A program made the position numbers and the translations under genes. Source: Candidatus Scalindua sp. (lineage in GTDB: Bacteria; Planctomycetota; Brocadiia; Brocadiales; Scalinduaceae). From it: 59,179 bases of DNA. Where the stretch lies: NCBI GenBank assembly GCA_021777035.1, contig JAIQZR010000133.1, positions 1-59,179 of the forward strand, given 5' to 3'. Position 1 is the first letter of the stretch; the number at the start of each line of letters is the position of its first letter. The notes beneath the pieces are model-generated. The model ran no database searches, was not told where the DNA came from, and saw only the letters and a list, made by a program, of their open reading frames with translations. Shown here one piece after another: positions 1 to 59,179 of the stretch.

Positions 1-6
1 AATTTT

Positions 7-2055
7 TTAATTAAATTCTACGGAATTAATTTCAGCGTAGACTTGCTCGTCGTTAAAACCAGCTAACTCAACGCTCTTGGACCTGCAAGTTGCCGCGCAC
101 AAACCGCATCCCTGGCAAAGTCCTTCATTTACCCTGGCAACGGTCTTTATTGTACTACCATCTCTGGCCTTGATATCTTCCGACTCAATCGCGCCGTACG
201 GACATACCCTTTGGCAGTAGAAACAGCCAATACAGGTTGAATATATCGGCGCAGGGAGCCTGTCTACTTTGGCGATAACTGGTTCACGTTCCAGCTCATC
301 TGCTGATAACAGTGCAAGTACCTTACTTGCCGCAGCGCCTGCTTGAGCGACAGTTTCCGGTATGTCTTTCGGGCCCTGACATGTTCCCGCAAGAAATATT
401 CCGGCGCTGCTACTCTCTACCGGTTTCAGCTTTGGGTGTATCTCCGAGAGAAACCTGTCTTTGTTATACTGTATGCTCAACTTTTGCGCGAATTTTTCAG
501 CATCATCCTGTGCCTTCATTGCTGATGCTAGCACCACCATGTCTGCTTCTATTTCGACTGCCGAACCGGTTAATGTGTCAGCTCCGAGTACAACAAGTTT
601 ATCACCTTTTTTATAAATCCTTGAGACACGACCTCTGAGATAGGTGGCGCCTTCTTCTTCTACTGCTCTTAGCCAGAACTCTTCATAGTCCTTTCCGGCA
701 CATCTGATATCTATATAGAAGACAAATGCGTGCCCATCATGTACCTTGTGTTTATATAGCATCGTGTGCTTAGCCGTGTACATGCAACAGGTTTTGGAGC
801 AATATGAGCATCCTTTTGCAGGGTCTCTGGATCCCACGCATTGGATGAACACAATGATCTCCGGCACCTTTCCGTCAGAAGGTCTTTGAATCTCTCCTTC
901 GGTGGGGCCTGAAGCACTGGCAAGGCGCTCAAACTGTAGGCCGGTGATTACATCTTTATATTTTCCGGCGCCATATTCGCCATACATACTGGTATCATCA
1001 AGTTCTTTATAGCCAGTAGCAACAACTATTGCGCCAACTTTCTCTTTTACAATTTCATCTTCCTGATTGTAGTCAATGGCCTTAACTGGCGCTATAGGAC
1101 ATGAGTCCAGGCACTTTCTGCAAACCTTGGAGTCATTTGGTTTAATATTTTTCTTTCGTGCATCTTTAAATAAAATGCAGTTTTCCCTGTCGATTACGGG
1201 TTTGCTGGGGATTGCCTGTGGAAAAGGAACGTATATCGCAGTCCTGTTTCCAAGACCCATGTCAAATTCGCTCTTTATCTTTTTGCATGGGCATACCTGC
1301 CAGCATGAACTGCAACCGGTACACAGATCCAGATCGACCGATCTCGCTTTTTTACGTATCTTGACATCAAAGTTACCAATATATCCATCGACTGCTTCTA
1401 TTTCGGACCATGTGTATAACGTTATGTTTTCATGCTGTGCAAGCTCTACCATTTTTGGTGTCATGATACACTGTGAACAGTCGAGGGTAGGGAATGTTTC
1501 AGACAGTTGGGCCATATGGCCGCCAATTGACGCTTCTCGTTCGACCATAATGACTTCGTGCCCGGCATCAGCAATGTCCAGGGCTGCCTGTATTCCAGCA
1601 ATACCACCACCGATCACGAGAGCGCGCCTTGTCACCGGCACTTTAATCGGATTCAGGGATTTGTCTTTTCTGGTCTTTTCGGTCATCATTCTTACGAGAT
1701 CGATAGACTTTTCAGTCCCCGTGGGCTTGTCCGGATGAACCCACGAACACTGTTCCCTGAGATTTGAAATTTCAACATGGTATGGGTTCATACCTGCTTT
1801 TTTTGAGGCGTTGCGGAATGTATGCTCGTGCATCTTTGGAGAACATGCGGCGACGACGACACCGTCTAGACCTTCTTCCTTGATTTTGTCTCTCAAGAGT
1901 TTCTGGCCGGGATCTGAACACATATATTTGTAAGTGGTTGTATACGAAACACCCGGATTGTTCTTTCTGGCCTCTTCGGCAACTTTTTCAACGTCAACCG
2001 TGGCTGATATATTAGTGCCACAATGACAGACAAAAACACCGATTTTCTTACTCAC
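7..2055 (-). CDS. hdrA: CoB-CoM heterodisulfide reductase-like subunit A (HdrA)
   Basis: 682-residue flavin and iron-sulfur subunit of a soluble Hdr-type electron-transfer complex. Seen: a dinucleotide-binding glycine motif GGGIAG near residues 149-154 for FAD, a Cys-rich 4Fe-4S motif around 245-257 (CTGCSSCWQVCP), the conserved CVGSRD/CSYCSKTCC segment in the middle, and two C-terminal ferredoxin motifs (CIGCFYCQRVCP and CQGCGLCAATC). No membrane segment is visible, so it is cytoplasmic. In the HdrA family the FAD is the likely site of electron bifurcation; the partner substrate in a non-methanogen is unknown. It is the last gene of an hdrC-hdrB-hdrA order on the minus strand, 87 bases after hdrB. 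Its stop lies at the window edge, so downstream partners cannot be seen. Confidence 0.93.
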   Translation of the reverse strand: MSKKIGVFVCHCGTNISATVDVEKVAEEARKNNPGVSYTTTYKYMCSDPGQKLLRDKIKEEGLDGVVVAACSPKMHEHTFRNASKKAGMNPYHVEISNLREQCSWVHPDKPTGTEKSIDLVRMMTEKTRKDKSLNPIKVPVTRRALVIGGGIAGIQAALDIADAGHEVIMVEREASIGGHMAQLSETFPTLDCSQCIMTPKMVELAQHENITLYTWSEIEAVDGYIGNFDVKIRKKARSVDLDLCTGCSSCWQVCPCKKIKSEFDMGLGNRTAIYVPFPQAIPSKPVIDRENCILFKDARKKNIKPNDSKVCRKCLDSCPIAPVKAIDYNQEDEIVKEKVGAIVVATGYKELDDTSMYGEYGAGKYKDVITGLQFERLASASGPTEGEIQRPSDGKVPEIIVFIQCVGSRDPAKGCSYCSKTCCMYTAKHTMLYKHKVHDGHAFVFYIDIRCAGKDYEEFWLRAVEEEGATYLRGRVSRIYKKGDKLVVLGADTLTGSAVEIEADMVVLASAMKAQDDAEKFAQKLSIQYNKDRFLSEIHPKLKPVESSSAGIFLAGTCQGPKDIPETVAQAGAAASKVLALLSADELEREPVIAKVDRLPAPIYSTCIGCFYCQRVCPYGAIESEDIKARDGSTIKTVARVNEGLCQGCGLCAATCRSKSVELAGFNDEQVYAEINSVEFN

Positions 2056-2142
2056 TTACATGCTCCTTTTATTAATCTATTAACTCTTTAAAAAAATCCT
2101 CTTCGATCCCAATTTTAACAGAAAAGTTGGGGACAATGAGGT

Positions 2143-3045
2143 CTATTCCTCTATATTTGAAAACGCGTCAATGACAGAACCTGTATCTATAAAGTGTTTA
2201 TCCATGCCGAGGTCTTTCGGCTTCAAACCAAGAGCAAGACCAATAAGCTCAGAGATATACACTATAGGGATATTGAATCTGCGACCATACTCTTTCTCGA
2301 TATTTTTCTGCCTCATATCCAGGTTTGCGTGGCACATCGGACAGGCTACGGCTATGGCGTTCGCACCCGCATCAATGGCACCTTCCAGGATATCATGAGT
2401 CAGCTTAATTACTACATCTGGTTTGCTGAGCGTAAAACCACCACCACAGCAGTTTGTTTTAAATTCCCAATCTACAGCTTCAGCGCCTATTGCCGTTACA
2501 ATCTCGTCCATAGTCTTGGGGTTTTCAGGGTCGTCAAATTTAAGAATCTTAGGGGGTCTTACCAGAAGACATCCGTAATAACTGGCAACCTTCAGGCCCT
2601 CAGGTCTCTTCTTTTGTTTCTCCGCAATCTCATCCATGCTGTAGTTCTTGACAATTTCCAGATAGTTTGAAACTTTTACATTACGGCTGATAGGCATTTC
2701 TATAGCATCTTCAACCTCTTCTCTCAGTTTTTCATCTTTTTCAACATCGTCTTGAGAAACAATCAGCCTTTGAGAACACATGGGACATGGTGCGAGAACT
2801 TCATCATAACCGTCTTTCTCTGCCAGGCTGATATTTCTAACTGACAGGGCAGTAGATAGTTTATGATTAGTCGCATGGCCTGAAGACGCGCCACAGCAGT
2901 TCCAATCATCGATCTCTACCAGTTCAGGGCCTATAACACGTGAAACACCCAAAACAGAAGTACCGTACTCCTCAGATGTTGAACACTTTGTGATTGCACA
3001 GCCCGGATAATAACCTATTTTTGTTTTCTTAATTTTTTCTGACAT
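2143..3045 (-). CDS. hdrB: Heterodisulfide reductase-like subunit B (HdrB)
   Basis: 300 residues with two CCG domains, the hallmark of HdrB. The first runs from GCAITKC near the N-terminus through NCCGASSG to CPMC; the second runs from YYGC through NCCGGGF to CPMCHAN. In HdrB proteins these cysteines bind the non-cubane 4Fe-4S clusters that carry out disulfide reduction. All key cysteines are present, so the site looks intact. It sits 9 bases after hdrC, indicating one transcript, and 87 bases before hdrA. Anammox and sulfate-reducing bacteria carry such sets without CoM/CoB, so the real disulfide or thiol substrate is not known. Confidence 0.93.
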   Translation of the reverse strand: MSEKIKKTKIGYYPGCAITKCSTSEEYGTSVLGVSRVIGPELVEIDDWNCCGASSGHATNHKLSTALSVRNISLAEKDGYDEVLAPCPMCSQRLIVSQDDVEKDEKLREEVEDAIEMPISRNVKVSNYLEIVKNYSMDEIAEKQKKRPEGLKVASYYGCLLVRPPKILKFDDPENPKTMDEIVTAIGAEAVDWEFKTNCCGGGFTLSKPDVVIKLTHDILEGAIDAGANAIAVACPMCHANLDMRQKNIEKEYGRRFNIPIVYISELIGLALGLKPKDLGMDKHFIDTGSVIDAFSNIEE

Positions 3046-3054
3046 TGTTTAATA

Positions 3055-3621
3055 CTATCCAAGTTTCTCGAAAATTCGTTTAATACTGTCCTTACCTTTA
3101 ATATCGTGTGGTGCCAATGATAGCTTTCCCTTCATCATCAATTGCGACCCATCTGCCAGATCTTGTAACGCAGACTTTAAAGCGGCCTTAGGCCTCTTTC
3201 TTTTGAACTCCATTAGCATTCCGCACTCAGAGATTCGACCATGTTTCTTGACAGAGTTAAGAAATGCCTCGTGAAAAGTAGTAATATCTTTTTCCATTGG
3301 ATTGGCTACGCCTTCTTCAAGCGCCATTTCTCTTAAAACGTCCATCAACTCTGCTATTTTAACCTCTTTAGGACATCTCGTTGTACACGTTATGCATGAA
3401 GCGCATAGCCATATGGTTCTGGAAGTCAGGGCTTCGCGTCTTAGGCCTAGCTGTACAAATCTAATTATTTGATTTGGCATGTAGTCCATCTCATATGCTA
3501 CAGGACAACCTGCTGTACACTTACCGCATTGGTAACACTTCTTGACATCTATCCCGCTTCTCTCTTCAACTTCCTTTGCGAAATCTGACTTTAGCTCTTT
3601 TGTTGTAATCTTAATCTTCAT
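3055..3621 (-). CDS. hdrC: Heterodisulfide reductase-like subunit C (HdrC)
   Basis: 188-residue ferredoxin-type subunit with two 4Fe-4S motifs: CYQCGKCTAGCP near residue 29 and CASCITCTTRCP further on. Between them lies the helix typical of HdrC. It passes electrons between HdrA and HdrB. It is the first gene of the minus-strand hdrCBA set; the start is an ATG directly followed by a Lys/Ile-rich N-terminus. The next gene outward (DUF58, from 3942) is divergent, so the promoter must lie in the 320-base gap between them. Confidence 0.92.
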   Translation of the reverse strand: MKIKITTKELKSDFAKEVEERSGIDVKKCYQCGKCTAGCPVAYEMDYMPNQIIRFVQLGLRREALTSRTIWLCASCITCTTRCPKEVKIAELMDVLREMALEEGVANPMEKDITTFHEAFLNSVKKHGRISECGMLMEFKRKRPKAALKSALQDLADGSQLMMKGKLSLAPHDIKGKDSIKRIFEKLG

Positions 3622-3941
3622 TTATATTTAAAACAAATTTAAAAACAAAAAATCTCCTATTCGCTTAAGCGCGTAGGGAATATATGAAAACGAAAAGGAG
3701 GGATTATACTATAAAGAGTAAATGAATGTCAAAAAATTTAATATTTAGTTGGCAAATATGAAGGCAAAGGAGGGTGTTCTTAGGTAGGGAAATAGTATAA
3801 ATTGTTATAAAATACATTAACTTGAAATTTTGTTTTTTTCCATTATAGTATAGTATTAGAATTTGTGGGTTTCCCTCTGAGCTGTTTTTTTAGGCGGTAA
3901 TTCACCTTATTTATGGCCACAATCTAACTATTGTTGTAATC
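3622..3941. other. Divergent intergenic region, hdrC / DUF58
   Basis: 320-base AT-rich gap between two divergent genes, so it must hold at least two promoters. Two AAGGAGG-like stretches (near 3700 and 3768) resemble ribosome sites, but only very short reading frames follow them. No hairpin terminator, riboswitch or repeat was recognised. Confidence 0.4.
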
Positions 3942-4823
3942 ATGATACCAAAAGAAATACTAAAAAAAGTAAAACAGATACAGATCCGCTCGAGCCGTCT
4001 AGTGAACGATGTGTTGGCTGGTGAGTATGTTAGCGTCTTCAAGGGTCGTGGTATGGAATTTGACGAGGTGAGGGAGTATCAGGCAGGCGATGATATTCGT
4101 ACCATTGACTGGAATGTTACGGCACGTTTAGGCTATCCATACATAAAAAGATATACGGAAGAGAGGGAACTAACCATTATGTTTCTGGTTGATCTCAGTT
4201 TTTCCGGAGAGTTTGGGAGTGAGAAACAGTTTAAGAATGAGATAGCGACTGAGATTTGTGCTGTGCTTGCCTTCTCTGCTGTAAGGAACAATGACAAGGT
4301 TGGTCTGATACTCTTTACCGATAAAATTGAAAAGTTTGTTCCTCCAAAGAAGGGAAAAACACATGTGCTTCGCGTGATCAGAGAGGTGCTTTACTACAAA
4401 CCGGAAAATAAGGGTACAGACATATCAATAGCTCTTGAGTATCTCCTGAAAGTTACCAAGCGTAAGACCGTTTGCTTCCTGCTTTCGGACTTTATAACTG
4501 AAGGCTTTGAACGTGCATTACGCATTGCGAACAAGCGTCACGATATGGTTGCGGTTTCCATAACAGATCCCAGGGAACTGGAGATACCCAATGTCGGCTT
4601 TGTTGAGTTAGAAGATGCAGAGACTGGTGAGATAACACTTATTGATACATCAGACAGAAAAATGATGGAAAGGTTTAACAAGTATAATATAAAAAATATG
4701 GAAGAGAGAACAAAATTATTTAGAGGCATGGGCGTCGATCTTGTTGACGTGAGGACGGACAGCTCGTATGTAGAACCGATTATGAAATTTTTCAGGGCGA
4801 GAGAAAAGAGGCTTCAATTCTAA
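3942..4823 (+). CDS. DUF58 domain protein, first gene of the Bat locus
   Basis: 293 residues, full length for DUF58 proteins, with the conserved GRGMEFDEVREYQAGDD and DWNVTARLGYPYIK segments and a VWA-like fold (LVDLS near residue 83). DUF58 proteins are nearly always encoded next to a MoxR AAA+ ATPase and Bat proteins and are thought to act with them in a membrane-linked chaperone or metal-insertion role. No MoxR gene precedes it here: the next gene upstream is hdrC in the opposite direction. The Bat genes continue at 6353 after an inserted toxin-antitoxin pair. No strong ribosome site precedes the ATG. Confidence 0.88.
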   Translation: MIPKEILKKVKQIQIRSSRLVNDVLAGEYVSVFKGRGMEFDEVREYQAGDDIRTIDWNVTARLGYPYIKRYTEERELTIMFLVDLSFSGEFGSEKQFKNEIATEICAVLAFSAVRNNDKVGLILFTDKIEKFVPPKKGKTHVLRVIREVLYYKPENKGTDISIALEYLLKVTKRKTVCFLLSDFITEGFERALRIANKRHDMVAVSITDPRELEIPNVGFVELEDAETGEITLIDTSDRKMMERFNKYNIKNMEERTKLFRGMGVDLVDVRTDSSYVEPIMKFFRAREKRLQF

Positions 4824-5000
4824 AGAGTGGCATGGACAAACCCTGTCCTAAACTCGACTCGGGATTTCTTTGCCAGGGTTCTTTACTAAATTGGTTTAAG
4901 GCATTGTTTGTCCAAGATGTTCATATTATCTGTAAACATTTCAAATCTGTTTTACTGCAAAAAATTAATTAAAAAATACATATTATTTCAAGAGGAAATT

Positions 5001-5270
5001 ATGGGTAAAAAAGATTTTGAAGAAATGCTTAACAAGCATGAGGCAGTAATAAAAGAATCTGATATTGATTGGGAAAAGAAGAAGAAAGATGATTTGTCTA
5101 AAGAGTTTCGCAAAATCCATCTAAAGAAGGAGGAGAAGGCATCACTAAAGGATGATATAATTCGAACCTGGAGAAACAAATGCCCGCAACATAAAACACG
5201 TTTGGATAATTTTGGAAAAGCTTTAGAATATAATCGGCAAGACGCAATTATGGCAGCAGGTTCTATTTAA
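5001..5270 (+). CDS. Small charged hypothetical protein
   Basis: 89 residues, very rich in Lys, Glu and Asp, with no signal peptide or membrane segment. The start at 5001 was chosen because AGAGGAAATT directly precedes the ATG; a longer frame from 4908 has no ribosome site and a different, hydrophobic character. Not recognised. It lies between the DUF58 gene and a PIN toxin, inside what should be the Bat gene order, and probably entered with that module. Confidence 0.55.
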   Translation: MGKKDFEEMLNKHEAVIKESDIDWEKKKKDDLSKEFRKIHLKKEEKASLKDDIIRTWRNKCPQHKTRLDNFGKALEYNRQDAIMAAGSI

Positions 5271-5352
5271 TTGTGATATTTTACCTCAAGCTCTTGACAA
5301 TTAGACGTGCTGTTGTACAATTGTCTATAAGGCATATTAAAAGAGATAAAAT

Positions 5353-5745
5353 ATGGATATTGTAATTGACACATCTGCTCTAATTGCTGTGATTGTAGGA
5401 GAACCGGAACGTGAAGTCATTATTGAATTGACTAATGATAATTCACTCATAGGACCTGGTTCAATACCTTGGGAAATTGGCAACGCATTCTCTGCTATGT
5501 TTAAACAAAACAGGTTGGAACTCGATGAGGCCAAGAGAGGTCAAGGGATTTTTACAAGCATTCCTCTTCGTTATGTTGAAACCGATTTTACAAATGTTAT
5601 TTCAATAGCCAAGCAAACTAATATGTATGCGTATGATGCATATTTTCTGGATTGTGCAGTTAGATATAAATCACCATTATTAACATTGGATAGAAGGCTA
5701 AAGTCAGCAGCCAAAAGCCTGAATGTCACAGTCATGGAGGTATAA
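5353..5745 (+). CDS. vapC: PIN-domain toxin, VapC-like
   Basis: 130 residues, the usual VapC length. Acidic metal-binding positions of the PIN fold are visible: DTSAL at residues 6-10, PWEIGNAF in the middle, YDAYFLDCA and LLTLDRRL near the C-terminus. PIN toxins are Mg-dependent endoribonucleases that cut tRNA or rRNA. The toxin comes first and the antitoxin 2 bases after its stop, the reverse of the common order. The pair sits inside the Bat locus. Confidence 0.85.
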   Translation: MDIVIDTSALIAVIVGEPEREVIIELTNDNSLIGPGSIPWEIGNAFSAMFKQNRLELDEAKRGQGIFTSIPLRYVETDFTNVISIAKQTNMYAYDAYFLDCAVRYKSPLLTLDRRLKSAAKSLNVTVMEV

Positions 5746-5747
5746 AA

Positions 5748-5966
5748 ATGCAGGTTTATACATATTCAGAAGCCAGGCAAAAACTTGCATCTGTTCTTGA
5801 ACAGGCTGAAAATACGGGTAAAGTTCTTATTCGAAGAAAAGATGGGCATACTTTCGCCTTAACTCCTGAAAAGACGGTATCTTCCCCTTTAGATGTGCCA
5901 TCAATTAAAGCGGCAATTACAACGCAAGAAATTGTGAACATTGTTCGTAATGGTAGAGAACGGTAG
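5748..5966 (+). CDS. Antitoxin, Phd/YefM-like
   Basis: 72 residues. The N-terminal part (YSEARQKLASVLEQAE, then GKVLIRRKDG) matches the Phd/YefM DNA-binding fold; the C-terminal part is the likely toxin-binding tail. It starts 2 bases after the PIN toxin stop, so translation is coupled. Family knowledge suggests it neutralises the toxin and represses the pair. The end (NGRER) and length are normal, so the module may be functional. Confidence 0.8.
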   Translation: MQVYTYSEARQKLASVLEQAENTGKVLIRRKDGHTFALTPEKTVSSPLDVPSIKAAITTQEIVNIVRNGRER

Positions 5967-6352
5967 AACAATTTGATTGAAAGGGCGAATTTCGATATCG
6001 ATAATTTGCTTTTACAGCAAATGCTTTGGATACATTTTATAACTCCTTTTGGGAACATTAAATTTACTTTTTGAGTATAAAGTATAATTGGATTATGCGG
6101 CTACGCCGTGCTAAAGTTTGAAGCGAGCTAAAGTGCCTAAAGTTAATCAATATGGAGTGCATCATTTGTGATGATGCGCATTTAAGCAATGACACGGTCA
6201 TTGCACTCCAAAAGGAGAGATTTGGTTTTTACATATTAAAAACAAATCTCTTAATTCAATGACATTGCTAACGATAGGCAGGAATACCGCCTTTATTTAT
6301 CTACAATAATTAAGAACACTTCCGTTCAGAACCCCTAAACCGGTTTTATAGC
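5967..6352 (+). other. Gap between the toxin-antitoxin pair and the BatD-like gene
   Basis: 386 bases without a convincing gene. It contains a branched inverted-repeat element at 6153-6210, listed separately. The rest is AT-rich and probably holds the promoter of the gene at 6353, since the inserted module separates it from the DUF58 gene. Confidence 0.4.
6153..6210. repeat. Branched hairpin (three-way junction) element
   Basis: Outer arms TGGAGTGCA (6153-6161) and TGCACTCCA (6202-6210) are exact inverted copies. Inside them are two further hairpins: GCATCAT/ATGATGC at about 6159-6177 and ATGAC/GTCAT near 6190-6202. The fold resembles REP-like palindromic elements. It lies upstream of the Bat genes; a role as processing site or mobile repeat is inference. 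Confidence 0.55.
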
Positions 6353-7342
6353 ATGAATAATATCATTAGATCCGCAATAATTATTTTCATCGCCTTCGCA
6401 GGAAGTATGTGTTCGGCACAAGATGCATTAAAAGAAGAGATCTCTAATAAGAGTGTTACAGTAAATGCTAATGTTGATAAGGCCAGGGCTACTATTGGAG
6501 ATAAAATAAGTTATAAGATAACGGTAGATTTTCCGAAAGAGGTAGAGGTTTTTTCCCCTGAGATAAAGGATAAGGTCGGAGGGCTTACAGTAAAGGATTT
6601 TTATGTTTCGGATATTGAGAAGGATGAAGGTAGAACGACAAGGGAACTTAGTTATGTCCTGGAAACATACAAAGCCAGTTCATATATAATTCCCGCATTT
6701 GATATTAAATATAAAGAGATGCTTAAATCTGAGGCAGAGGTGGCAAAGACACCGGAAATCTTTGTTGAGGTTGTAACCGTGTTGGATGCAGATGCCAGTG
6801 ATGTAAGGGGCATCAAACCTCCGGTGTCTCTAAGCAAAAGCTATTTCAGACTATACATCGTTATCGCAATAGTTTTTGGCGTTTTGGCACTGGTTGCAGT
6901 TGTATTGCATTATATATATCATAGAAAATGTCGAGAGATTGAATCTATACCTGAACCCCTTCCGTCCCATCAGATTGCCTATAACGAACTCGAAAGCTTA
7001 AGGGCCATGGATCTGATATCGAAGGGCCAGATAAAGGAATATTATTATCGTCTGTCAAATATAGTCAGGCATTATATTGAGAACAGGTTTAAATTGATGG
7101 CCCCTGAAAGGACAACAGAGGAGTTTCTGGTAGAGATGACGGTTACTGGAAAGTTAACTGGAGTGCATAAAGAACTCGTTGGGAATTTTCTGGAACATTG
7201 CGACATGGTCAAATTTGCCGCGTATGGCCCTGACAGCCGGGAAATAGAAAATTCATTTAACTCGGCAAAAAAACTGGTTGATGAGACTAGAGAGGTTTTG
7301 CAGAAAGAGGTTGTTGCGCAGGCAAGCAATGTTAATGAGTAA
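6353..7342 (+). CDS. Bat-locus membrane protein, BatD/DUF4381-like
   Basis: 329 residues. A signal peptide (about residues 1-23, ending CSAQ) leads to a beta-rich extracytoplasmic domain, one transmembrane helix around 165-188 (LYIVIAIVFGVLALVAVVL) and a cytoplasmic helical tail with the pattern LISKGQIKEYYYRLSNIVRHYIENRF typical of DUF4381 proteins in Bat/moxR loci. The same tail pattern occurs at the end of batD (10777-12600), so the two are likely distant paralogues. It is the first Bat gene after the toxin insertion and precedes batA. Exact biochemical role unknown. Confidence 0.75.
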   Translation: MNNIIRSAIIIFIAFAGSMCSAQDALKEEISNKSVTVNANVDKARATIGDKISYKITVDFPKEVEVFSPEIKDKVGGLTVKDFYVSDIEKDEGRTTRELSYVLETYKASSYIIPAFDIKYKEMLKSEAEVAKTPEIFVEVVTVLDADASDVRGIKPPVSLSKSYFRLYIVIAIVFGVLALVAVVLHYIYHRKCREIESIPEPLPSHQIAYNELESLRAMDLISKGQIKEYYYRLSNIVRHYIENRFKLMAPERTTEEFLVEMTVTGKLTGVHKELVGNFLEHCDMVKFAAYGPDSREIENSFNSAKKLVDETREVLQKEVVAQASNVNE

Positions 7343-7362
7343 CGTTTCACGATAGTATGATA

Positions 7363-7500
7363 GCTTTTGTAGGGTGGATTAAGCGAAGCGAATCGACCTT
7401 CATTGTTATGGTTTTGGTATATGGATATTTTTGGTGGATTCGGCCTGAGGGCCTCCCGCCCGGATGACTCGGTCGGACGGGTAATCCACCCTGCATTTGA
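7363..7500 (+). repeat. MITE-like intergenic repeat, copy 1
   Basis: About 138 bases ending in inverted repeats GGGTGGATT (7372-7380) and AATCCACCC (7483-7491). The inner part contains GGTGGATTCGGCC and a GC-rich CCCGCCCG hairpin. A second copy in the same orientation lies at 9747-9883, about 85-90% alike by eye. It fills the gap between the BatD-like gene and batA. Elements of this gggtggatt/aatccaccc type are widely scattered in bacterial genomes. No coding capacity. Confidence 0.8.
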
Positions 7501-7540
7501 TTTAAGTTAGATCAACAGGCGAGTTGTTTATAGAAAAGTT

Positions 7541-8542
7541 ATGATAATTTTAAAAGATCCGTTAGTCCTGTGTTTAATCATTATCCTGGTTCCGCTTATA
7601 CTTGCTAATTATATTTTCAGAAAAGATAGCGGGATGTTGAGGTTTTCATCTCTCAACTATTTTAAAAGGATAGAACAGGGAAGCACCGTTAAATACAGAC
7701 ACATTCTGATAGTGTTGAGGGTGTTGATAATTGTTTTGCTGGTTATAGCCCTTGCGAGACCACAATCAGGAAAGGCGCACTCAAAGGTCACTACAGAGGG
7801 TATCGACATAATCCTGGCGTTGGATGTTTCGGGTAGTATGCTTGCAGAGGACTTTGTTTTAAAAAATAAAAGGAGGAACCGCCTTTATGTTGCCAAGGAA
7901 GTGGTAAAAGACTTTATAGAGTGGCGCGAGAACGATCGAATCGGAATGGTGGTTTTTGCAGGTCAGGCTTATACGCAATGTCCTCTGACACTTGATTATG
8001 ATGTACTGTTACAGTTTCTCGAAAAAGTAGAGATCGGAATGGTTGAGGACGGTACCGCTATTGGTTCTTCTATCGGAGTGTGCGTAAATAGACTAAAATC
8101 TTCTAAAGCGAAAAGTAAGGTCGTTATCCTTCTGACTGACGGCCGTAATAATGCTGGAGGAATTGATCCGTTAACTGCTGCCGAACTGGCAAAAACATTT
8201 GGTATGAAGATATATACAGTCGGGGCTGGCACGAAGGGCCTTGCACCTTATCCTACCAAAAACCTTTTCGGGTTGAAGACGTACAGGTCTATACAGATTG
8301 ATATTGATGAAGAGGGCTTGACGGAAATAGCAAAAATTACCGGTGGTAAGTACTTCAGGGCAACAGATACCGCTTCTCTTAAAGAAGTTTATAAACAAAT
8401 TGACAGCCTTGAGAAGACCAAAATGGAGGAGGCCAAATACACCGAGTATCGTGAACTTTTCACTTACCTGCTGTTTCCTGCGTTAGGAATGCTTCTCCTT
8501 GAAGTTGTACTTGCAAATACAAGATTCAGGAGGATTCCTTAA
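7541..8542 (+). CDS. batA: BatA-like von Willebrand factor A membrane protein
   Basis: 333 residues with the BatA layout: two N-terminal transmembrane helices (about 5-22 and 52-68), a VWA domain with an intact MIDAS motif (DVSGS after ILAL, then GTAIG and LTDG), and a C-terminal transmembrane helix (about 305-325). The VWA domain faces the periplasm and is thought to take part in protein-protein contacts that depend on a bound metal. It is followed by batB. Bat proteins were named for Bacteroides aerotolerance, though their direct function is unresolved. Confidence 0.88.
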   Translation: MIILKDPLVLCLIIILVPLILANYIFRKDSGMLRFSSLNYFKRIEQGSTVKYRHILIVLRVLIIVLLVIALARPQSGKAHSKVTTEGIDIILALDVSGSMLAEDFVLKNKRRNRLYVAKEVVKDFIEWRENDRIGMVVFAGQAYTQCPLTLDYDVLLQFLEKVEIGMVEDGTAIGSSIGVCVNRLKSSKAKSKVVILLTDGRNNAGGIDPLTAAELAKTFGMKIYTVGAGTKGLAPYPTKNLFGLKTYRSIQIDIDEEGLTEIAKITGGKYFRATDTASLKEVYKQIDSLEKTKMEEAKYTEYRELFTYLLFPALGMLLLEVVLANTRFRRIP

Positions 8543-8602
8543 TAAATATAATTATGATTGAGGGATTTAAGGATAGAAAAATTGAGGGATTAGTTAGGTA
8601 CT

Positions 8603-8628
8603 GGAGTCCTTGCGAAAGCAAGGACTCC
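8603..8628 (+). repeat. Strong hairpin between batA and batB
   Basis: GGAGTCCTTGC and GCAAGGACTCC form a perfect 11-bp stem closed by a GAAA tetraloop (8614-8617). It lacks a T-tract directly after the stem, so it is not a standard Rho-independent terminator. It could stabilise a 3' end or be an RNA processing site between two Bat genes. Confidence 0.7.
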
Positions 8629-8691
8629 AATGAGTATAATTTTTTTTAAACTGTGTCTATCAGCGAAAATCTGCGTTCTGTTTAAATAAGT

Positions 8692-9720
8692 ATGAAATAC
8701 GAAAACATTAATTATCTCTATCTGCTGCCAATTGTTTTAATTATGGCGTTGGCTTACATTGTGTTTTATAAAAACAAGCAAAATGCAATTAAGAAATTCG
8801 TCAAGGCGGAATTGATGGACAGCATTGTCGCGTCGGTAAGCAGAAGAAAGCAAAAGATAAAGGCCATCTTCGTTATTGCGGCGCTGCTTTTCATTATATT
8901 CTCTTTGGTGCAGCCAAAATGGGGATACCATTGGGAAGATGTGGAGAGAAAGGGGATTGATATTGTTGTCGCCGTGGATACATCTCGCAGTATGCTGGCG
9001 GATGACATTAAGCCAAATAGATTGCAAGCTGCCAAAAGAGAGATAAGTGATCTAATAAATGTTATTGATGGTGACAGGGTTGGTTTAGTTGCGTTTGCGG
9101 GCACTGCGTTTCTTCAGTGTCCATTGACTCTTGATTACGGTGCGTTCAATCTCTTTCTGGATGATATTAACACAAGTCTCATTCCTGTTGGTGGCACATC
9201 ATTCGGTGAGGCGATAAAAAAGAGTATGTCAGCATTTAGTAGTAAGTTGAAAAAGCACAAAACAATCGTACTTATTACTGATGGAGAAGACCACCAGGGA
9301 AATGCTATGGAAATGGCAAAGGCAGCGAAAGAGCAGGGCATAGTTGTTTATACTGTTGGCGTTGGTAAGAAAGAGGGAGCGTATATTAAGCTGAAAGATG
9401 ATAAAGGTAACGAGACGTTGCTAAAAGATAAGGAAGGAAATGTCGTCAAATCTCATCTTGACGAAATACTCTTAAATAAGATAGCCCTTGAAACTGGGGG
9501 CGCGTATACTCCAGCGTACGGAACACAATGGGGTTTGGCTAATATTTATACAAATATAATTGCCAATATGGAGGAGAAACAACTAGCGGGAAGAAAGATA
9601 AAGCTATATGAGAATCGTTTTCAAATTCCACTGTTTATAGCGATCATTCTTATTACGTTGGAATCATTGATCGGGGAACGGACCAGAAAGCGTAAGACTT
9701 CGCTTGATAGAGGAAGTTGA
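8692..9720 (+). CDS. batB: BatB-like von Willebrand factor A membrane protein
   Basis: 342 residues: N-terminal transmembrane helices (about 8-24 and 58-76), a VWA domain with MIDAS residues DTSRS, GGTS and TDGED, and a C-terminal transmembrane helix (about 312-328). It differs from BatA by DTSRS instead of DVSGS; the MIDAS Asp and both Ser positions remain. It shares the tandem VWA arrangement with batA upstream and is followed after a repeat-filled gap by the TPR protein BatC. Confidence 0.88.
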   Translation: MKYENINYLYLLPIVLIMALAYIVFYKNKQNAIKKFVKAELMDSIVASVSRRKQKIKAIFVIAALLFIIFSLVQPKWGYHWEDVERKGIDIVVAVDTSRSMLADDIKPNRLQAAKREISDLINVIDGDRVGLVAFAGTAFLQCPLTLDYGAFNLFLDDINTSLIPVGGTSFGEAIKKSMSAFSSKLKKHKTIVLITDGEDHQGNAMEMAKAAKEQGIVVYTVGVGKKEGAYIKLKDDKGNETLLKDKEGNVVKSHLDEILLNKIALETGGAYTPAYGTQWGLANIYTNIIANMEEKQLAGRKIKLYENRFQIPLFIAIILITLESLIGERTRKRKTSLDRGS

Positions 9721-9746
9721 GGGATTTTAGATGTGAGTGTATAATT

Positions 9747-9883
9747 GCTTTTGTCGGGTGGATTAAACGAAGTGAATCCACCTTCATTTTTACGGTATTG
9801 ACATATGGGTATTTTCGGTGGATTCGGCCTTAGGGCCTCCCGCCCGGATGACTCGGTCGGACGGGTAATCCACCCTACACTTG
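9747..9883 (+). repeat. MITE-like intergenic repeat, copy 2
   Basis: Same element and orientation as 7363-7500. Inverted ends are GGGTGGATT (9756-9764) and AATCCACCC (9867-9875). Differences are scattered single bases, so the copies are not a recent duplication. It fills the gap between batB and batC. Confidence 0.8.
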
Positions 9884-9900
9884 GTTAAAATACAATTATC

Positions 9901-10773
9901 ATGATAAAATTCAGAACAAAACTGAGAATATTTATAATACCGTTAGCCTGTACAATGCTAATCGGTTGGATAGACCCTGCCTCAGATATAAATGAGGAAG
10001 GGATCCGGCTTTACAATGAAAAATCGTATGATGAGGCAATAAGTAGGTTTGCGGACGCGCAGTTACATCTACCTAAGTCAGATTCATTGGAGTTTAATAT
10101 TGCAAATACACATTTTCAAGAGGGCAAGCTTCCTGAGGCAGAAAAAGCTTATAAAAATACTTTACGTTCAAAAGATACTTCCTTAAAGGCAAAAGCCAAT
10201 TATAATATGGGTAATACTCTCTACAAACAGGGCAAACTCAATGAATCACTTGACTTTTATAAGAAGGCCATTGAGTTGGCAGGAGATAGGGCTGACAAGA
10301 ATGGCGATGAAATGAAAGGGATCAAAGAGGATGCGAAATATAACTATGAATTTGTGCAGAAAAAAATGGAAGAGATGAAGCAAGAGCAGCAGGAAAGACA
10401 GGATCAGGAAGAGCAGGAAAAAGAGGACAAGGAAGAAGAGGACAAACAGGAAGAACAAAAAGAGGGGGATAAACCTCCGGAGGAAAAAGATCCTGAAGAT
10501 CAGGAAGAGAAGCAGGATCAACAACAAAAACAGGATCAGGAAAAAAAGGATCAGGAGGAGCAAGATAAAGGCAATCGGGGTGAGCAACAAAAGGAGCAGC
10601 CGCCTGAAGAGGGAAAGAAAGAATCGCCCCCACCTCCTCATGAGAAAAAGGAGATGACAAAGGAAGAAGCGGAAAGGATCCTTCAAGCATTGAAGCAATC
10701 AGAAGAGTCCGCTCGAGAGATGCAAGAAAAAGAAAACGAATCTGCACAATTTGAGACAGAGAAAAACTGGTAA
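9901..10773 (+). CDS. batC: BatC-like TPR protein with charged tail
   Basis: 290 residues. A hydrophobic N-terminus (residues 1-26) looks like a signal or anchor. TPR repeats follow (about residues 28-145; GIRLYNEKSYDEAISRF, then NYNMGNTLYKQGKLNESL). Residues 150-260 are an extreme Gln/Glu/Lys/Asp low-complexity stretch, likely disordered or coiled coil. This matches BatC, a TPR partner of BatB. The repeated coding bases make the opposite strand look open, but that is a composition artefact. Its stop is 3 bases before batD. Confidence 0.85.
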   Translation: MIKFRTKLRIFIIPLACTMLIGWIDPASDINEEGIRLYNEKSYDEAISRFADAQLHLPKSDSLEFNIANTHFQEGKLPEAEKAYKNTLRSKDTSLKAKANYNMGNTLYKQGKLNESLDFYKKAIELAGDRADKNGDEMKGIKEDAKYNYEFVQKKMEEMKQEQQERQDQEEQEKEDKEEEDKQEEQKEGDKPPEEKDPEDQEEKQDQQQKQDQEKKDQEEQDKGNRGEQQKEQPPEEGKKESPPPPHEKKEMTKEEAERILQALKQSEESAREMQEKENESAQFETEKNW

Positions 10774-10776
10774 AAT

Positions 10777-12600
10777 ATGATGGGAAAAGTTTTTTCAATA
10801 ATAATTTTGGTGTTCATGCTTAATGTAGTTTCCACTGCTTATGCTAAAGAAATAAATGTTGTAATTAGCGTGGACAAAAACAGGGTTGAAGTAGGTAGCC
10901 ATATTCGTCTTACGGTCGGTGTGCAGGGGGCTTTTGACACGGACATACCAAAATTATCTGTGCCAGAAAGTTTTTCTTTAATGTTCGGACCAAGTGTGTC
11001 AACACAAACAACGATAACAAACAACGTTGTCAAGGTCTTCCGGGGTTTTATGTATGGGTTCAGCCCAAGAGAAAAGGGTAAATTTGAAATAGGCCCTGTG
11101 ACTTTAGAATATAAGGGGAAAACATATACATCAAATTCAATTAATATTGAGGTGATAGAAAGAACACCATTTGAAGGACACATAGATAAAAATGATACAA
11201 GTGGGAAAAGAGTAGATGTTAACAAAATGGTGTTTGTTGAGCTTGTAACTGACAAGAAAGAGGTCTATATCTATGAAGAAATAATTCAATCCTTTAAACT
11301 ATACTTCCAGAAAAACTTGCCAATAGATGACCTTGATTATGTTGCTGCTTCGACGAAGAGCTTTCTTGCTGAAAAGCTTGGTGATGAGAGACGCTATGAA
11401 GAAGTACGTGATGGAATACTTTATAATGTTATAGAACTTCGTACGGCGCTTTTCCCCCTGGTTACCGGTAAAATAGAGATACCTCCTGCGAGTTTTAAAT
11501 GTAATATTATAATTAGAGAACAAAGGTCTCGGGGTTCTCTATTTGATGAATTCATGGGTGGACGTGGCCGAAGGTATCCTGTAGAAAGGAGCACGGCGCC
11601 GGTAAAGTTAGTAATAAAACCTCTACCGACTGTTGACAAACCTGAAGCATTTAATGGCGCGGTAGGGAAGTATACCATGGATGTTCTTGCAAAGCCCACA
11701 AAAGTAATAGTTGGTGATCCGATAACATTAACGATAAATATTCGTGGAGAGGGAAACATTCAGACAATAGGTGGGCCTCTACTGGCTCCTGATGGAATGA
11801 AAGACTTTAAAGCTTATGATTACGAGGCGAAGGTGACAATAACAGACAGAGGAGACGGCATAAAGGGAGAAAAGCTTTTTAGTAGGGTAATTGAACCGCA
11901 GAGCGAAAATGTTGGCGCTGTACCCGGGATTTCATTCAGTTACTTTGATCCGGATCTTGAGAAATATAAAACACTGGCTTACGGGCCAATTCCTATTGAG
12001 GTAGAACACTCCGATATAGAAATCCCCATACGTTTATCTGTTGAAGGTGTCGGAATAGCAAAGGGACGGGTTAAAATATTAACCAAAGACATTCTGCCTA
12101 TTATGTCTGATTTATACTCATTTAAGAATCATGGGCTTGATATATATAAGAGGTCTCTCCTCCTGGCTATTGTCTTTATAGTACCAATACTTATAGTGGT
12201 TGCATGTATTTATGTGCAGAGGCATAGGAAGCTACTGCATACCGATGTAGGTTATGCAAGAAAGAAACGGGCAATGGCCCATGCACAGAAACATCTTTCA
12301 AACGCGAGAGAGCTATTACAACTTGATAATCCGTCAGAGTTTTATGCCACACTGGCCAGGACTATTCTTAAGCATATAGCGGACAAGTTAAATGTAACAC
12401 CGGCGGCTGTCACGTCAGACAATATTTACGATATGTTGGAAAAACGTGGTGTATCGAATGATGTGATAAAGGAACTGAGACAGTGTCTTGAGTCCTGCGA
12501 TTACGGTAGGTTCTCTTCAGGGCAGCTGTCTAAAGCACAGATGGAGTCAACACTGGATACCACTGAACAAGTTATAGCACATCTGGAAAAACAATTATGA
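10777..12600 (+). CDS. batD: BatD-like protein (oxygen tolerance family)
   Basis: 607 residues: signal peptide (about 1-23), a long beta-rich periplasmic region with two or more BatD repeats (VVISVDKNRVEVGSHIRLTVGVQG; later a GDPITLTINIRGEGN segment), one transmembrane helix near 458-480 and a cytoplasmic helical tail. This is the standard BatD layout. It starts 3 bases after batC and its stop overlaps the batE start (ATGA), so batC-batD-batE are translationally coupled. Confidence 0.88.
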   Translation: MMGKVFSIIILVFMLNVVSTAYAKEINVVISVDKNRVEVGSHIRLTVGVQGAFDTDIPKLSVPESFSLMFGPSVSTQTTITNNVVKVFRGFMYGFSPREKGKFEIGPVTLEYKGKTYTSNSINIEVIERTPFEGHIDKNDTSGKRVDVNKMVFVELVTDKKEVYIYEEIIQSFKLYFQKNLPIDDLDYVAASTKSFLAEKLGDERRYEEVRDGILYNVIELRTALFPLVTGKIEIPPASFKCNIIIREQRSRGSLFDEFMGGRGRRYPVERSTAPVKLVIKPLPTVDKPEAFNGAVGKYTMDVLAKPTKVIVGDPITLTINIRGEGNIQTIGGPLLAPDGMKDFKAYDYEAKVTITDRGDGIKGEKLFSRVIEPQSENVGAVPGISFSYFDPDLEKYKTLAYGPIPIEVEHSDIEIPIRLSVEGVGIAKGRVKILTKDILPIMSDLYSFKNHGLDIYKRSLLLAIVFIVPILIVVACIYVQRHRKLLHTDVGYARKKRAMAHAQKHLSNARELLQLDNPSEFYATLARTILKHIADKLNVTPAAVTSDNIYDMLEKRGVSNDVIKELRQCLESCDYGRFSSGQLSKAQMESTLDTTEQVIAHLEKQL

Positions 12601-13454
12601 GACAAAAAAACATACTGATAATTATTATTTTGAGTTTTGTGTTTCTCTTTGAGGGGAATTATTTAACTGAGGTTTTTGCGCGTGATAACGCGGCCGATAT
12701 CTTCTTCAGGGCAAACAAGGAATATAGTGCCGGACAGAAGGCCGTGTCTGAAAAGAAAAAGGAGGATGCTATTGGAAAGTTTGAACAAGCTGTCAGTTTG
12801 TACGAACAACTGCTTGAATCCGGTTTCATAAACGGGCAGATATACTACAATCTGGGTAATGCCCATTATCGACTGGGTATGCCGGGGAAAGCAATTATGT
12901 ATTATCGCAGGGCAGAGAAATTGCTTCCGAGAGATGCTGACATAAAGGCAAACATAAGCCTGTTAAAACGTGATTTTGTCGAGAGAGAGACAATTGGTCA
13001 AACGCCGGAGATTCTCAGGGTTGCGTGTTTTTGGTATTTCTACCTTAGCTTGAATGAGATCACTGTCATTACCATATATATGTATTTTGCACTCATTGCA
13101 TCTATACTCTCTATCATTTTTTTAAGATTGCAATGGCTCAAAAAGATGAGCGTTGTTTTTGCGTCCTGCTTTCTTGTGTTGGTCATTTCTCTGGGAATGA
13201 AGGCGCATAATCAATCTGCCGAAATGGGAGTGGTGGTTGTTGGTGAGAGTAAGATAAGGTATGGTCCTGGCGAAGAGTACGGTCCCAGGTTTGAGATACA
13301 CGAAGGTGCTGAGGTAAGGATCATTGAGGAAGAAGATAAGTGGTGTAAGGTTTACGTTTTCGTGGATGTAGAAGACATTCATGACGATGAAGGTAAGAAA
13401 GAGGTCGAGTCCAAAACAGGCTGGATACCAAAATCAGAACTGGGAAAGATTTAA
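12597..13454 (+). CDS. batE: BatE-like TPR and SH3 protein
   Basis: 285 residues. An N-terminal signal or anchor is followed by TPR repeats (about 35-125; YNLGNAHYRLGMPGKAIMYYRRAE), two transmembrane helices (about 155-175 and 180-200) and a C-terminal bacterial SH3-like domain (RYGPGEEYGPRFEIHEGAEV to GWIPKSEL). TPR-TM-SH3 is the BatE arrangement. The start overlaps the batD stop by 4 bases. It is the last gene of the locus; the following 1 kb is non-coding. Confidence 0.86.
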   Translation: MRQKNILIIIILSFVFLFEGNYLTEVFARDNAADIFFRANKEYSAGQKAVSEKKKEDAIGKFEQAVSLYEQLLESGFINGQIYYNLGNAHYRLGMPGKAIMYYRRAEKLLPRDADIKANISLLKRDFVERETIGQTPEILRVACFWYFYLSLNEITVITIYMYFALIASILSIIFLRLQWLKKMSVVFASCFLVLVISLGMKAHNQSAEMGVVVVGESKIRYGPGEEYGPRFEIHEGAEVRIIEEEDKWCKVYVFVDVEDIHDDEGKKEVESKTGWIPKSELGKI

Positions 13455-13503
13455 GATCCGGACATCAGCAGCAAGGCACTAGAACTACAGGACAACGGGA
13501 ATT

Positions 13504-13690
13504 ATACTGAAAAAAGTAAGGCGGGGATTATCTCCATGTTACTCAAATATGAGTATTTTTTTATTTGTGAGAAAGAGCCCCGCGCTTTATATTAAAAGCC
13601 TTCACTAAGATACTACATGTCGTAGTTCATCATTAGACTGTTACTAGATATAGTACTAATAAGTAACAAAAAGTCAAGCGTAAATCCCAT
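13504..13690 (+). ncRNA. Candidate structured RNA element, copy 1 (strand uncertain)
   Basis: The core 13520-13585 differs at one base from copy 2. GCGGGG (13521-13526) can pair with CCCCGC (near 13579-13584), enclosing a TACTCA/TGAGTA hairpin. Downstream a second hairpin, ACTAC/GTAGT, differs in sequence but not in pairing from copy 2: an A-T pair here is G-C there, and a C-G pair here is T-G there. That pattern points to selection on RNA or cruciform structure. The flanking ATACTGAAA and the downstream AAAAGTCAAG block are also shared. Not a riboswitch family I recognise. Strand is assumed from the neighbouring genes. Confidence 0.5.
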
Positions 13691-13835
13691 AAATTTCAAG
13701 TCGTAAATCTTCTCGTTTTTAACTTCCGTGCAAGTCGGTAGTTAAGTAATCTCTGGCTTCTCCTTCTCTTATTCAAAGAAGGTCATGATACCAGGGAGGC
13801 TTTAACGTACTTGTCTCTGATTATTCACATCAACC

Positions 13836-14021
13836 ATACTGAAAGAAGTTTGTGGCGGGGATTATCTCCATGTTACTCAAATATGAGTATTTTTTTATTT
13901 GTGAGCAAGAGCCCCGCACATTATATTTAAAAACCGCACCAAGACGCTATATGCCGTAGCGTGGTATCAGATCATCACCATATATAGTATAAATAGATTG
14001 CAAAAGTCAAGTACAAATCCC
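13836..14021 (+). ncRNA. Candidate structured RNA element, copy 2 (strand uncertain)
   Basis: Second copy, about 333 bases downstream of the first and in the same orientation. The GGCGGGG...GAGCCCCGC core (13854-13918) is almost identical to copy 1, whereas the 3' portion has diverged. Its hairpin CGCTA/TAGCG (around 13945-13962) keeps and lengthens the pairing seen in copy 1. The spacer between the copies shows no similarity. A tandem repeat or a pair of small RNAs are both possible. Confidence 0.5.
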
Positions 14022-14521
14022 TCTTTTTTTTTCTTTGCTTTTAACTCCAATATTTTTAAGTATTTATCTACTTCCAGATTAGTTCTTCGTAAATCGTAAT
14101 ACACAAACCTTCAATCTTTTTGTTTACCAGACGTGCTTTCTGGCGACCCTCTTTTTTCCGCTCTCTGTGTGTCTTTTTGCGAACAACCTCTTTTGTCTTG
14201 CAAAACACCCCAGCCATTTTATAATAACCTTCGGGAGGCAGGTTGAAGAAACGAAGGACAAAGGCCAGGGTTCATATGTATTAATAAAACGGCTAATTAA
14301 ATAGTCTCCTGGTTTCTGTTTATTATGTTTGCTCATGATTTGGTGTATCGGGCTCATAGCAGATGGCTCAAAATGCCAGCTGATAAATTTGATAACTTAG
14401 TTACATTTTTTATAAAAATTTTGTAACATATTCCTTTTAAAGGACTTTTTATTTGACAACTAAGTTATAGATCTGAAAATATGAAGACAGAAAATATTTT
14501 ATGGTGTAATAATATAAAGGA

Positions 14522-15367
14522 GTGTGTGTTCTGGCTTCAAGAATAGTAACTCATGGCGGTGGCCCGCATATGGATGATCTGATCTCCGTTTGCATTGTGT
14601 TGGCAATGGACAGCGATGTAAAATGTGTAGAGCGTCGGCCTGCGGTACCTGAAGAGATTGCAGATTCTAAAGTATGGGTGCTGGATCAGGGGGGTGTTCA
14701 TGATCCTGGAAACAGAAACTTTGATCACCATCAATTTCCGGCTGGTACAAGGAAATGTACATTAAGCCTCCTTGCTGATCATTTTGACCTCAAGAACGAT
14801 TTGGATGAGATGGTCTGGTTTAGAGCGCTTGTACTTGATGATTCCCTGGGTTCTATTAAAACTGCTGGTGAGCTTGGTTGTAGTGCAACTTTACTGAAGG
14901 GCCTACTAAGAGGGGCGATAAACGAATTTGTCTTAGCCAGGTTCGAACAGGTAAGGACGCTCGACTCTGATAGCGAACTGATAAAGCTCCTCTCTGCAAT
15001 AGGTACTCACATAGTTACAGATATTAGAAACAAGAAAGAGCGTATTCAGCTCATTCGGAAAAAAGCGGAGATCGAAGAGGTGAACGGCCTGAACGTGCTT
15101 TTCTTTATGGAGGATGTGCCTGATCCGAAATTGAGTCTTATCCCATATTTAAAAGAGACAGGTAAAAACGCAGCTGTTCTGGTCGTTGCGAATACACGTG
15201 ATCACGGATGGTCGCTCAGCAGGATTGGCGATCACCCCCGGGTAGATTTCAGACGTATTAAAGGCGCGAATGATGTGCTCTTTGTACACGCAAACGGTTT
15301 CGTCGCAAAAACCAGGCAAATTGAGAAATCGGCAATAATTCGCCTTTTAGAGACTGCAATTGTGTAA
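14522..15367 (+). CDS. MYG1/UPF0160-like putative metal-dependent hydrolase
   Basis: 281 residues. The N-terminal THGGGPHMDD and the internal DQGGVHDPGNRNFDHHQ match the metal-binding motifs of the MYG1 (UPF0160) family, whose eukaryotic members are 3'-5' RNA exonucleases of the DHH superfamily. It is shorter and more divergent than typical MYG1, so the assignment is to the superfamily. The start is uncertain: the GTG at 14522 overlaps the AAAGGAG ribosome site (about 14516-14522); CTG at 14531 would have better spacing. A dyad lies just upstream. Confidence 0.65.
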   Translation: MCVLASRIVTHGGGPHMDDLISVCIVLAMDSDVKCVERRPAVPEEIADSKVWVLDQGGVHDPGNRNFDHHQFPAGTRKCTLSLLADHFDLKNDLDEMVWFRALVLDDSLGSIKTAGELGCSATLLKGLLRGAINEFVLARFEQVRTLDSDSELIKLLSAIGTHIVTDIRNKKERIQLIRKKAEIEEVNGLNVLFFMEDVPDPKLSLIPYLKETGKNAAVLVVANTRDHGWSLSRIGDHPRVDFRRIKGANDVLFVHANGFVAKTRQIEKSAIIRLLETAIV

Positions 15368-15494
15368 GCTTTTTCTTTGTTCCTTACGCGAAGCCGTGAA
15401 GAACGCAAGGGATAAAAACAATTATATTTCATTTTCTTAGTGATCTCTGCATCTTTGTGTGATTACTTTTTTCCTTGAAAGATTGTCGTCAAAT

Positions 15495-16169
15495 ATGGAC
15501 GGTTTTTATAAAAGTTTAAAAGCAGTAAAATTAGATAATGTATTTAATCCATGGTTTTGTCGTGATGAGGAAAATGATATTGATGCAGATTCACCGGCTA
15601 TAAGATTGTCTCAGCTTAAGCAATATCTGCTGGAAAGAAAGAACGCGAAGTATCTCCTGATAGGGGAAGCTTTGGGATATCAGGGTGGTCACTTTACCGG
15701 GATTGCAATGATGTCTGAACGTATTCTGCTGGGGAAGATGGAGCACAAATCGATCACACCGGGGCATGTGTTTTCAGGGATTGAGCCCAGGCGTACAAGT
15801 ATGCCTTCTGTTAAAAAGGACGGTTTTACGGAACCTACCGCTACTATTGTATGGGAACGGTTAATAACATCAGGTTTTGATATGAGAGACTTTATTATAT
15901 GGAACGCTTTTCCCTGGCACCCTTACAAGCCTGAGAAAGGTGTCCTGTCCAACAGGACACCGTCTGATAATGAGTTTGAAAAAGGCAAACCGGTAATGTT
16001 AGAATTGCTCAAATCAGTAAATGTTACAAAGATAATTGCAGTAGGTGAAAAGTCGAGAGTCCAGTTGGAAGGAGTGGGTATTGAGGCTTCAACTGTAAGG
16101 CATCCTGCTAATGGCGGTGCAACCAAATTTCGCGAGCAAATATTAAAAGTGATTAAAAGTAAGGCATAG
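15495..16169 (+). CDS. Uracil-DNA glycosylase superfamily protein
   Basis: 224 residues from the ATG at 15495. Motifs of the UDG fold are visible: LLIGEALGYQGGHFTGIAM (motif 1 region), WNAFPWHPYK in the middle, and VRHPANGG near the C-terminus corresponding to the HPS/HPA motif 2 loop. The catalytic Asp of classical family-1 enzymes is not evident in motif 1, so activity on uracil is not certain. A start at 15459 would add a 12-residue hydrophobic extension without similarity. It lies 127 bases after the MYG1-like gene. Confidence 0.7.
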   Translation: MDGFYKSLKAVKLDNVFNPWFCRDEENDIDADSPAIRLSQLKQYLLERKNAKYLLIGEALGYQGGHFTGIAMMSERILLGKMEHKSITPGHVFSGIEPRRTSMPSVKKDGFTEPTATIVWERLITSGFDMRDFIIWNAFPWHPYKPEKGVLSNRTPSDNEFEKGKPVMLELLKSVNVTKIIAVGEKSRVQLEGVGIEASTVRHPANGGATKFREQILKVIKSKA

Positions 16170-16287
16170 AAAATGAGCAATAGTACCGTTTTTTGTCATA
16201 GTTATCCACCCGGATGGATCCGTTTGGATAGCTTGTAGTACTTATTATAATATTTTTATAGATGAATGATAGAAGGGATACTCAGAA

Positions 16288-16758
16288 ATGAAAAGAAATA
16301 TTATTATCTCGATTACCCTGTTTTTTATGCTATTTTTGTTAGCAAATCTAACATTCGCTGACAACCTTTATATTGCCGTAACAATATCAGAAAAGAAAGT
16401 TTCCTGGGGAGATGGCACAACGGACCTGGGAGCGTCGTGGGATTACGGGTATTATGATGGTAAGCGCAGTCATGAGACGATCCGGGAAACGAGTAGAAAA
16501 CGAGCCGAGAAGAAACATTCAGCAGATTCTTACGATATTGTTGTTAATGAAGACCAGAGTGGTTTTTTGGGTAACCATATGGTAATTATCGTTACGGCTG
16601 TCTTATACGATAAAAATGTCTCAAGTATTTATGGGGTTGGTTTTGGAGAAAATAATTCTCAGGCCCTTAAAAATGCAAAGGAGAATTTGGCTGGTGAGTG
16701 CGGAGCTTGGTCAGAGGAAAAATATGGCTACCATTTGGTAAAATCAGCCCAGTTCTGA
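16288..16758 (+). CDS. Secreted hypothetical protein
   Basis: 156 residues with a clear signal peptide (KRNIIISITLFF... to about residue 24, ending TFA). The mature part is small, mixed charged and Gly-rich, with a C-terminal GFGENNSQALKNAKENL segment that loosely recalls DUF4189-type periplasmic proteins. Function not recognised. The start follows GGGATACTCAGAA, a weak ribosome site. Two small genes follow at close spacing. Confidence 0.6.
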   Translation: MKRNIIISITLFFMLFLLANLTFADNLYIAVTISEKKVSWGDGTTDLGASWDYGYYDGKRSHETIRETSRKRAEKKHSADSYDIVVNEDQSGFLGNHMVIIVTAVLYDKNVSSIYGVGFGENNSQALKNAKENLAGECGAWSEEKYGYHLVKSAQF

Positions 16759-16776
16759 TAAGAACTGATACTCCCA

Positions 16777-16983
16777 ATGGATATGGAATTGAGAATTTAT
16801 CGGAGAAAGAACGGGATAAAATCCGCAGATGGGCTGGATTTGTATTTTTACAATAAAGCAAAGAGAGATGGAAAACAAACAGGAGGACTTGAAGACGTTT
16901 ACAGACACGTTGAATTGATCGCTTCGCTTGAGGAAGAGATCGAAGAGTCAATCTATCAAAATGCAAGGGTTAATCAACTTTAA
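16777..16983 (+). CDS. Small hypothetical protein
   Basis: 68 residues, charged, no membrane segment. It starts 18 bases after the secreted-protein gene and ends 14 bases before the next gene, so it looks like part of a short co-transcribed group. Not recognised. Confidence 0.45.
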   Translation: MDMELRIYRRKNGIKSADGLDLYFYNKAKRDGKQTGGLEDVYRHVELIASLEEEIEESIYQNARVNQL

Positions 16984-16997
16984 GTAGGGGAGATACT

Positions 16998-17300
16998 ATG
17001 AGTAACGATATACCAGAGGATGGCATGGATCCGGCTTACCTCAAAAAAGCGTATAAGACATTCAGAAAGCGTCTCAGACTGATGCGACTTGATGCCGAGT
17101 CTACACTGGGCAGCAGTGCTCTCAGTGGTGGTCGACAGTCAGGCATTGTAGCTATTCGGCCTCCAAACAATTTCCCTCAGGAGGTATGGGACAAACTCGT
17201 GGAAACTGGTAAGCTTCGTACTGAAGGAATGGGTCTCTACGAACTAGTCGAAGATCCAACCTCAAAGAAGAAGGGGTCAAATGATATTTATGACAAATGA
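16998..17300 (+). CDS. Small hypothetical protein
   Basis: 100 residues, preceded by TAGGGGAGA with good spacing to the ATG. The N-terminal half is basic and helical (AYLKKAYKTFRKRLRLMRLD); a middle segment GGRQSGIVAIRPPNNFPQEVWDKLVETGKL looks like a small conserved domain. Not recognised. It follows the 68-residue gene closely. Confidence 0.6.
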   Translation: MSNDIPEDGMDPAYLKKAYKTFRKRLRLMRLDAESTLGSSALSGGRQSGIVAIRPPNNFPQEVWDKLVETGKLRTEGMGLYELVEDPTSKKKGSNDIYDK

Positions 17301-17393
17301 GCGTTAGGGTTTTAGAAAATAGATGATTCCGGATTTTCGATCTGAGATTCAAAGGTACCGTTCGAGGCCATGGTTAAATTCAGGTTAAAATAG

Positions 17394-18079
17394 ATGAGAA
17401 ATCAATTTGTCATTCATAGCATTGCTATTACTCTGGCTCTTAGCTGTATAGCGTGGTTCTGGCCACCGATACTCTGGGCATTTATCATCTTAGGCCCATT
17501 GATTCTGATGGGGGTATACGATATGTTCCAGGCCAAACATGCTATCAAGCGGAACTTTCCTTTGCTCGGGAGAGGGCGGTATCTGCTTGAAAATATGGGG
17601 CCCAAGGTAAACCAGTACTTCATCGAGTCGGAGCCGAAGGACGGCCTTTTCACCGAAAATTCAGATCTATTGTTTACCAGCGGGCGAAACGAGAGCTGGA
17701 CACGCAAGCCTTTGGCACACAGATGGACGTTTATAAAGAAGGATACGAGTGGATGGAGTACTCCATTTACCCTTTAGACGGTGAAAAACTGGATCACGCT
17801 CCCAGAGTAGTAATAGGCGGAGATGATTGCAAACAGCCTTATTCTGCCAGTATCTTCAACATTTCCGCTATGAGTTATGGATCACTTAGCAAGAATGCTG
17901 TCCTGGCACTGAACGGAGGAGCAAAAACCGGAGGGTTTGCTCATAACACAGGAGAAGGAGGTATCTTGCCTGCAGACAAAAACACTCCTGAAGTTGCTGA
18001 AATCAGGCCAGTCTTAATTCAAAATCCAAAACACTTATGCGATAGCTTCTTCTCCCTATTCGCATTAAAGAGGGGCTAA
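17394..18079 (+). pseudogene. Glutamate synthase-family (FMN-binding) remnant, frameshifted and truncated
   Basis: The first frame (17394 on) encodes two N-terminal membrane helices and the family signature RNFPLLGRGRYLLE...GPKVNQYFIES. Homology then continues in the +2 frame from about 17664 (SIVYQRAK, then FGTQMDVYKEGYEW, FNISAMSYGSLS, GGFAHNTGEGG). The reading frame shifts near 17655-17665. Family similarity stops after GEGG (about 17966) and an unrelated tail runs to a stop at 18079, so most of the FMN-binding barrel is missing (about 190 of some 500 residues). Its end overlaps the ygiQ stop on the other strand. Inactive. Confidence 0.82.
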
Positions 18080-20037
18080 CATCTCTTTCGTTTCACTCCG
18101 GAATTATTGATCCTTCCAGTCCTGTTCATTCCCTTCTTTATCTTTTCCGATGATTCCGTCCTTATCTTATTGCCAGATTCTGCTTGTTGACTTGATCTCT
18201 TCTGATCAGGCCCAAGAAGCCTTTTTAACAGATCCGGCCGTCTGGAATCAATGAGTCTCTTTTTTATCCAATTCCGGTTCTCTTTCTTGTACCAGAAAAA
18301 GAACCGGTGTTGGCTTATCTTTTCCTGCTTTGATTTTGGTGTGAAGTATTGTTTTAAAGTATAAGGATGATAACCGGAATAATACATAACGGTTGCGACT
18401 GTCATCGGGGTCGGAGTAAAATCCTGTACATGTTCTAATCGGAAACCAAGCTCTTTGGTCTCTACCGCAAGGTTTGCCATGTCTTCTTCGCTGCACCCGG
18501 GATGACTGGATATGAAGTAGGGGACAAGTTGTTGATTAAGTCCGAGCTTTTTATCTATATCATCAAACTGTTTTTTAAATTCTCTGAAATGAGCAAATGA
18601 TGGTTTCCTCATTATTTTCAAGGTCTCATCGGATGTATGCTCAGGCGCTACCTTCAGCCTTCCGGAGACATGGCGGGTCAAAAGCTGTACCATGTAATCG
18701 TTGATGGATGTATTCGCCTCTTTGTTATAGCTTTTTGTCAGTAGATCATGCCGGATACCGCTTCCGATAAATGCCTTCTTTACTTTTGGATGTTCATCTA
18801 CTTTACGGTAGATTTCAGTTACTTGAGAATGATCTGTGTCCAGGTTGCTACAAACGACAGGATGAATGCATGAAGGCGCGATGCATTTGTCACATATTTT
18901 CTGTACCACTCCCTTCATTTTGTACATATTGGCAGATGGGCCACCGAGGTCAGAAATATAGCCTTTAAAATCAGGCATACCAACGACTTGATCAACTTCA
19001 TTCAAAATGGATTTTTGAGAACGGCTTGCAATGAACTTTCCCTGATGAGCCGAAATAGTACAAAAGCTGCATCCCCCAAAGCACCCTCGGTGCATGTTTA
19101 TCGAGAACTTTATCATCTCGTAGGCTGGAATAGTGCCGCGTTTTCTGTATTTAGGATGAGGGAGTCTTGTATAAGGCAAATCAAAAGAGGTGTCAATCTC
19201 TCTCTCTGTCATCGTTTGAAAAGGTGGATTTATTATCAGGTTGTTTCCTGAAATATTCTGGATAATCCTGTTCGCAAAAACCTTATTTGATTCCTGTTCT
19301 ACCTGTTTAAAATTTGCCGCAAAGGCTTTCTTGTCTTCCAGGCAATTCTGATGTGCATTAATTGTAATGTCTTTCCAGTTCTTGTTCTTTGGAACACCTT
19401 GACTTTGGTCCCGAATATATGCCGTTTGCTTTACCATCGTCAGTTGATGAAATGGGACTCCTTTTTCTAGAAGTTTGAGGATTTCTTTAAGCGGCTGTTC
19501 CCCCATTCCATACACCAACAGATCAGCGCCGCTCGTTTCCAGAATAGAAGGTGCCAGTTTATCAGACCAGTAGTCGTAGTGTGTGACCCTTCTCAAAGAA
19601 GCCTCTATGCCCCCAATTATAACGGGAACATCCGGATAAATTGACTTTAAGATCTTTGAATATGTGTTAACTGCGTAATCCGGACGAAAGCCAGATTCTC
19701 CCCCGGGAGTATAGGCATCTTTCGAGCGGGTTCTTTTATTAGCTGTGTAGTGGTTTACCATGGAGTCCATGCAGCCAGCGGTTACTCCAAAGAAAAATCT
19801 GGGTATGCCAAGCTTTTTAAAATCGCGCAGATCGTCCTGCCAGTTTGGTTGAGGTATAATAGCTACTCTGTACCCTTCACTTTCGATAATCCTGCCAATT
19901 ACGGCAGGCCCAAATGACGGATGGTCAACATAAGCATCTCCGGAAACGAGGATAACATCAAGCTCGCCCCAGCCATGCATTTCCACTTCTTTTTTTGTAG
20001 TAGGAAGCCATTTTGTTATATCCTGTAGCTCTTTCAT
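18076..20037 (-). CDS. ygiQ: YgiQ-family radical SAM protein
   Basis: 653 residues. Near the N-terminus LVSGDAYVDHPSFG is the B12-binding-like region of YgiQ proteins, and the radical SAM motif CFGGCSFC is at residues 319-326. Family regions GIRHDLL, VAPEHTSD and YFISSHPGC are also present, and the length is in the usual range. The basic C-terminal tail is variable in the family. The substrate of YgiQ proteins is unknown; an Fe-S and SAM-dependent modification is inferred. It converges with the broken glutamate-synthase gene. Confidence 0.93.
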   Translation of the reverse strand: MKELQDITKWLPTTKKEVEMHGWGELDVILVSGDAYVDHPSFGPAVIGRIIESEGYRVAIIPQPNWQDDLRDFKKLGIPRFFFGVTAGCMDSMVNHYTANKRTRSKDAYTPGGESGFRPDYAVNTYSKILKSIYPDVPVIIGGIEASLRRVTHYDYWSDKLAPSILETSGADLLVYGMGEQPLKEILKLLEKGVPFHQLTMVKQTAYIRDQSQGVPKNKNWKDITINAHQNCLEDKKAFAANFKQVEQESNKVFANRIIQNISGNNLIINPPFQTMTEREIDTSFDLPYTRLPHPKYRKRGTIPAYEMIKFSINMHRGCFGGCSFCTISAHQGKFIASRSQKSILNEVDQVVGMPDFKGYISDLGGPSANMYKMKGVVQKICDKCIAPSCIHPVVCSNLDTDHSQVTEIYRKVDEHPKVKKAFIGSGIRHDLLTKSYNKEANTSINDYMVQLLTRHVSGRLKVAPEHTSDETLKIMRKPSFAHFREFKKQFDDIDKKLGLNQQLVPYFISSHPGCSEEDMANLAVETKELGFRLEHVQDFTPTPMTVATVMYYSGYHPYTLKQYFTPKSKQEKISQHRFFFWYKKENRNWIKKRLIDSRRPDLLKRLLGPDQKRSSQQAESGNKIRTESSEKIKKGMNRTGRINNSGVKRKRC

Positions 20038-20276
20038 GGTTATAAGGATGTTGGACGAACAATTCTGAATTTATTATATCTAAAATAATAGGAGAATACA
20101 GTAAGTTCTTAATAAGTAGAGGAGGCCATCTACTTATTGAAAACCCACTGAGTATAAACAATAACGTTAGTATTTTTTGTGTAATATTATACTTGAATTG
20201 GTCTTTAAGCATCGTTAAGGTAAACTTTCAATATGATAGAGTTTTATCAAATGCCTTGAATTTAAAAAAGGGGATA

Positions 20277-21254
20277 ATGGGATCTAAAAACTGTCTTATG
20301 GAGAAGATATCGAATAATCTTGTGCTTGCTGCTGATGTAGGTGGGACAAATACGCGGATGGCTGTTGTAAATGAAAATGGCGATATTCTTACGCTCTTAA
20401 AAAAAGCCACGCATTGTAAAAATGGCAGAGACGAGATGATTGAATTTATTATTTCTCTTGCAGTAGAAACAATCGAAAAATCAAACCTGTCAAAAGAAGA
20501 AATATGTGGGATGGGGATAGGCTTTCCAGGTCCATTAAATGCGGAGACAGGTACAATCTTCAATCCTCCTAATCTGGATGGTTGGGATTGTGTGCCATTA
20601 AGAGGTATGCTCGAAAAAGAGTTAGGAGTGCCTGTTGCGATCGAGAATGATGCAAATGCGGCAGCACTTGGAGAGTGGTGGAAAGGTGCAGGGTCAGGAG
20701 TAAACAGCTTGTTTTGTATTACTCTCGGTACAGGTGTTGGAGGGGGTATAATTCTGGATGGTAATATTTGGCATGGCGCATCATCCATAGCGGGGGAAAT
20801 AGGGCACACGACTGTTATAAGAGATGGGATAAAATGTACCTGTGGCAATATTGGATGTCTTGAAGCCTATGCTTGTTCAGGAGGGATTCTGAGAAGAGTA
20901 AACGATGCATTATTGAAAGGAAGAAATAATGATAGTCTGCAACCACTTACGGATCTTAAACAGGTGAGCCAGGTGATAAAGCAAGGCAATGAAACCGTCC
21001 TTAATGTAATTAAGGAAACCGGCGTTATCTTAGGCATTGCAGTAGCAAATATTGCAAACCTGTTAAATCCGGAAATGATAGTTTTGTTTGGCGGTGTAAC
21101 AAATCTTGGTGAAAACCTTGTCGTATCTTTGAAGGAAGAAGTTAAAAGGAGGGCGTTCAAAAAGGCAACAGAATCTCTAAGGATTGAGTTATCACAACTG
21201 GGCGATAATAGCGGCATACTCGGTGCAGCAAAAAATATCTTTTCAAAATTGTAA
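20277..21254 (+). CDS. ROK-family glucokinase-like sugar kinase
   Basis: 325 residues. Seen: phosphate-binding DVGGTNTRMAV near the N-terminus, a catalytic ENDANAAALGEWW segment, GTGVGGGI, and the ROK zinc motif CTCGNIGCLE. These fit an ATP-dependent hexose kinase; the GxGxGxG and DVGGT pattern resembles bacterial glucokinases of the ROK family, but sugar specificity cannot be read. Start chosen at the ATG at 20277 because AAAAAAGGGG precedes it; an upstream TTG frame extends to 20193 without a site. Confidence 0.88.
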   Translation: MGSKNCLMEKISNNLVLAADVGGTNTRMAVVNENGDILTLLKKATHCKNGRDEMIEFIISLAVETIEKSNLSKEEICGMGIGFPGPLNAETGTIFNPPNLDGWDCVPLRGMLEKELGVPVAIENDANAAALGEWWKGAGSGVNSLFCITLGTGVGGGIILDGNIWHGASSIAGEIGHTTVIRDGIKCTCGNIGCLEAYACSGGILRRVNDALLKGRNNDSLQPLTDLKQVSQVIKQGNETVLNVIKETGVILGIAVANIANLLNPEMIVLFGGVTNLGENLVVSLKEEVKRRAFKKATESLRIELSQLGDNSGILGAAKNIFSKL

Positions 21255-21340
21255 AACCAGGCACACTCCTGAATTGTGCTGAGTTTTAGACTTGCATTTT
21301 GTGGTTTGTTTTATAGAAAGTGCCAGAGAGAATATACCGT

Positions 21341-21763
21341 TTATCCGGTTACATTAAAGACTTTGGATAATCTGGCACTTCTCTGTATGTGGCGTTTGAG
21401 ATTTGTATCGGTCTCTTCGAGTCGATGGGCAAGTGTGTCAAGTATTTGTCTTGTAAAATTTATGTCTTTTGACAGATTGAATTCAAATGTTTCTTTATCC
21501 ATAGAATGAAGCTTGCAATTTGTAAGGGCTATTGCTGAAGCACTTCGTTTATTTCCGGTTATCAAAGACATCTCTCCAAAAAAACTGCCCTCGTCAAGAG
21601 TTGTTAGAGTGGCCTCGGCGTCACCAACTTTTTTTACTATGTTTACCCTGCCGGAGTCAATAATATACATCTCTCTACAGCTTTCATCATCCTCTTTAAA
21701 TATAATCTCCCCCTCTTTAAATAACACTTTCTTTTTCGTAAATAATAAACCTTTTGCATTCAT
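21341..21763 (-). CDS. Stand-alone cyclic-nucleotide-binding domain protein
   Basis: 140 residues made of one cNMP-binding (Crp-type) beta-barrel: KEGEIIFKEDDESCREMYIIDSGRV, then GSFFGEMSLITGNKRSASAIAL, with the phosphate-binding-cassette Gly-Glu followed by Arg/Ser. No DNA-binding or kinase domain follows, so it is a free sensor domain or works with a partner. Convergent with the sugar kinase. Confidence 0.8.
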   Translation of the reverse strand: MNAKGLLFTKKKVLFKEGEIIFKEDDESCREMYIIDSGRVNIVKKVGDAEATLTTLDEGSFFGEMSLITGNKRSASAIALTNCKLHSMDKETFEFNLSKDINFTRQILDTLAHRLEETDTNLKRHIQRSARLSKVFNVTG

Positions 21764-22261
21764 TTTTGGAATAAACCCGCAACAGTATTAAAAAATTGAA
21801 ATATTATATTTCATATGTATAAGTAGTTTTTGTCCTTAATTCATGGTTATTCTATTAATTTTACCATGGCGTGTCAACATAGATTTGCCGTATCAGTATG
21901 CTTAAACGTGGTGCTAACAGAAAGCACACTCCTTTTGTACGGATTAAATAAAACCTCTATACGTATTATTGCCTAAACTTTTCCTCTCTAAATTATTAAC
22001 CATTACAAGACCTTACGATTTCATCGATCTATTATCTGCCTGGATAGTGCCGACAAAATCATTTTTCTTGACCTTAGAAATTTTATCAATATAATCGATC
22101 AGTTTCTTACCTTTGCGTTTAATAAATGTTGTTCTGTTCGTCTTACTTTAAACATATATAATAGTAATCTGTTGGTTTAATTAACAAATGATAGTGAGTT
22201 GCATAATTTGCAGAGTGTATTAGTTTATCAGAGTGTATAATTGAAAAGGAGGGGAAATATT
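21764..22261 (+). other. Gap upstream of formate-THF ligase
   Basis: About 500 AT-rich bases. On the minus strand 22013-22150 reads as a protein-like stretch (about 43 codons, Lys-rich) with no start codon in frame, possibly a remnant of a small gene. A good ribosome site (AAGGAGGGG) lies at its end for the next gene. No riboswitch recognised. Confidence 0.35.
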
Positions 22262-24028
22262 ATGGCATTGGATCCCACTAAACATGCGGATTGGGAGATA
22301 GCAGAAGATTCTGAGGCCGGGATGAAGACCGTTTATCAGTTAGCTGACCAGCTAGGTATAGAGAAAGATGAGCTACTTCCTCACGGGCATTATGTAGCAA
22401 AAATTGACTTTAACAAGGCTATTAAGCGGCTTGGGAGTAAACCGGATGGAAAATATGTAGATGTGACTGCAATCACACCAACTCCTCTAGGTGAAGGAAA
22501 ATCTACTACAACTATGGGCTTGGTACAGGGCCTTGGGAAAAGAGACAAAAATGTTGTTGGCGCCATTCGTCAGCCATCTGGTGGGCCTACCATGAATATT
22601 AAAGGATCTGCTGCAGGCGGTGGACTTTCTCAATGCATACCGTTGACTCCTTTCTCGCTGGGATTGACAGGAGATATAAATGCAATAATGAATGCACACA
22701 ATCTGGGTATGGTAGCACTTACATCTAGAATACAGCATGAGTATAACTACAACGACGAACAACTTGCTAAAAGGAATCTGAAACGTCTGAATATTGATTC
22801 CAATAATATTAATTTCAAGTGGATTATAGATTTTTGTGCCCAGTCGCTTCGGGAGATCACTATCGGTATAGGTGGCAAAATGGATGGGTTCATGATGCAG
22901 TCTGGGTTTGCTATTGCCGTCTCTTCTGAGATTATGGCGATACTATCAGTTGCAAAAGACTTAAAGGATATGCGTGAGCGGATGGGTAAAATTGTGCTTG
23001 CCTATGATAAATCCGGTAAACCTGTGACAACTGCCGATATAGAGGTTGATGGAGCTATGACTGCGTGGATGGTAGAAGCGATTAATCCGAACCTGATGCA
23101 GACTATTGAGGGGCAGCCGGTATTGGTTCATGCCGGACCTTTTGCGAATATTGCCATTGGTCAATCCTCTATCATTGCAGATAGATTGGGATTGAAGTTG
23201 GGTGATTATAATGTAACCGAATCCGGTTTTGGAGCAGATATAGGATTTGAAAAATTCTGGAACCTGAAATGTCGTTTCTCAGGAAACAAACCTAATGCGG
23301 CCGTTTTGGTTGCCACTATCAGGGCGCTTAAGTGCCATGGTGGCGCTCCAATTCCTATTCCCGGACATCCTTTGGATCCAGTTTACAAGGAAGAGAATGT
23401 TGAATGGGCTGTTAAAGGTGCGGAAACGAATCTGCTTCATCTTATTAATGTGGTAAAAAAGGCTGGTATCAACCCTGTAGTTTGTATAAATCATTTCTAT
23501 ACAGATACGGATGATGAGGTAAAAGCAGTACGAAAAGTGGTAGAAGATGCCGGGGCCCGTGTTGCTCTTTCCAAACATTGGGAAAAAGGTGGTGAAGGAG
23601 CGCTGGAACTGGCTGATGCCGTGATTGATGCATGTAACGAAGAGGCCAACTTCAAGTTCCTCTATGAGTTGGAGACCCCATTAAGAGAGCGTATAAATAT
23701 GATTGCGACAGAGGTTTACGGTGCTGACGGAGTCGATTATGCTCCTGCTGCTCTGGCAAAGATCAAGGCGATGGAAGTTGATCCGGAAGTCTCCAAGCTG
23801 GGAATATGTATGGCTAAGACGCATCTTTCACTTTCGGATAATCCAATGCTCAAGGGTGCTCCGAAGGATTGGAGATTGAATATTCAAGAGGTATTAACAT
23901 TCAAAGGAGCCGGATTTGTAGTACCATTTGCTGGAACAGTGAAACTCATGCCGGGTACCTGCTCTGATCCTGCTTACCGACGTGTGGATGTAGACGTGGA
24001 AACAGGTAGGGTAAAGGGGCTTTTCTAG
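22262..24028 (+). CDS. fhs: Formate-tetrahydrofolate ligase
   Basis: 588 residues. The ATP-binding P-loop [10 protein letters not shown] lies at about residues 75-84, and the family segments [33 protein letters not shown] and MTALVIGDG-type regions follow. It activates formate to 10-formyl-THF, an entry step of the Wood-Ljungdahl methyl branch used for carbon fixation in anammox and acetogenic bacteria. Start at 22262 follows AAAAGGAGGGG with ideal spacing; a start at 22241 would put the ribosome site inside the gene. A terminator hairpin lies 54 bases after the stop, so the gene is probably monocistronic. Confidence 0.97.
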
Positions 24029-24081
24029 GTTTGAAGCTTAGGTATTATTAATACAAGTAGTATAAGGAAGTTGTTAATAGT

Positions 24082-24123
24082 AAGAGGGCTATATTTTGTT
24101 GTATACAAAATATAGCCCTTCTT
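24082..24123 (+). terminator. Rho-independent terminator of fhs
   Basis: GGGCTATATTTTGT pairs with ACAAAATATAGCCC around a short loop, and flanking AAG/CTT bases extend the stem. The T-tract is weak (TTCTT), but the stem is long and correctly placed 54 bases after the fhs stop. Confidence 0.75.
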
Positions 24124-24240
24124 GCAAAATGGCCTATAACAGTTGTACAACACTGCTGCATTACCTGGTAATTGCTTGATAGTATGTATACTGCCGCAGA
24201 AAGACGAAATGATGCCAGGCCTACCTCCAGTGCATAATAA

Positions 24241-24308
24241 AGTCTAAACTGACGACTCTAAACCAACAATTTTTCATTTTTTAGACTGGAGATTGTTGGT
24301 TTAGAGTC
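24241..24308. repeat. Large perfect inverted repeat, possible pseudoknot
   Basis: GACTCTAAACCAACAAT (24254-24270) and ATTGTTGGTTTAGAGTC (24292-24308) are exact inverted copies of 17 bp. A second pair, AGTCTAAA (24241-24248) with TTTAGACT (24280-24287), interleaves with the first, giving an A-B-A'-B' order that would form a pseudoknot or alternative folds. No T-tract follows. Function unknown. Confidence 0.6.
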
Positions 24309-24623
24309 TTTGCCCCGTTATATTTAATAAAAATGATAGCAGGTTAGATTAAGGTTCGTAGCCCTTTCATATGTACCGCCTGCTACAAATTAAATCTACC
24401 AGGTTGGGTACTGGCTGGCCAAGCAATAGTGTTTTCAAGGTCGGGAATCTTTTTTTAGTTTGGAATGTTTTTAGTCTTCGGTATACTGGTAATAATGTTG
24501 GCGATGGAATACCGGAGTATTTTATGAGCAATTAGATTAGGGTGCTTTTGTACGCTCTTCGTTATGCCATGTGGCATAACTATAAATTAATTATTTTATT
24601 AGTAGGAAGGATTTATTCATATC

Positions 24624-25148
24624 ATGGAAATATATAGTAATAGATTTACGAGAAGTATTCTGAAGTTTTCAGTAATTGGTTTGATCTTTATTCTGTCTTG
24701 TGGCAAGGTAGAGGAGCAGATAGTTGGAGATGGTGATGACACTGTTCAATGGTACACAAAGCTTGGGTTCAAAGAAGATATGAAAAAAATAAAGAGTGAT
24801 ACAACCCTTCTGACGCGTAGAATGGGTGAAGGTGATTGGGCCGATGCGGAGGAGTTATGCGCTAAACTGGAGAAATCTTTTGCCGCTTTAAATCTTTCTA
24901 GTGATGAAATACCGGAAGAATATTTTGAACTTCAACAGATGTTTAATGAAAATTTAGTAAAGATTGCACAAACGTGTCGGGAGAAAAATTTTGATGCAGC
25001 TGATGATAGGCTGAGAGCGTTGAAACAGTCATGTAGTTACTGTCACAGGATCCTTCGTAAGGAGCTTGACAGAATGAATATGTCCTCAGATTTTGAGGTG
25101 GCAGTGGACAGGATATATAAAGACAGGCTGCCGACCACCGTTAAATAA
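24624..25148 (+). CDS. Monohaem c-type cytochrome lipoprotein
   Basis: 174 residues. A signal peptide ends in the lipobox LILSC-type sequence (FILSC, Cys 26), so the protein is a lipoprotein. A helical body (residues 45-130) ends with one haem-binding motif CSYCH (137-141) close to the C-terminus, the layout of cytochrome c556/c'-like four-helix proteins. The haem is covalently bound outside the cytoplasm and could serve in electron transfer. The gene is isolated, which leaves its redox partner open. Confidence 0.8.
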   Translation: MEIYSNRFTRSILKFSVIGLIFILSCGKVEEQIVGDGDDTVQWYTKLGFKEDMKKIKSDTTLLTRRMGEGDWADAEELCAKLEKSFAALNLSSDEIPEEYFELQQMFNENLVKIAQTCREKNFDAADDRLRALKQSCSYCHRILRKELDRMNMSSDFEVAVDRIYKDRLPTTVK

Positions 25149-25742
25149 TAATAGAGAAGAGCACCTGAAGGTATTGGTTGCCTATGCGGGGAATCGAAGT
25201 ATCTTCCGGTAGATGAAAAAAGGATACTGGCCCTCAGCGTAATTTGGCGTATAAGCAGATATGCTGTTGGGTCGGTCTGTTGGTTTAGACAAACTCATAA
25301 TCTGTCGTGTGCGGTGTTGCAGAACCCAATGTCTGCCGCCTTAGGGGCTCCTAGAAGAGTGTTGCAATGCCTGTGGAGTCTGGTGATTATTTGTAGTGAG
25401 GACAAAAACGAGGTTCCCTGCTTGTGTGGGTAATTTAGTATGTGCAAATATGCTGATGATATTTAGTCAGGCATATGTTGGGTGGAAAATCTTGTAACTT
25501 CGGTTGTGTGTGTGCGTATCACTGACATCGGAATCCTTAAAGCTGCTGTGGCCCCCTTGGATTCGACGGCAAAGCTATATTTAAGAGAAGAGTCGGGGAA
25601 GCTCAGCAACAAATTACTAAGGGTTGTGTTGTCGCGCCATAGCGGCCTTTCAGGGGTGAATAAGGCGGACAACTGTAGTTCTATAAGGAAAGAAGAGTGT
25701 AACAGTTCGGTAGTAAAAACTTTCGTGTCGAAATGTAACTGC
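25149..25742. other. Unassigned interval before rpsI
   Basis: About 594 bases between the cytochrome gene and the convergent ribosomal-protein genes. Its base composition is richer in G and less AT-rich than other gaps here, which could point to a structured RNA, but I recognise no RNase P, SRP, 6S or tmRNA core. A short GGATTCGACGG string resembles the tmRNA 5' end, but the matching 3' end is absent. Weak frames on both strands are not protein-like. Confidence 0.3.
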
Positions 25743-26141
25743 TTATCTCTTTGTCCATTGGAAGCCTGCTCTTGCACCCTTTCGGCCGTATTTTTTTCGC
25801 TCTTTCATTCTACTGTCTCTAGTCAAGAGGCTCGCGCTTCTCAGGCTTTCTGTAAGTAATTCATCCGCTTTCAAAAGTGCCTTGGAGACGCCAAGCGAAA
25901 TGGCCCCTGCCTGGCCGGTAGCGCCGCCTCCTCGGACGTTTATGTAAACGTCATATTGCCCTTCTGTATTTGTAGTCTTTAGTGGTATTTGGGCTTCATT
26001 CCTATCGCGATCTCTGCCAAAGTAATCATCCAGCTCTCTCTTGTTTACGATAAACTTTCCGGTACCTTTTCTAATCCTGGCTCTTGCGACAGATGTCTTG
26101 CGTCTGCCCGTACCCCATATGAATTTTGTTTCGTCAGTCAT
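25743..26141 (-). CDS. rpsI: Ribosomal protein S9
   Basis: 132 residues with the S9 features: the N-terminal GTGRRKTSVARARIRKG, the central VRGGGATGQAGAISLGVSKAL and the basic C-terminus ending GARAGFQWTKR (family consensus KRxxK/FSKR). Small subunit protein near the P site. It follows rplM with a 18-base gap, the classic rplM-rpsI operon. Confidence 0.97.
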   Translation of the reverse strand: MTDETKFIWGTGRRKTSVARARIRKGTGKFIVNKRELDDYFGRDRDRNEAQIPLKTTNTEGQYDVYINVRGGGATGQAGAISLGVSKALLKADELLTESLRSASLLTRDSRMKERKKYGRKGARAGFQWTKR

Positions 26142-26159
26142 TTCGTTTCCTTATAATAA

Positions 26160-26591
26160 TTAAATTTCCAGCGCTTTAGGCTGTTGGGCCTCGTGAGAAT
26201 GCTCCGTGCCTGGATAAATCTTTAGTTTTTTAAGCATAGCTCTTCCTAGTTTTGTTTTTGGCAGCATTCTTTTTACTGCCATATTTACTATTCTATCCGG
26301 ATGCTTATCCATCCACTTTTTTATAGGAATCTCCTTGAAACCTCCAGGATACCCCGAATGAGTATAATAAACTTTTTCATTTATCTTATTGCCGGTAAGT
26401 TTTATTTTCGTTGCATTGGTGACAATGACAAAATCGCCGGTATCAACATGCGGTGTGTATATTGGTTTTGTCTTTCCCTGAAGCACCATAGCAATGCGGC
26501 TCGCCATTCTTCCAAGGACTTTGTCTGTGGCATCAATAACATGCCAGTCTCTTTGTACGTCTTCTTTCTTTGCTATAAAAGTCTTAGTCAT
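26160..26591 (-). CDS. rplM: Ribosomal protein L13
   Basis: 143 residues with the L13 pattern: [19 protein letters not shown], then [11 protein letters not shown] and [15 protein letters not shown]. Large subunit protein. First gene of the rplM-rpsI pair on the minus strand. Confidence 0.97.
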
Positions 26592-26764
26592 AGTATTAAT
26601 GTAGGTCTCAATAAAATTGGTTTGATAAGTGTTAATTACTGTCTTTTGCTACCCAAATATTTAAACACTATCATATATCACACCGGCTTGGGCCTGTCAA
26701 TGTTTTTATTTGATTTAACCAGGAAAGTTATTAAAATGGGGATTTAAAAGGAAGGGAGTGCATT

Positions 26765-27064
26765 TTGCGAAGAGTCGATATCTTTTTTTTGTCTCTTAGG
26801 CATCAGATATGGAGAAGGTTTCATTACTTTTTTAATAAAGAAGAGGTTACACTATCGGTAAAGAAAAGAAAAGGAGAATGTAAACGATGTGGCGGTTGCT
26901 GCAATACTTCTATGCGATGCCCTAGCCTGCTCTTCGATGAAAACGGTTTTGCAATATGCAAAAAACATGATTGCAGGCCTCTTATGTGCAAACTATACCC
27001 ATTCAACAAGAGAGATCACTTTTCACATCTTAAGGATAAATGTGGGTTCTGGTATGAAGAGTAA
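26765..27064 (+). CDS. YkgJ-type cysteine cluster protein
   Basis: 99 residues. Cys-rich pattern CKRCGGCCNTSMRCPSL, then CKKHDCRPLMCKLYPF, matches the YkgJ (CxxCxxCC) family of putative Fe-S or zinc-binding proteins. TTG start at 26765 preceded by GGAAGGGAGTG. Function of the family is unknown. It lies alone before a MITE. Confidence 0.75.
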   Translation: MRRVDIFFLSLRHQIWRRFHYFFNKEEVTLSVKKRKGECKRCGGCCNTSMRCPSLLFDENGFAICKKHDCRPLMCKLYPFNKRDHFSHLKDKCGFWYEE

Positions 27065-27221
27065 ATTCCTCAATATTATAATCCCGATTCGTACGGCTTA
27101 TGTAGCTATTACAACCTGATTGGGAACTTTATTTGTGAAACTATTGTAGCAATATTTATGGCCATTGAAGAAATAGCTTTATCACATTCTTGCCTGGCCC
27201 TTTGACGTCTTGGTTAAGTTT

Positions 27222-27429
27222 AAAAAAAGTCAGTAGCGTCCGGTTAGTTTTTTGCACGTAAGACGTAGGGCAATCCTTCCCGCCCGTACCGAACTGGCAC
27301 GTTCGGGCGGGTAGGTTTGCTTTTGTACATTAATCGCAAGGCTAAAGCCTCACCCTACGTCTCTTCAGACAGTTCGGGTATAAAAAACGGTACACGCAAA
27401 AAACTAACCGGATGCTACTGAAAAAAAGT
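27222..27429. mobile_element. MITE with 25-bp inverted ends and 9-bp target duplication
   Basis: The element spans 27231-27420. Ends 27231-27255 and 27396-27420 are inverted repeats starting CAGTAGCGTCCGGTTAG and ending CTAACCGGATGCTACTG, with one mismatch. Directly outside are identical 9-bp repeats AAAAAAAGT at 27222-27230 and 27421-27429, a target-site duplication. The interior has no ORF but holds a GC-rich CCCGCCCG/CGGGCGGG hairpin. A 9-bp duplication indicates a DDE transposase acted in trans. It lies just upstream of the M16 peptidase gene. Confidence 0.85.
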
Positions 27430-27492
27430 GAGAATCCATATATACTCCTAATTCACATCGGCAACAAATCAATAGAGAGGAGATTTTGTTTG

Positions 27493-29010
27493 ATGAAGAA
27501 GCTCAGAATGAACGTTTTTATAGTTTCAGTAATACTCTTTTTTTGTGTGAACACCTTTGGCCAAAAGCTGAAGCTTGATGTAAAGGAGCACATACTCGAC
27601 AATGGAATAAAATTATTGATGTTGGAGAAACACGATGTTCCCATTGTCTCACTTCGAATCGTGTACAAGGTCGGTTCTGTAAATGAACATCCGGGGATTA
27701 CAGGCGCATCTCACTTGTTTGAACATATGATGTTTAAAGGTACAGAGATTTTCGGGACTAAAGATTATGATAGCGAAAAACCCCTTCTGGCAATAGAGGA
27801 AGAACTCGTTTCTGGTATAGCTATTGAAAAGTCTAAGGGAAATGAAACCGATAATGAAAAACTTAAACAATTACAGGAGGAATTGGAAGAGGTATGGAAA
27901 AAACAGAAGGATTTGATCGTTAAAGATGAAATGTGGTCTATTTATCTCAAGAATGGCGCTACAGGACTTAATGCATCAACAGGGAATGATGCAACATATT
28001 ATTACTGTAACCTGCCGGCGAACAGGCTTGAATTGTGGGCATTTATGGAGTCTGATCGTATGAAAAATCTCGTTTTGAGAGAGTTTTATTCCGAAAGGGA
28101 TGTTGTGATGGAAGAGAGACGTCTTCGCACAGAAAACAGCCCATTTGGATTGCTAATAGAGCAACTAAATGCCGCCACTTATACGGCCCATCCTTATGGC
28201 TGGCCTGTTATAGGCTGGATGTCAGATATTGAAAATATGAAAAAGGCGAATGTGGCCAAATATTTTGAACAATACTATTCGCCGAATAATGCGGTTATAG
28301 TAGTTGTCGGGGACATAAATCCTGATGAAGTTGTTTCTCTTATTGAAAAGCACTTTGGCGATATTCAACGCCAGCCTCCACCGCCAGAGGTTACGACTGT
28401 AGAACCCGAGCAAAGAGGAGAGCGTAGGGTTTATGTGGAATATGATGCCAATCCCGTATTATCTATTGCTTACCATAAGCCTGCAGTTGGTCACCCCGAC
28501 CAATATGTATTTGATGTTATCTCAGCGATTCTTTCAAATGGAAGAACTTCAAGGCTGTATAAAAGTCTGATAGAAGAGAAACGCATTGCCGTAATGGCCC
28601 ACGCGTATGGTGGAGCATCTAAATATGCAGACACATTTATCTTCTTCTCTTCGCCACGACATCCTCATACAGCAGAAGAGGTTGAGGAAGCAATATACGA
28701 AGAGCTGGAAAATCTGAAGACAACTCCTGTGACTGGTCATGAATTGCAGAAAATTAAGAACCAATTAGAAGCCGGTTTCATAAGGAGTCTGGAGTCTGCA
28801 TCAGGACTGGCAAGTGAAATATCTTCATACGAAGCAATTTCAGGATGGAGATATATTAATACGCTTGTTGAAAAAACAGTGGCTGTGACTCCGGAGGACA
28901 TTATGCGTGTTGCAAAAAAATATTTTACGAAGACCAACAGAACGGTAGCAACCTTAGTGAATAATGAAAAGAAAGGAAATGGAGCAGCTCATGAAAACAA
29001 AGAAAATTGA
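27493..29010 (+). CDS. M16-family metallopeptidase (catalytic-type)
   Basis: 505 residues from the ATG at 27493, which follows GAGAGGAG; a longer frame would begin inside the MITE. A signal peptide covers about residues 1-23. The inverted zinc motif HLFEH (HxxEH) is at residues 74-78, and the distal Glu lies in the ERDVVMEERR segment. A lysine- and glutamate-rich insertion follows the zinc motif (about 100-145). In the M16B family, such proteins pair with an inactive homologue, which here is the next gene (start overlaps this one). Likely a periplasmic peptidase; substrate unknown. Confidence 0.88.
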   Translation: MKKLRMNVFIVSVILFFCVNTFGQKLKLDVKEHILDNGIKLLMLEKHDVPIVSLRIVYKVGSVNEHPGITGASHLFEHMMFKGTEIFGTKDYDSEKPLLAIEEELVSGIAIEKSKGNETDNEKLKQLQEELEEVWKKQKDLIVKDEMWSIYLKNGATGLNASTGNDATYYYCNLPANRLELWAFMESDRMKNLVLREFYSERDVVMEERRLRTENSPFGLLIEQLNAATYTAHPYGWPVIGWMSDIENMKKANVAKYFEQYYSPNNAVIVVVGDINPDEVVSLIEKHFGDIQRQPPPPEVTTVEPEQRGERRVYVEYDANPVLSIAYHKPAVGHPDQYVFDVISAILSNGRTSRLYKSLIEEKRIAVMAHAYGGASKYADTFIFFSSPRHPHTAEEVEEAIYEELENLKTTPVTGHELQKIKNQLEAGFIRSLESASGLASEISSYEAISGWRYINTLVEKTVAVTPEDIMRVAKKYFTKTNRTVATLVNNEKKGNGAAHENKEN

Positions 29011-30529
29011 TTTTTCACTAAATCGCCTGTTTGTTTTGATTCTCATATTGGCGTGTTTCTCTACTGGGCATACAAAAAAACTTTTTGCGTACGATGAACA
29101 TAGCGGGCAGGCAATTGAGCCTGTTATGACTGCGCCGCAATCTGAAGGAGCAAAGATAGTCTCTAAATTTGAATACGAACCAATTGAGTTTATTCCGCCA
29201 AAGCCTGAAAGATTGGTTTTGGACAATGGCATGGTTCTCTATCTTCTTGAAGACCATGAGTTGCCTCTATTTAATATTTCTGCCAATTTCAGGACAGGTG
29301 CCGTTTATGAGCCTGGAGAAAAAGCAGGACTTGCGAATCTGGTTGGCAGCGTAATGAGAAGAGGCGGTACAAAATCAAGAACTCCGGAACAGATGAATGA
29401 AGAGTTGGAATTTATTGCTGCATCTGTTGAGACGGGGATTAGTAGAGAATCAGGTAGCGCATCCCTCACAACAATGAAGAAGGATATTGACAAAGGTCTG
29501 GAGGTTTTTGCGGATGTTTTGATGAATCCAGCTTTTCCGGAGGATATGATCAGGAAGGAAAAAGATGAAATTCTGGAAGATATCCGAAGGGAAAATGATA
29601 CTCCCGGAAAGATCATTTTCAGAGAATTTAGGAAACTAATGTATAGGGCAGATCATCCGTACAGCAGAAAAATAATAGGGGATAAAGATACCGTGGAAAA
29701 TATAACCAGGGACGACATGGTTGCTTTCCATAAAAAGTACTTTTGCCCGAACAACGTTATTATGGGTATATCCGGTGATTTTGATACTCAGGAAATACTA
29801 AAAAAGTTAAAGGTAGTTTTTGCAGATTGGAAAAAGAGAGAGATAGATTTTTCGGAAGTTCCTGCAGTTGAGAAAAAATTTGAAAGGTCTGTAAACTATA
29901 TCTACAAAGATGTAAACCAGGCTAGTGTGGTTTTTGGTCACATAGGCATCAACCGGTTAAATAAAGACTATTTCCCTATCAAGATAATGAACTTTATCCT
30001 TGGGGGTGGAAGCTTTACTTCAAGAATACCAAGTAAAGTCCGTTCAGACGAAGGGTTGGCATATTCGGCGTACAGTGGATTTCATACGCCAAGAGACCTT
30101 GGTTTCTTCTTCGCATCGTGCCAGACGAAGAGTGAGTCTACCGTAAAAGCAATAAACTTTGCCCTGGACGAGGTAAGGAAAATCAGGGAAGAATACGTTA
30201 ATGATGATGAATTAGAGTTAGCAAAGGATACCTATATAAACCAGTTTATCTTTAAATTTACATCAAGTGCAAGCATTGTTGGTCAAATGGTGGGGATAGA
30301 ATATGAAGGCTTGCCATTAGACTATCTTGATACCTATGTAGATAAAATAACGGTTGTTACCAAAGAAGATATAGCTCGTGTGGCAAAAGAGTATTTACAT
30401 CCCGATGATATCAAATTACTCGTTATTGGCGATATGGAACAATTTGATAAACCGTTGTCTGAATTTGGAAAAGTAAATACTATTGAGTTGGAAAATGAAC
30501 AGGAGAGTCAGGGGGAAGAAGATAAATAA
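28991..30529 (+). CDS. M16-family peptidase-like protein, non-catalytic partner
   Basis: 512 residues from the ATG at 28991, near GGAGCAGCTC; an alternative start at 28964 lies inside the upstream gene. A signal peptide is present. The M16 fold is clear (EDHELPLFNISANFRTGAVYEPGEKAGLANL), but HxxEH is replaced by GLANL, so no zinc site remains. Active/inactive M16 pairs assemble as heterodimers, as in PqqFG and mitochondrial MPP. The gene overlaps the catalytic homologue by 20 bases, which fits one complex. A terminator follows. Confidence 0.88.
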   Translation: MKTKKIDFSLNRLFVLILILACFSTGHTKKLFAYDEHSGQAIEPVMTAPQSEGAKIVSKFEYEPIEFIPPKPERLVLDNGMVLYLLEDHELPLFNISANFRTGAVYEPGEKAGLANLVGSVMRRGGTKSRTPEQMNEELEFIAASVETGISRESGSASLTTMKKDIDKGLEVFADVLMNPAFPEDMIRKEKDEILEDIRRENDTPGKIIFREFRKLMYRADHPYSRKIIGDKDTVENITRDDMVAFHKKYFCPNNVIMGISGDFDTQEILKKLKVVFADWKKREIDFSEVPAVEKKFERSVNYIYKDVNQASVVFGHIGINRLNKDYFPIKIMNFILGGGSFTSRIPSKVRSDEGLAYSAYSGFHTPRDLGFFFASCQTKSESTVKAINFALDEVRKIREEYVNDDELELAKDTYINQFIFKFTSSASIVGQMVGIEYEGLPLDYLDTYVDKITVVTKEDIARVAKEYLHPDDIKLLVIGDMEQFDKPLSEFGKVNTIELENEQESQGEEDK

Positions 30530-30619
30530 GATACAAGGTAGTTTTAGAAAGTTCTGAAGAGGGCATCGCGGTTTCAGTGCCTGGCTTACCCGGTTGTCAC
30601 TCTCAAGGAGCTACCGAGG

Positions 30620-30652
30620 AAAAGGCACTGGGAAATATTACCAGTGCCTTTT
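30620..30652 (+). terminator. Terminator after the M16 pair
   Basis: AAAAGGCACTGG (30620-30631) pairs with CCAGTGCCTTTT (30641-30652), giving a 12-bp stem with loop and a T-rich 3' side. It can act on both strands, since the next gene is convergent. Confidence 0.8.
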
Positions 30653-30747
30653 CGGAATATCTTGGATGTTGTGGCGAAATTGAGTCAAAACAAAACAATT
30701 CGTGAAGTAGAAGCAGGAGTATAGAAAAAGCATGTGACACCTCTTAG

Positions 30748-31452
30748 TTATTTTAACCATCCTGTAAATTTTGATCTTTCCCATGGATCGTCCATCCAGG
30801 AATTATCTGGCAAAGGAAGATCCATGGCGTCATTCACCGTCAGCCAGCCAGATGGTATATTAAATGCGGAAGTTGTCCCACGCCGGGTAATCCAGGTTAT
30901 TCTTCCGTTCTTTTCGCTTGTTAATGCCACATCCAATGTCAAACGACAATCTTGAGCAACATATTCCAATACTTGCTGGTGATTTCCATCTTTCCATAGT
31001 TGAGGTGCCACTGAGCCGTCAATATCTGCAGGCTTACTAATACCAATAGATTTTGCAGCAGCATTAAGTCCTATCGCAAAACCCTTACCACAGAAAAAAT
31101 GGAACATCATGTCGACATGGTTTAAAGCAAGATGACAACAGTCATCATGTCTTCTTGATTCTTCCGCCAAGATATCAAAGTCAAAACCAAGGCCATTATG
31201 AGTTGCGATTGTGTATCCCTCGTTAGTCTTATCCTGGAGGAGATCGACTAAATTGGATAAATCCTCGACTGTCATTTTCGCTGATGGCTTTCCATCCAAA
31301 TTCTTAGAGTAGAAGACTTCCGCTTCATCTTGATCAGCACACCAAATTGCAGCGCAACTTATTCCTAGTGGACGGTGGTCATGTAGATCTCCAAAGTCCG
31401 GAGGGAGGATTTTGGCAGTTTCAATATCAAAACCTAAGTATTTATGAGCCAT
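30748..31452 (-). CDS. DEDDy 3'-5' exonuclease (DnaQ/PolB-like)
   Basis: 234 residues. Exonuclease motifs are visible: DIET at residues 9-12 (motif I), HNGLGFDFDIL (motif II), and YVAQDCRLTLDVA (motif III, Tyr-x3-Asp) near residue 180. The fold matches predicted stand-alone 3'-5' exonucleases related to the proofreading domain of PolB. No polymerase domain. Role in repair or RNA processing is open. Confidence 0.8.
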   Translation of the reverse strand: MAHKYLGFDIETAKILPPDFGDLHDHRPLGISCAAIWCADQDEAEVFYSKNLDGKPSAKMTVEDLSNLVDLLQDKTNEGYTIATHNGLGFDFDILAEESRRHDDCCHLALNHVDMMFHFFCGKGFAIGLNAAAKSIGISKPADIDGSVAPQLWKDGNHQQVLEYVAQDCRLTLDVALTSEKNGRITWITRRGTTSAFNIPSGWLTVNDAMDLPLPDNSWMDDPWERSKFTGWLK

Positions 31453-31989
31453 AAACTAAACCCCTAACGTTTCTTTTTGAATTTACGATTATATAAATAA
31501 ACAGCGAAGATTTATGTTTTTTTAAGTCTTCGGCAAGATAGTTCATATATTTACATTCCTGTAAAACTAAACATAATTTCATGAAAAGCAACTCCACCAA
31601 CGGATGGTTTTATCTGTGAGAAATGATAATTCGGTAGATCGTGTAAATACAGCGGTATGATAAATTGGTTGATAACTAAAAGCAATAGAAAAAGAGTTTA
31701 AAGATCAGGACACATAGATATTAGCAGGTGGGATCATTGCCCGTCGGGTCAAAGTGGCTTAAAAGAATGGATAAATTATTTGCAAAACTGCCGTGATTAA
31801 ATAATAATGATCTTTTCTATTAGATATTTTTTGCCTGTCACTATTTTAAAACTGAATACAGAGGTTTCTCTTTACACTGTTCAAAAGTGACTAAAATGAG
31901 CTAAATTATTTTTTCTTTAAAATCAGGTTGAACTTATTATATATGAATGAAATGAACTAATAAGATAAGAAAGGAAGGAAGGAATATTT
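31453..31989 (+). other. AT-rich gap before hicB
   Basis: 537 bases, AT-rich, without a recognisable gene, hairpin terminator or repeat. It marks the edge of a patch of small exchangeable modules. The end holds AAGGAAGGAAGG as the hicB ribosome site. Confidence 0.35.
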
Positions 31990-32235
31990 ATGCTAATAGA
32001 ATATATACAAGGAGCATTAGAAAAAGCTGAATATAAACGGCTTGAGGATATGACGTGGTTTGCTGAAATTCCCGGTTATGAAGGAGTCTGGGCAAACGGT
32101 GAGACAGTCGAAAAGTGCAGAAAAGAGCTAATAGGAGTGTTAGAAGAATGGCTACTGCTAAAAGTAAAAGACGGAGACTCTATCCCAATAATAGAAGGCA
32201 TTGAAATGTCTATAAAAGAAGTAACAAATGCCTGA
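31990..32235 (+). CDS. hicB: HicB-family antitoxin
   Basis: 81 residues with the HicB partial RNase-H-like fold: WFAEIPGYEGVWANGETVEKCRKEL, then EEWLLLKVKDGDSIP. It is the antitoxin of the HicAB pair, and neutralises the mRNA-cleaving toxin that follows after 2 bases. No C-terminal DNA-binding helix domain is seen; the protein ends at about residue 81. Confidence 0.85.
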   Translation: MLIEYIQGALEKAEYKRLEDMTWFAEIPGYEGVWANGETVEKCRKELIGVLEEWLLLKVKDGDSIPIIEGIEMSIKEVTNA

Positions 32236-32237
32236 TT

Positions 32238-32441
32238 ATGTCTGACCAAATCTCAAGAAAAGAATTAATAAAGAGGTTCAGAGCCCTTGGATATTCCGGC
32301 CCGTTTTCAGGCGGGAAGCATCAGTTCATGAAAAAAGGCAAAAAGAAGATTCGCATTCCTAATCCTCATAAAAGCAATGATATACATATTAGTTTGGTTA
32401 AAGAGATATTAAGGCAAGCCGGTATAAGTAGTGATGAATGA
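32238..32441 (+). CDS. hicA: HicA-family toxin
   Basis: 67 residues with the double-stranded-RNA-binding-like HicA fold and the catalytic His: SGGKHQFMKKGKKKIRIPNP. Typical HicA length. Order antitoxin-then-toxin is reversed from the classical hicA-hicB order, as happens in many such loci. Confidence 0.85.
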   Translation: MSDQISRKELIKRFRALGYSGPFSGGKHQFMKKGKKKIRIPNPHKSNDIHISLVKEILRQAGISSDE

Positions 32442-32735
32442 AACAGTGTTTGACGAGATTGACACAAACGCGGAGCTTGAAATCCCGAATTATGCTGTAT
32501 AAGCATGAGAAGCAGTTCCGGCTTAAAATGATAATGTTACTGTTATGTTGTGGAAACTGTTAAAAGACCAGAAATAAGATCGCTGCCTGTGGTTTTTTGG
32601 ATAATTGATAAATGAAGCTTTGGCTTATACTCACGTATGAGAGGGGAACTTTGGCGATAATGATTATGCGGTCTTTATTATATTATTGTGAAGCTATTAA
32701 AGACCCAGAAATGGTTTTTTTTTAGAGAAGAACAA
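32442..32735 (+). other. Gap after hicA with an imperfect repeat
   Basis: 294 bases. Two similar stretches, about 32541-32577 and 32677-32712 (GTTAAAAGACCAGAAAT-type and ATTAAAGACCCAGAAAT-type), look like decayed ends of one gene family. No intact gene is visible. Confidence 0.35.
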
Positions 32736-33542
32736 ATGGCTGAAATATCTCTTTTTATCGATGAATATGGAGACCCGCTTGTATTAAATAAACGGGGTAT
32801 GAAAATTACTGATTCAGATACAGACGGCCCAAAATCATTTTATGTTGGAATTTTAATTACACCCAATCCAGATGAAATAAAGCAATCTGTAAATAAAGCT
32901 TTTGTGAATTTAAAAAATAATATTGGAAACAATGAGGATAAACGAACAATTGAAAGGGGATACTTTCATGCTTCTTTTGATTCCCATTTAGCTAAAAGTA
33001 CATTAGCTACAGAACTTTCAACATGTAATTTTTCAGTCAAAATTATTGAATATAATAAGGAAATATTTCCCACTGATAGTAATAGAGCAAAAAAACAGAA
33101 AGAATTTCATTTTCAGGCGTTGTTAACTTCACTATCACCTTTACCAAATGTTTATGAAAAAATAAACCTTATCATTGCTGAAAGATTGGGAAGTATGGAA
33201 AGTTCTGTAAGACCAAATATTATTGACAGATTAACAGATCATTATGATTTTTCCCTAATTGAAACACCTCATCTACCTTACAAAAATTTCCAGTTTAACA
33301 ACATAAAAGTTGAAAAATGTATGACGAAAGAACCTGTTTTACAAGCCATTGATTTCGCTTTATGGGCTAAAAGGATCGATAATTGGCCCACAAAAATGAA
33401 TATTTCATATGATGAATATATTTGCATAAAAAATAGAGGCGGATTAGCAATAGCTGAAAAAAAACGAAGATTGAGTGCGGTAGAGCAGTTAGATTTAACG
33501 AGGTGGTTAGATTCCTTAAGAAAAATGGCGCGTAATTCATAA
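32736..33542 (+). CDS. DUF3800-domain protein
   Basis: 268 residues from the ATG at 32736 (AGAGAAGAAC upstream). FIDEYGD near the N-terminus and QAIDFALWAKRI near the C-terminus are the conserved acidic motifs of DUF3800, an RNase-H-fold family often found in mobile or defence-linked spots. A GTG 48 bases upstream could extend it, but that part looks like the decayed repeat. Function unknown. Confidence 0.75.
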   Translation: MAEISLFIDEYGDPLVLNKRGMKITDSDTDGPKSFYVGILITPNPDEIKQSVNKAFVNLKNNIGNNEDKRTIERGYFHASFDSHLAKSTLATELSTCNFSVKIIEYNKEIFPTDSNRAKKQKEFHFQALLTSLSPLPNVYEKINLIIAERLGSMESSVRPNIIDRLTDHYDFSLIETPHLPYKNFQFNNIKVEKCMTKEPVLQAIDFALWAKRIDNWPTKMNISYDEYICIKNRGGLAIAEKKRRLSAVEQLDLTRWLDSLRKMARNS

Positions 33543-33645
33543 AAAACCTAATTAGTTGTGGCTATGGCACCGCCTGATTTTCATCCAATATGGTAAAAAC
33601 TTGATATTAGTTTATTGAAGGTTGTACATAGGGAGGAGATAATTA

Positions 33646-34080
33646 ATGACAACTTTAGATCTAAAATGAATCGACCTGAATACAGGAATTCCTTGTTTTA
33701 ACGAGAACGAATATGAGTTATGGCAGGAATATGCAAAAGACGTTTTCTCTGAACTTGGTAATGACAAAACAAAAATTACTGAAATGGTTCAAGATGCCTT
33801 GTCCTTATTAACTATTTCAGAACAAAATCTAGAAAACATTAAAAAACAAGAATGGTACAAAAGAATTTGGAAAACAATTACTGGTAAAAATAAAGCGTTG
33901 GCAAAGGAAAATCAGTTAAATCTATTTCGAGTGCAAAAAATAGCTGTATATATGATGAATTTAGCTATATCGAGAGATATGATACTGGCGGAAGCGATAA
34001 GAGATATACATAATAAAATAGTGAGTATACGTTATGACTTGGCGGTGTTTCAGGACACAAGCTTCCCAAAAAATGTCTGA
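33646..34080 (+). pseudogene. Hypothetical gene interrupted by an in-frame TGA at codon 8
   Basis: A GGGAGGAG ribosome site precedes ATG at 33646. The frame reads MTTLDLK, then TGA (33667-33669), then continues open for 137 codons to 34080 with a charged helical protein. Without that stop it would be a 144-codon gene. Internal ATG at 33784 could give a 98-residue product but lacks a ribosome site. Not recognised. A nonsense mutation, sequencing error or recoding are possible. Confidence 0.6.
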
Positions 34081-34124
34081 AATCTCATTTGAAAAAATCT
34101 GGAATAACGAAGAGGATAGTGTAT

Positions 34125-34265
34125 ATGACAAATTATGAACGAGGCAATATTATACTTGTCCCATTTTCCTTTAGTAATCAGGCCACAACAAAAAAACGTC
34201 CAGCCGTTGTCATTAGCTCTAACAGCTATAACAAAAGGTTAAAGTTATACAAGTTTAAAATTTAG
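34125..34265 (+). pseudogene. MazF/PemK-type toxin, truncated
   Basis: 46 codons: NYERGNIILVPFSFSNQ followed by KKRPAVVISSNSYN, the N-terminal part of the MazF fold, and then it stops. Intact MazF/PemK toxins are about 110 residues, so over half is missing. An antitoxin is not evident next to it; the damaged gene just upstream may be an associated protein. The CoaB-like gene follows 9 bases later. Confidence 0.7.
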
Positions 34266-34274
34266 AGATGTTAA

Positions 34275-34955
34275 ATGCCCTTCCTTAAAAAGAAAAATAT
34301 TCTTATTACAGCCGGTTCAACTCGTGGCTATCTGGATGCCGTTCGTTACATAACCAATACCTCAACCGGGAAGCTTGGCAGCGAAATAGCATATGAGGCA
34401 ATGAGTCGTGGTGCGGTTGTTACATACATATACGGTACAGATAGTCTGTTTCCTGTGATTGAAGACCATAATGAGATAAAACCTTCACAGCTTAAGTTAA
34501 TCGAAATTGAAACGAATGATGATCTGGTTAAGGTTATTCGGGAAAAATTGAAGAAAAAGAGATTTGATGCCATTGTTCATGCAATGGCGGTGGCAGATTA
34601 TGTGCCGGCCAAGACGAAACTAGACAAAACTCCTTCAAAAAAGAGAGAATGGTTACTTAAGTTGGTAAAAACGCCAAAGGTTATAGCCATTATCAGGGAC
34701 ATATGGCCGGATGCGTTTCTTGTGGGTTTTAAATTAGAGGTAAACAGGACAAAAGATGATCTGATAAAAACGGCGAAAAGCTTTTTAACAAAAAACAGGG
34801 CCGATATGATTGTGGCAAATGATTACAAAAACATATCCCGCAAACGTCATATTGCGTATATAGTTACCAGGGACAGTAATATATCTAAGCCGTTAAGAGG
34901 CAAAACAGAGATTGCAAAAAATATAATTTCCTGCCTTGAGAATACTCTCAGATAA
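34275..34955 (+). CDS. CoaB-like phosphopantothenoylcysteine synthetase domain protein
   Basis: 226 residues. The CoaB fold is visible: ITAGSTRGYLDAVRYITNTSTGKLG (nucleotide-binding), MAVADYVP, and the KTPKVI...ANDYKNIS region. In bifunctional CoaBC this half joins cysteine to 4'-phosphopantothenate; here it is a stand-alone protein without the CoaC flavin half. Some archaea and bacteria use separate genes. It begins 9 bases after the MazF stump. Confidence 0.78.
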   Translation: MPFLKKKNILITAGSTRGYLDAVRYITNTSTGKLGSEIAYEAMSRGAVVTYIYGTDSLFPVIEDHNEIKPSQLKLIEIETNDDLVKVIREKLKKKRFDAIVHAMAVADYVPAKTKLDKTPSKKREWLLKLVKTPKVIAIIRDIWPDAFLVGFKLEVNRTKDDLIKTAKSFLTKNRADMIVANDYKNISRKRHIAYIVTRDSNISKPLRGKTEIAKNIISCLENTLR

Positions 34956-35081
34956 AGTGTAATCTTGGTTTTTGTTTGACTAAAAGCGTGTTTAAAATAT
35001 AATGAATCTTTTTATATTTTAAATATATACCGTTATGGCTCTGTTATAGAAAGCTTTCCGGTATTAGGGAGTTTTGGTTTA

Positions 35082-36083
35082 ATGGAATGGGACGAAGAGG
35101 CAAGTTTAAGACTTGGGAAAATACCCATTTTTGTACAAAGGATGGCTCGCTCAAAGATTGAAAAATGTGCCAGCGAAAAGGGAAAGAGTATTGTAACCCT
35201 GGAAGACGTTGAAGACGCGAAGGCGGGTTTTATGGGTACCGGAAGTGTTAAAAGTGATAAAGGCGTTATAAATGTAGATCCGTTCTCTCTGGACTCAAAA
35301 GCGGGAGAGGATAAATTTGAAATCCTGAAAAGATCAAAAGAGTATGAAGAGGAAGATGGATATCCGGCGATGTACACTATTGAAATATGCCGTGGAGAAG
35401 ATGTTGAGTGCCCATTTTTGATAGCGGGAATCAAGGGGATTCGTCAGAAAATGAGAGACTGGCTGAGAGAGATAGAGTTCAGCAAAAAGCTGATTAGCAG
35501 GATAGACGGTAAAATCTTGCCTCATCAGAGGTTGAAGATTGCGATAGCCAGTTGTCCGAATTGCTGCTCGATGCCTCAGATCAAGGATTTTGGTGTGCAC
35601 GTTCGAGCGACGGTATCTGTCGATGAAGATTTTGAGTGTAATGGTTGTGGGAATTGTTTGAGGGCTTGCAAAGAAGGTGCGATCAGGATTACCGGAATGT
35701 CAAATGAACAGTCGGAAAACGGGAAAAAGGTTGTTACAATCAATTACGATCGTTGCGTGCATTGCGGCTTATGTGCAGAGGTCTGTCCTACGGGTACCAT
35801 AAAGACAGATAAAAAATGCTTCCGTGTAATGATTGGTGGGAAGCTGGGCAGACATCCTCGGTTTGCGGATGATCTCACCGGTTTTGCAGATGAATCCGAA
35901 GTGCTTAAAGCCCTGGATGTATGTGTAGATGCGTTGTTGAACGAAAAGAAAGAGAAACGTTTTGGGGAACTGGTTAGAAAAATTGGTATTGAAGAATTTA
36001 AAAGAAGGTTAAATGAAAACAGAGATCCTTCACGTGAGCAGATGAGTGATAAAGAGATTGTGCATTCGGAAATGCACAATTAA
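35082..36083 (+). CDS. PCP_red / 4Fe-4S ferredoxin protein
   Basis: 333 residues. An N-terminal WDEEASLRLGKIPIFVQRMARSKIEKCA segment matches the PCP_red domain of protochlorophyllide-reductase-related proteins. Then comes CPNCCSMPQIKDFG, a motif of sulfite/nitrite-reductase-type small domains, and two 4Fe-4S motifs, CNGCGNCLRACKEGAI and CVHCGLCAEVCPTGTI. It is upstream of AhbA/AhbB, so it may pass electrons to tetrapyrrole modification; the substrate is not known. Confidence 0.68.
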   Translation: MEWDEEASLRLGKIPIFVQRMARSKIEKCASEKGKSIVTLEDVEDAKAGFMGTGSVKSDKGVINVDPFSLDSKAGEDKFEILKRSKEYEEEDGYPAMYTIEICRGEDVECPFLIAGIKGIRQKMRDWLREIEFSKKLISRIDGKILPHQRLKIAIASCPNCCSMPQIKDFGVHVRATVSVDEDFECNGCGNCLRACKEGAIRITGMSNEQSENGKKVVTINYDRCVHCGLCAEVCPTGTIKTDKKCFRVMIGGKLGRHPRFADDLTGFADESEVLKALDVCVDALLNEKKEKRFGELVRKIGIEEFKRRLNENRDPSREQMSDKEIVHSEMHN

Positions 36084-36153
36084 GCGCTTAAGGCCAAAAC
36101 GACCAGGATGTTTTGGTGGTATAGTATAAGCTATTGAAAATATTAATAATAAA

Positions 36154-36340
36154 ACTCGAAGCACAAATATAGAAATCCGAAACAAATCAGAAATTCAAAT
36201 TTCTCAATGTCAGAAACAAAAGATAGTTTGTGAGCGGAGATTATTTCCCTCCTGAATGATAGTCGGACAGGTGTTTTGAATTTCTGATTTTGATCATTTG
36301 ATATTGTTTCGAGCTTCGTACTTAGAGTTTCGAATTTGAG
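36154..36340. repeat. Dispersed inverted-repeat element, copy A
   Basis: About 187 bases with long imperfect inverted ends built from CGAAGCAC, CGAAACAA and CAGAAATTCAAA blocks. Copy B is at 38903-39083 with the same order and a perfect 19-bp terminal repeat, so this copy has decayed more. It fills the gap between the PCP_red gene and ahbA. No ORF. Confidence 0.72.
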
Positions 36341-36406
36341 ATAAACTACTAAGTAGATTTAATATAATTTTTTGATTCCCACTTGCGGGTTGAGGTAAAT
36401 AATAAA

Positions 36407-36883
36407 ATGTCATTAAGCGAAACTGATAAAAAAATACTACAAAGGCTTCAATCAAACCTTCCGTTGACACACAGGCCGTTTCTTGACCTTGCCAATGAAC
36501 TGGGTCTTGATGAGGATTTGGTACTTGAAAGAATAAAGGCTATGGTTGATGGTAAATACGTCCGTCGTCTTGCCCCTATCATAAATACCCAGGCTGTTGG
36601 AAACTCTGCGACACTTGCGGCAATGCAGGTACCGGATGAAAAAATCGATGAAGTTGCCGAGGTAATAAACGGGTATAGTGGGGTTTCTCATAATTATTTG
36701 AGAAAAGGGAAGAACAAGGAACTTCCTCTTAATATCTGGTTTACGATGTCGGCACCATCGCAGGAAGAGCTTGAAGAAAATATCAAAGAGATAGAGACTC
36801 GTACCGGTTTTGATGTCCGCATGCTTCCAACGACTAAAAAATTTAAGATAGGCGTGAAATTTAAAATATATAGAAAAGGATAA
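36407..36883 (+). CDS. ahbA: Sirohaem decarboxylase subunit, AhbA/NirD-like
   Basis: 158 residues. AsnC-like winged helix (SETDKKILQRLQSNLPLTHRPF) and the decarboxylase domain with VSHNYLRKGKNKELPLNIWFT. AhbA/AhbB convert sirohaem to didecarboxysirohaem for alternative haem synthesis, and NirD/L/G/H do the same on the haem d1 route. The latter would suit an organism with cytochrome cd1 nitrite reductase. Start at 36407 is the ATG; an upstream TTG is in frame. It is 3 bases before ahbB. A versus B is assigned by position. Confidence 0.82.
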   Translation: MSLSETDKKILQRLQSNLPLTHRPFLDLANELGLDEDLVLERIKAMVDGKYVRRLAPIINTQAVGNSATLAAMQVPDEKIDEVAEVINGYSGVSHNYLRKGKNKELPLNIWFTMSAPSQEELEENIKEIETRTGFDVRMLPTTKKFKIGVKFKIYRKG

Positions 36884-36886
36884 TTT

Positions 36887-37348
36887 ATGACAGAAGATTT
36901 AGATATTAAACTGATTAAATATACTCAGGAAGGTTTACCCCTGACAAAGACCCCATATAAAGACATAGCTGATGGAGTGGGTATGACTGAGGAAGAAGTT
37001 ATAGACAGATTAAAGGCCCTGTTGGAAAATGGAAAGATAAGGCGCCTTGCGGCTTCTATCGCTCACAGGAAGATAGGGATAAACTCCAATGCTATGACCG
37101 TATGGAAAGTCCCTAGTGAGAAGGTGGATGCGTGCGGAAAAATCATGGCGGCCTATGAAGAGGTTACACACTGTTACGAGCGTCCTACGTTTCCCGGCTG
37201 GGAGTATAATGTATTCACCATGATTCACGGCTACACGGATGAGGAGTGTGAAAACGTTATAAACAGCATAAAAGAGAAAACTGGCATGGCCGATTATGTA
37301 ATGCTGTACAGCGAAAGAGAATTCAAAAAGGTAGGGGTCAGGATTTAA
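36887..37348 (+). CDS. ahbB: Sirohaem decarboxylase subunit, AhbB/NirL-like
   Basis: 153 residues, homologous to the preceding gene: AsnC-like N-terminus (IKLIKYTQEGLPLTKTPYKDIA) and the decarboxylase region CYERPTFPGWEYNVFTMIHG. It starts 3 bases after ahbA, as expected for a heterodimer. The different substrate loop (FPGWEYN) is consistent with the two-subunit enzyme. Confidence 0.82.
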   Translation: MTEDLDIKLIKYTQEGLPLTKTPYKDIADGVGMTEEEVIDRLKALLENGKIRRLAASIAHRKIGINSNAMTVWKVPSEKVDACGKIMAAYEEVTHCYERPTFPGWEYNVFTMIHGYTDEECENVINSIKEKTGMADYVMLYSEREFKKVGVRI

Positions 37349-37360
37349 GAGGAAACTAGT

Positions 37361-37613
37361 ATGCAATTAGTTACATCTAAGATTGTTGCTGAAAAGTTGA
37401 CATCATGAATTAGAACTTGCAGAGTTGGTTGATTGGGCAGAAAACATTATGATGGATGGAGATTTTGACGAAAATAACTATGATATATTACGTGATGTTG
37501 TGAGCCGGTTGGGTGTTGCTGACGTTAAAACATTTGGAATAAACTGGGAAGAGTGCGAAAAATTCCTTAATCAATTGGGTTATTCAGTGAATATTCAAGT
37601 TTGTCCGAATTGA
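37361..37613 (+). pseudogene. Small conserved protein, frameshifted
   Basis: AGAGGAAACTAGT precedes ATG at 37361, which reads MQLVTSKIVAEKLTS and stops at TGA. In another frame the sequence continues HHELELAELVDWAENIMMDGDFDE to a stop at 37613. Joined, it matches a common small bacterial protein of the form KLTxYLxHxxxLAELVDWAE. A small deletion at about 37404-37408 broke it. Not known to have a function. Confidence 0.6.
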
Positions 37614-37669
37614 ATAAAAACCATACCTCCTATTTCGTGTTAATTTGTGTAATACGTGTCTGATCCCTC

Positions 37670-38164
37670 TTATTTATAATTTTCGAATTGCACAGCGAAA
37701 TCGTAATTCTGGTCTTTGATTGACTGCATCACGGCCTGTAGATCATCTATCTTTTTTCCCGATACCTTGATTTTGTCTTCCTGGATTTGTGACTGTACTT
37801 TTATCTTCATTCCTTTAATGAGTTTGATGATCTCCTTTGCTTTATCCATAGGAATGCCTGCCTGAAATGTAATGATCTGCCTTATGGTATTTCCCAGGGC
37901 ATTTTCGGTTTTTCCAAAATCCAGCGATTTTGTTGGGATTGCTCTCTTTACAAGTTTTTCTGTTAAGATATCTGTCAAACTTTTAAGCTTATAGTCATCA
38001 TCCGCAATCAAAGTTATGGTGTCGTCTTTGTTTAAGGTGATTGTTGACTTGCTTCCTTTGAAATCGTATCTTACTGCCAGTTGTTTTTTGGCCTGATCTA
38101 CCGCGTTCTTAACCTCGTGCATCTCTACTTTGCATACAATGTCAAGTGAATGTTTATCTGCCAT
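37670..38164 (-). CDS. yajQ: YajQ/DUF520 nucleotide-binding protein
   Basis: 164 residues of the YajQ family (SLDIVCKVEMHEVKNAVDQAKKQLAVRYDFKGSKSTI and the C-terminal IKDQNYDFAVQFENYK). Family members bind nucleotides; a cyclic-di-GMP effector role is shown in Xanthomonas. It is transcribed against ahbB. A long perfect hairpin lies upstream. Confidence 0.93.
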   Translation of the reverse strand: MADKHSLDIVCKVEMHEVKNAVDQAKKQLAVRYDFKGSKSTITLNKDDTITLIADDDYKLKSLTDILTEKLVKRAIPTKSLDFGKTENALGNTIRQIITFQAGIPMDKAKEIIKLIKGMKIKVQSQIQEDKIKVSGKKIDDLQAVMQSIKDQNYDFAVQFENYK

Positions 38165-38234
38165 ATTAATGTCTCCCTAATTATGTACAGTGATTTTTTG
38201 TGAATAACTTGTGGTTTAGGAAATTCAAAATCGG

Positions 38235-38276
38235 CGGGTAACCTGCCCGCCTGTACCTATTCGGGCAGGTTACCCG
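38235..38276. repeat. Hairpin repeat upstream of yajQ
   Basis: CGGGTAACCTGCCCG (38235-38249) and CGGGCAGGTTACCCG (38262-38276) are exact inverted copies. A half copy with the same leader (GGAAATTCAAA) is at about 43119-43153. It is a dispersed palindromic element. Confidence 0.75.
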
Positions 38277-38353
38277 ACAATTATTATATTGATGCCGCAT
38301 AATACAGGAAATAGAGAATTTCGTCAAGAAGGACATAATACGGTAAATATAGA

Positions 38354-38399
38354 TTGACTTTTGCATTTATGAGTGGTACAAAATATAAAATTGTAACAC
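38354..38399 (+). promoter_or_regulatory. Promoter and NikR-type operator of nikR
   Basis: A -35-like TTGACT (38354-38359) is followed, 17 bases on, by TACAAA as -10 (38377-38382). Across it lies GTGGTAC (38373-38379), 13 bases, GTAACAC (38393-38399). This is one mismatch from GTGTTAC-N13/14-GTAACAC, the operator described for Geobacter-type NikR. It therefore points to autoregulation of nikR by nickel. Confidence 0.6.
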
Positions 38400-38417
38400 G
38401 ATGGGAAGGGTTGAATT

Positions 38418-38837
38418 ATGGACGATATAGTCAGGTTCGGGGTTTCAATGGACTCCAGCCTCCTTAAACAATTTGACAAGTATATAAACCAAAAGGGCTA
38501 TGCAAACAGGTCAGAAGCTATCAGGGACTTGATAAGAAGTAATCTGGTGGAGGAGGAGTGGAAGGTTGGCAAGGGGGAAACTGTTGGAACCATTACGATC
38601 ATATACAACCATCACAAACGTGAACTGACAGATACCCTGACAAACATTCAACATAAATACCACGCGTCTATGATTTCTACTATGCACGTACACCTTGATT
38701 CCCATAACTGCCTGGAGGTTCTGGTTGTTAAAGGCAAGGGCAAGGAAATAAAGATAATCGCAGACAGGCTTATCGGTACAAAAGGAGTAATGCATGGAAA
38801 GTTGACAACGACTACTTTAGGTAAAGACTTTCGGTGA
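38418..38837 (+). CDS. nikR: Nickel-responsive regulator NikR
   Basis: 139 residues. The ribbon-helix-helix DNA-binding domain is at 1-45 ([35 protein letters not shown]) and the nickel-binding ACT-like domain follows. Ni ligands H79, H90, H92 and C98 correspond to the conserved set of E. coli NikR. A matching operator lies over its own promoter. The transporter downstream has a nickel-type motif, so the two form a nickel uptake and sensing unit, separated by a repeat. Confidence 0.92.
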
Positions 38838-38902
38838 TTTTTTTTGTGTATAAGTGCTACTAATTTTACAATTATGCTACTTTGTTTTGTTTTATGTAAA
38901 TA

Positions 38903-39083
38903 TCGAAATCAGAAGCACGAAATCCGAAACAAATCAGAAATTCGAATTTCTTAATGTCCAAAACGAAAAGATAGTTTGTAAGCTAAAATTCTTTCCTTTC
39001 TGAATGATAGTCTGGCAGATGTTTTGGACTTGTAATTTTGATCATTCGATATTGTTTCGAGTTTCGGATTTCGTGCTTCGAAT
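38903..39083. repeat. Dispersed inverted-repeat element, copy B
   Basis: Ends GAAGCACGAAATCCGAAAC (38912-38930) and its exact inverse (39061-39079) are perfect over 19 bp. The interior follows the same order as copy A (36154-36340), including GATAGTTTGT and TGAATGATAGTC. It fills the gap between nikR and the transporter gene. No ORF. Confidence 0.78.
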
Positions 39084-39178
39084 TTTAATTATTAATAGCT
39101 GTACTATATCGACAAAGTTTTGTTGACGTTTGGGCTTTATACGTTTGATAGTCTGCTTGACTGAAAGGATTATAAAAG

Positions 39179-39895
39179 TTGCATGAAATAATCGTTATTA
39201 CTATTACGGCAGCATCCATAGGCATGATCCATACAATGCTCGGACCTGACCACTATCTGCCCTTTATTGTAATGGCAAGGGCAAGGCAATGGTCTCTGGC
39301 CAGAACAACGTTTATAACCGCCATATGCGGAATGGGGCATGTGTTAAGTTCCGTTGTTTTAGGCATTATAGGAATAGCTCTAGGGGTTTCACTAAAAAAG
39401 TTAGGAGTAATAGAATCGTTCCGTGGCGGACTTGCGGCATGGTTACTTATAGCTTTCGGGCTGGGGTATTTTGCCTGGGGAGTATTTATCGCAAGAAGGA
39501 ACCGGCCACACAAACACTGGCATGCGCATGGTGACGTGAGCATGCCGATTCATAAACATAAACACAAGCACAATGTAGATCAATTACACGTCCATAATGG
39601 TGAGAAGGCAAAGAACCTCACTCCATGGATACTCTTTACCATCTTTGTATTCGGCCCTTGTGAGCCTCTGATCCCGTTGCTGATATATCCTGCGGCAAAG
39701 AGCAGTACTTTTGGTCTGGTGCTGGTAATCGGTGTCTTTGGCGTAGTGACGATTGCTACGATGCTGAGTATCGTCATACTTCTTTCTCTGGGTGCAAATC
39801 TCCTACCTATGGGACGACTGGATCGGTACACTCACGCCCTGGCAGGCGCTACCATTTGCCTTTGCGGAATAACGATTCGATTTCTTGGGTTGTGA
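39179..39895 (+). CDS. Putative nickel transporter, UreH/TauE-like
   Basis: 238 residues. A multi-pass membrane protein with HTMLGPDHYLPF near residue 17 (an HX4-5DH motif in the first helix, as in NiCoT-type and UreH nickel permeases). A His-rich cytoplasmic loop (HKHKHKHN, HVH) lies between helices. With NikR just upstream, nickel is the likely substrate. TTG start, with GAAAGGA upstream; nearby ATG is out of frame. Substrate is inferred. Confidence 0.75.
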   Translation: MHEIIVITITAASIGMIHTMLGPDHYLPFIVMARARQWSLARTTFITAICGMGHVLSSVVLGIIGIALGVSLKKLGVIESFRGGLAAWLLIAFGLGYFAWGVFIARRNRPHKHWHAHGDVSMPIHKHKHKHNVDQLHVHNGEKAKNLTPWILFTIFVFGPCEPLIPLLIYPAAKSSTFGLVLVIGVFGVVTIATMLSIVILLSLGANLLPMGRLDRYTHALAGATICLCGITIRFLGL

Positions 39896-40124
39896 TTGTT
39901 GCTGGTTGACAAATATATGTTGAGTGATATAAAATACTGAAAGACCCCAATTCCGGATGTGAAAACTTTGTGTTATAGTTAAAATATTCGCTGATTGTTG
40001 ACGGCTAATTTCTAGCACAATGTCAGGGTTATAGAAATCGTATCATTTAATTTGTTCATTAGAGATGAATAGGGGCAGGTCTTAAATAATAAATATTCAA
40101 ATATTTATCACAGGAGTTTTCGTA

Positions 40125-40420
40125 ATGATTAAACTGGAAATTAATGATGACAAAAAGGGCAAAGTGATGGACGTTGTAAAGTCTGCTATTTCCGCAGAAG
40201 TAAGCAGGATGGAAATAGGTTAAAAAAAACAAACACTCAGATTGAAAAACTTGAAAAGAGATACAATACGTCTTCCGATATATTCTTAAGAGATTTTAGG
40301 GCAGAAGATTTAAAAGATGGTGACCAGGAGTATGTCCGGTGGACAGGTGAATTGAAAATAAGAGAAAGGATTATGGACGAACTCAACAAACTAAAGAATA
40401 TTGAATATGTTGCTCACTGA
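40125..40420 (+). pseudogene. Small helical protein gene with 1-base deletion
   Basis: ATG 40125 reads MIKLEINDDKKGKVMDVV...SRMEIG, then TAA (40221). In the -1/+2 frame it continues KKTNTQIEKLEKRYNTSSDI to a stop at 40420. Restoring one T in GGTTAAAAAAAAC gives a 98-residue protein. Not recognised; it may be a toxin-antitoxin-linked gene. Could also be a homopolymer sequencing error. Confidence 0.6.
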
Positions 40421-40472
40421 ATGTATTCTCCTGCCCTCTGTTTTAAACGCCAATATCTCCTGTATATTTTCC

Positions 40473-40505
40473 TTGCATATTAAAACACAATATTTTAATA
40501 TGCAA
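40473..40505 (+). promoter_or_regulatory. 13-bp dyad directly before the AAA/DUF4143 gene
   Basis: TTGCATATTAAAA (40473-40485) and TTTTAATATGCAA (40493-40505) are exact inverted copies with a 7-base loop, ending 3 bases before the ATG at 40508. No ribosome site is present, so the dyad occupies its place: an operator or a translation-blocking hairpin are both possible. Confidence 0.65.
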
Positions 40506-40507
40506 GC

Positions 40508-41677
40508 ATGATTAGGCGAAAGATAGTACAAACCTTAAAAGATTCCATTCGAAAATACCCGGTTGTCGCCCTGCTGGGCGCCAGACAAGTTGGCAAAACA
40601 ACCCTGGCCAAAGTGGTTATAGGAACATTCAAGAAACCCGCCATTTATCTGGATCTGGAATTGACCTCAGATCTCAGCAAGTTAGATGAGGCACAACTTT
40701 TTTTAAGCCAATATCAAGATACTTTAGTTATTATAGACGAAATCCAAAGAAAGCCTGAACTATTTCCATTGCTGAGGGCGTTGGTCGATCAGAACAGAAT
40801 GCCCGGCAGGTTTTTGATCCTTGGTTCTGCGTCGATAGACTTATTGAAACAATCTTCGGAGAGTTTAGCCGGCAGGATAAAATATTTAGAACTTTCACCT
40901 TTTCATTTAGCTGAAACAGGCGCTTCTAATTTTCAAAAACTCTGGATTAGAGGTGGATTTCCCAATAGCTTTTTAGCCAACAATGACACGGAAAGCAACG
41001 ACTGGAGAGAATCTTTCATAAGCACCTATTTAGAAAGAGACCTGCCTCAACTTGGGTTTCGAGTGCCTTCTATCCAACTTAGACGTTTCTGGACAATGTT
41101 AGCCCATAATCAGGGGCAATTATGGAACGCTTCACAAATTGCAAACAGCCTTGGCGTCTCCGCTCCAACGGCTAAACATTATTTGAATATCCTTGGAGAA
41201 ACATTTGTTATAAGGGAGCTTCTTCCTTTTTTTGTTAATGTGGGCAAAAGATTGGTTAAATCTCCAAAGATTTATTTTCGTGATACTGGAATTTTACACA
41301 GCTTGTTAAATATAAATTCCTTTGAAAATTTGCAATCGAATCCTATAATCGGAAATTCATGGGAAGGATTTGTGATTGAAGAAATATTAAAAATTTTACC
41401 TGACAATTTTGCGCCTTATTTTTATAGAACCAGCGCTGGGGCAGAAATTGACTTGGTCTTAACAAAATCAAACAAGGCAGAGGCCGTAATAGAAGCAAAG
41501 TATTCACTGTCTCCAAAACTGCAAAAGGGGTTTTGGCACTCAATTGACGACCTGAAACCAAAGCACAAAATAGTGGTTTATCCAGGCAATGAAACTTATC
41601 CTGCCAAAAATGGAACAATTGTTATGTCTATAAAGGACATCCCTGCCTGGATTCGGAAGAAATTACCGAAAGCATGA
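40508..41677 (+). CDS. AAA ATPase with DUF4143 domain
   Basis: 389 residues. Walker A GARQVGKTTLAK (about 24-35) and Walker B LVIIDEIQ belong to AAA_14; the C-terminal half is DUF4143, including ending EAVIEAKYSLSPK. It is a large mobile family of archaeal and bacterial ATPases of unknown function. The start follows a palindrome rather than a ribosome site. Confidence 0.87.
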   Translation: MIRRKIVQTLKDSIRKYPVVALLGARQVGKTTLAKVVIGTFKKPAIYLDLELTSDLSKLDEAQLFLSQYQDTLVIIDEIQRKPELFPLLRALVDQNRMPGRFLILGSASIDLLKQSSESLAGRIKYLELSPFHLAETGASNFQKLWIRGGFPNSFLANNDTESNDWRESFISTYLERDLPQLGFRVPSIQLRRFWTMLAHNQGQLWNASQIANSLGVSAPTAKHYLNILGETFVIRELLPFFVNVGKRLVKSPKIYFRDTGILHSLLNINSFENLQSNPIIGNSWEGFVIEEILKILPDNFAPYFYRTSAGAEIDLVLTKSNKAEAVIEAKYSLSPKLQKGFWHSIDDLKPKHKIVVYPGNETYPAKNGTIVMSIKDIPAWIRKKLPKA

Positions 41678-42008
41678 AATCCGGTACCAAACCTTTTATC
41701 CTGACATTTTTGAAAAGTTTTCTTCTGCCGATAAGGCAAAAATGTACAAAAAACTCAAAGTAAGGGATTCTCTTGCCCACTGTTTTTGAATTTCCTGGAA
41801 ATTTGCCTTGGCCAACCAACCGTCAGAGGAATGAGAATAACTGTCTCAGTTATCCTCAAACAAATCGCTAGCGGTATGACTACAAATGAGATGCGAGAAT
41901 GTAAAGTTTTTTTTCGCGTACCCTGAGAATATAAAATATTTCAATCTGATACGGTTTTCTATACAATGTGAACGTATGTAATCTGGAATTAATTATAGAT
42001 GATGAACT
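41678..42008 (+). other. Gap after the AAA/DUF4143 gene with a gene remnant
   Basis: 331 bases. From about 41695 to 41789 one frame reads YPDIFEKFSSADKAKMYKKLKVRDSLAHCF, protein-like but without a start, likely the end of a lost gene. No terminator recognised. Confidence 0.35.
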
Positions 42009-43061
42009 ATGAAAAAATATGACGTTGTAATAGTAGGCTCTGGCCCATCAGGTGCTGCAGCAGCAAAGGGCTTGGTAAATGAAGGGCTAAGCGTCCTGGT
42101 ACTGGAAAAAAAGAGACTGCCCAGGTACAAAATATGCTCCGGTATTATATTCAAAAAATCTCAGGATATTACCGAGAAGTATTTTGGAGAGATCCCGAAG
42201 TCAGCATATGTTAGCCCTGAATATTTAAAAGGAGTCCGGTTCTGGTCTGATGATGAAAACTATAAAGATTATCCTTTCAATAAAGATGGTCTTGGCGCAC
42301 CCAACATATGGCGTTCCGAGTATGACTATTGGCTTGTCAATAATTCCGGAGCGGAGATTAAAGATTGCTGTGCCTTAACAGACTTTGACGACACTGATGA
42401 TTATATTCTTCTGAAGGCCCACGACAATTTAAGCAGCAATGTAATAGAGATCAAGTGTAAGTACTTGATAAGTGCGGAAGGCGGTAAGTCTCTAATCAGG
42501 GCGAAGCTTGATCCTGATTTTGAAAAAAGCTTGAAATGGTTTACCGCATACCAGAATTACTATGAGGGAAGTTCAACCCTTGATCCTGATTTTTATCATG
42601 GGTTTCTGGAACCCCAATACGGTGAAGTCTACGCGTGGTTCAGTGTTAAGAACGGCCTACAGATTTTTGGCACTGCAGCGGCAAAAGGGAAAAAGATCAA
42701 GCCATATCTCTTGAAATATACAGAGTTATTAGAAAAAAAGTTTAATCTTAAGCGTGGAAAGATTGTCAGGAAATCCGGATGTATTGGAAACAACATGTGC
42801 CCGGAAGGAAAGTTTTATCTGGGCAAAAATAATGTTCTGCTGGTAGGTGAAGCGGCTGGGTTTCTTAATGCGTTTGGTGAGGGAATTTCATGTGCATTGA
42901 CTTCCGGCCTGTTTGCTGCTGATGCAATAAGCAAGAGTATTAAATCAGACGATAACGCACTTGAACTGTATACTGATTTGACAAAACGAGAGAGGAAGCA
43001 GACAACCACTTCCTGGCGATTAGGCGCGAGGCTGGCAGGCAGGGATTTAATGCCGATTTAG
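42009..43061 (+). CDS. Geranylgeranyl-reductase-family FAD oxidoreductase
   Basis: 350 residues. FAD-binding VVIVGSGPSGAAAAKGL at the N-terminus, then KICSGIIF, and a later GEAAGFLNAFGEGI motif binding FAD. This fits the GGR/FixC-like flavoprotein family that reduces isoprenoid chains or related double bonds. In planctomycetes such enzymes may act on lipids or quinones; the substrate cannot be read. Confidence 0.8.
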   Translation: MKKYDVVIVGSGPSGAAAAKGLVNEGLSVLVLEKKRLPRYKICSGIIFKKSQDITEKYFGEIPKSAYVSPEYLKGVRFWSDDENYKDYPFNKDGLGAPNIWRSEYDYWLVNNSGAEIKDCCALTDFDDTDDYILLKAHDNLSSNVIEIKCKYLISAEGGKSLIRAKLDPDFEKSLKWFTAYQNYYEGSSTLDPDFYHGFLEPQYGEVYAWFSVKNGLQIFGTAAAKGKKIKPYLLKYTELLEKKFNLKRGKIVRKSGCIGNNMCPEGKFYLGKNNVLLVGEAAGFLNAFGEGISCALTSGLFAADAISKSIKSDDNALELYTDLTKRERKQTTTSWRLGARLAGRDLMPI

Positions 43062-43118
43062 GCTCTTAGGGTTCGAGAAAAAATAATTTATCATTTCACA
43101 AATTGAAATTTAATGCAT

Positions 43119-43153
43119 AGGAAATTCAAAGTCGACGGGTAACCTGCCCGACA
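43119..43153. repeat. Half copy of the 38235-type repeat
   Basis: GGAAATTCAAAGTCGACGGG followed by TAACCTGCCCG matches the left arm and leader of the element near 38217-38249. The right arm is missing. Located upstream of the DUF456 gene. Confidence 0.55.
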
Positions 43154-43250
43154 TTTTTTAACAGACATCATGAAGGCAAAAAAATTTGCCAAAGACTTAA
43201 CTTGTTAACCCCATGTTTGGCCCCTGGCCTGTTCAGGCTGTTTAATAATA

Positions 43251-43739
43251 ATGGATGCATATCATATAATCGTTTTGGCGGTTTCGTTGCTGATCATACT
43301 CAGTGGTCTTGTGGGAATAGTACTACCTATTATTCCAAGTACACCACTGATATGGATAGGTGTTTTTATATATGCCACTTGCGATAAATTTGAGACTATA
43401 GGATGGTCTCTTCTCCTGATCTTCGCTATCTTAACAATCGTTTCTCTTGTCCTTGACTACCTTGGAGGTGTTATCGGTGCAAAAAAATATGGAGCGACAA
43501 GATGGGGCTTGATTGGATCCGTAATCGGTGGTATCGGCGGATTTTTTATGGGCGGAATAATTGGACTGATTTTCGGCCCGTTTTTTGGCGCAGTACTCTT
43601 TGAACTAATCTTTGGTAAGGATTTCAGGAGTTCACTCAAATCCGGGATGGGAACCCTGGTAGGCTTTCTTGGCGGTGCAATAGCAAAACTGGTCATTGGT
43701 GTCATTATAATAGGCATTTTTATCTGGAAGGTATTTTAA
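43251..43739 (+). CDS. DUF456 membrane protein
   Basis: 162 residues, Gly- and Ile-rich with four or more membrane segments. GVIGAKKYGATRWGLIGS and GGIIGLIFGPFFGAVLFEL match DUF456. Role unknown. It runs directly into the next gene (stop TAA then ATG), indicating one transcript. Confidence 0.8.
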   Translation: MDAYHIIVLAVSLLIILSGLVGIVLPIIPSTPLIWIGVFIYATCDKFETIGWSLLLIFAILTIVSLVLDYLGGVIGAKKYGATRWGLIGSVIGGIGGFFMGGIIGLIFGPFFGAVLFELIFGKDFRSSLKSGMGTLVGFLGGAIAKLVIGVIIIGIFIWKVF

Positions 43740-43964
43740 ATGGAAGAAAAGAAGCTTGTTGAAAGAAATATTGAGGTTTTAGACGATGTGATGGTCCGGG
43801 TATTAAAGGGCAAGACACCACAGGAGAGGATTATGATTACGTTTGATATGTGGAGTTCCGCAAAGAAGCAGTTAACAAACTTTTTACATTCTCTACATTC
43901 TGAATGGAGTGAAAAAGAAATCCAAGAGGAAGTAGCGAGAAGATTATCTCATGGAATTGTATGA
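43740..43964 (+). CDS. Small hypothetical protein preceding a nucleotidyltransferase
   Basis: 74 residues, charged and helical. It starts directly after the DUF456 stop and overlaps the nucleotidyltransferase gene by 14 bases. Pairs of this type accompany AbiEii/MNT-like nucleotidyltransferases. Not recognised by itself. Confidence 0.55.
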   Translation: MEEKKLVERNIEVLDDVMVRVLKGKTPQERIMITFDMWSSAKKQLTNFLHSLHSEWSEKEIQEEVARRLSHGIV

Positions 43965-44508
43965 TTTACTTAAATACTTAATAAACGCTTTTGAAAATCT
44001 CGGCATCCAATATTTTATAACAGGGTCTATGGGATCCATATATTACGGTGAACCAAGGTTTACTAATGATATTGATGTAGTGGTAGATATTGATGAGCGT
44101 TATGTTCCGGGATTGATAAGTTCTTTTCCTGAAGACGAATATTATATAAGTGAAGATGCCATTTACGATGCAATCAGGCATAAGCGTCAGTTTAATATTA
44201 TACACCCATCATCCGGATTAAAGATCGACGTAATTGTTTCCAAAAAAGATGATTTTGACAATAGCCGATTTGCTCGGAGACACAGGATTTCACCTATTGA
44301 AAATACGGAAGCAAATCTCTCTTCACCTGAGGATGTGATAATCATGAAGATGAAGTTTTACAAGGAAGGAGAATCAGAGAAACATATTCGGGATATAACA
44401 GGTATGCTCAAAGTATCTGAAGACATAATTGATAGAAAGTATATTGAAGATTGGGCGAGTCGACTGGAACTACTGGATATTTGGGAAGCAATCATCAATA
44501 AGTTATGA
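43951..44508 (+). CDS. Nucleotidyltransferase-fold protein
   Basis: 185 residues. Nucleotidyltransferase motif GSMGSIYYGEPRFTNDIDVVVDI (hG[GS]x9-13DxD) is at about residues 23-45. Proteins of this kind (DUF6036 or AbiEii-like) occur in abortive-infection or toxin-antitoxin pairs. It overlaps the gene before it and, by 4 bases, bpt after it. Confidence 0.72.
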   Translation: MELYDLLKYLINAFENLGIQYFITGSMGSIYYGEPRFTNDIDVVVDIDERYVPGLISSFPEDEYYISEDAIYDAIRHKRQFNIIHPSSGLKIDVIVSKKDDFDNSRFARRHRISPIENTEANLSSPEDVIIMKMKFYKEGESEKHIRDITGMLKVSEDIIDRKYIEDWASRLELLDIWEAIINKL

Positions 44509-45194
44509 TTCTACATAGAGAACTGGATATAGGAGAGCTTTCTCTCTGCCCTTATCTGCCGGACAGAAAAAAACGGATCAGATACTTTCTTGCAAGCGAG
44601 CTTGACGAATCTGAAATTTCATTTTTGCTTGCAAAAGGCTGGAGAAAGTTTGGAATATACTTTTTTCAACCTTCCTGTCCGGACTGTAGCGAGTGTGTTC
44701 CTGTTCGGGTTATATCTGATGAATTTAAGCCATCCAAAAGCCAGAGACGAAATTTAAAAAAGAACAGGCATATCGACGTAGTTTTCGGCCCGCTTAAATT
44801 CAGTGATAGGGCCTTTGAAATTTACAAGGATCATTCAAACCAGCGCTTCTCACAGGAATGTAATCTGGAAGAGTTCATTACCAGCTTCTTCTCACCCTCC
44901 GCCCCGAGTCTTCAGTCAGAATACTATCTTGATGGAGAGCTAATTGGTCTGGGCTTCCTGGATAAAGGTAAGGATTGCCTGAGCAGTGTCTATTTCATCT
45001 ATGACACAAAATTTTCATATCTGGGACTGGGAACTTTCAGCATTTTAAGGGAGATAGAACAGACACGATCTCTTGGATTGAAATACTATTGCCTGGGTTA
45101 TTACGTTCAAGAGTGCCAGAGAATGGCGTATAAGGATAATTTCAGACCGAAAGAACACTATAACTGGCTAGAGGACAAGTGGGAGGTTACATAG
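44505..45194 (+). CDS. bpt: Aspartate/glutamate leucyltransferase (Bpt)
   Basis: 229 residues. SCPDCSECVPVRV and the R/Y-rich FKPSKSQRRNLKKN region belong to the arginyl/leucyl-tRNA-protein transferase family. Bpt transfers Leu from tRNA to proteins with N-terminal Asp or Glu, feeding the ClpS/ClpAP N-end rule. Its first codons overlap the nucleotidyltransferase stop (ATGA). Confidence 0.87.
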   Translation: MILHRELDIGELSLCPYLPDRKKRIRYFLASELDESEISFLLAKGWRKFGIYFFQPSCPDCSECVPVRVISDEFKPSKSQRRNLKKNRHIDVVFGPLKFSDRAFEIYKDHSNQRFSQECNLEEFITSFFSPSAPSLQSEYYLDGELIGLGFLDKGKDCLSSVYFIYDTKFSYLGLGTFSILREIEQTRSLGLKYYCLGYYVQECQRMAYKDNFRPKEHYNWLEDKWEVT

Positions 45195-45313
45195 AGGAAC
45201 TCTCATACTCTAGCATTCAAGGGGTGGATCTCTTTCCCCTCGATTCTAAATGGGTAAAAGCAGATAATTTGTCTCGTTTATTCAAGGATAGTCAATAGAA
45301 AGGAAGCGTAACA

Positions 45314-45835
45314 GTGGTTATTAATACAGATATCATTAAAAAGTTAATCTTGCCCTTGATCGTAGCAGCAGTACTTACCGGCTGCGCTGGAACAGGTAAA
45401 ATTTCTGAACCCCCATATATTAGCCTGTCAAATATTAACCTGCTTAATATGGGTGTATTTGAGCAGCGCTATCGTATTACAATGCGTATTCAGAATCCCA
45501 ACGACGTTATTATTCCTATCGATGGAATGAGTTACCGGATATTTATTAACGAACAAGATTTTGCACGTGGTGTAAGTGACAAACCAGTTACAATTCCGGA
45601 ATTCGGAGAGAAAGTCATTGAAATAGACGCAGCCAGTGATTTGACCAGTGTGCTAAGACAGTTTCAGAAATTGATGTCAGGCGGCACGAAGAAAGTAAGT
45701 TATCGTCTGATCGGCAAGGCTAAATTGGCAAATCGAATGCGCAAGCTTCCGTTTGAATATAAAGGCGAACTTGACCTTAATCTGAAAAACGAAAATGGAA
45801 GCGGCTTTTTTTTGAGTAACCCATATTCTCCTTAA
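45314..45835 (+). CDS. LEA14-type lipoprotein
   Basis: 173 residues. GTG start after GAAAGGAAGCG. A signal peptide ends in lipobox LTGC (about Cys 24). The rest (SLSNINLLNMGVFEQRYRITMRIQNPNDVIIPIDG) matches the LEA_2/WHy domain found in desiccation-related and outer-membrane lipoproteins. Function unknown. Confidence 0.8.
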   Translation: MVINTDIIKKLILPLIVAAVLTGCAGTGKISEPPYISLSNINLLNMGVFEQRYRITMRIQNPNDVIIPIDGMSYRIFINEQDFARGVSDKPVTIPEFGEKVIEIDAASDLTSVLRQFQKLMSGGTKKVSYRLIGKAKLANRMRKLPFEYKGELDLNLKNENGSGFFLSNPYSP

Positions 45836-45913
45836 TAACTTTCTCGCACAGTTAAATGACAGAGCAGACGGAATTCGATCAAAAGTTAATGACTTAACCG
45901 TGAAATTGGGATA

Positions 45914-46223
45914 TCAAGAGCTACACGACAGCATCGAACAACCCGCTCGATGACGCGCCCAGTCAGGACGTTTTTCAGCATACTCTTCTTTATCGGGTTG
46001 TTCATCGTAAGGACGACGTAGCAACTCCAGTAATTCGTTAACCATAGAATTGTCACCCTGCTCTACCTTGTCGATTGCAAGTTGGGCCAGGTAGTTTCGC
46101 AATACATACTTTGGGTTGACAGCGTCCATCCGCTTACGTCGTATATCGTTTAACGTACCGTCTTTGCGTATACGTGCTTTGTAGCAGCGTATCCAATTGC
46201 CGATACGCGCTACATTATCATTA
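45914..46223 (-). pseudogene. SelO (YdiU/UPF0061) C-terminal remnant
   Basis: On the minus strand the frame reads TNDNVARIGNWIRCY, then DIRRKRMDAVNPKYVLRNYLAQLA, RRPYDEQP and PDWARHRAGCSMLSCSS, the C-terminal end of protein adenylyltransferase SelO. The remaining 80% (including the kinase-like core) is missing: homology begins next to the stop of the DUF2283 gene at 46225. The C-terminal Cys-Ser tail is intact. This is a truncation junction. Confidence 0.8.
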
Positions 46224-46224
46224 G

Positions 46225-46443
46225 TTAGACAGTAATTTTTTGAGAAACAATAGGCATTTTTGTTATCACTAATTCTGACAAGTTTAATTTTTTACTAGCA
46301 TTATCAATATCAAGACCAACAATATTGCCTTCTGAATCATAGTCTACAACAACGCCCTCTGAAATTTCCTGGCTTTCTGTGCTAACTTTTTCTGATAAAT
46401 CAATATACAGAGAATCTGTATCTGGGTAGTAGTTCAATTTCAT
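46225..46443 (-). CDS. DUF2283 protein, putative antitoxin
   Basis: 72 residues. LNYYPDTDSLYIDLSEKVSTES and VVDYDSEGNIVGLDIDNAS are the DUF2283 pattern. Such genes are often paired with DUF4258 toxins. It overlaps the toxin gene by 4 bases. Its stop is at the SelO junction. Confidence 0.8.
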   Translation of the reverse strand: MKLNYYPDTDSLYIDLSEKVSTESQEISEGVVVDYDSEGNIVGLDIDNASKKLNLSELVITKMPIVSQKITV

Positions 46444-46682
46444 GTTTTAAATCTCCTATCTGGAAATGCATTGTGTATAGTTATTTTGTCTTCAAGCGTT
46501 ACCACACGAATTATTCGATCTCCAAATTCGGAACATGTTCCCCAAAATCTATACCGATTATGCTCTTGTTTTTCAGTCCTAATTGGGTTCTCAATAACTT
46601 GTATACACCATTTCTTTTTAATATATGGCCGTTTTCGCAGGACTTCATTCTCAAAATAGTTTGTAAACTTATATTGGGACAT
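46440..46682 (-). CDS. DUF4258-like putative toxin
   Basis: 80 residues. The order HxxRxRxxR-like KRPYIKKKWCIQVIE to VTLEDKITIHNAFPDRRF resembles DUF4258/BrnT-like toxin-fold proteins (RelE-related). It precedes the DUF2283 gene with a 4-base overlap, giving toxin then antitoxin. Confidence 0.65.
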   Translation of the reverse strand: MSQYKFTNYFENEVLRKRPYIKKKWCIQVIENPIRTEKQEHNRYRFWGTCSEFGDRIIRVVTLEDKITIHNAFPDRRFKT

Positions 46683-46878
46683 AACTGTGCTAATTTAGCA
46701 TACAACCGTTTTGCTCCTCATTGTCTTTGTCGCCACTAACGTCTAATGTGAGCAACCCCGTATGGCAAACAAAATAATAGATAAAAACAAGATAAACAAA
46801 GTGCCTGAAAATAATCGAATCACAAATGGCGGAGGGGTTGGTTCCACAGATTTTAGAATTTGGTTGAAACATTTTTAG

Positions 46879-47010
46879 TTAATACACTTCATCAAATCTT
46901 TTACTGTGCCACCGGTAACGTTTCCTGATTGTTTGTACAATAAAGTCTTGCTCATCCAAAGGGAGAGAAGAAACATTTTGGAGTATATCATTTATTACTG
47001 ATTCCTTCAT
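46879..47010 (-). CDS. Small hypothetical protein, possibly a truncated antitoxin
   Basis: 43 residues. ATG after AAAGGGTTTTTGATT. MKESVINDILQNVSSLPLDEQDFIV begins like the helical addiction-module antitoxin family (xxLPxxEQ), but the C-terminus ends early in YRWHSKRFDEVY. May be a damaged antitoxin. Confidence 0.4.
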   Translation of the reverse strand: MKESVINDILQNVSSLPLDEQDFIVQTIRKRYRWHSKRFDEVY

Positions 47011-47253
47011 AATCAAAAACCCTTTCATTACAGTATCTCATAGTTATTTGACATTTAATCATTACTATTTCTATTAGCTTTGTCAATATTTGTCAACAAT
47101 AAATACATGTTTACACCACTAATCACTGATCAAGGTGACCCCGTGCATGACCCATCTGTAAGTATACATTTAATGCCCTTCGGGCAGACTAAAATCGCCA
47201 ATAAGAGGCGCCTCCTATCGCAAACAGACGTCTCAACCCTTGCATCATCAAGG

Positions 47254-47571
47254 CTAAAGCCTCTTTTGGTTTAATTTCTTAAGCCAACGACCCTGAAGAC
47301 AATACATTTCTGACACAATACCTTGGCTGCCAAGCTCTTTTAAATCACTTTGTTTTAAACCATGTTCTTCCATCAAGTACTTTAAACAACCTATCGGCTC
47401 TCCCTCCGGTTCAGGAATGTTTCTATCCTCATAATCCTTAATTAAAGTCCCCAGGGTATCTATTAATGATTCTATTGATGAATTTTCCGTTTCGCTAACT
47501 TCATCTATCAGTTTATTTAATAGCTTTACAACTTTTTTATCGTGGGCTTTCGTATTTATGGTTGATACCAC
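47254..47571 (-). pseudogene. HigA-like antitoxin, C-terminus altered
   Basis: 105 residues. PEGEPIGCLKYLMEEHGLKQSDLKELGSQGIVSEM is the HigA helix-turn-helix; the normal following helix (SGKRELNxRQIxALSxRF) is replaced by YCLQGRWLKKLNQKRL. So the gene is broken after the first half of the HTH. It lies just downstream of a HigB fragment. Confidence 0.7.
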
Positions 47572-47599
47572 TTTAGATACGGTGGGCCATACTTTTATC

Positions 47600-47665
47600 G
47601 TTTCTTATCATAAACAATATATGTTACAAGTCTATATTTATTGCCGCCAATATTGAAAACTGTTA
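47600..47665 (-). pseudogene. HigB toxin fragment
   Basis: On the minus strand, TVFNIGGNKYRLVTYIVYDKKR matches the centre of HigB/RelE-like toxins (VFNIxGNxYRLI), then hits a stop. Both ends are absent. Together with the altered HigA gene next to it, this is a decayed higBA pair. Confidence 0.65.
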
Positions 47666-47671
47666 GTCTGT

Positions 47672-49423
47672 CTAGCTGGATCTAACATGTTTTCGTGAAA
47701 AGTAGTCTTTCGACAAGCTTATCACTACGCCGCTCAATGCAATAATGGCGATGAGGTTTGGTATTGCCATCAGGCCCAGTGTGATATCAGAAAAATTCCA
47801 GACAAACTCCAACCGCACCATTGCGCCCACAAAAAGAGCTACTACATAAACACAGCGGTAAGGCATGATTGCTCTACTGCCAAACAGGTATTCTGCACAA
47901 CGGTCTCCGTAATACGACCAGCTTATGGCAGTAGAAATGGCAAAGAGTATCAATCCTGCTGCAACTATAACACCTCCATAATATGGAATTCCTGCGTTGA
48001 AAGCATTTTTAGTTAAAACTGATGAATCTGCGTTACCAGTCCACTCTCCTGAAATAATGATTACCAGTGCGGTCATGGTACAGATCACCAAGGTGTCAAT
48101 TAATGGGCCCATCATCGCCACAAGTCCTTCACGTACAGGTTCTTTTGTTTTTGCTGCAGCATGGGCGATAGGAGCGCTTCCAAGCCCCGCTTCATTAGAG
48201 AACGCTGCTCTCCTGACTCCCCACGTTATCATATACAATACCGCAGCTCCGGCAAAACCACCGGTTGCGGCTGTTGGCGTAAATGCATGTTTGAAGATAA
48301 GATAAAACGAGTCTACTATTTTGTCATAGTTCCAGAAAATTATAAAAAGAGCCCCCGCAATATATATTGAAGACATAACGGGCACAAGCTTACTTGCAAC
48401 CTTACCAATCCTCTTAATACCTCCAATAATTACCATGCCCACTGTTACTGAAATTAGTACTCCAAGAATTGCTTTCAACAAAAGTTTCTCAGGTACAACA
48501 GTAGATATTCTACCGTTACTTAGCTTATTGACTCTGCCATCGTCATTTACAAAACCAAGATTCTTTATAAGTTTACCGCCATCTTTAGATGCGAGCGTGA
48601 ACTCTTGCGTACCATCAGTTAAATCGGTAACCTCAATACTGTTTCTATCAATAGCTATTTCTGCCTTGACGAAATGGGACACGTTTTTAGGATGATAATT
48701 TATGATATCTAAAAAACCACCAACCGTTCTAGTTTGGGTGATATCAATTTTGAGTGTCTCCCCACTGCTTGTTTTTATGGTAAACTCTGCATCCTTTGAC
48801 GTGTTGGACTTTGTTATATTGTTCAGCTTGGACAACGGGGTATCTTTGTGGAATTTTTGTGTAGCAAATTGATCGGTAAAGGCGATGACCATCGAATTAG
48901 ACTGGACCATGTTGCCACCGCCAAACGTAGCGATAAGGCCGCAACTGGCAAAGGCTATGGCCAGCCATTTGAACCTTTTACCCATTCCCTTTTCAATATA
49001 ATACATTGGCCCGCCGCTTACAGAGCCATCACTGTGAATGACACGGTATTTTAATGCAAGAGTACATTCCGCATATTTAGTAACCATGCCGAAGAGCGCG
49101 GCTATCCACATCCAGAAAATGGCTCCCGGACCACCGGCGTGCAAGGCGATTGCTACACCGGCAATGTTGCCAACACCAACGGTTGCTGAAAGGGCAGCGC
49201 AGAGCGCCTGAAAGTGGGTAATCTCTCCCGGGTCATCGGGGTTATCATATTTACCTCTGGCAACTGCGATACCATGACCAATCCTCCTGAATTGCGGGAA
49301 AATTAATCTTATACTGAAATAGACACCGGAACCAACAAGCAGGATGACCAGCGGCATACTCCAGATATAGCCCGCAATCTTTCCCAGGAATATCGTTACT
49401 CCGTCCAGCGCTGAAATATTCAT
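47672..49423 (-). CDS. Sodium:alanine (AGCS) symporter with inserted domain
   Basis: 583 residues from ATG 49423; this start avoids overlap with mnmA (stop 49434). AGCS motifs: ATVGVGNIAGVAIALHAGGPGAIFWMWIAALFGM, FGGGNMVQSNSM, and FSNEAGLGSAPIAHAAAKTKEP. Around residues 188-313 of this model (48485-48862) there is an extra ~125-residue, soluble-looking segment, absent from ordinary AGCS members of ~450-500 residues. It resembles flagellar IN-type beta domains. The transporter takes up Ala or Gly with Na+. Confidence 0.85.
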   Translation of the reverse strand: MNISALDGVTIFLGKIAGYIWSMPLVILLVGSGVYFSIRLIFPQFRRIGHGIAVARGKYDNPDDPGEITHFQALCAALSATVGVGNIAGVAIALHAGGPGAIFWMWIAALFGMVTKYAECTLALKYRVIHSDGSVSGGPMYYIEKGMGKRFKWLAIAFASCGLIATFGGGNMVQSNSMVIAFTDQFATQKFHKDTPLSKLNNITKSNTSKDAEFTIKTSSGETLKIDITQTRTVGGFLDIINYHPKNVSHFVKAEIAIDRNSIEVTDLTDGTQEFTLASKDGGKLIKNLGFVNDDGRVNKLSNGRISTVVPEKLLLKAILGVLISVTVGMVIIGGIKRIGKVASKLVPVMSSIYIAGALFIIFWNYDKIVDSFYLIFKHAFTPTAATGGFAGAAVLYMITWGVRRAAFSNEAGLGSAPIAHAAAKTKEPVREGLVAMMGPLIDTLVICTMTALVIIISGEWTGNADSSVLTKNAFNAGIPYYGGVIVAAGLILFAISTAISWSYYGDRCAEYLFGSRAIMPYRCVYVVALFVGAMVRLEFVWNFSDITLGLMAIPNLIAIIALSGVVISLSKDYFSRKHVRSS

Positions 49424-49433
49424 GAGTGGCAAA

Positions 49434-50507
49434 TTAACGTTCAATCCATCCGCCTCCGATAACGATATCTTCATTATAAAATACGGCAGCTTGTCCCGGT
49501 GTTATGGCGCGTTCAGGTTGCTTAAACTCAACTCTGACACGATTCTGTCCCATCGGGTAAATTACGGCAGGGGCCTCGTCATGCTTGTACCTGATTTTTA
49601 CCGATGCAGACAGCTCCTTTTCCAGCTTTTCGATTGCAATCCAGTTCACTTTATCTACCGTGAATGTATCTTTCAAAAGTTTTTCCGCAACCCCAACGGT
49701 AACGGTATTTACTGTGGGATCGATATCAACTACATACCTTGGCTCGCCAAATGCCATTCCCAACCCCTTTCTCTGTCCAATGGTAAAATTGTGAATGCCA
49801 TCATGTGTGCCCAGAGTGTTATCGTTTGTATCTTTTAGTACGCCGCTACCAATTTCTGCACCTACCTTTTCAACAATTAAATCACTGTAACTCTTACCGG
49901 TAACAAAACAGATATCCTGGCTTTCAGGTTTATCTTTGGTCTTGAGATTTACGTTAGAAGCCTTTTTACGAACCTCATTTTTAGTCATGTTTCCGAGTGG
50001 AAACAAGGCCCTGGACAATTGATGCTGATCAAGTGAGAAGAGGACATAAGACTGATCTTTTTTATCATCAACTCCTTTTTTTAAAACATATCGACCATTA
50101 AGTCGGTCTATTCTGGCAAAGTGACCTGTAGCTACGTAATCGGCCTTAAGGTAATCCGCAAACCTGAGCAATTTGCCAAACTTGAGCTCCTGATTGCAGA
50201 TTATGCAGGGATTAGGGGTTCTCCCTTTCAAATACTCATCACAAAAATACTCAATAATGCGATTAAACTCGTCTTCAAAGTTAAGAACATAAAAGGGGAT
50301 ACCAAGAAATGATGCCACATTTCTGGCATCTCTGGCATCTTCGGCACTACAGCACGTTGCAGTTTTCCTGTCAGGTGACGGTGCTGTTGTGGTACTTCCA
50401 AGACGCATGAACAAACCTATTACGTCGTACCCCTGTTCAATTAAAAAATGAGCGGCGACGCTGCTGTCAACGCCACCGCTCATTGCAATCACGACTCTCT
50501 TTTTCAT
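49434..50507 (-). CDS. mnmA: tRNA-specific 2-thiouridylase MnmA
   Basis: 357 residues. PP-loop motif GGVDSSVA (11-18), catalytic Cys 101 in PNPC, second Cys 200 in SQDICFV. Adds sulfur to U34 of Lys, Glu and Gln tRNAs. All key residues are present. Confidence 0.96.
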   Translation of the reverse strand: MKKRVVIAMSGGVDSSVAAHFLIEQGYDVIGLFMRLGSTTTAPSPDRKTATCCSAEDARDARNVASFLGIPFYVLNFEDEFNRIIEYFCDEYLKGRTPNPCIICNQELKFGKLLRFADYLKADYVATGHFARIDRLNGRYVLKKGVDDKKDQSYVLFSLDQHQLSRALFPLGNMTKNEVRKKASNVNLKTKDKPESQDICFVTGKSYSDLIVEKVGAEIGSGVLKDTNDNTLGTHDGIHNFTIGQRKGLGMAFGEPRYVVDIDPTVNTVTVGVAEKLLKDTFTVDKVNWIAIEKLEKELSASVKIRYKHDEAPAVIYPMGQNRVRVEFKQPERAITPGQAAVFYNEDIVIGGGWIER

Positions 50508-50533
50508 TGTTCTTTAATGTAAATATGGGGTTC

Positions 50534-51394
50534 TTATATTTTAAAAGGAATTGGAGTGAAGCAGAGAAAAAATATTACCAACATTAACACTCCTATACAT
50601 TTACGCTTAAAATCGAGTGGTGTAAATGGATCTGCTGGTGGAGGATGCTTAAATCCAAACAACAATAGCAGTATGGCAATAAGGATCCAGCCTCTAAAAA
50701 CAAATATTGCAAAAAGACAAAATATTCCTATACCCACTTTATATACGATAGTGCTATGTTTTCCCAATAAGGCATAAATAACATGGCCACCGTCAAGCTG
50801 TCCGATAGGCATCAGATTAAGTGCAGTAACAAAAAATCCTGCCCACCCTGCAAAAGCAATTGGATTTAAGATAATATCAAAACCCTCAGTTACCTCACTT
50901 ACCATCATTTTTGAGAAAAACGAGAAGAGTATGGGTTCTCCCAATCCTAAATAACTAGTTGCATCCTTCGGTATAGGTTGGACTTCTGAGAAATGTAGCC
51001 CAATTAGAGTGATCGGAACTGCGAAAATCATACCTCCTATTGGGCCTGCAACTCCAATATCAAATAAAGCGCGTTTGCTGGGAATACGTCCTTTCATCTT
51101 GATAACAGCGCCAAGAGTGCCAAAAAAAGAGGGAAATGGAAGAAAGTATGGCCATGATGCATCAACATGATACTTTTTGCACATAATAAAATGCCCCATT
51201 TCATGTGCAAACAATATTATCATTATACAAATGGCATAACCGGGGCCATTCATTATATAAGTGGTGAAAAACGTTGCAATGAAGAGGAGGATATTAATCC
51301 TGGGTATACCAGAAAAAGATGGCGTAGAAAGGAATTTCCTTATAGCGCCCCAGGCGATTTTGACATTGTTTCTGAATGAGGCTTTTTTATCCAT
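50534..51394 (-). CDS. Site-2 protease-type metallopeptidase (M50)
   Basis: 286 residues, polytopic. Zinc motif HEMGH at 64-68 and LDGGH-type motif QLDGGHVIYALLG carrying the third ligand Asp. Family members cut transmembrane segments of regulators. It is just upstream of mnmA on the minus strand, about 26 bases away, likely co-transcribed. Confidence 0.9.
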   Translation of the reverse strand: MDKKASFRNNVKIAWGAIRKFLSTPSFSGIPRINILLFIATFFTTYIMNGPGYAICIMIILFAHEMGHFIMCKKYHVDASWPYFLPFPSFFGTLGAVIKMKGRIPSKRALFDIGVAGPIGGMIFAVPITLIGLHFSEVQPIPKDATSYLGLGEPILFSFFSKMMVSEVTEGFDIILNPIAFAGWAGFFVTALNLMPIGQLDGGHVIYALLGKHSTIVYKVGIGIFCLFAIFVFRGWILIAILLLLFGFKHPPPADPFTPLDFKRKCIGVLMLVIFFLCFTPIPFKI

Positions 51395-51932
51395 TATCAG
51401 ACAAAGAAATTAATTATTATAATTCAGTTATTATTTGCGATAAACTCAGGCCAATTATAACTTTACATAAAAATGTTGTCAAGGCAAAATGGAATACGGG
51501 ATTTACAGCAACCAAGCCATTGAAGTTATGAATTATGGTTACCTGGCAATAATATTGATTGTTAGGTGTGCCATGCTACAATAGCGCCGTGACACAATAG
51601 TGTGCCATGGCACACTATTGTCGGGTTGTCGAAAAGTATGATTAGTAAAGACGGGTTTTGGCAATACGGCGTAAGTCGTTGTGAGTTAGGGGCCTAGGTT
51701 GGTAAGTAGGGAAACTGGGCAAATTAATCTGTTTTTAGTTTTTTTTGGCATAATATTTGTGATGATACATGGGCTTTGGCTATAAATAATATGCATCCAT
51801 AATTTAGAATTGAAACATATTTCATTGGGTCTTTCGGATATAATTTGATCATCTCATAAATTGTAATTTATTAACTCATGTTTTGTTCTGTCTCAAAAAA
51901 GCGGGGTTTTAAAAGCTGGTTAGAAGAGGGAA
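51395..51932 (+). other. Divergent gap before the first sigma-54 regulator
   Basis: 538 bases. It contains a perfect 28-bp palindrome (51594-51621) and a related half site (51566-51586), listed separately. At 51746-51760, TGGCATAATATTTGT resembles a sigma-54 promoter (consensus TGGCACG-N4-TTGCW) except for T in place of C at the -12 GC. This is a weak call. Confidence 0.4.
51594..51621. promoter_or_regulatory. 28-bp perfect palindrome upstream of the first response regulator
   Basis: ACAATAGTGTGCC-AT-GGCACACTATTGT is a perfect inverted repeat centred at 51607/51608. A partial copy GTGTGCCATG with ACAATAG lies at 51566-51583. The core TGTGCCATGGCACA recurs after the first regulator (53698-53719). 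It has the spacing and symmetry of an enhancer-binding site for NtrC-type proteins; binding is inferred. Confidence 0.65.
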
Positions 51933-53639
51933 ATGACAATGGAAAAAATACTCATAATAGATGATGAAGAAAACATTAGGCTTACGTTAGAAGATTTTTT
52001 TTCAGGCGAAGGATACGAGGTTGTTACCGCAGAAGGTTACGATGGCGCTCTTAAAATGATTGACGTATCTAGTTTTGATTTAATCCTGACAGATATTAAC
52101 CTGAATGGTAAATCAGGTATTGATATCTTGAAAGAGGTTAGGGTAAAAAAGCTTAATTGTCCGGTTGTTATGATCACGGCATCGCCAGATCTTGATACCG
52201 CTTCCGATGCGCTTAGATTGGGGGCTTTTGACTATGTTTCTAAGCCCGTCCAACTGGATCGGTTAATGCATATAACAAAGACTGCAATGAAACAAAAAGA
52301 GTTGGCAAACGAAAAGGAAAAGTACCGTTTAAACCTTGAAGCTATCTTCAAAAGTGTTAAGGACTCGATTATAACGGTAGACAAAGATATGATTACTATT
52401 GAACTCAATGAAGCTGCTAAAGACATATGTCATCTGTCTCGTGATTCTGTCGGGAAACCCTTAAAATCTCTAATGACGCATTGTGATGGTAGGTGTATGG
52501 ATGCTCTTGTAGAGACTGTGAATGGGAAAAAACCAATTGAAATGTATCATTTGGAATGTAGGCACAAATTATGTCCTCAGCAGGTTGTAACCGTAAATAC
52601 ATATCCACTCATTGACAATAAAGGGGCATTTACCGGAGCGGTCTTAGTAGTAAGAGACGAAACTCATCTAGCGGATCTTGAGAGGGAAATGAGAGAACGT
52701 CAGCGTCTGCATAACATTATTGGTAAAAGTAAAAAGATGCAGACGATCTACTCTTATATAGAAGATCTTGCAGATGTTCAAAGTACCGTCCTGGTTACTG
52801 GTGAAAGTGGTACAGGCAAGGAACTGGTAGCTGAGGCATTACACTACAAAGGAGGACGTAATCACAAGCCTCTGGTTAAGGTAAATTGCTCTGCATTGTC
52901 TGACAATTTGCTTGAAAGTGAACTTTTTGGGCATATCAAAGGATCCTTTACTGGTGCTATAAAGGACAGGATCGGTAGGTTCAAGATGGCAGACGGTGGC
53001 ACAATTCTTCTGGACGAAATCGGAGACATGCCACCGAAGATACAAGTGAAACTGTTGAGGGTTTTACAGGAAAAAACCTTTGAGCGTGTCGGAGAGTCGG
53101 TATCTATTAAGGTTGATGCCAGGGTAGTTGCTTGTACCAATCAAGACCTTCGTGGGAAGATAGAACGAGGTGAGTTCCGTGAGGATCTCTACTATCGTCT
53201 TAATGTGGTGGAAATATGTGTGCCTCCACTGAGAGAAAGAAAAGAAGATATTCCTTCTCTCATAAACCACTTTATAAAAAAATTCAATAATAAAATAAAT
53301 AAGGATATCCTGGGTATTTCTACAGACGTCCAGAAGCTGTTTATGGATTATTTCTGGCCTGGTAATGTGAGGGAGATGGAGCATGCGCTGGAACATGCAT
53401 TTATCCTGTGCCACCAGAAAACTATTACCCTTAAACATCTGCCGCCTGTTTTTGAGAACTTTTTTGCAACAAAGGCAAACCTTTTCAAAGATGTGGGAGT
53501 TGATGAGAAACTGGCAATTGTACAGGCACTTGAAAAAGCAGCTGGGAATAAAACCATGGCCGCCAAGCTGTTGGGCATTAGCAGGCGTAATATTTATAGA
53601 AAGATTAAGGATCACAAGATAGAGATGGATAACAGGTAG
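51933..53639 (+). CDS. Sigma-54-dependent response regulator with PAS domain (1)
   Basis: 568 residues. Receiver domain (1-120; phosphorylation site D54), PAS domain (about 135-250) with cysteines C184, C188, C209 and C214, AAA+ domain with Walker A GESGTGKE (290-297), GSFTGA at 337-342 (the loop that contacts sigma-54, usually GAFTGA), and a Fis-type helix-turn-helix C-terminus (AAKLLGISRRNIYRKIKDH). Closely related to the regulator at 57073. Ribosome site AGAGGG. Flanked by palindromes. Confidence 0.95.
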   Translation: MTMEKILIIDDEENIRLTLEDFFSGEGYEVVTAEGYDGALKMIDVSSFDLILTDINLNGKSGIDILKEVRVKKLNCPVVMITASPDLDTASDALRLGAFDYVSKPVQLDRLMHITKTAMKQKELANEKEKYRLNLEAIFKSVKDSIITVDKDMITIELNEAAKDICHLSRDSVGKPLKSLMTHCDGRCMDALVETVNGKKPIEMYHLECRHKLCPQQVVTVNTYPLIDNKGAFTGAVLVVRDETHLADLEREMRERQRLHNIIGKSKKMQTIYSYIEDLADVQSTVLVTGESGTGKELVAEALHYKGGRNHKPLVKVNCSALSDNLLESELFGHIKGSFTGAIKDRIGRFKMADGGTILLDEIGDMPPKIQVKLLRVLQEKTFERVGESVSIKVDARVVACTNQDLRGKIERGEFREDLYYRLNVVEICVPPLRERKEDIPSLINHFIKKFNNKINKDILGISTDVQKLFMDYFWPGNVREMEHALEHAFILCHQKTITLKHLPPVFENFFATKANLFKDVGVDEKLAIVQALEKAAGNKTMAAKLLGISRRNIYRKIKDHKIEMDNR

Positions 53640-53667
53640 ATAGCACCAATAATACCTGCTTTTAATA

Positions 53668-53719
53668 GTGTGCCGTAGCACACATTTGCTGCGTTCACTA
53701 TTGTGCCATGGCACAATAG
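53668..53719. promoter_or_regulatory. Two palindromes after the first response regulator
   Basis: GTGTGC-CGTA-GCACAC (53668-53683) and the perfect 22-bp CTATTGTGCCATGGCACAATAG (53698-53719). They share the TGTGCC...GGCACA core with the upstream palindrome at 51594-51621. Possible enhancer sites, or a terminator for the first two (no T-tract). Confidence 0.62.
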
Positions 53720-54200
53720 CTTTCCTGAAAATCCAACTTCACTTACCCCGCAAGTACAATGAATACGCTCTAGAGAGCATTTGTAAGTTATGTTAATTCA
53801 TAGGGTTACTTTTAATCTATATTAAAAAAAGAAAATATCAAGCAGTTTGCCGCCATTGGCATATGTTTTGATATTACATGATTATACTTTCTTATAATTA
53901 CAGAAGTATTTGTAAGAAATGTGAGAAGATTTTCTGGAATCGGGTAAGCTGTTTGTGTGAGATCTTGTACCCGCCTTTTTATTAGCTGCTGGTTCAATCA
54001 CAGAGTATGGCAGGGAGGCCAACTTTCAAATACAGGAAGATAGCCGTTGAACCAGCAGTTAGCAATTTTTGAAGTATATCAAAAGTTATAGATGCTACAA
54101 GCATGACAATGAAGAATCTAACTTGGATGGATATAATTCCAAAGTCAAGATTCTTCCCCGCCTGTCCGGCTGGTCTCTCTTTCGAGGGGACGGTCATTGG

Positions 54201-54262
54201 CCAAATCCCCCAGCTTTCTCCTCTCACTCCTTTTTCAAAAGGAGGTTTATTGGGGGATTTGG
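54201..54262. repeat. AAATCCCCC-type hairpin repeat
   Basis: CCAAATCCCCCA (54201-54212) pairs with TGGGGGATTTGG (54251-54262), with an inner CTCCTTTT/AAAAGGAG stem. Repeats of this type are widespread in bacterial genomes and have no known function. Confidence 0.7.
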
Positions 54263-54309
54263 TCGCTTTTCTTAAGATTGAATTGTGGTTCTTACTAAAA
54301 AGTTAACCC

Positions 54310-54357
54310 ATGAATGAAAATAAGATCAATATCATGCTCGTCTAATACGAAGAATCC
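54310..54357 (+). pseudogene. Stump of a receiver-domain gene
   Basis: ATG 54310 reads MNENKINIMLV, then TAA, then YEES. The kinase at 54636 starts MNERINILLVEDEEAH. So this is a decayed copy of the same N-terminus, 326 bases upstream; only some 16 codons are recognisable. Confidence 0.6.
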
Positions 54358-54635
54358 CACACCAAACCCCTCCGAATAGAGTGCTTGGTTGGAATTATCA
54401 TTAAGGCATATAAGCCTGAACCTGCTAAAATAGCCCCTAAAATTCTGTTTGCAAATATATACAATATATATATAATCCCCACCATACCTTGAGTCTATTA
54501 TAATTATCACCAATTCTTCACTATCTGGATTATAATTTAATTAACATTCTATCAAACCTGTACAGATTTTTTTCCAACTCATTAGAGTAAGACGTTAGTA
54601 TCTGAAAAACCATTTTTTTCCAATAGAGACATTCC

Positions 54636-56999
54636 ATGAATGAAAGGATCAATATCCTTCTTGTTGAAGACGAAGAGGCTCATGCAGATCTGATTTCCAG
54701 GTCTTTTGAATCAACCACCGTACCGGTGAGCTTGACACTTGCACGTAATCTCAATGAAGCGCGTGTCAGCATTGCAGAGTCAGTTCCTGATTTGATAATT
54801 GCCGATTATATCCTGACGGATGGTAAAGGCACCGAACTGATACCCGCTAACAGGGAAGAGCCGCCATACCCCATTGTTATTATGACCAGCCATGGAGATG
54901 AGAAGATAGCAGTAGAAGCAATAAAAGCAGGCGCTTTTGATTATATAGTCAAGTCTACAGCAGTACTGGATGACATGCCCAATATTTGTGAAAAGATTCT
55001 GCTGGAATGGAATTACACCGTCAGGCACAAGAGGGTAGAGAAGGAGTTGAGGGAAAGTGAGGCGAGATTTAAGAGCATATTGTCTTCTCTCTATGAGAGT
55101 GCCATAGTAATTTACGATCGGGACGGCAAAATAATGGCACTCTGGGGCACACCGGAGATGGATAAACGTTACGGCATACGTGCGGTTGATGCAATAGGCA
55201 GGTCAATCAGGGAGTTTGTACCACCAGATCAGGCGGAGCAGAGACTCGGAGAAATTCGCCGTGTCTTTGATGCAGGAGAGAAGATGCTTGTGGAGTATAT
55301 GGTTGTTTTTCCGGGAGGTAGTTTCTGGCACGAGAGTTCACTAAGCCCAATGTGTGATGCCAATGGTAACATCACTGCTGTGGTTGGGTTTATCCGTGAT
55401 ATCACTGAGCGCAAGAAGGCAGAAGAACATATACGTATGTTATTACATGCTATCGAATACAGTTCTGCTACGATTGTTATTACAGATACTAAAGGTAAAA
55501 TCGAATATGTAAATCCCAAATTTACTCGATTAACAGGCTATACATATGAAGAAGCGATTGGAAGTAATCCTCGTATTTTAAAATCCGGTAAAACATCACC
55601 GGAAGTATACAGAGAGTTATGGAAAACTATTAAGTCCGGCAATGAATGGCATGGGGAATTTTGTAATAAGAAAAAGAATGGTGAACTCTACTGGGAATCC
55701 GCATCTATTTCACCTGTTAAAGACAATAGAGGTGACATAATACATTATATTGCAGTTAAGGAAGATATCACTAAACACAAGAAAATGGAAGAATCGCTCT
55801 TGCAATCAGAGAAGTTAAATTCCCTTGGGACAATAACAGCAGGCGTTGCCCATGAGTTTAATAATATTCTTGCGATCATCATAGGTAGCGCAGAGGTGCT
55901 TGAGGGAGGTTTTAAAGACGATCAGGAATTAAAGAGAGGTTTGAAGGCTATTGTTAAGGCGAGTGGCGATGGGGCTGAAATAGTTAAAAGGATGCTTACA
56001 TTTGCTAAGACCGAATTGAGTTCTTCCGATTACATTTTTGTTGACATAGGATACTTGATAAAACAGGCAATTGATTTTACAATGCCCAGATGGAAAAATA
56101 TGGCACAGTCTGAAGGCATAAAATATCACATGAACACGGTAGGCATAACAGAAACGCCGGAAGTGTTTTGTAGTCCTACAGAGTTGAGGGAGGTGTTTGT
56201 AAATCTGATTAATAATGCCTTGGATGCAATGCCTGATGGTGGCGCTATCACCGTGGCAACACGGTGTGTCTGGAGTGATGAGTTGGGAGTTCAGAGTGAA
56301 AAGGCAAAAATCTCAGAACTAAAATCTCACTCTCCGCCGAGGCGGACGGGTGAACTCAAAGGTGATTTCATAGAAATTACCTTTGCAGATACCGGTACGG
56401 GCATACCTGAAGACGTTAAGAAGAAGATATTTGATCCATTTTTTACAACACGTAGGCCGCATGGGACCGGATTGGGTATGAGCGTTGCCTATGGCATTGT
56501 GATGAAACATGGTGGTAAAATAGAGGTGGAAAGCGAGGTGGGCGAAGGCACTATATTTAACCTGAGCATTCCAATTCGTAAAGACGTAGTACCAAGAGTG
56601 GTACCGTCTGAACCAACCCGGGAGATAACTACAAATAAACTCCACATTCTGGTGGTTGATGACAAAGAGGAAATATGTGGAATGCTAAACCGTTATCTTT
56701 CTAAATGTGGTCATACGGTACAGGCTGTTGACAACGGTGCAGAGGCTATAGAACTAAGTATGAAGGAAGACTTTGATCTCGTTATCTGTGACCTGGCCAT
56801 GCCGGAGGTCACCGGATATGATGTAATAAATGCCCTGAATGGGCGGGATAAAAGGCCGAAAATCGGTATTGCTACAGGTTGGGGAGAAAAGTTAAAACCG
56901 ATAGAAGCAGGGACTTTGAATGTTGACTTTGTCATCAAAAAGCCGTTTAATTTATCGGAATTAGAAAGAAAAATAAGTGATTTAGCGTCTTTGCGGTGA
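54636..56999 (+). CDS. Hybrid sensor histidine kinase (REC-PAS-PAS-HK-REC)
   Basis: 787 residues, no membrane segment. Order: receiver (D57), PAS (about 140-260), PAS (about 265-385), HisKA with H406 in GVAHEFNN, HATPase (NLINNALDAM, DTGTGIPED, GTGLGMS), and a C-terminal receiver (D719). It is a soluble kinase flanked by two sigma-54 regulators in the same direction, so it is the likely phosphodonor of both. An insertion of ~20 residues in the ATPase domain (about 550-572) is low-complexity. Confidence 0.93.
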   Translation: MNERINILLVEDEEAHADLISRSFESTTVPVSLTLARNLNEARVSIAESVPDLIIADYILTDGKGTELIPANREEPPYPIVIMTSHGDEKIAVEAIKAGAFDYIVKSTAVLDDMPNICEKILLEWNYTVRHKRVEKELRESEARFKSILSSLYESAIVIYDRDGKIMALWGTPEMDKRYGIRAVDAIGRSIREFVPPDQAEQRLGEIRRVFDAGEKMLVEYMVVFPGGSFWHESSLSPMCDANGNITAVVGFIRDITERKKAEEHIRMLLHAIEYSSATIVITDTKGKIEYVNPKFTRLTGYTYEEAIGSNPRILKSGKTSPEVYRELWKTIKSGNEWHGEFCNKKKNGELYWESASISPVKDNRGDIIHYIAVKEDITKHKKMEESLLQSEKLNSLGTITAGVAHEFNNILAIIIGSAEVLEGGFKDDQELKRGLKAIVKASGDGAEIVKRMLTFAKTELSSSDYIFVDIGYLIKQAIDFTMPRWKNMAQSEGIKYHMNTVGITETPEVFCSPTELREVFVNLINNALDAMPDGGAITVATRCVWSDELGVQSEKAKISELKSHSPPRRTGELKGDFIEITFADTGTGIPEDVKKKIFDPFFTTRRPHGTGLGMSVAYGIVMKHGGKIEVESEVGEGTIFNLSIPIRKDVVPRVVPSEPTREITTNKLHILVVDDKEEICGMLNRYLSKCGHTVQAVDNGAEAIELSMKEDFDLVICDLAMPEVTGYDVINALNGRDKRPKIGIATGWGEKLKPIEAGTLNVDFVIKKPFNLSELERKISDLASLR

Positions 57000-57072
57000 A
57001 CTATTTTTTTTACTGCAGCTTTAGCTCACTTTAAACTTTAGGCACTTTTGATTTTTTATTTAATCTATTAAT

Positions 57073-58794
57073 ATGTTACTACAAGCCAAACCGAAGATCC
57101 TCGTAGTTGATGACGAAGAAGCCCTTAGATATACCATCGAGACATTTCTCTTGCGGGAAGGGTATGAGGTGGATGCCGCCGGTACTTACAATGAGAGCCT
57201 GGACAAGCTGTCCGGCATGGACTTTGACCTGATACTTACAGATATCATGCTGGGTACCGGAACAGGGATTGATATCTTACGGGAAGTAAAAAAGAGAAAC
57301 CTGTCCTGTCCGGTAATCCTAATCACAGGTTATCCCAATATCGAAACAGCAACCGATGCCGTTAGGGAGGGTGCATACGATTATATCATCAAACCGGCGA
57401 AAAAGGAGGTTATATTAAGTAAGGTCGAAATGGCGTTACGGCACAAGGCCGTAATTGACGAAAACAGAAAGTACCAATCTAATCTTGATGCAATCTTCAG
57501 GAGTGTTAAAGATGCGATTGTTACGGTTGATGAGGAGTTAATCGTACTGGAAACCAACGATGCGGTTAAAGGCACATGTGGTTTTTCGCCTGAAGAGATC
57601 AAGGGCAAACCATTTAAAACTTTACAACTTCATTGTCGGGGAGAATGCTATGATGCTATGGTTGAGACTATCAAGACAAAAAATCCTGTTGAAATTCATC
57701 ATCTGGAATGTAAACGTCGGCAGCGTCCGGACGGTGTTGTTAACGTCTCCACATTTCCACTGAGAAACCCTCAAGGAGATGCTTACGGTTGTGTAATGGT
57801 TTTGAAAGACGAGACCCGTCTGGCCGGTCTTGAGAGTGATCTGCATGAACGTGTGCAGTTTCACAATATTATAGGTTCAGACAGGAAAATGCAAAACCTC
57901 TACTCCCTGATTGAAAACCTGTCAAATGTCCAGACTACCGTACTGATATCAGGTGAAAGCGGGACGGGGACGGGGAAGGAGCTGGTAGCCGAGGCATTAC
58001 ATTACCATGGAGATCGCCGTGCTAACCCCCTTGTTAAGGTAAATTGTGCAGCCTTATCTGACGAACTCCTTGAAAGTGAACTTTTTGGGCACGTTAAGGG
58101 GGCTTTTACGGGAGCAATTACTGACAGGGTTGGTAGATTTCAAAAGGCTGATGGGGGTACTATTTTCCTGGATGAGATCGGAGAAATATCGAATAAGCTG
58201 CAGTTGCGTTTATTAAGAGTCCTTCAGGAAAGCGAGTTTGAGCGCGTTGGAAATTCAAGCCCTATTAAGGTAGATGTCAGGGTTGTAGCAGCCACCAACA
58301 AGGAACTACACAAGATGGTAAGGTCCGGGAACTTCCGTGAAGATCTTTTTTTCAGATTGAATGTGATGCAGTTGGTCCTCCCTCCACTCAGGGGCAGACG
58401 TAAGGACATACCAGCATTAATGGATTATTTTCTGAAAAGGTTCAATAAGAAACTTAACAAGAATATCACGGCCATATCAGAAGATGTTCAAAGGATATTT
58501 ATGAGTTATCCATGGCCTGGAAATATCAGGGAACTTCAGAATACACTGGAGTTTGCAGTCGTTCTCTGCCATAACTCCACCATAACTATTAAAGACCTGC
58601 CACCGGAATTTACAGATAGTAATAAAGCTATACTTGACCCTGGCGACAAAAATGCAAATGAACGTCAGTCGATAATTCATGCATTAGAGAAAACAGGCTG
58701 GAACAAGGCAAAGGCCGCACGTCTACTCGGCATAGATCGAAAAACTATTTATACAAAGATCACAAAATATAATATTGTTGAAGGTAGAGCGTAA
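57073..58794 (+). CDS. Sigma-54-dependent response regulator with PAS domain (2)
   Basis: 573 residues, same layout as the regulator at 51933: receiver (D57), PAS with CX3C (C188, C192) and C213, AAA+, and Fis-type HTH (AARLLGIDRKTIYTKI). The GAFTGA loop is intact. Walker A reads GESGTGTGKE (294-303): a 6-bp tandem duplication at 57961-57972 has added two residues, which breaks the GxxxxGK spacing. ATP binding may be impaired. No clear ribosome site; TTTAATC precedes the ATG. Confidence 0.94.
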   Translation: MLLQAKPKILVVDDEEALRYTIETFLLREGYEVDAAGTYNESLDKLSGMDFDLILTDIMLGTGTGIDILREVKKRNLSCPVILITGYPNIETATDAVREGAYDYIIKPAKKEVILSKVEMALRHKAVIDENRKYQSNLDAIFRSVKDAIVTVDEELIVLETNDAVKGTCGFSPEEIKGKPFKTLQLHCRGECYDAMVETIKTKNPVEIHHLECKRRQRPDGVVNVSTFPLRNPQGDAYGCVMVLKDETRLAGLESDLHERVQFHNIIGSDRKMQNLYSLIENLSNVQTTVLISGESGTGTGKELVAEALHYHGDRRANPLVKVNCAALSDELLESELFGHVKGAFTGAITDRVGRFQKADGGTIFLDEIGEISNKLQLRLLRVLQESEFERVGNSSPIKVDVRVVAATNKELHKMVRSGNFREDLFFRLNVMQLVLPPLRGRRKDIPALMDYFLKRFNKKLNKNITAISEDVQRIFMSYPWPGNIRELQNTLEFAVVLCHNSTITIKDLPPEFTDSNKAILDPGDKNANERQSIIHALEKTGWNKAKAARLLGIDRKTIYTKITKYNIVEGRA

Positions 58795-59179
58795 TTAATA
58801 GAGTAAGGCACCTTGGCGAGAGGCCTCCTTTCACTCTGAACTCCGTGCTCCTGACTCTTCACTGCCCGCCTGCCCATAAGATGTGTGGAATTCCACACTT
58901 TTGTGGCACCACACTTCTGTGGAATACCACAGGCTTCCTTGAGAACAATCCAGTAGTATTTGTAAATAAACTCAGAAAAAATATATATTACAAAAAAATT
59001 AATCTGTAGTGTAGGCAATACCAATTCTCCTACACTATCTAGTTCTCCCTGAAATAAATCTTTCTTCCTTACAGAATAAGGGAGACACGGTTTTTTGAGT
59101 ATGTTAAAATTGCAAGAAATTGCTTAATATTACTCAAAAACTGGAGGATTTCATGCAATCAAAACCTAGGTCTCTGCAG
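58795..59179 (+). other. Interval after the second regulator
   Basis: 385 bases to the window edge, with three consecutive TGTGG...CCACA palindromes (58883-58932, listed separately). Nothing else was recognised; a gene beyond the edge may be controlled from here. Confidence 0.45.
58883..58932. promoter_or_regulatory. Three consecutive TGTGG-CCACA palindromes
   Basis: GTGTGGAATTCCACAC (58883-58898, perfect), TGTGG-CA-CCACA (58902-58913) and CTGTGG-AATA-CCACAG (58917-58932). Three sites within 50 bases with a common core look like a protein-binding array, perhaps for one of the flanking regulators. Confidence 0.58.

Follow-up and report, generated by a model that had tools for sequence, protein, structure and literature searches.

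What occupies the intergenic space between the bat gene cluster and a MYG1-like gene in a Candidatus Scalindua genome? The stretch of DNA analysed here (59,179 nucleotides of contig JAIQZR010000133.1, hereafter the window) carries between batE (end 13454) and the MYG1-like gene (start 14522) two copies of a sequence of about 185 nt each. A first-pass annotation had described them as a tandem element with copies about 333 bases apart, sharing a core with a single difference in which GCGGGG/CCCCGC pairing surrounds a TACTCA/TGAGTA hairpin, and had named batE and the MYG1-like gene as the nearby genes. This description was borne out: repeat search and blastn place the copies 332-334 nt apart from start to start, their cores differ at 1 of 64 columns, the stem is present, and the two genes flank the pair. 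Judging from the features assembled below, the element is most likely an undescribed small regulatory RNA. The positions on which the argument depends are the following.

13504-13688, minus strand: element copy 1, type 1 (repeat search, blastn, homologues; type from the element tree)
13836-14021, minus strand: element copy 2, type 2 outside the core (repeat search, blastn; type from the element tree)
13521-13583, minus strand: core of copy 1, predicted rod closed by GCGGGG/CCCCGC with an inner TACTC/GAGTA hairpin (alignment, folding)
13855-13917, minus strand: core of copy 2 (alignment, folding)
13612-13626, no strand assigned: dyad or second hairpin of copy 1, ACTAC-N5-GTAGT (reading, pair tests)
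13946-13960, no strand assigned: dyad or second hairpin of copy 2, GCTAT-N5-GTAGC on the plus strand (reading, pair tests)
13672-13677, minus strand: -35-like TTGACT of copy 1 (promoter scan, pattern search)
13648-13655, minus strand: -10-like TACTATAT of copy 1 (promoter scan)
14005-14010, minus strand: -35-like TTGACT of copy 2 (pattern search; absent from the promoter-scanner list)
13982-13989, minus strand: -10-like TACTATAT of copy 2, spacing 15 (pattern search)
13586-13591, minus strand: alternative core-proximal -10-like TATAAA of copy 1 (by reading)
13920-13925, minus strand: alternative core-proximal -10-like TATAAT of copy 2 (by reading)
12597-13454, plus strand: batE-like gene with matches to TPR and SH3_3, the final gene of the bat cluster and convergent with the proposed RNA
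14522-15367, plus strand: MYG1-like gene, divergent from the proposed RNA

Over 185 nt the two copies are 78% identical (blastn), and in the repeat search they share 152 nt at 79% together with flanking blocks of 20 and 14 nt. An unfiltered covariance-model search of the window recovers both at about E 7e-32, the next match having E 0.25. A third copy was not found in the source genome by blastn, the other six hits being of 19-31 nt (E 0.19-0.67). Elsewhere in the window, short tandem repeats at 10388-10560, within the bat-cluster gene at 9901-10773, encode an acidic, Gln-rich tail. A single 522-aa frame of genome G012 is matched at 17394-18079 by two short frames (127 and 118 aa) that overlap, a comparison by which the gene is broken or cut short in the source genome.

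The first-pass annotation had proposed a covariance-model search of related genomes, and homologues were indeed found, in seven genomes that all belong to the same genus. Blastn of copy 1 against 197 genomes matches six other genomes of the genus with E values from 1.1e-48 to 1.8e-31, and the original observation is thus beyond chance. The covariance model was built from eight copies, namely copies 1 and 2 of the window and those of G004, G006, G007, G008, G010 and G012, which score 131-149 bits. With it, 7 carriers are recovered, among 13 genomes in the genus Candidatus Scalindua, 62 in the order and 75 in the class (the order and class searches used stricter filters), and none of the 62 other genomes of the class has the element. 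The source genome is the only one of the seven carriers with two highly similar copies. A pattern scan of genome contigs gave eight loci; five are counted as the copies of G008, G012, G004, G007 and G006 again, while the other three (L026, L029 and L032) look like chance by eye. No element was detected in an exact-pattern scan of viral contigs or in a plasmid search. Genome G013 was discarded as a carrier, since its two short blastn hits (22 and 34 nt) did not recur with the covariance model.

Six carriers have the bat cluster on the core side of the element. batE directly adjoins it in the window, G004 and G012, and other genes intervene in G010, G008 and G006; the short contig of G007 has no batE and shows, beside the element, a relative of the intervening protein of G010. 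The adjoining core-side gene changes between genomes and the element stays whole. A BatE tree, from which G007 (no batE on its short contig) and G002 (no BatE match) are absent, unites the six carriers in one clade with 100% ultrafast bootstrap and leaves five non-carrier members of the genus outside it. An unfiltered model search of 9-12 kb from batE onward in the non-carriers G011, G003, G001 and G009 gave one hit (E 3), and in G005 batE sits at the contig end; all genomes are drafts, and absence from the non-carriers is provisional. Weak model hits in eight batE-onward regions of genomes lacking the element (E 3, 4.9 and 9.9) and beside the copies of carriers (E 2.8-4.3) were taken as noise. 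Two split genes were also seen: between batE and the element of G006 (L048 6785-8311), two frames of 258 and 240 aa correspond to one 508-aa frame in G008, and at G014:C116:7903-8737 a batE-like gene is spread over two frames, its matches being interrupted by stop codons.

Conservation is concentrated in the core. Pairwise, the eight cores differ at 0-9 of 64-65 columns, whereas the stretch between CTTGACTTTT and the core differs at 9-41 of 93-98 columns. Fourfold sites of batE are 53-74% identical between the window genome and five other carriers. In the 66 nt beyond the 3' end, mean identity falls to 42% (range 25-66%) and 1 of 83 columns is invariant, so that the limits of conservation around the element are sharp. 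By these comparisons the core, its unpaired stretches included, is held by selection; since the unpaired stretches are held as well, the alignment suggests that the core is recognised by sequence as well as by shape. The element appears to be non-coding, as the eight copies have no conserved reading frame with codon-like variation: in the sole open frame that they share, 8, 7 and 9 of 14 columns vary by codon position. A leader peptide (window 13586-13655, minus strand) was considered and rejected; all eight copies keep 13 open codons before the TAG of the dyad, without codon-like variation, and indels upstream disrupt the open frame in some copies.

Whether a structure is being selected is a different matter. 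The second hairpin reads ACTAC-ATGTC-GTAGT in copy 1 and GCTAT-ATGCC-GTAGC in copy 2, and on the plus strand the outer A-T is replaced by G-C and the inner C-G by T-G, just as the first-pass annotation described; on the minus strand the inner pair of copy 2 becomes C-A. These changes had been taken as the signature of selection on structure, and further copies with co-varying stems had been named as what would support it. The argument proved weak. Of the 16 core pairs, 15 never vary among the eight copies, and on neither strand is there one that changes on both sides, so that they demonstrate constraint on sequence and cannot be used to test structure. Among the 21 named pairs only one, in the second hairpin, changes on both sides, in one sequence (on the minus strand A-U in six copies, G-C in one and G-U in one), and a single change of this kind is reached by 128 of 500 shuffles on the minus strand and 129 of 500 on the plus strand. 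Covariation is therefore rejected as proof, because the eight copies are too alike in the core. An alternative minus-strand RNAalifold fold has two such pairs, a number reached by 17 of 500 shuffles, and its two 5' helices are paired in 48 of 48 cells, although this fold was chosen on the same alignment. Symmetric changes would equally be shown by a DNA dyad bound by a protein. With respect to predicted energy, the core gives z values from -2.2 to -5.0 in the eight copies and on both strands, which supports a core structure on either strand; longer stretches of copy 2 give no such support, z for the copy as a whole being -0.5 (plus) and -0.6 (minus), or about -2 for the stretch taken in the eight-copy folding comparison.

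The strand can be approached through the blocks that flank the core. On the minus strand all eight copies are preceded by CTTGACTTTT, which is invariant, and by a block like TACTATAT, situated 14-16 nt after TTGACT and changed by one base in G010 (TACCATAT) and in G012 (CACTATAT). The order on this strand is promoter-like block, dyad, core and then a tail in which 5-9 of 14 positions are T, and the folding z of transcript-sized stretches is lower on the minus strand in six of the eight copies. Other observations weigh against a minus-strand RNA gene. A spacing of 14-16 nt is short for sigma-70, the promoter scanner lists copy 1 only (9/12) and gives 7 promoter-like sites against 3.9 in shuffles, and 41 of 100 shuffled windows contain the pattern when up to three mismatches are allowed. 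The T content of the tail is only moderate, and the scanner found no terminator-like site on either strand between 13400 and 14550. On balance the minus strand appears to be the likelier of the two.

The main alternative, a possible but clearly less probable reading, is that the functional RNA belongs to the plus strand, as a 3'-end element (a terminator, a stabiliser or a 3'-UTR-derived RNA) belonging to the bat cluster or to any gene that is directed towards it. In all seven carriers the nearest core-side gene does read towards the element. The named pairs hold slightly better on the plus strand (167 of 168 cells, with changes passing through G-U, vs 163 of 168 on the minus strand; 39 vs 36 of 40 for the second hairpin alone), the consensus energy is lower (-23.4 vs -19.4 kcal/mol), TACTCAAATATGAGTA is followed by TTTTTTT within the core in the window, and both copies contain a promoter-like TTGTGA/TATATT on this strand. 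However, the element is kept when the adjoining gene differs, the T-run after the inner hairpin is interrupted by GG or GGG in type 2 copies, no terminator-like site was given by the scanner, and the best conserved flank, CTTGACTTTT, is situated past the 3' end required for such a role.

Less probable still, and in our opinion doubtful, is that the element acts as DNA, with tandem protein-binding dyads and a core that would be an extruded hairpin or a nucleoprotein site. The distance from dyad A to the TACTATAT site is exact, without indels in the eight copies, and the distances on either side vary. Taken as its reverse complement, dyad A is more similar to the upstream site than mononucleotide shuffles are (p<0.05) in five copies but not in the other three (copy 2, G006 and G008), and the window has three matches to a consensus derived from these sites where 0.24 are expected, a post hoc count. 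On the other hand, the dyad is not enriched in the source genome (9 matches vs 18 for a reversed control), by which an operator regulon built on it was also rejected, and the 63-nt core with its conserved internal loops would be left unexplained.

We return to the minus strand, where the explanation that we prefer, with about even confidence, is a pair of sibling genes for a small non-coding RNA, directed towards batE and each probably with its own promoter. The transcript would be of about 140 nt if it starts from the TTGACT/TACTATAT promoter, or of about 80 nt if the core-proximal TATAAT-like box is used. Its 5' hairpin would be variable, followed by a rod of about 63 nt that hardly varies and in which CUCUUGCUCACAAAUAAAA looks unpaired. 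Such an RNA might act in trans, its invariant core binding a protein or target mRNAs, and the less conserved upstream part could let the siblings be expressed differently. Targets were sought by complementarity and none but the element itself emerged: the complement of 19 conserved loop positions, with up to three mismatches, matches only the two copies in the source genome.

The history of the two copies can be read from the other genomes. The element tree separates copy 1, G004 and G010 (type 1) from copy 2, G012, G007, G006 and G008 (type 2) with 98% support. Upstream flanks agree with this division (76% identity between copy 1 and G004 and 80% between copy 2 and G008, vs 50% between copies 1 and 2). 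Thus, copies 1 and 2 look like old paralogues whose duplication predates the separation of these genomes. In G010 a type 1 element is accompanied by an upstream flank that fits neither type (41-52%) and by a 3' flank resembling those of copy 2, G007 and G008. Copies 1 and 2 differ at only 1 of 64 core positions but at 36 of 96 upstream, while pairs of the same type differ at 4-7 positions in the core and at 16-22 upstream; by Fisher's test five of the six comparisons give p 0.004-0.018, and the one with G010 gives 0.15. The inner hairpin loop of copy 2 is moreover the shorter one seen in type 1. From this likeness we infer that the cores were probably homogenised by gene conversion from copy 1 into copy 2, a process by which the functional part of the two siblings would stay alike. 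Upstream of the proposed promoter, some 60-70 nt (14022-14110) are common to copy 2, G007, G006 and G008 (73-93%) and are kept although the neighbouring genes differ; this flank is single-copy in the source genome, and a dispersed repeat was ruled out.

The partner of such an RNA might be CsrA, and a CsrA-binding RNA (a sponge or a CsrA-dependent regulator) was considered as an explanation in itself, a very unlikely one. GGAGAU is invariant in the eight copies, ACAUGGAGAU resembles the CsrA site, and CsrA-domain matches occur at four places on three contigs of the source genome. Hfq gave no match there, a search in which 5 of 14 controls gave one. However, known CsrA sponges carry many GGA motifs, which in RNAs of the CsrB/RsmY type are placed in hairpin loops, whereas the Scalindua core has a single GGA, partly paired in the predicted fold, and the ACA preceding it varies. 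Two of the CsrA-domain matches lie side by side at G000:C184:286-531 in 104-codon open frames, and the others are on C197 and C62. A mobile or REP/MITE-like repeat, suggested by the two copies in the window and the differing adjoining genes in other genomes, can be practically discarded, as six genomes have one copy and one has two, and copies dispersed at unrelated sites were not found, and wherever the contig extends to the bat cluster, in six genomes, the element lies close to it.

With respect to described families, the element shares with those of Rfam (release 15) the appearance of a short structured intergenic sequence but reaches the gathering score of none in the window, in agreement with the first-pass annotation, which recognised no known family. 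At E<=5 only RF02707 (17.2 of 105 bits) and RF00579 (18.2 of 41 bits) appear. What survives of the earlier interpretation is that the element is conserved and non-coding, has no Rfam match and occurs in related genomes; covariation in it was not established. The concept of sibling small RNAs has been described (PMC4211561), an example being PrrF1 and PrrF2 of Pseudomonas. The likeness is in the arrangement: two highly similar, putative RNA genes in tandem, with a near-identical core and each apparently with its own upstream region. No sequence relation is expected, and the source genome has no Hfq match. Among the matches listed in a literature search for Scalindua or anammox with small or noncoding RNA, titles and opening lines of abstracts included no paper on such an RNA. 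In the parts of the Scalindua profunda paper that were available, Rfam was used for RNA sequences and small RNA, non-coding or intergenic are not mentioned (PMC3655542). According to the accessible part of a Kuenenia paper, reads of 53 structural RNA genes, sRNA included, were removed before analysis (PMC7438415).

Taken at its fullest, the proposal would be a new RNA family of one Scalindua clade, with twins kept alike by gene conversion while their promoters and leaders diverge, independent of Hfq and possibly acting via CsrA; in this complete form we offer it tentatively and consider it rather unlikely. The homogenised twins would be a compact case of how sibling RNAs stay alike. The carriers are marine ammonium-oxidising bacteria, important for nitrogen loss from the ocean, and a clade-specific RNA candidate with a near-invariant core could open the way to studying how RNA regulates genes in anammox bacteria.
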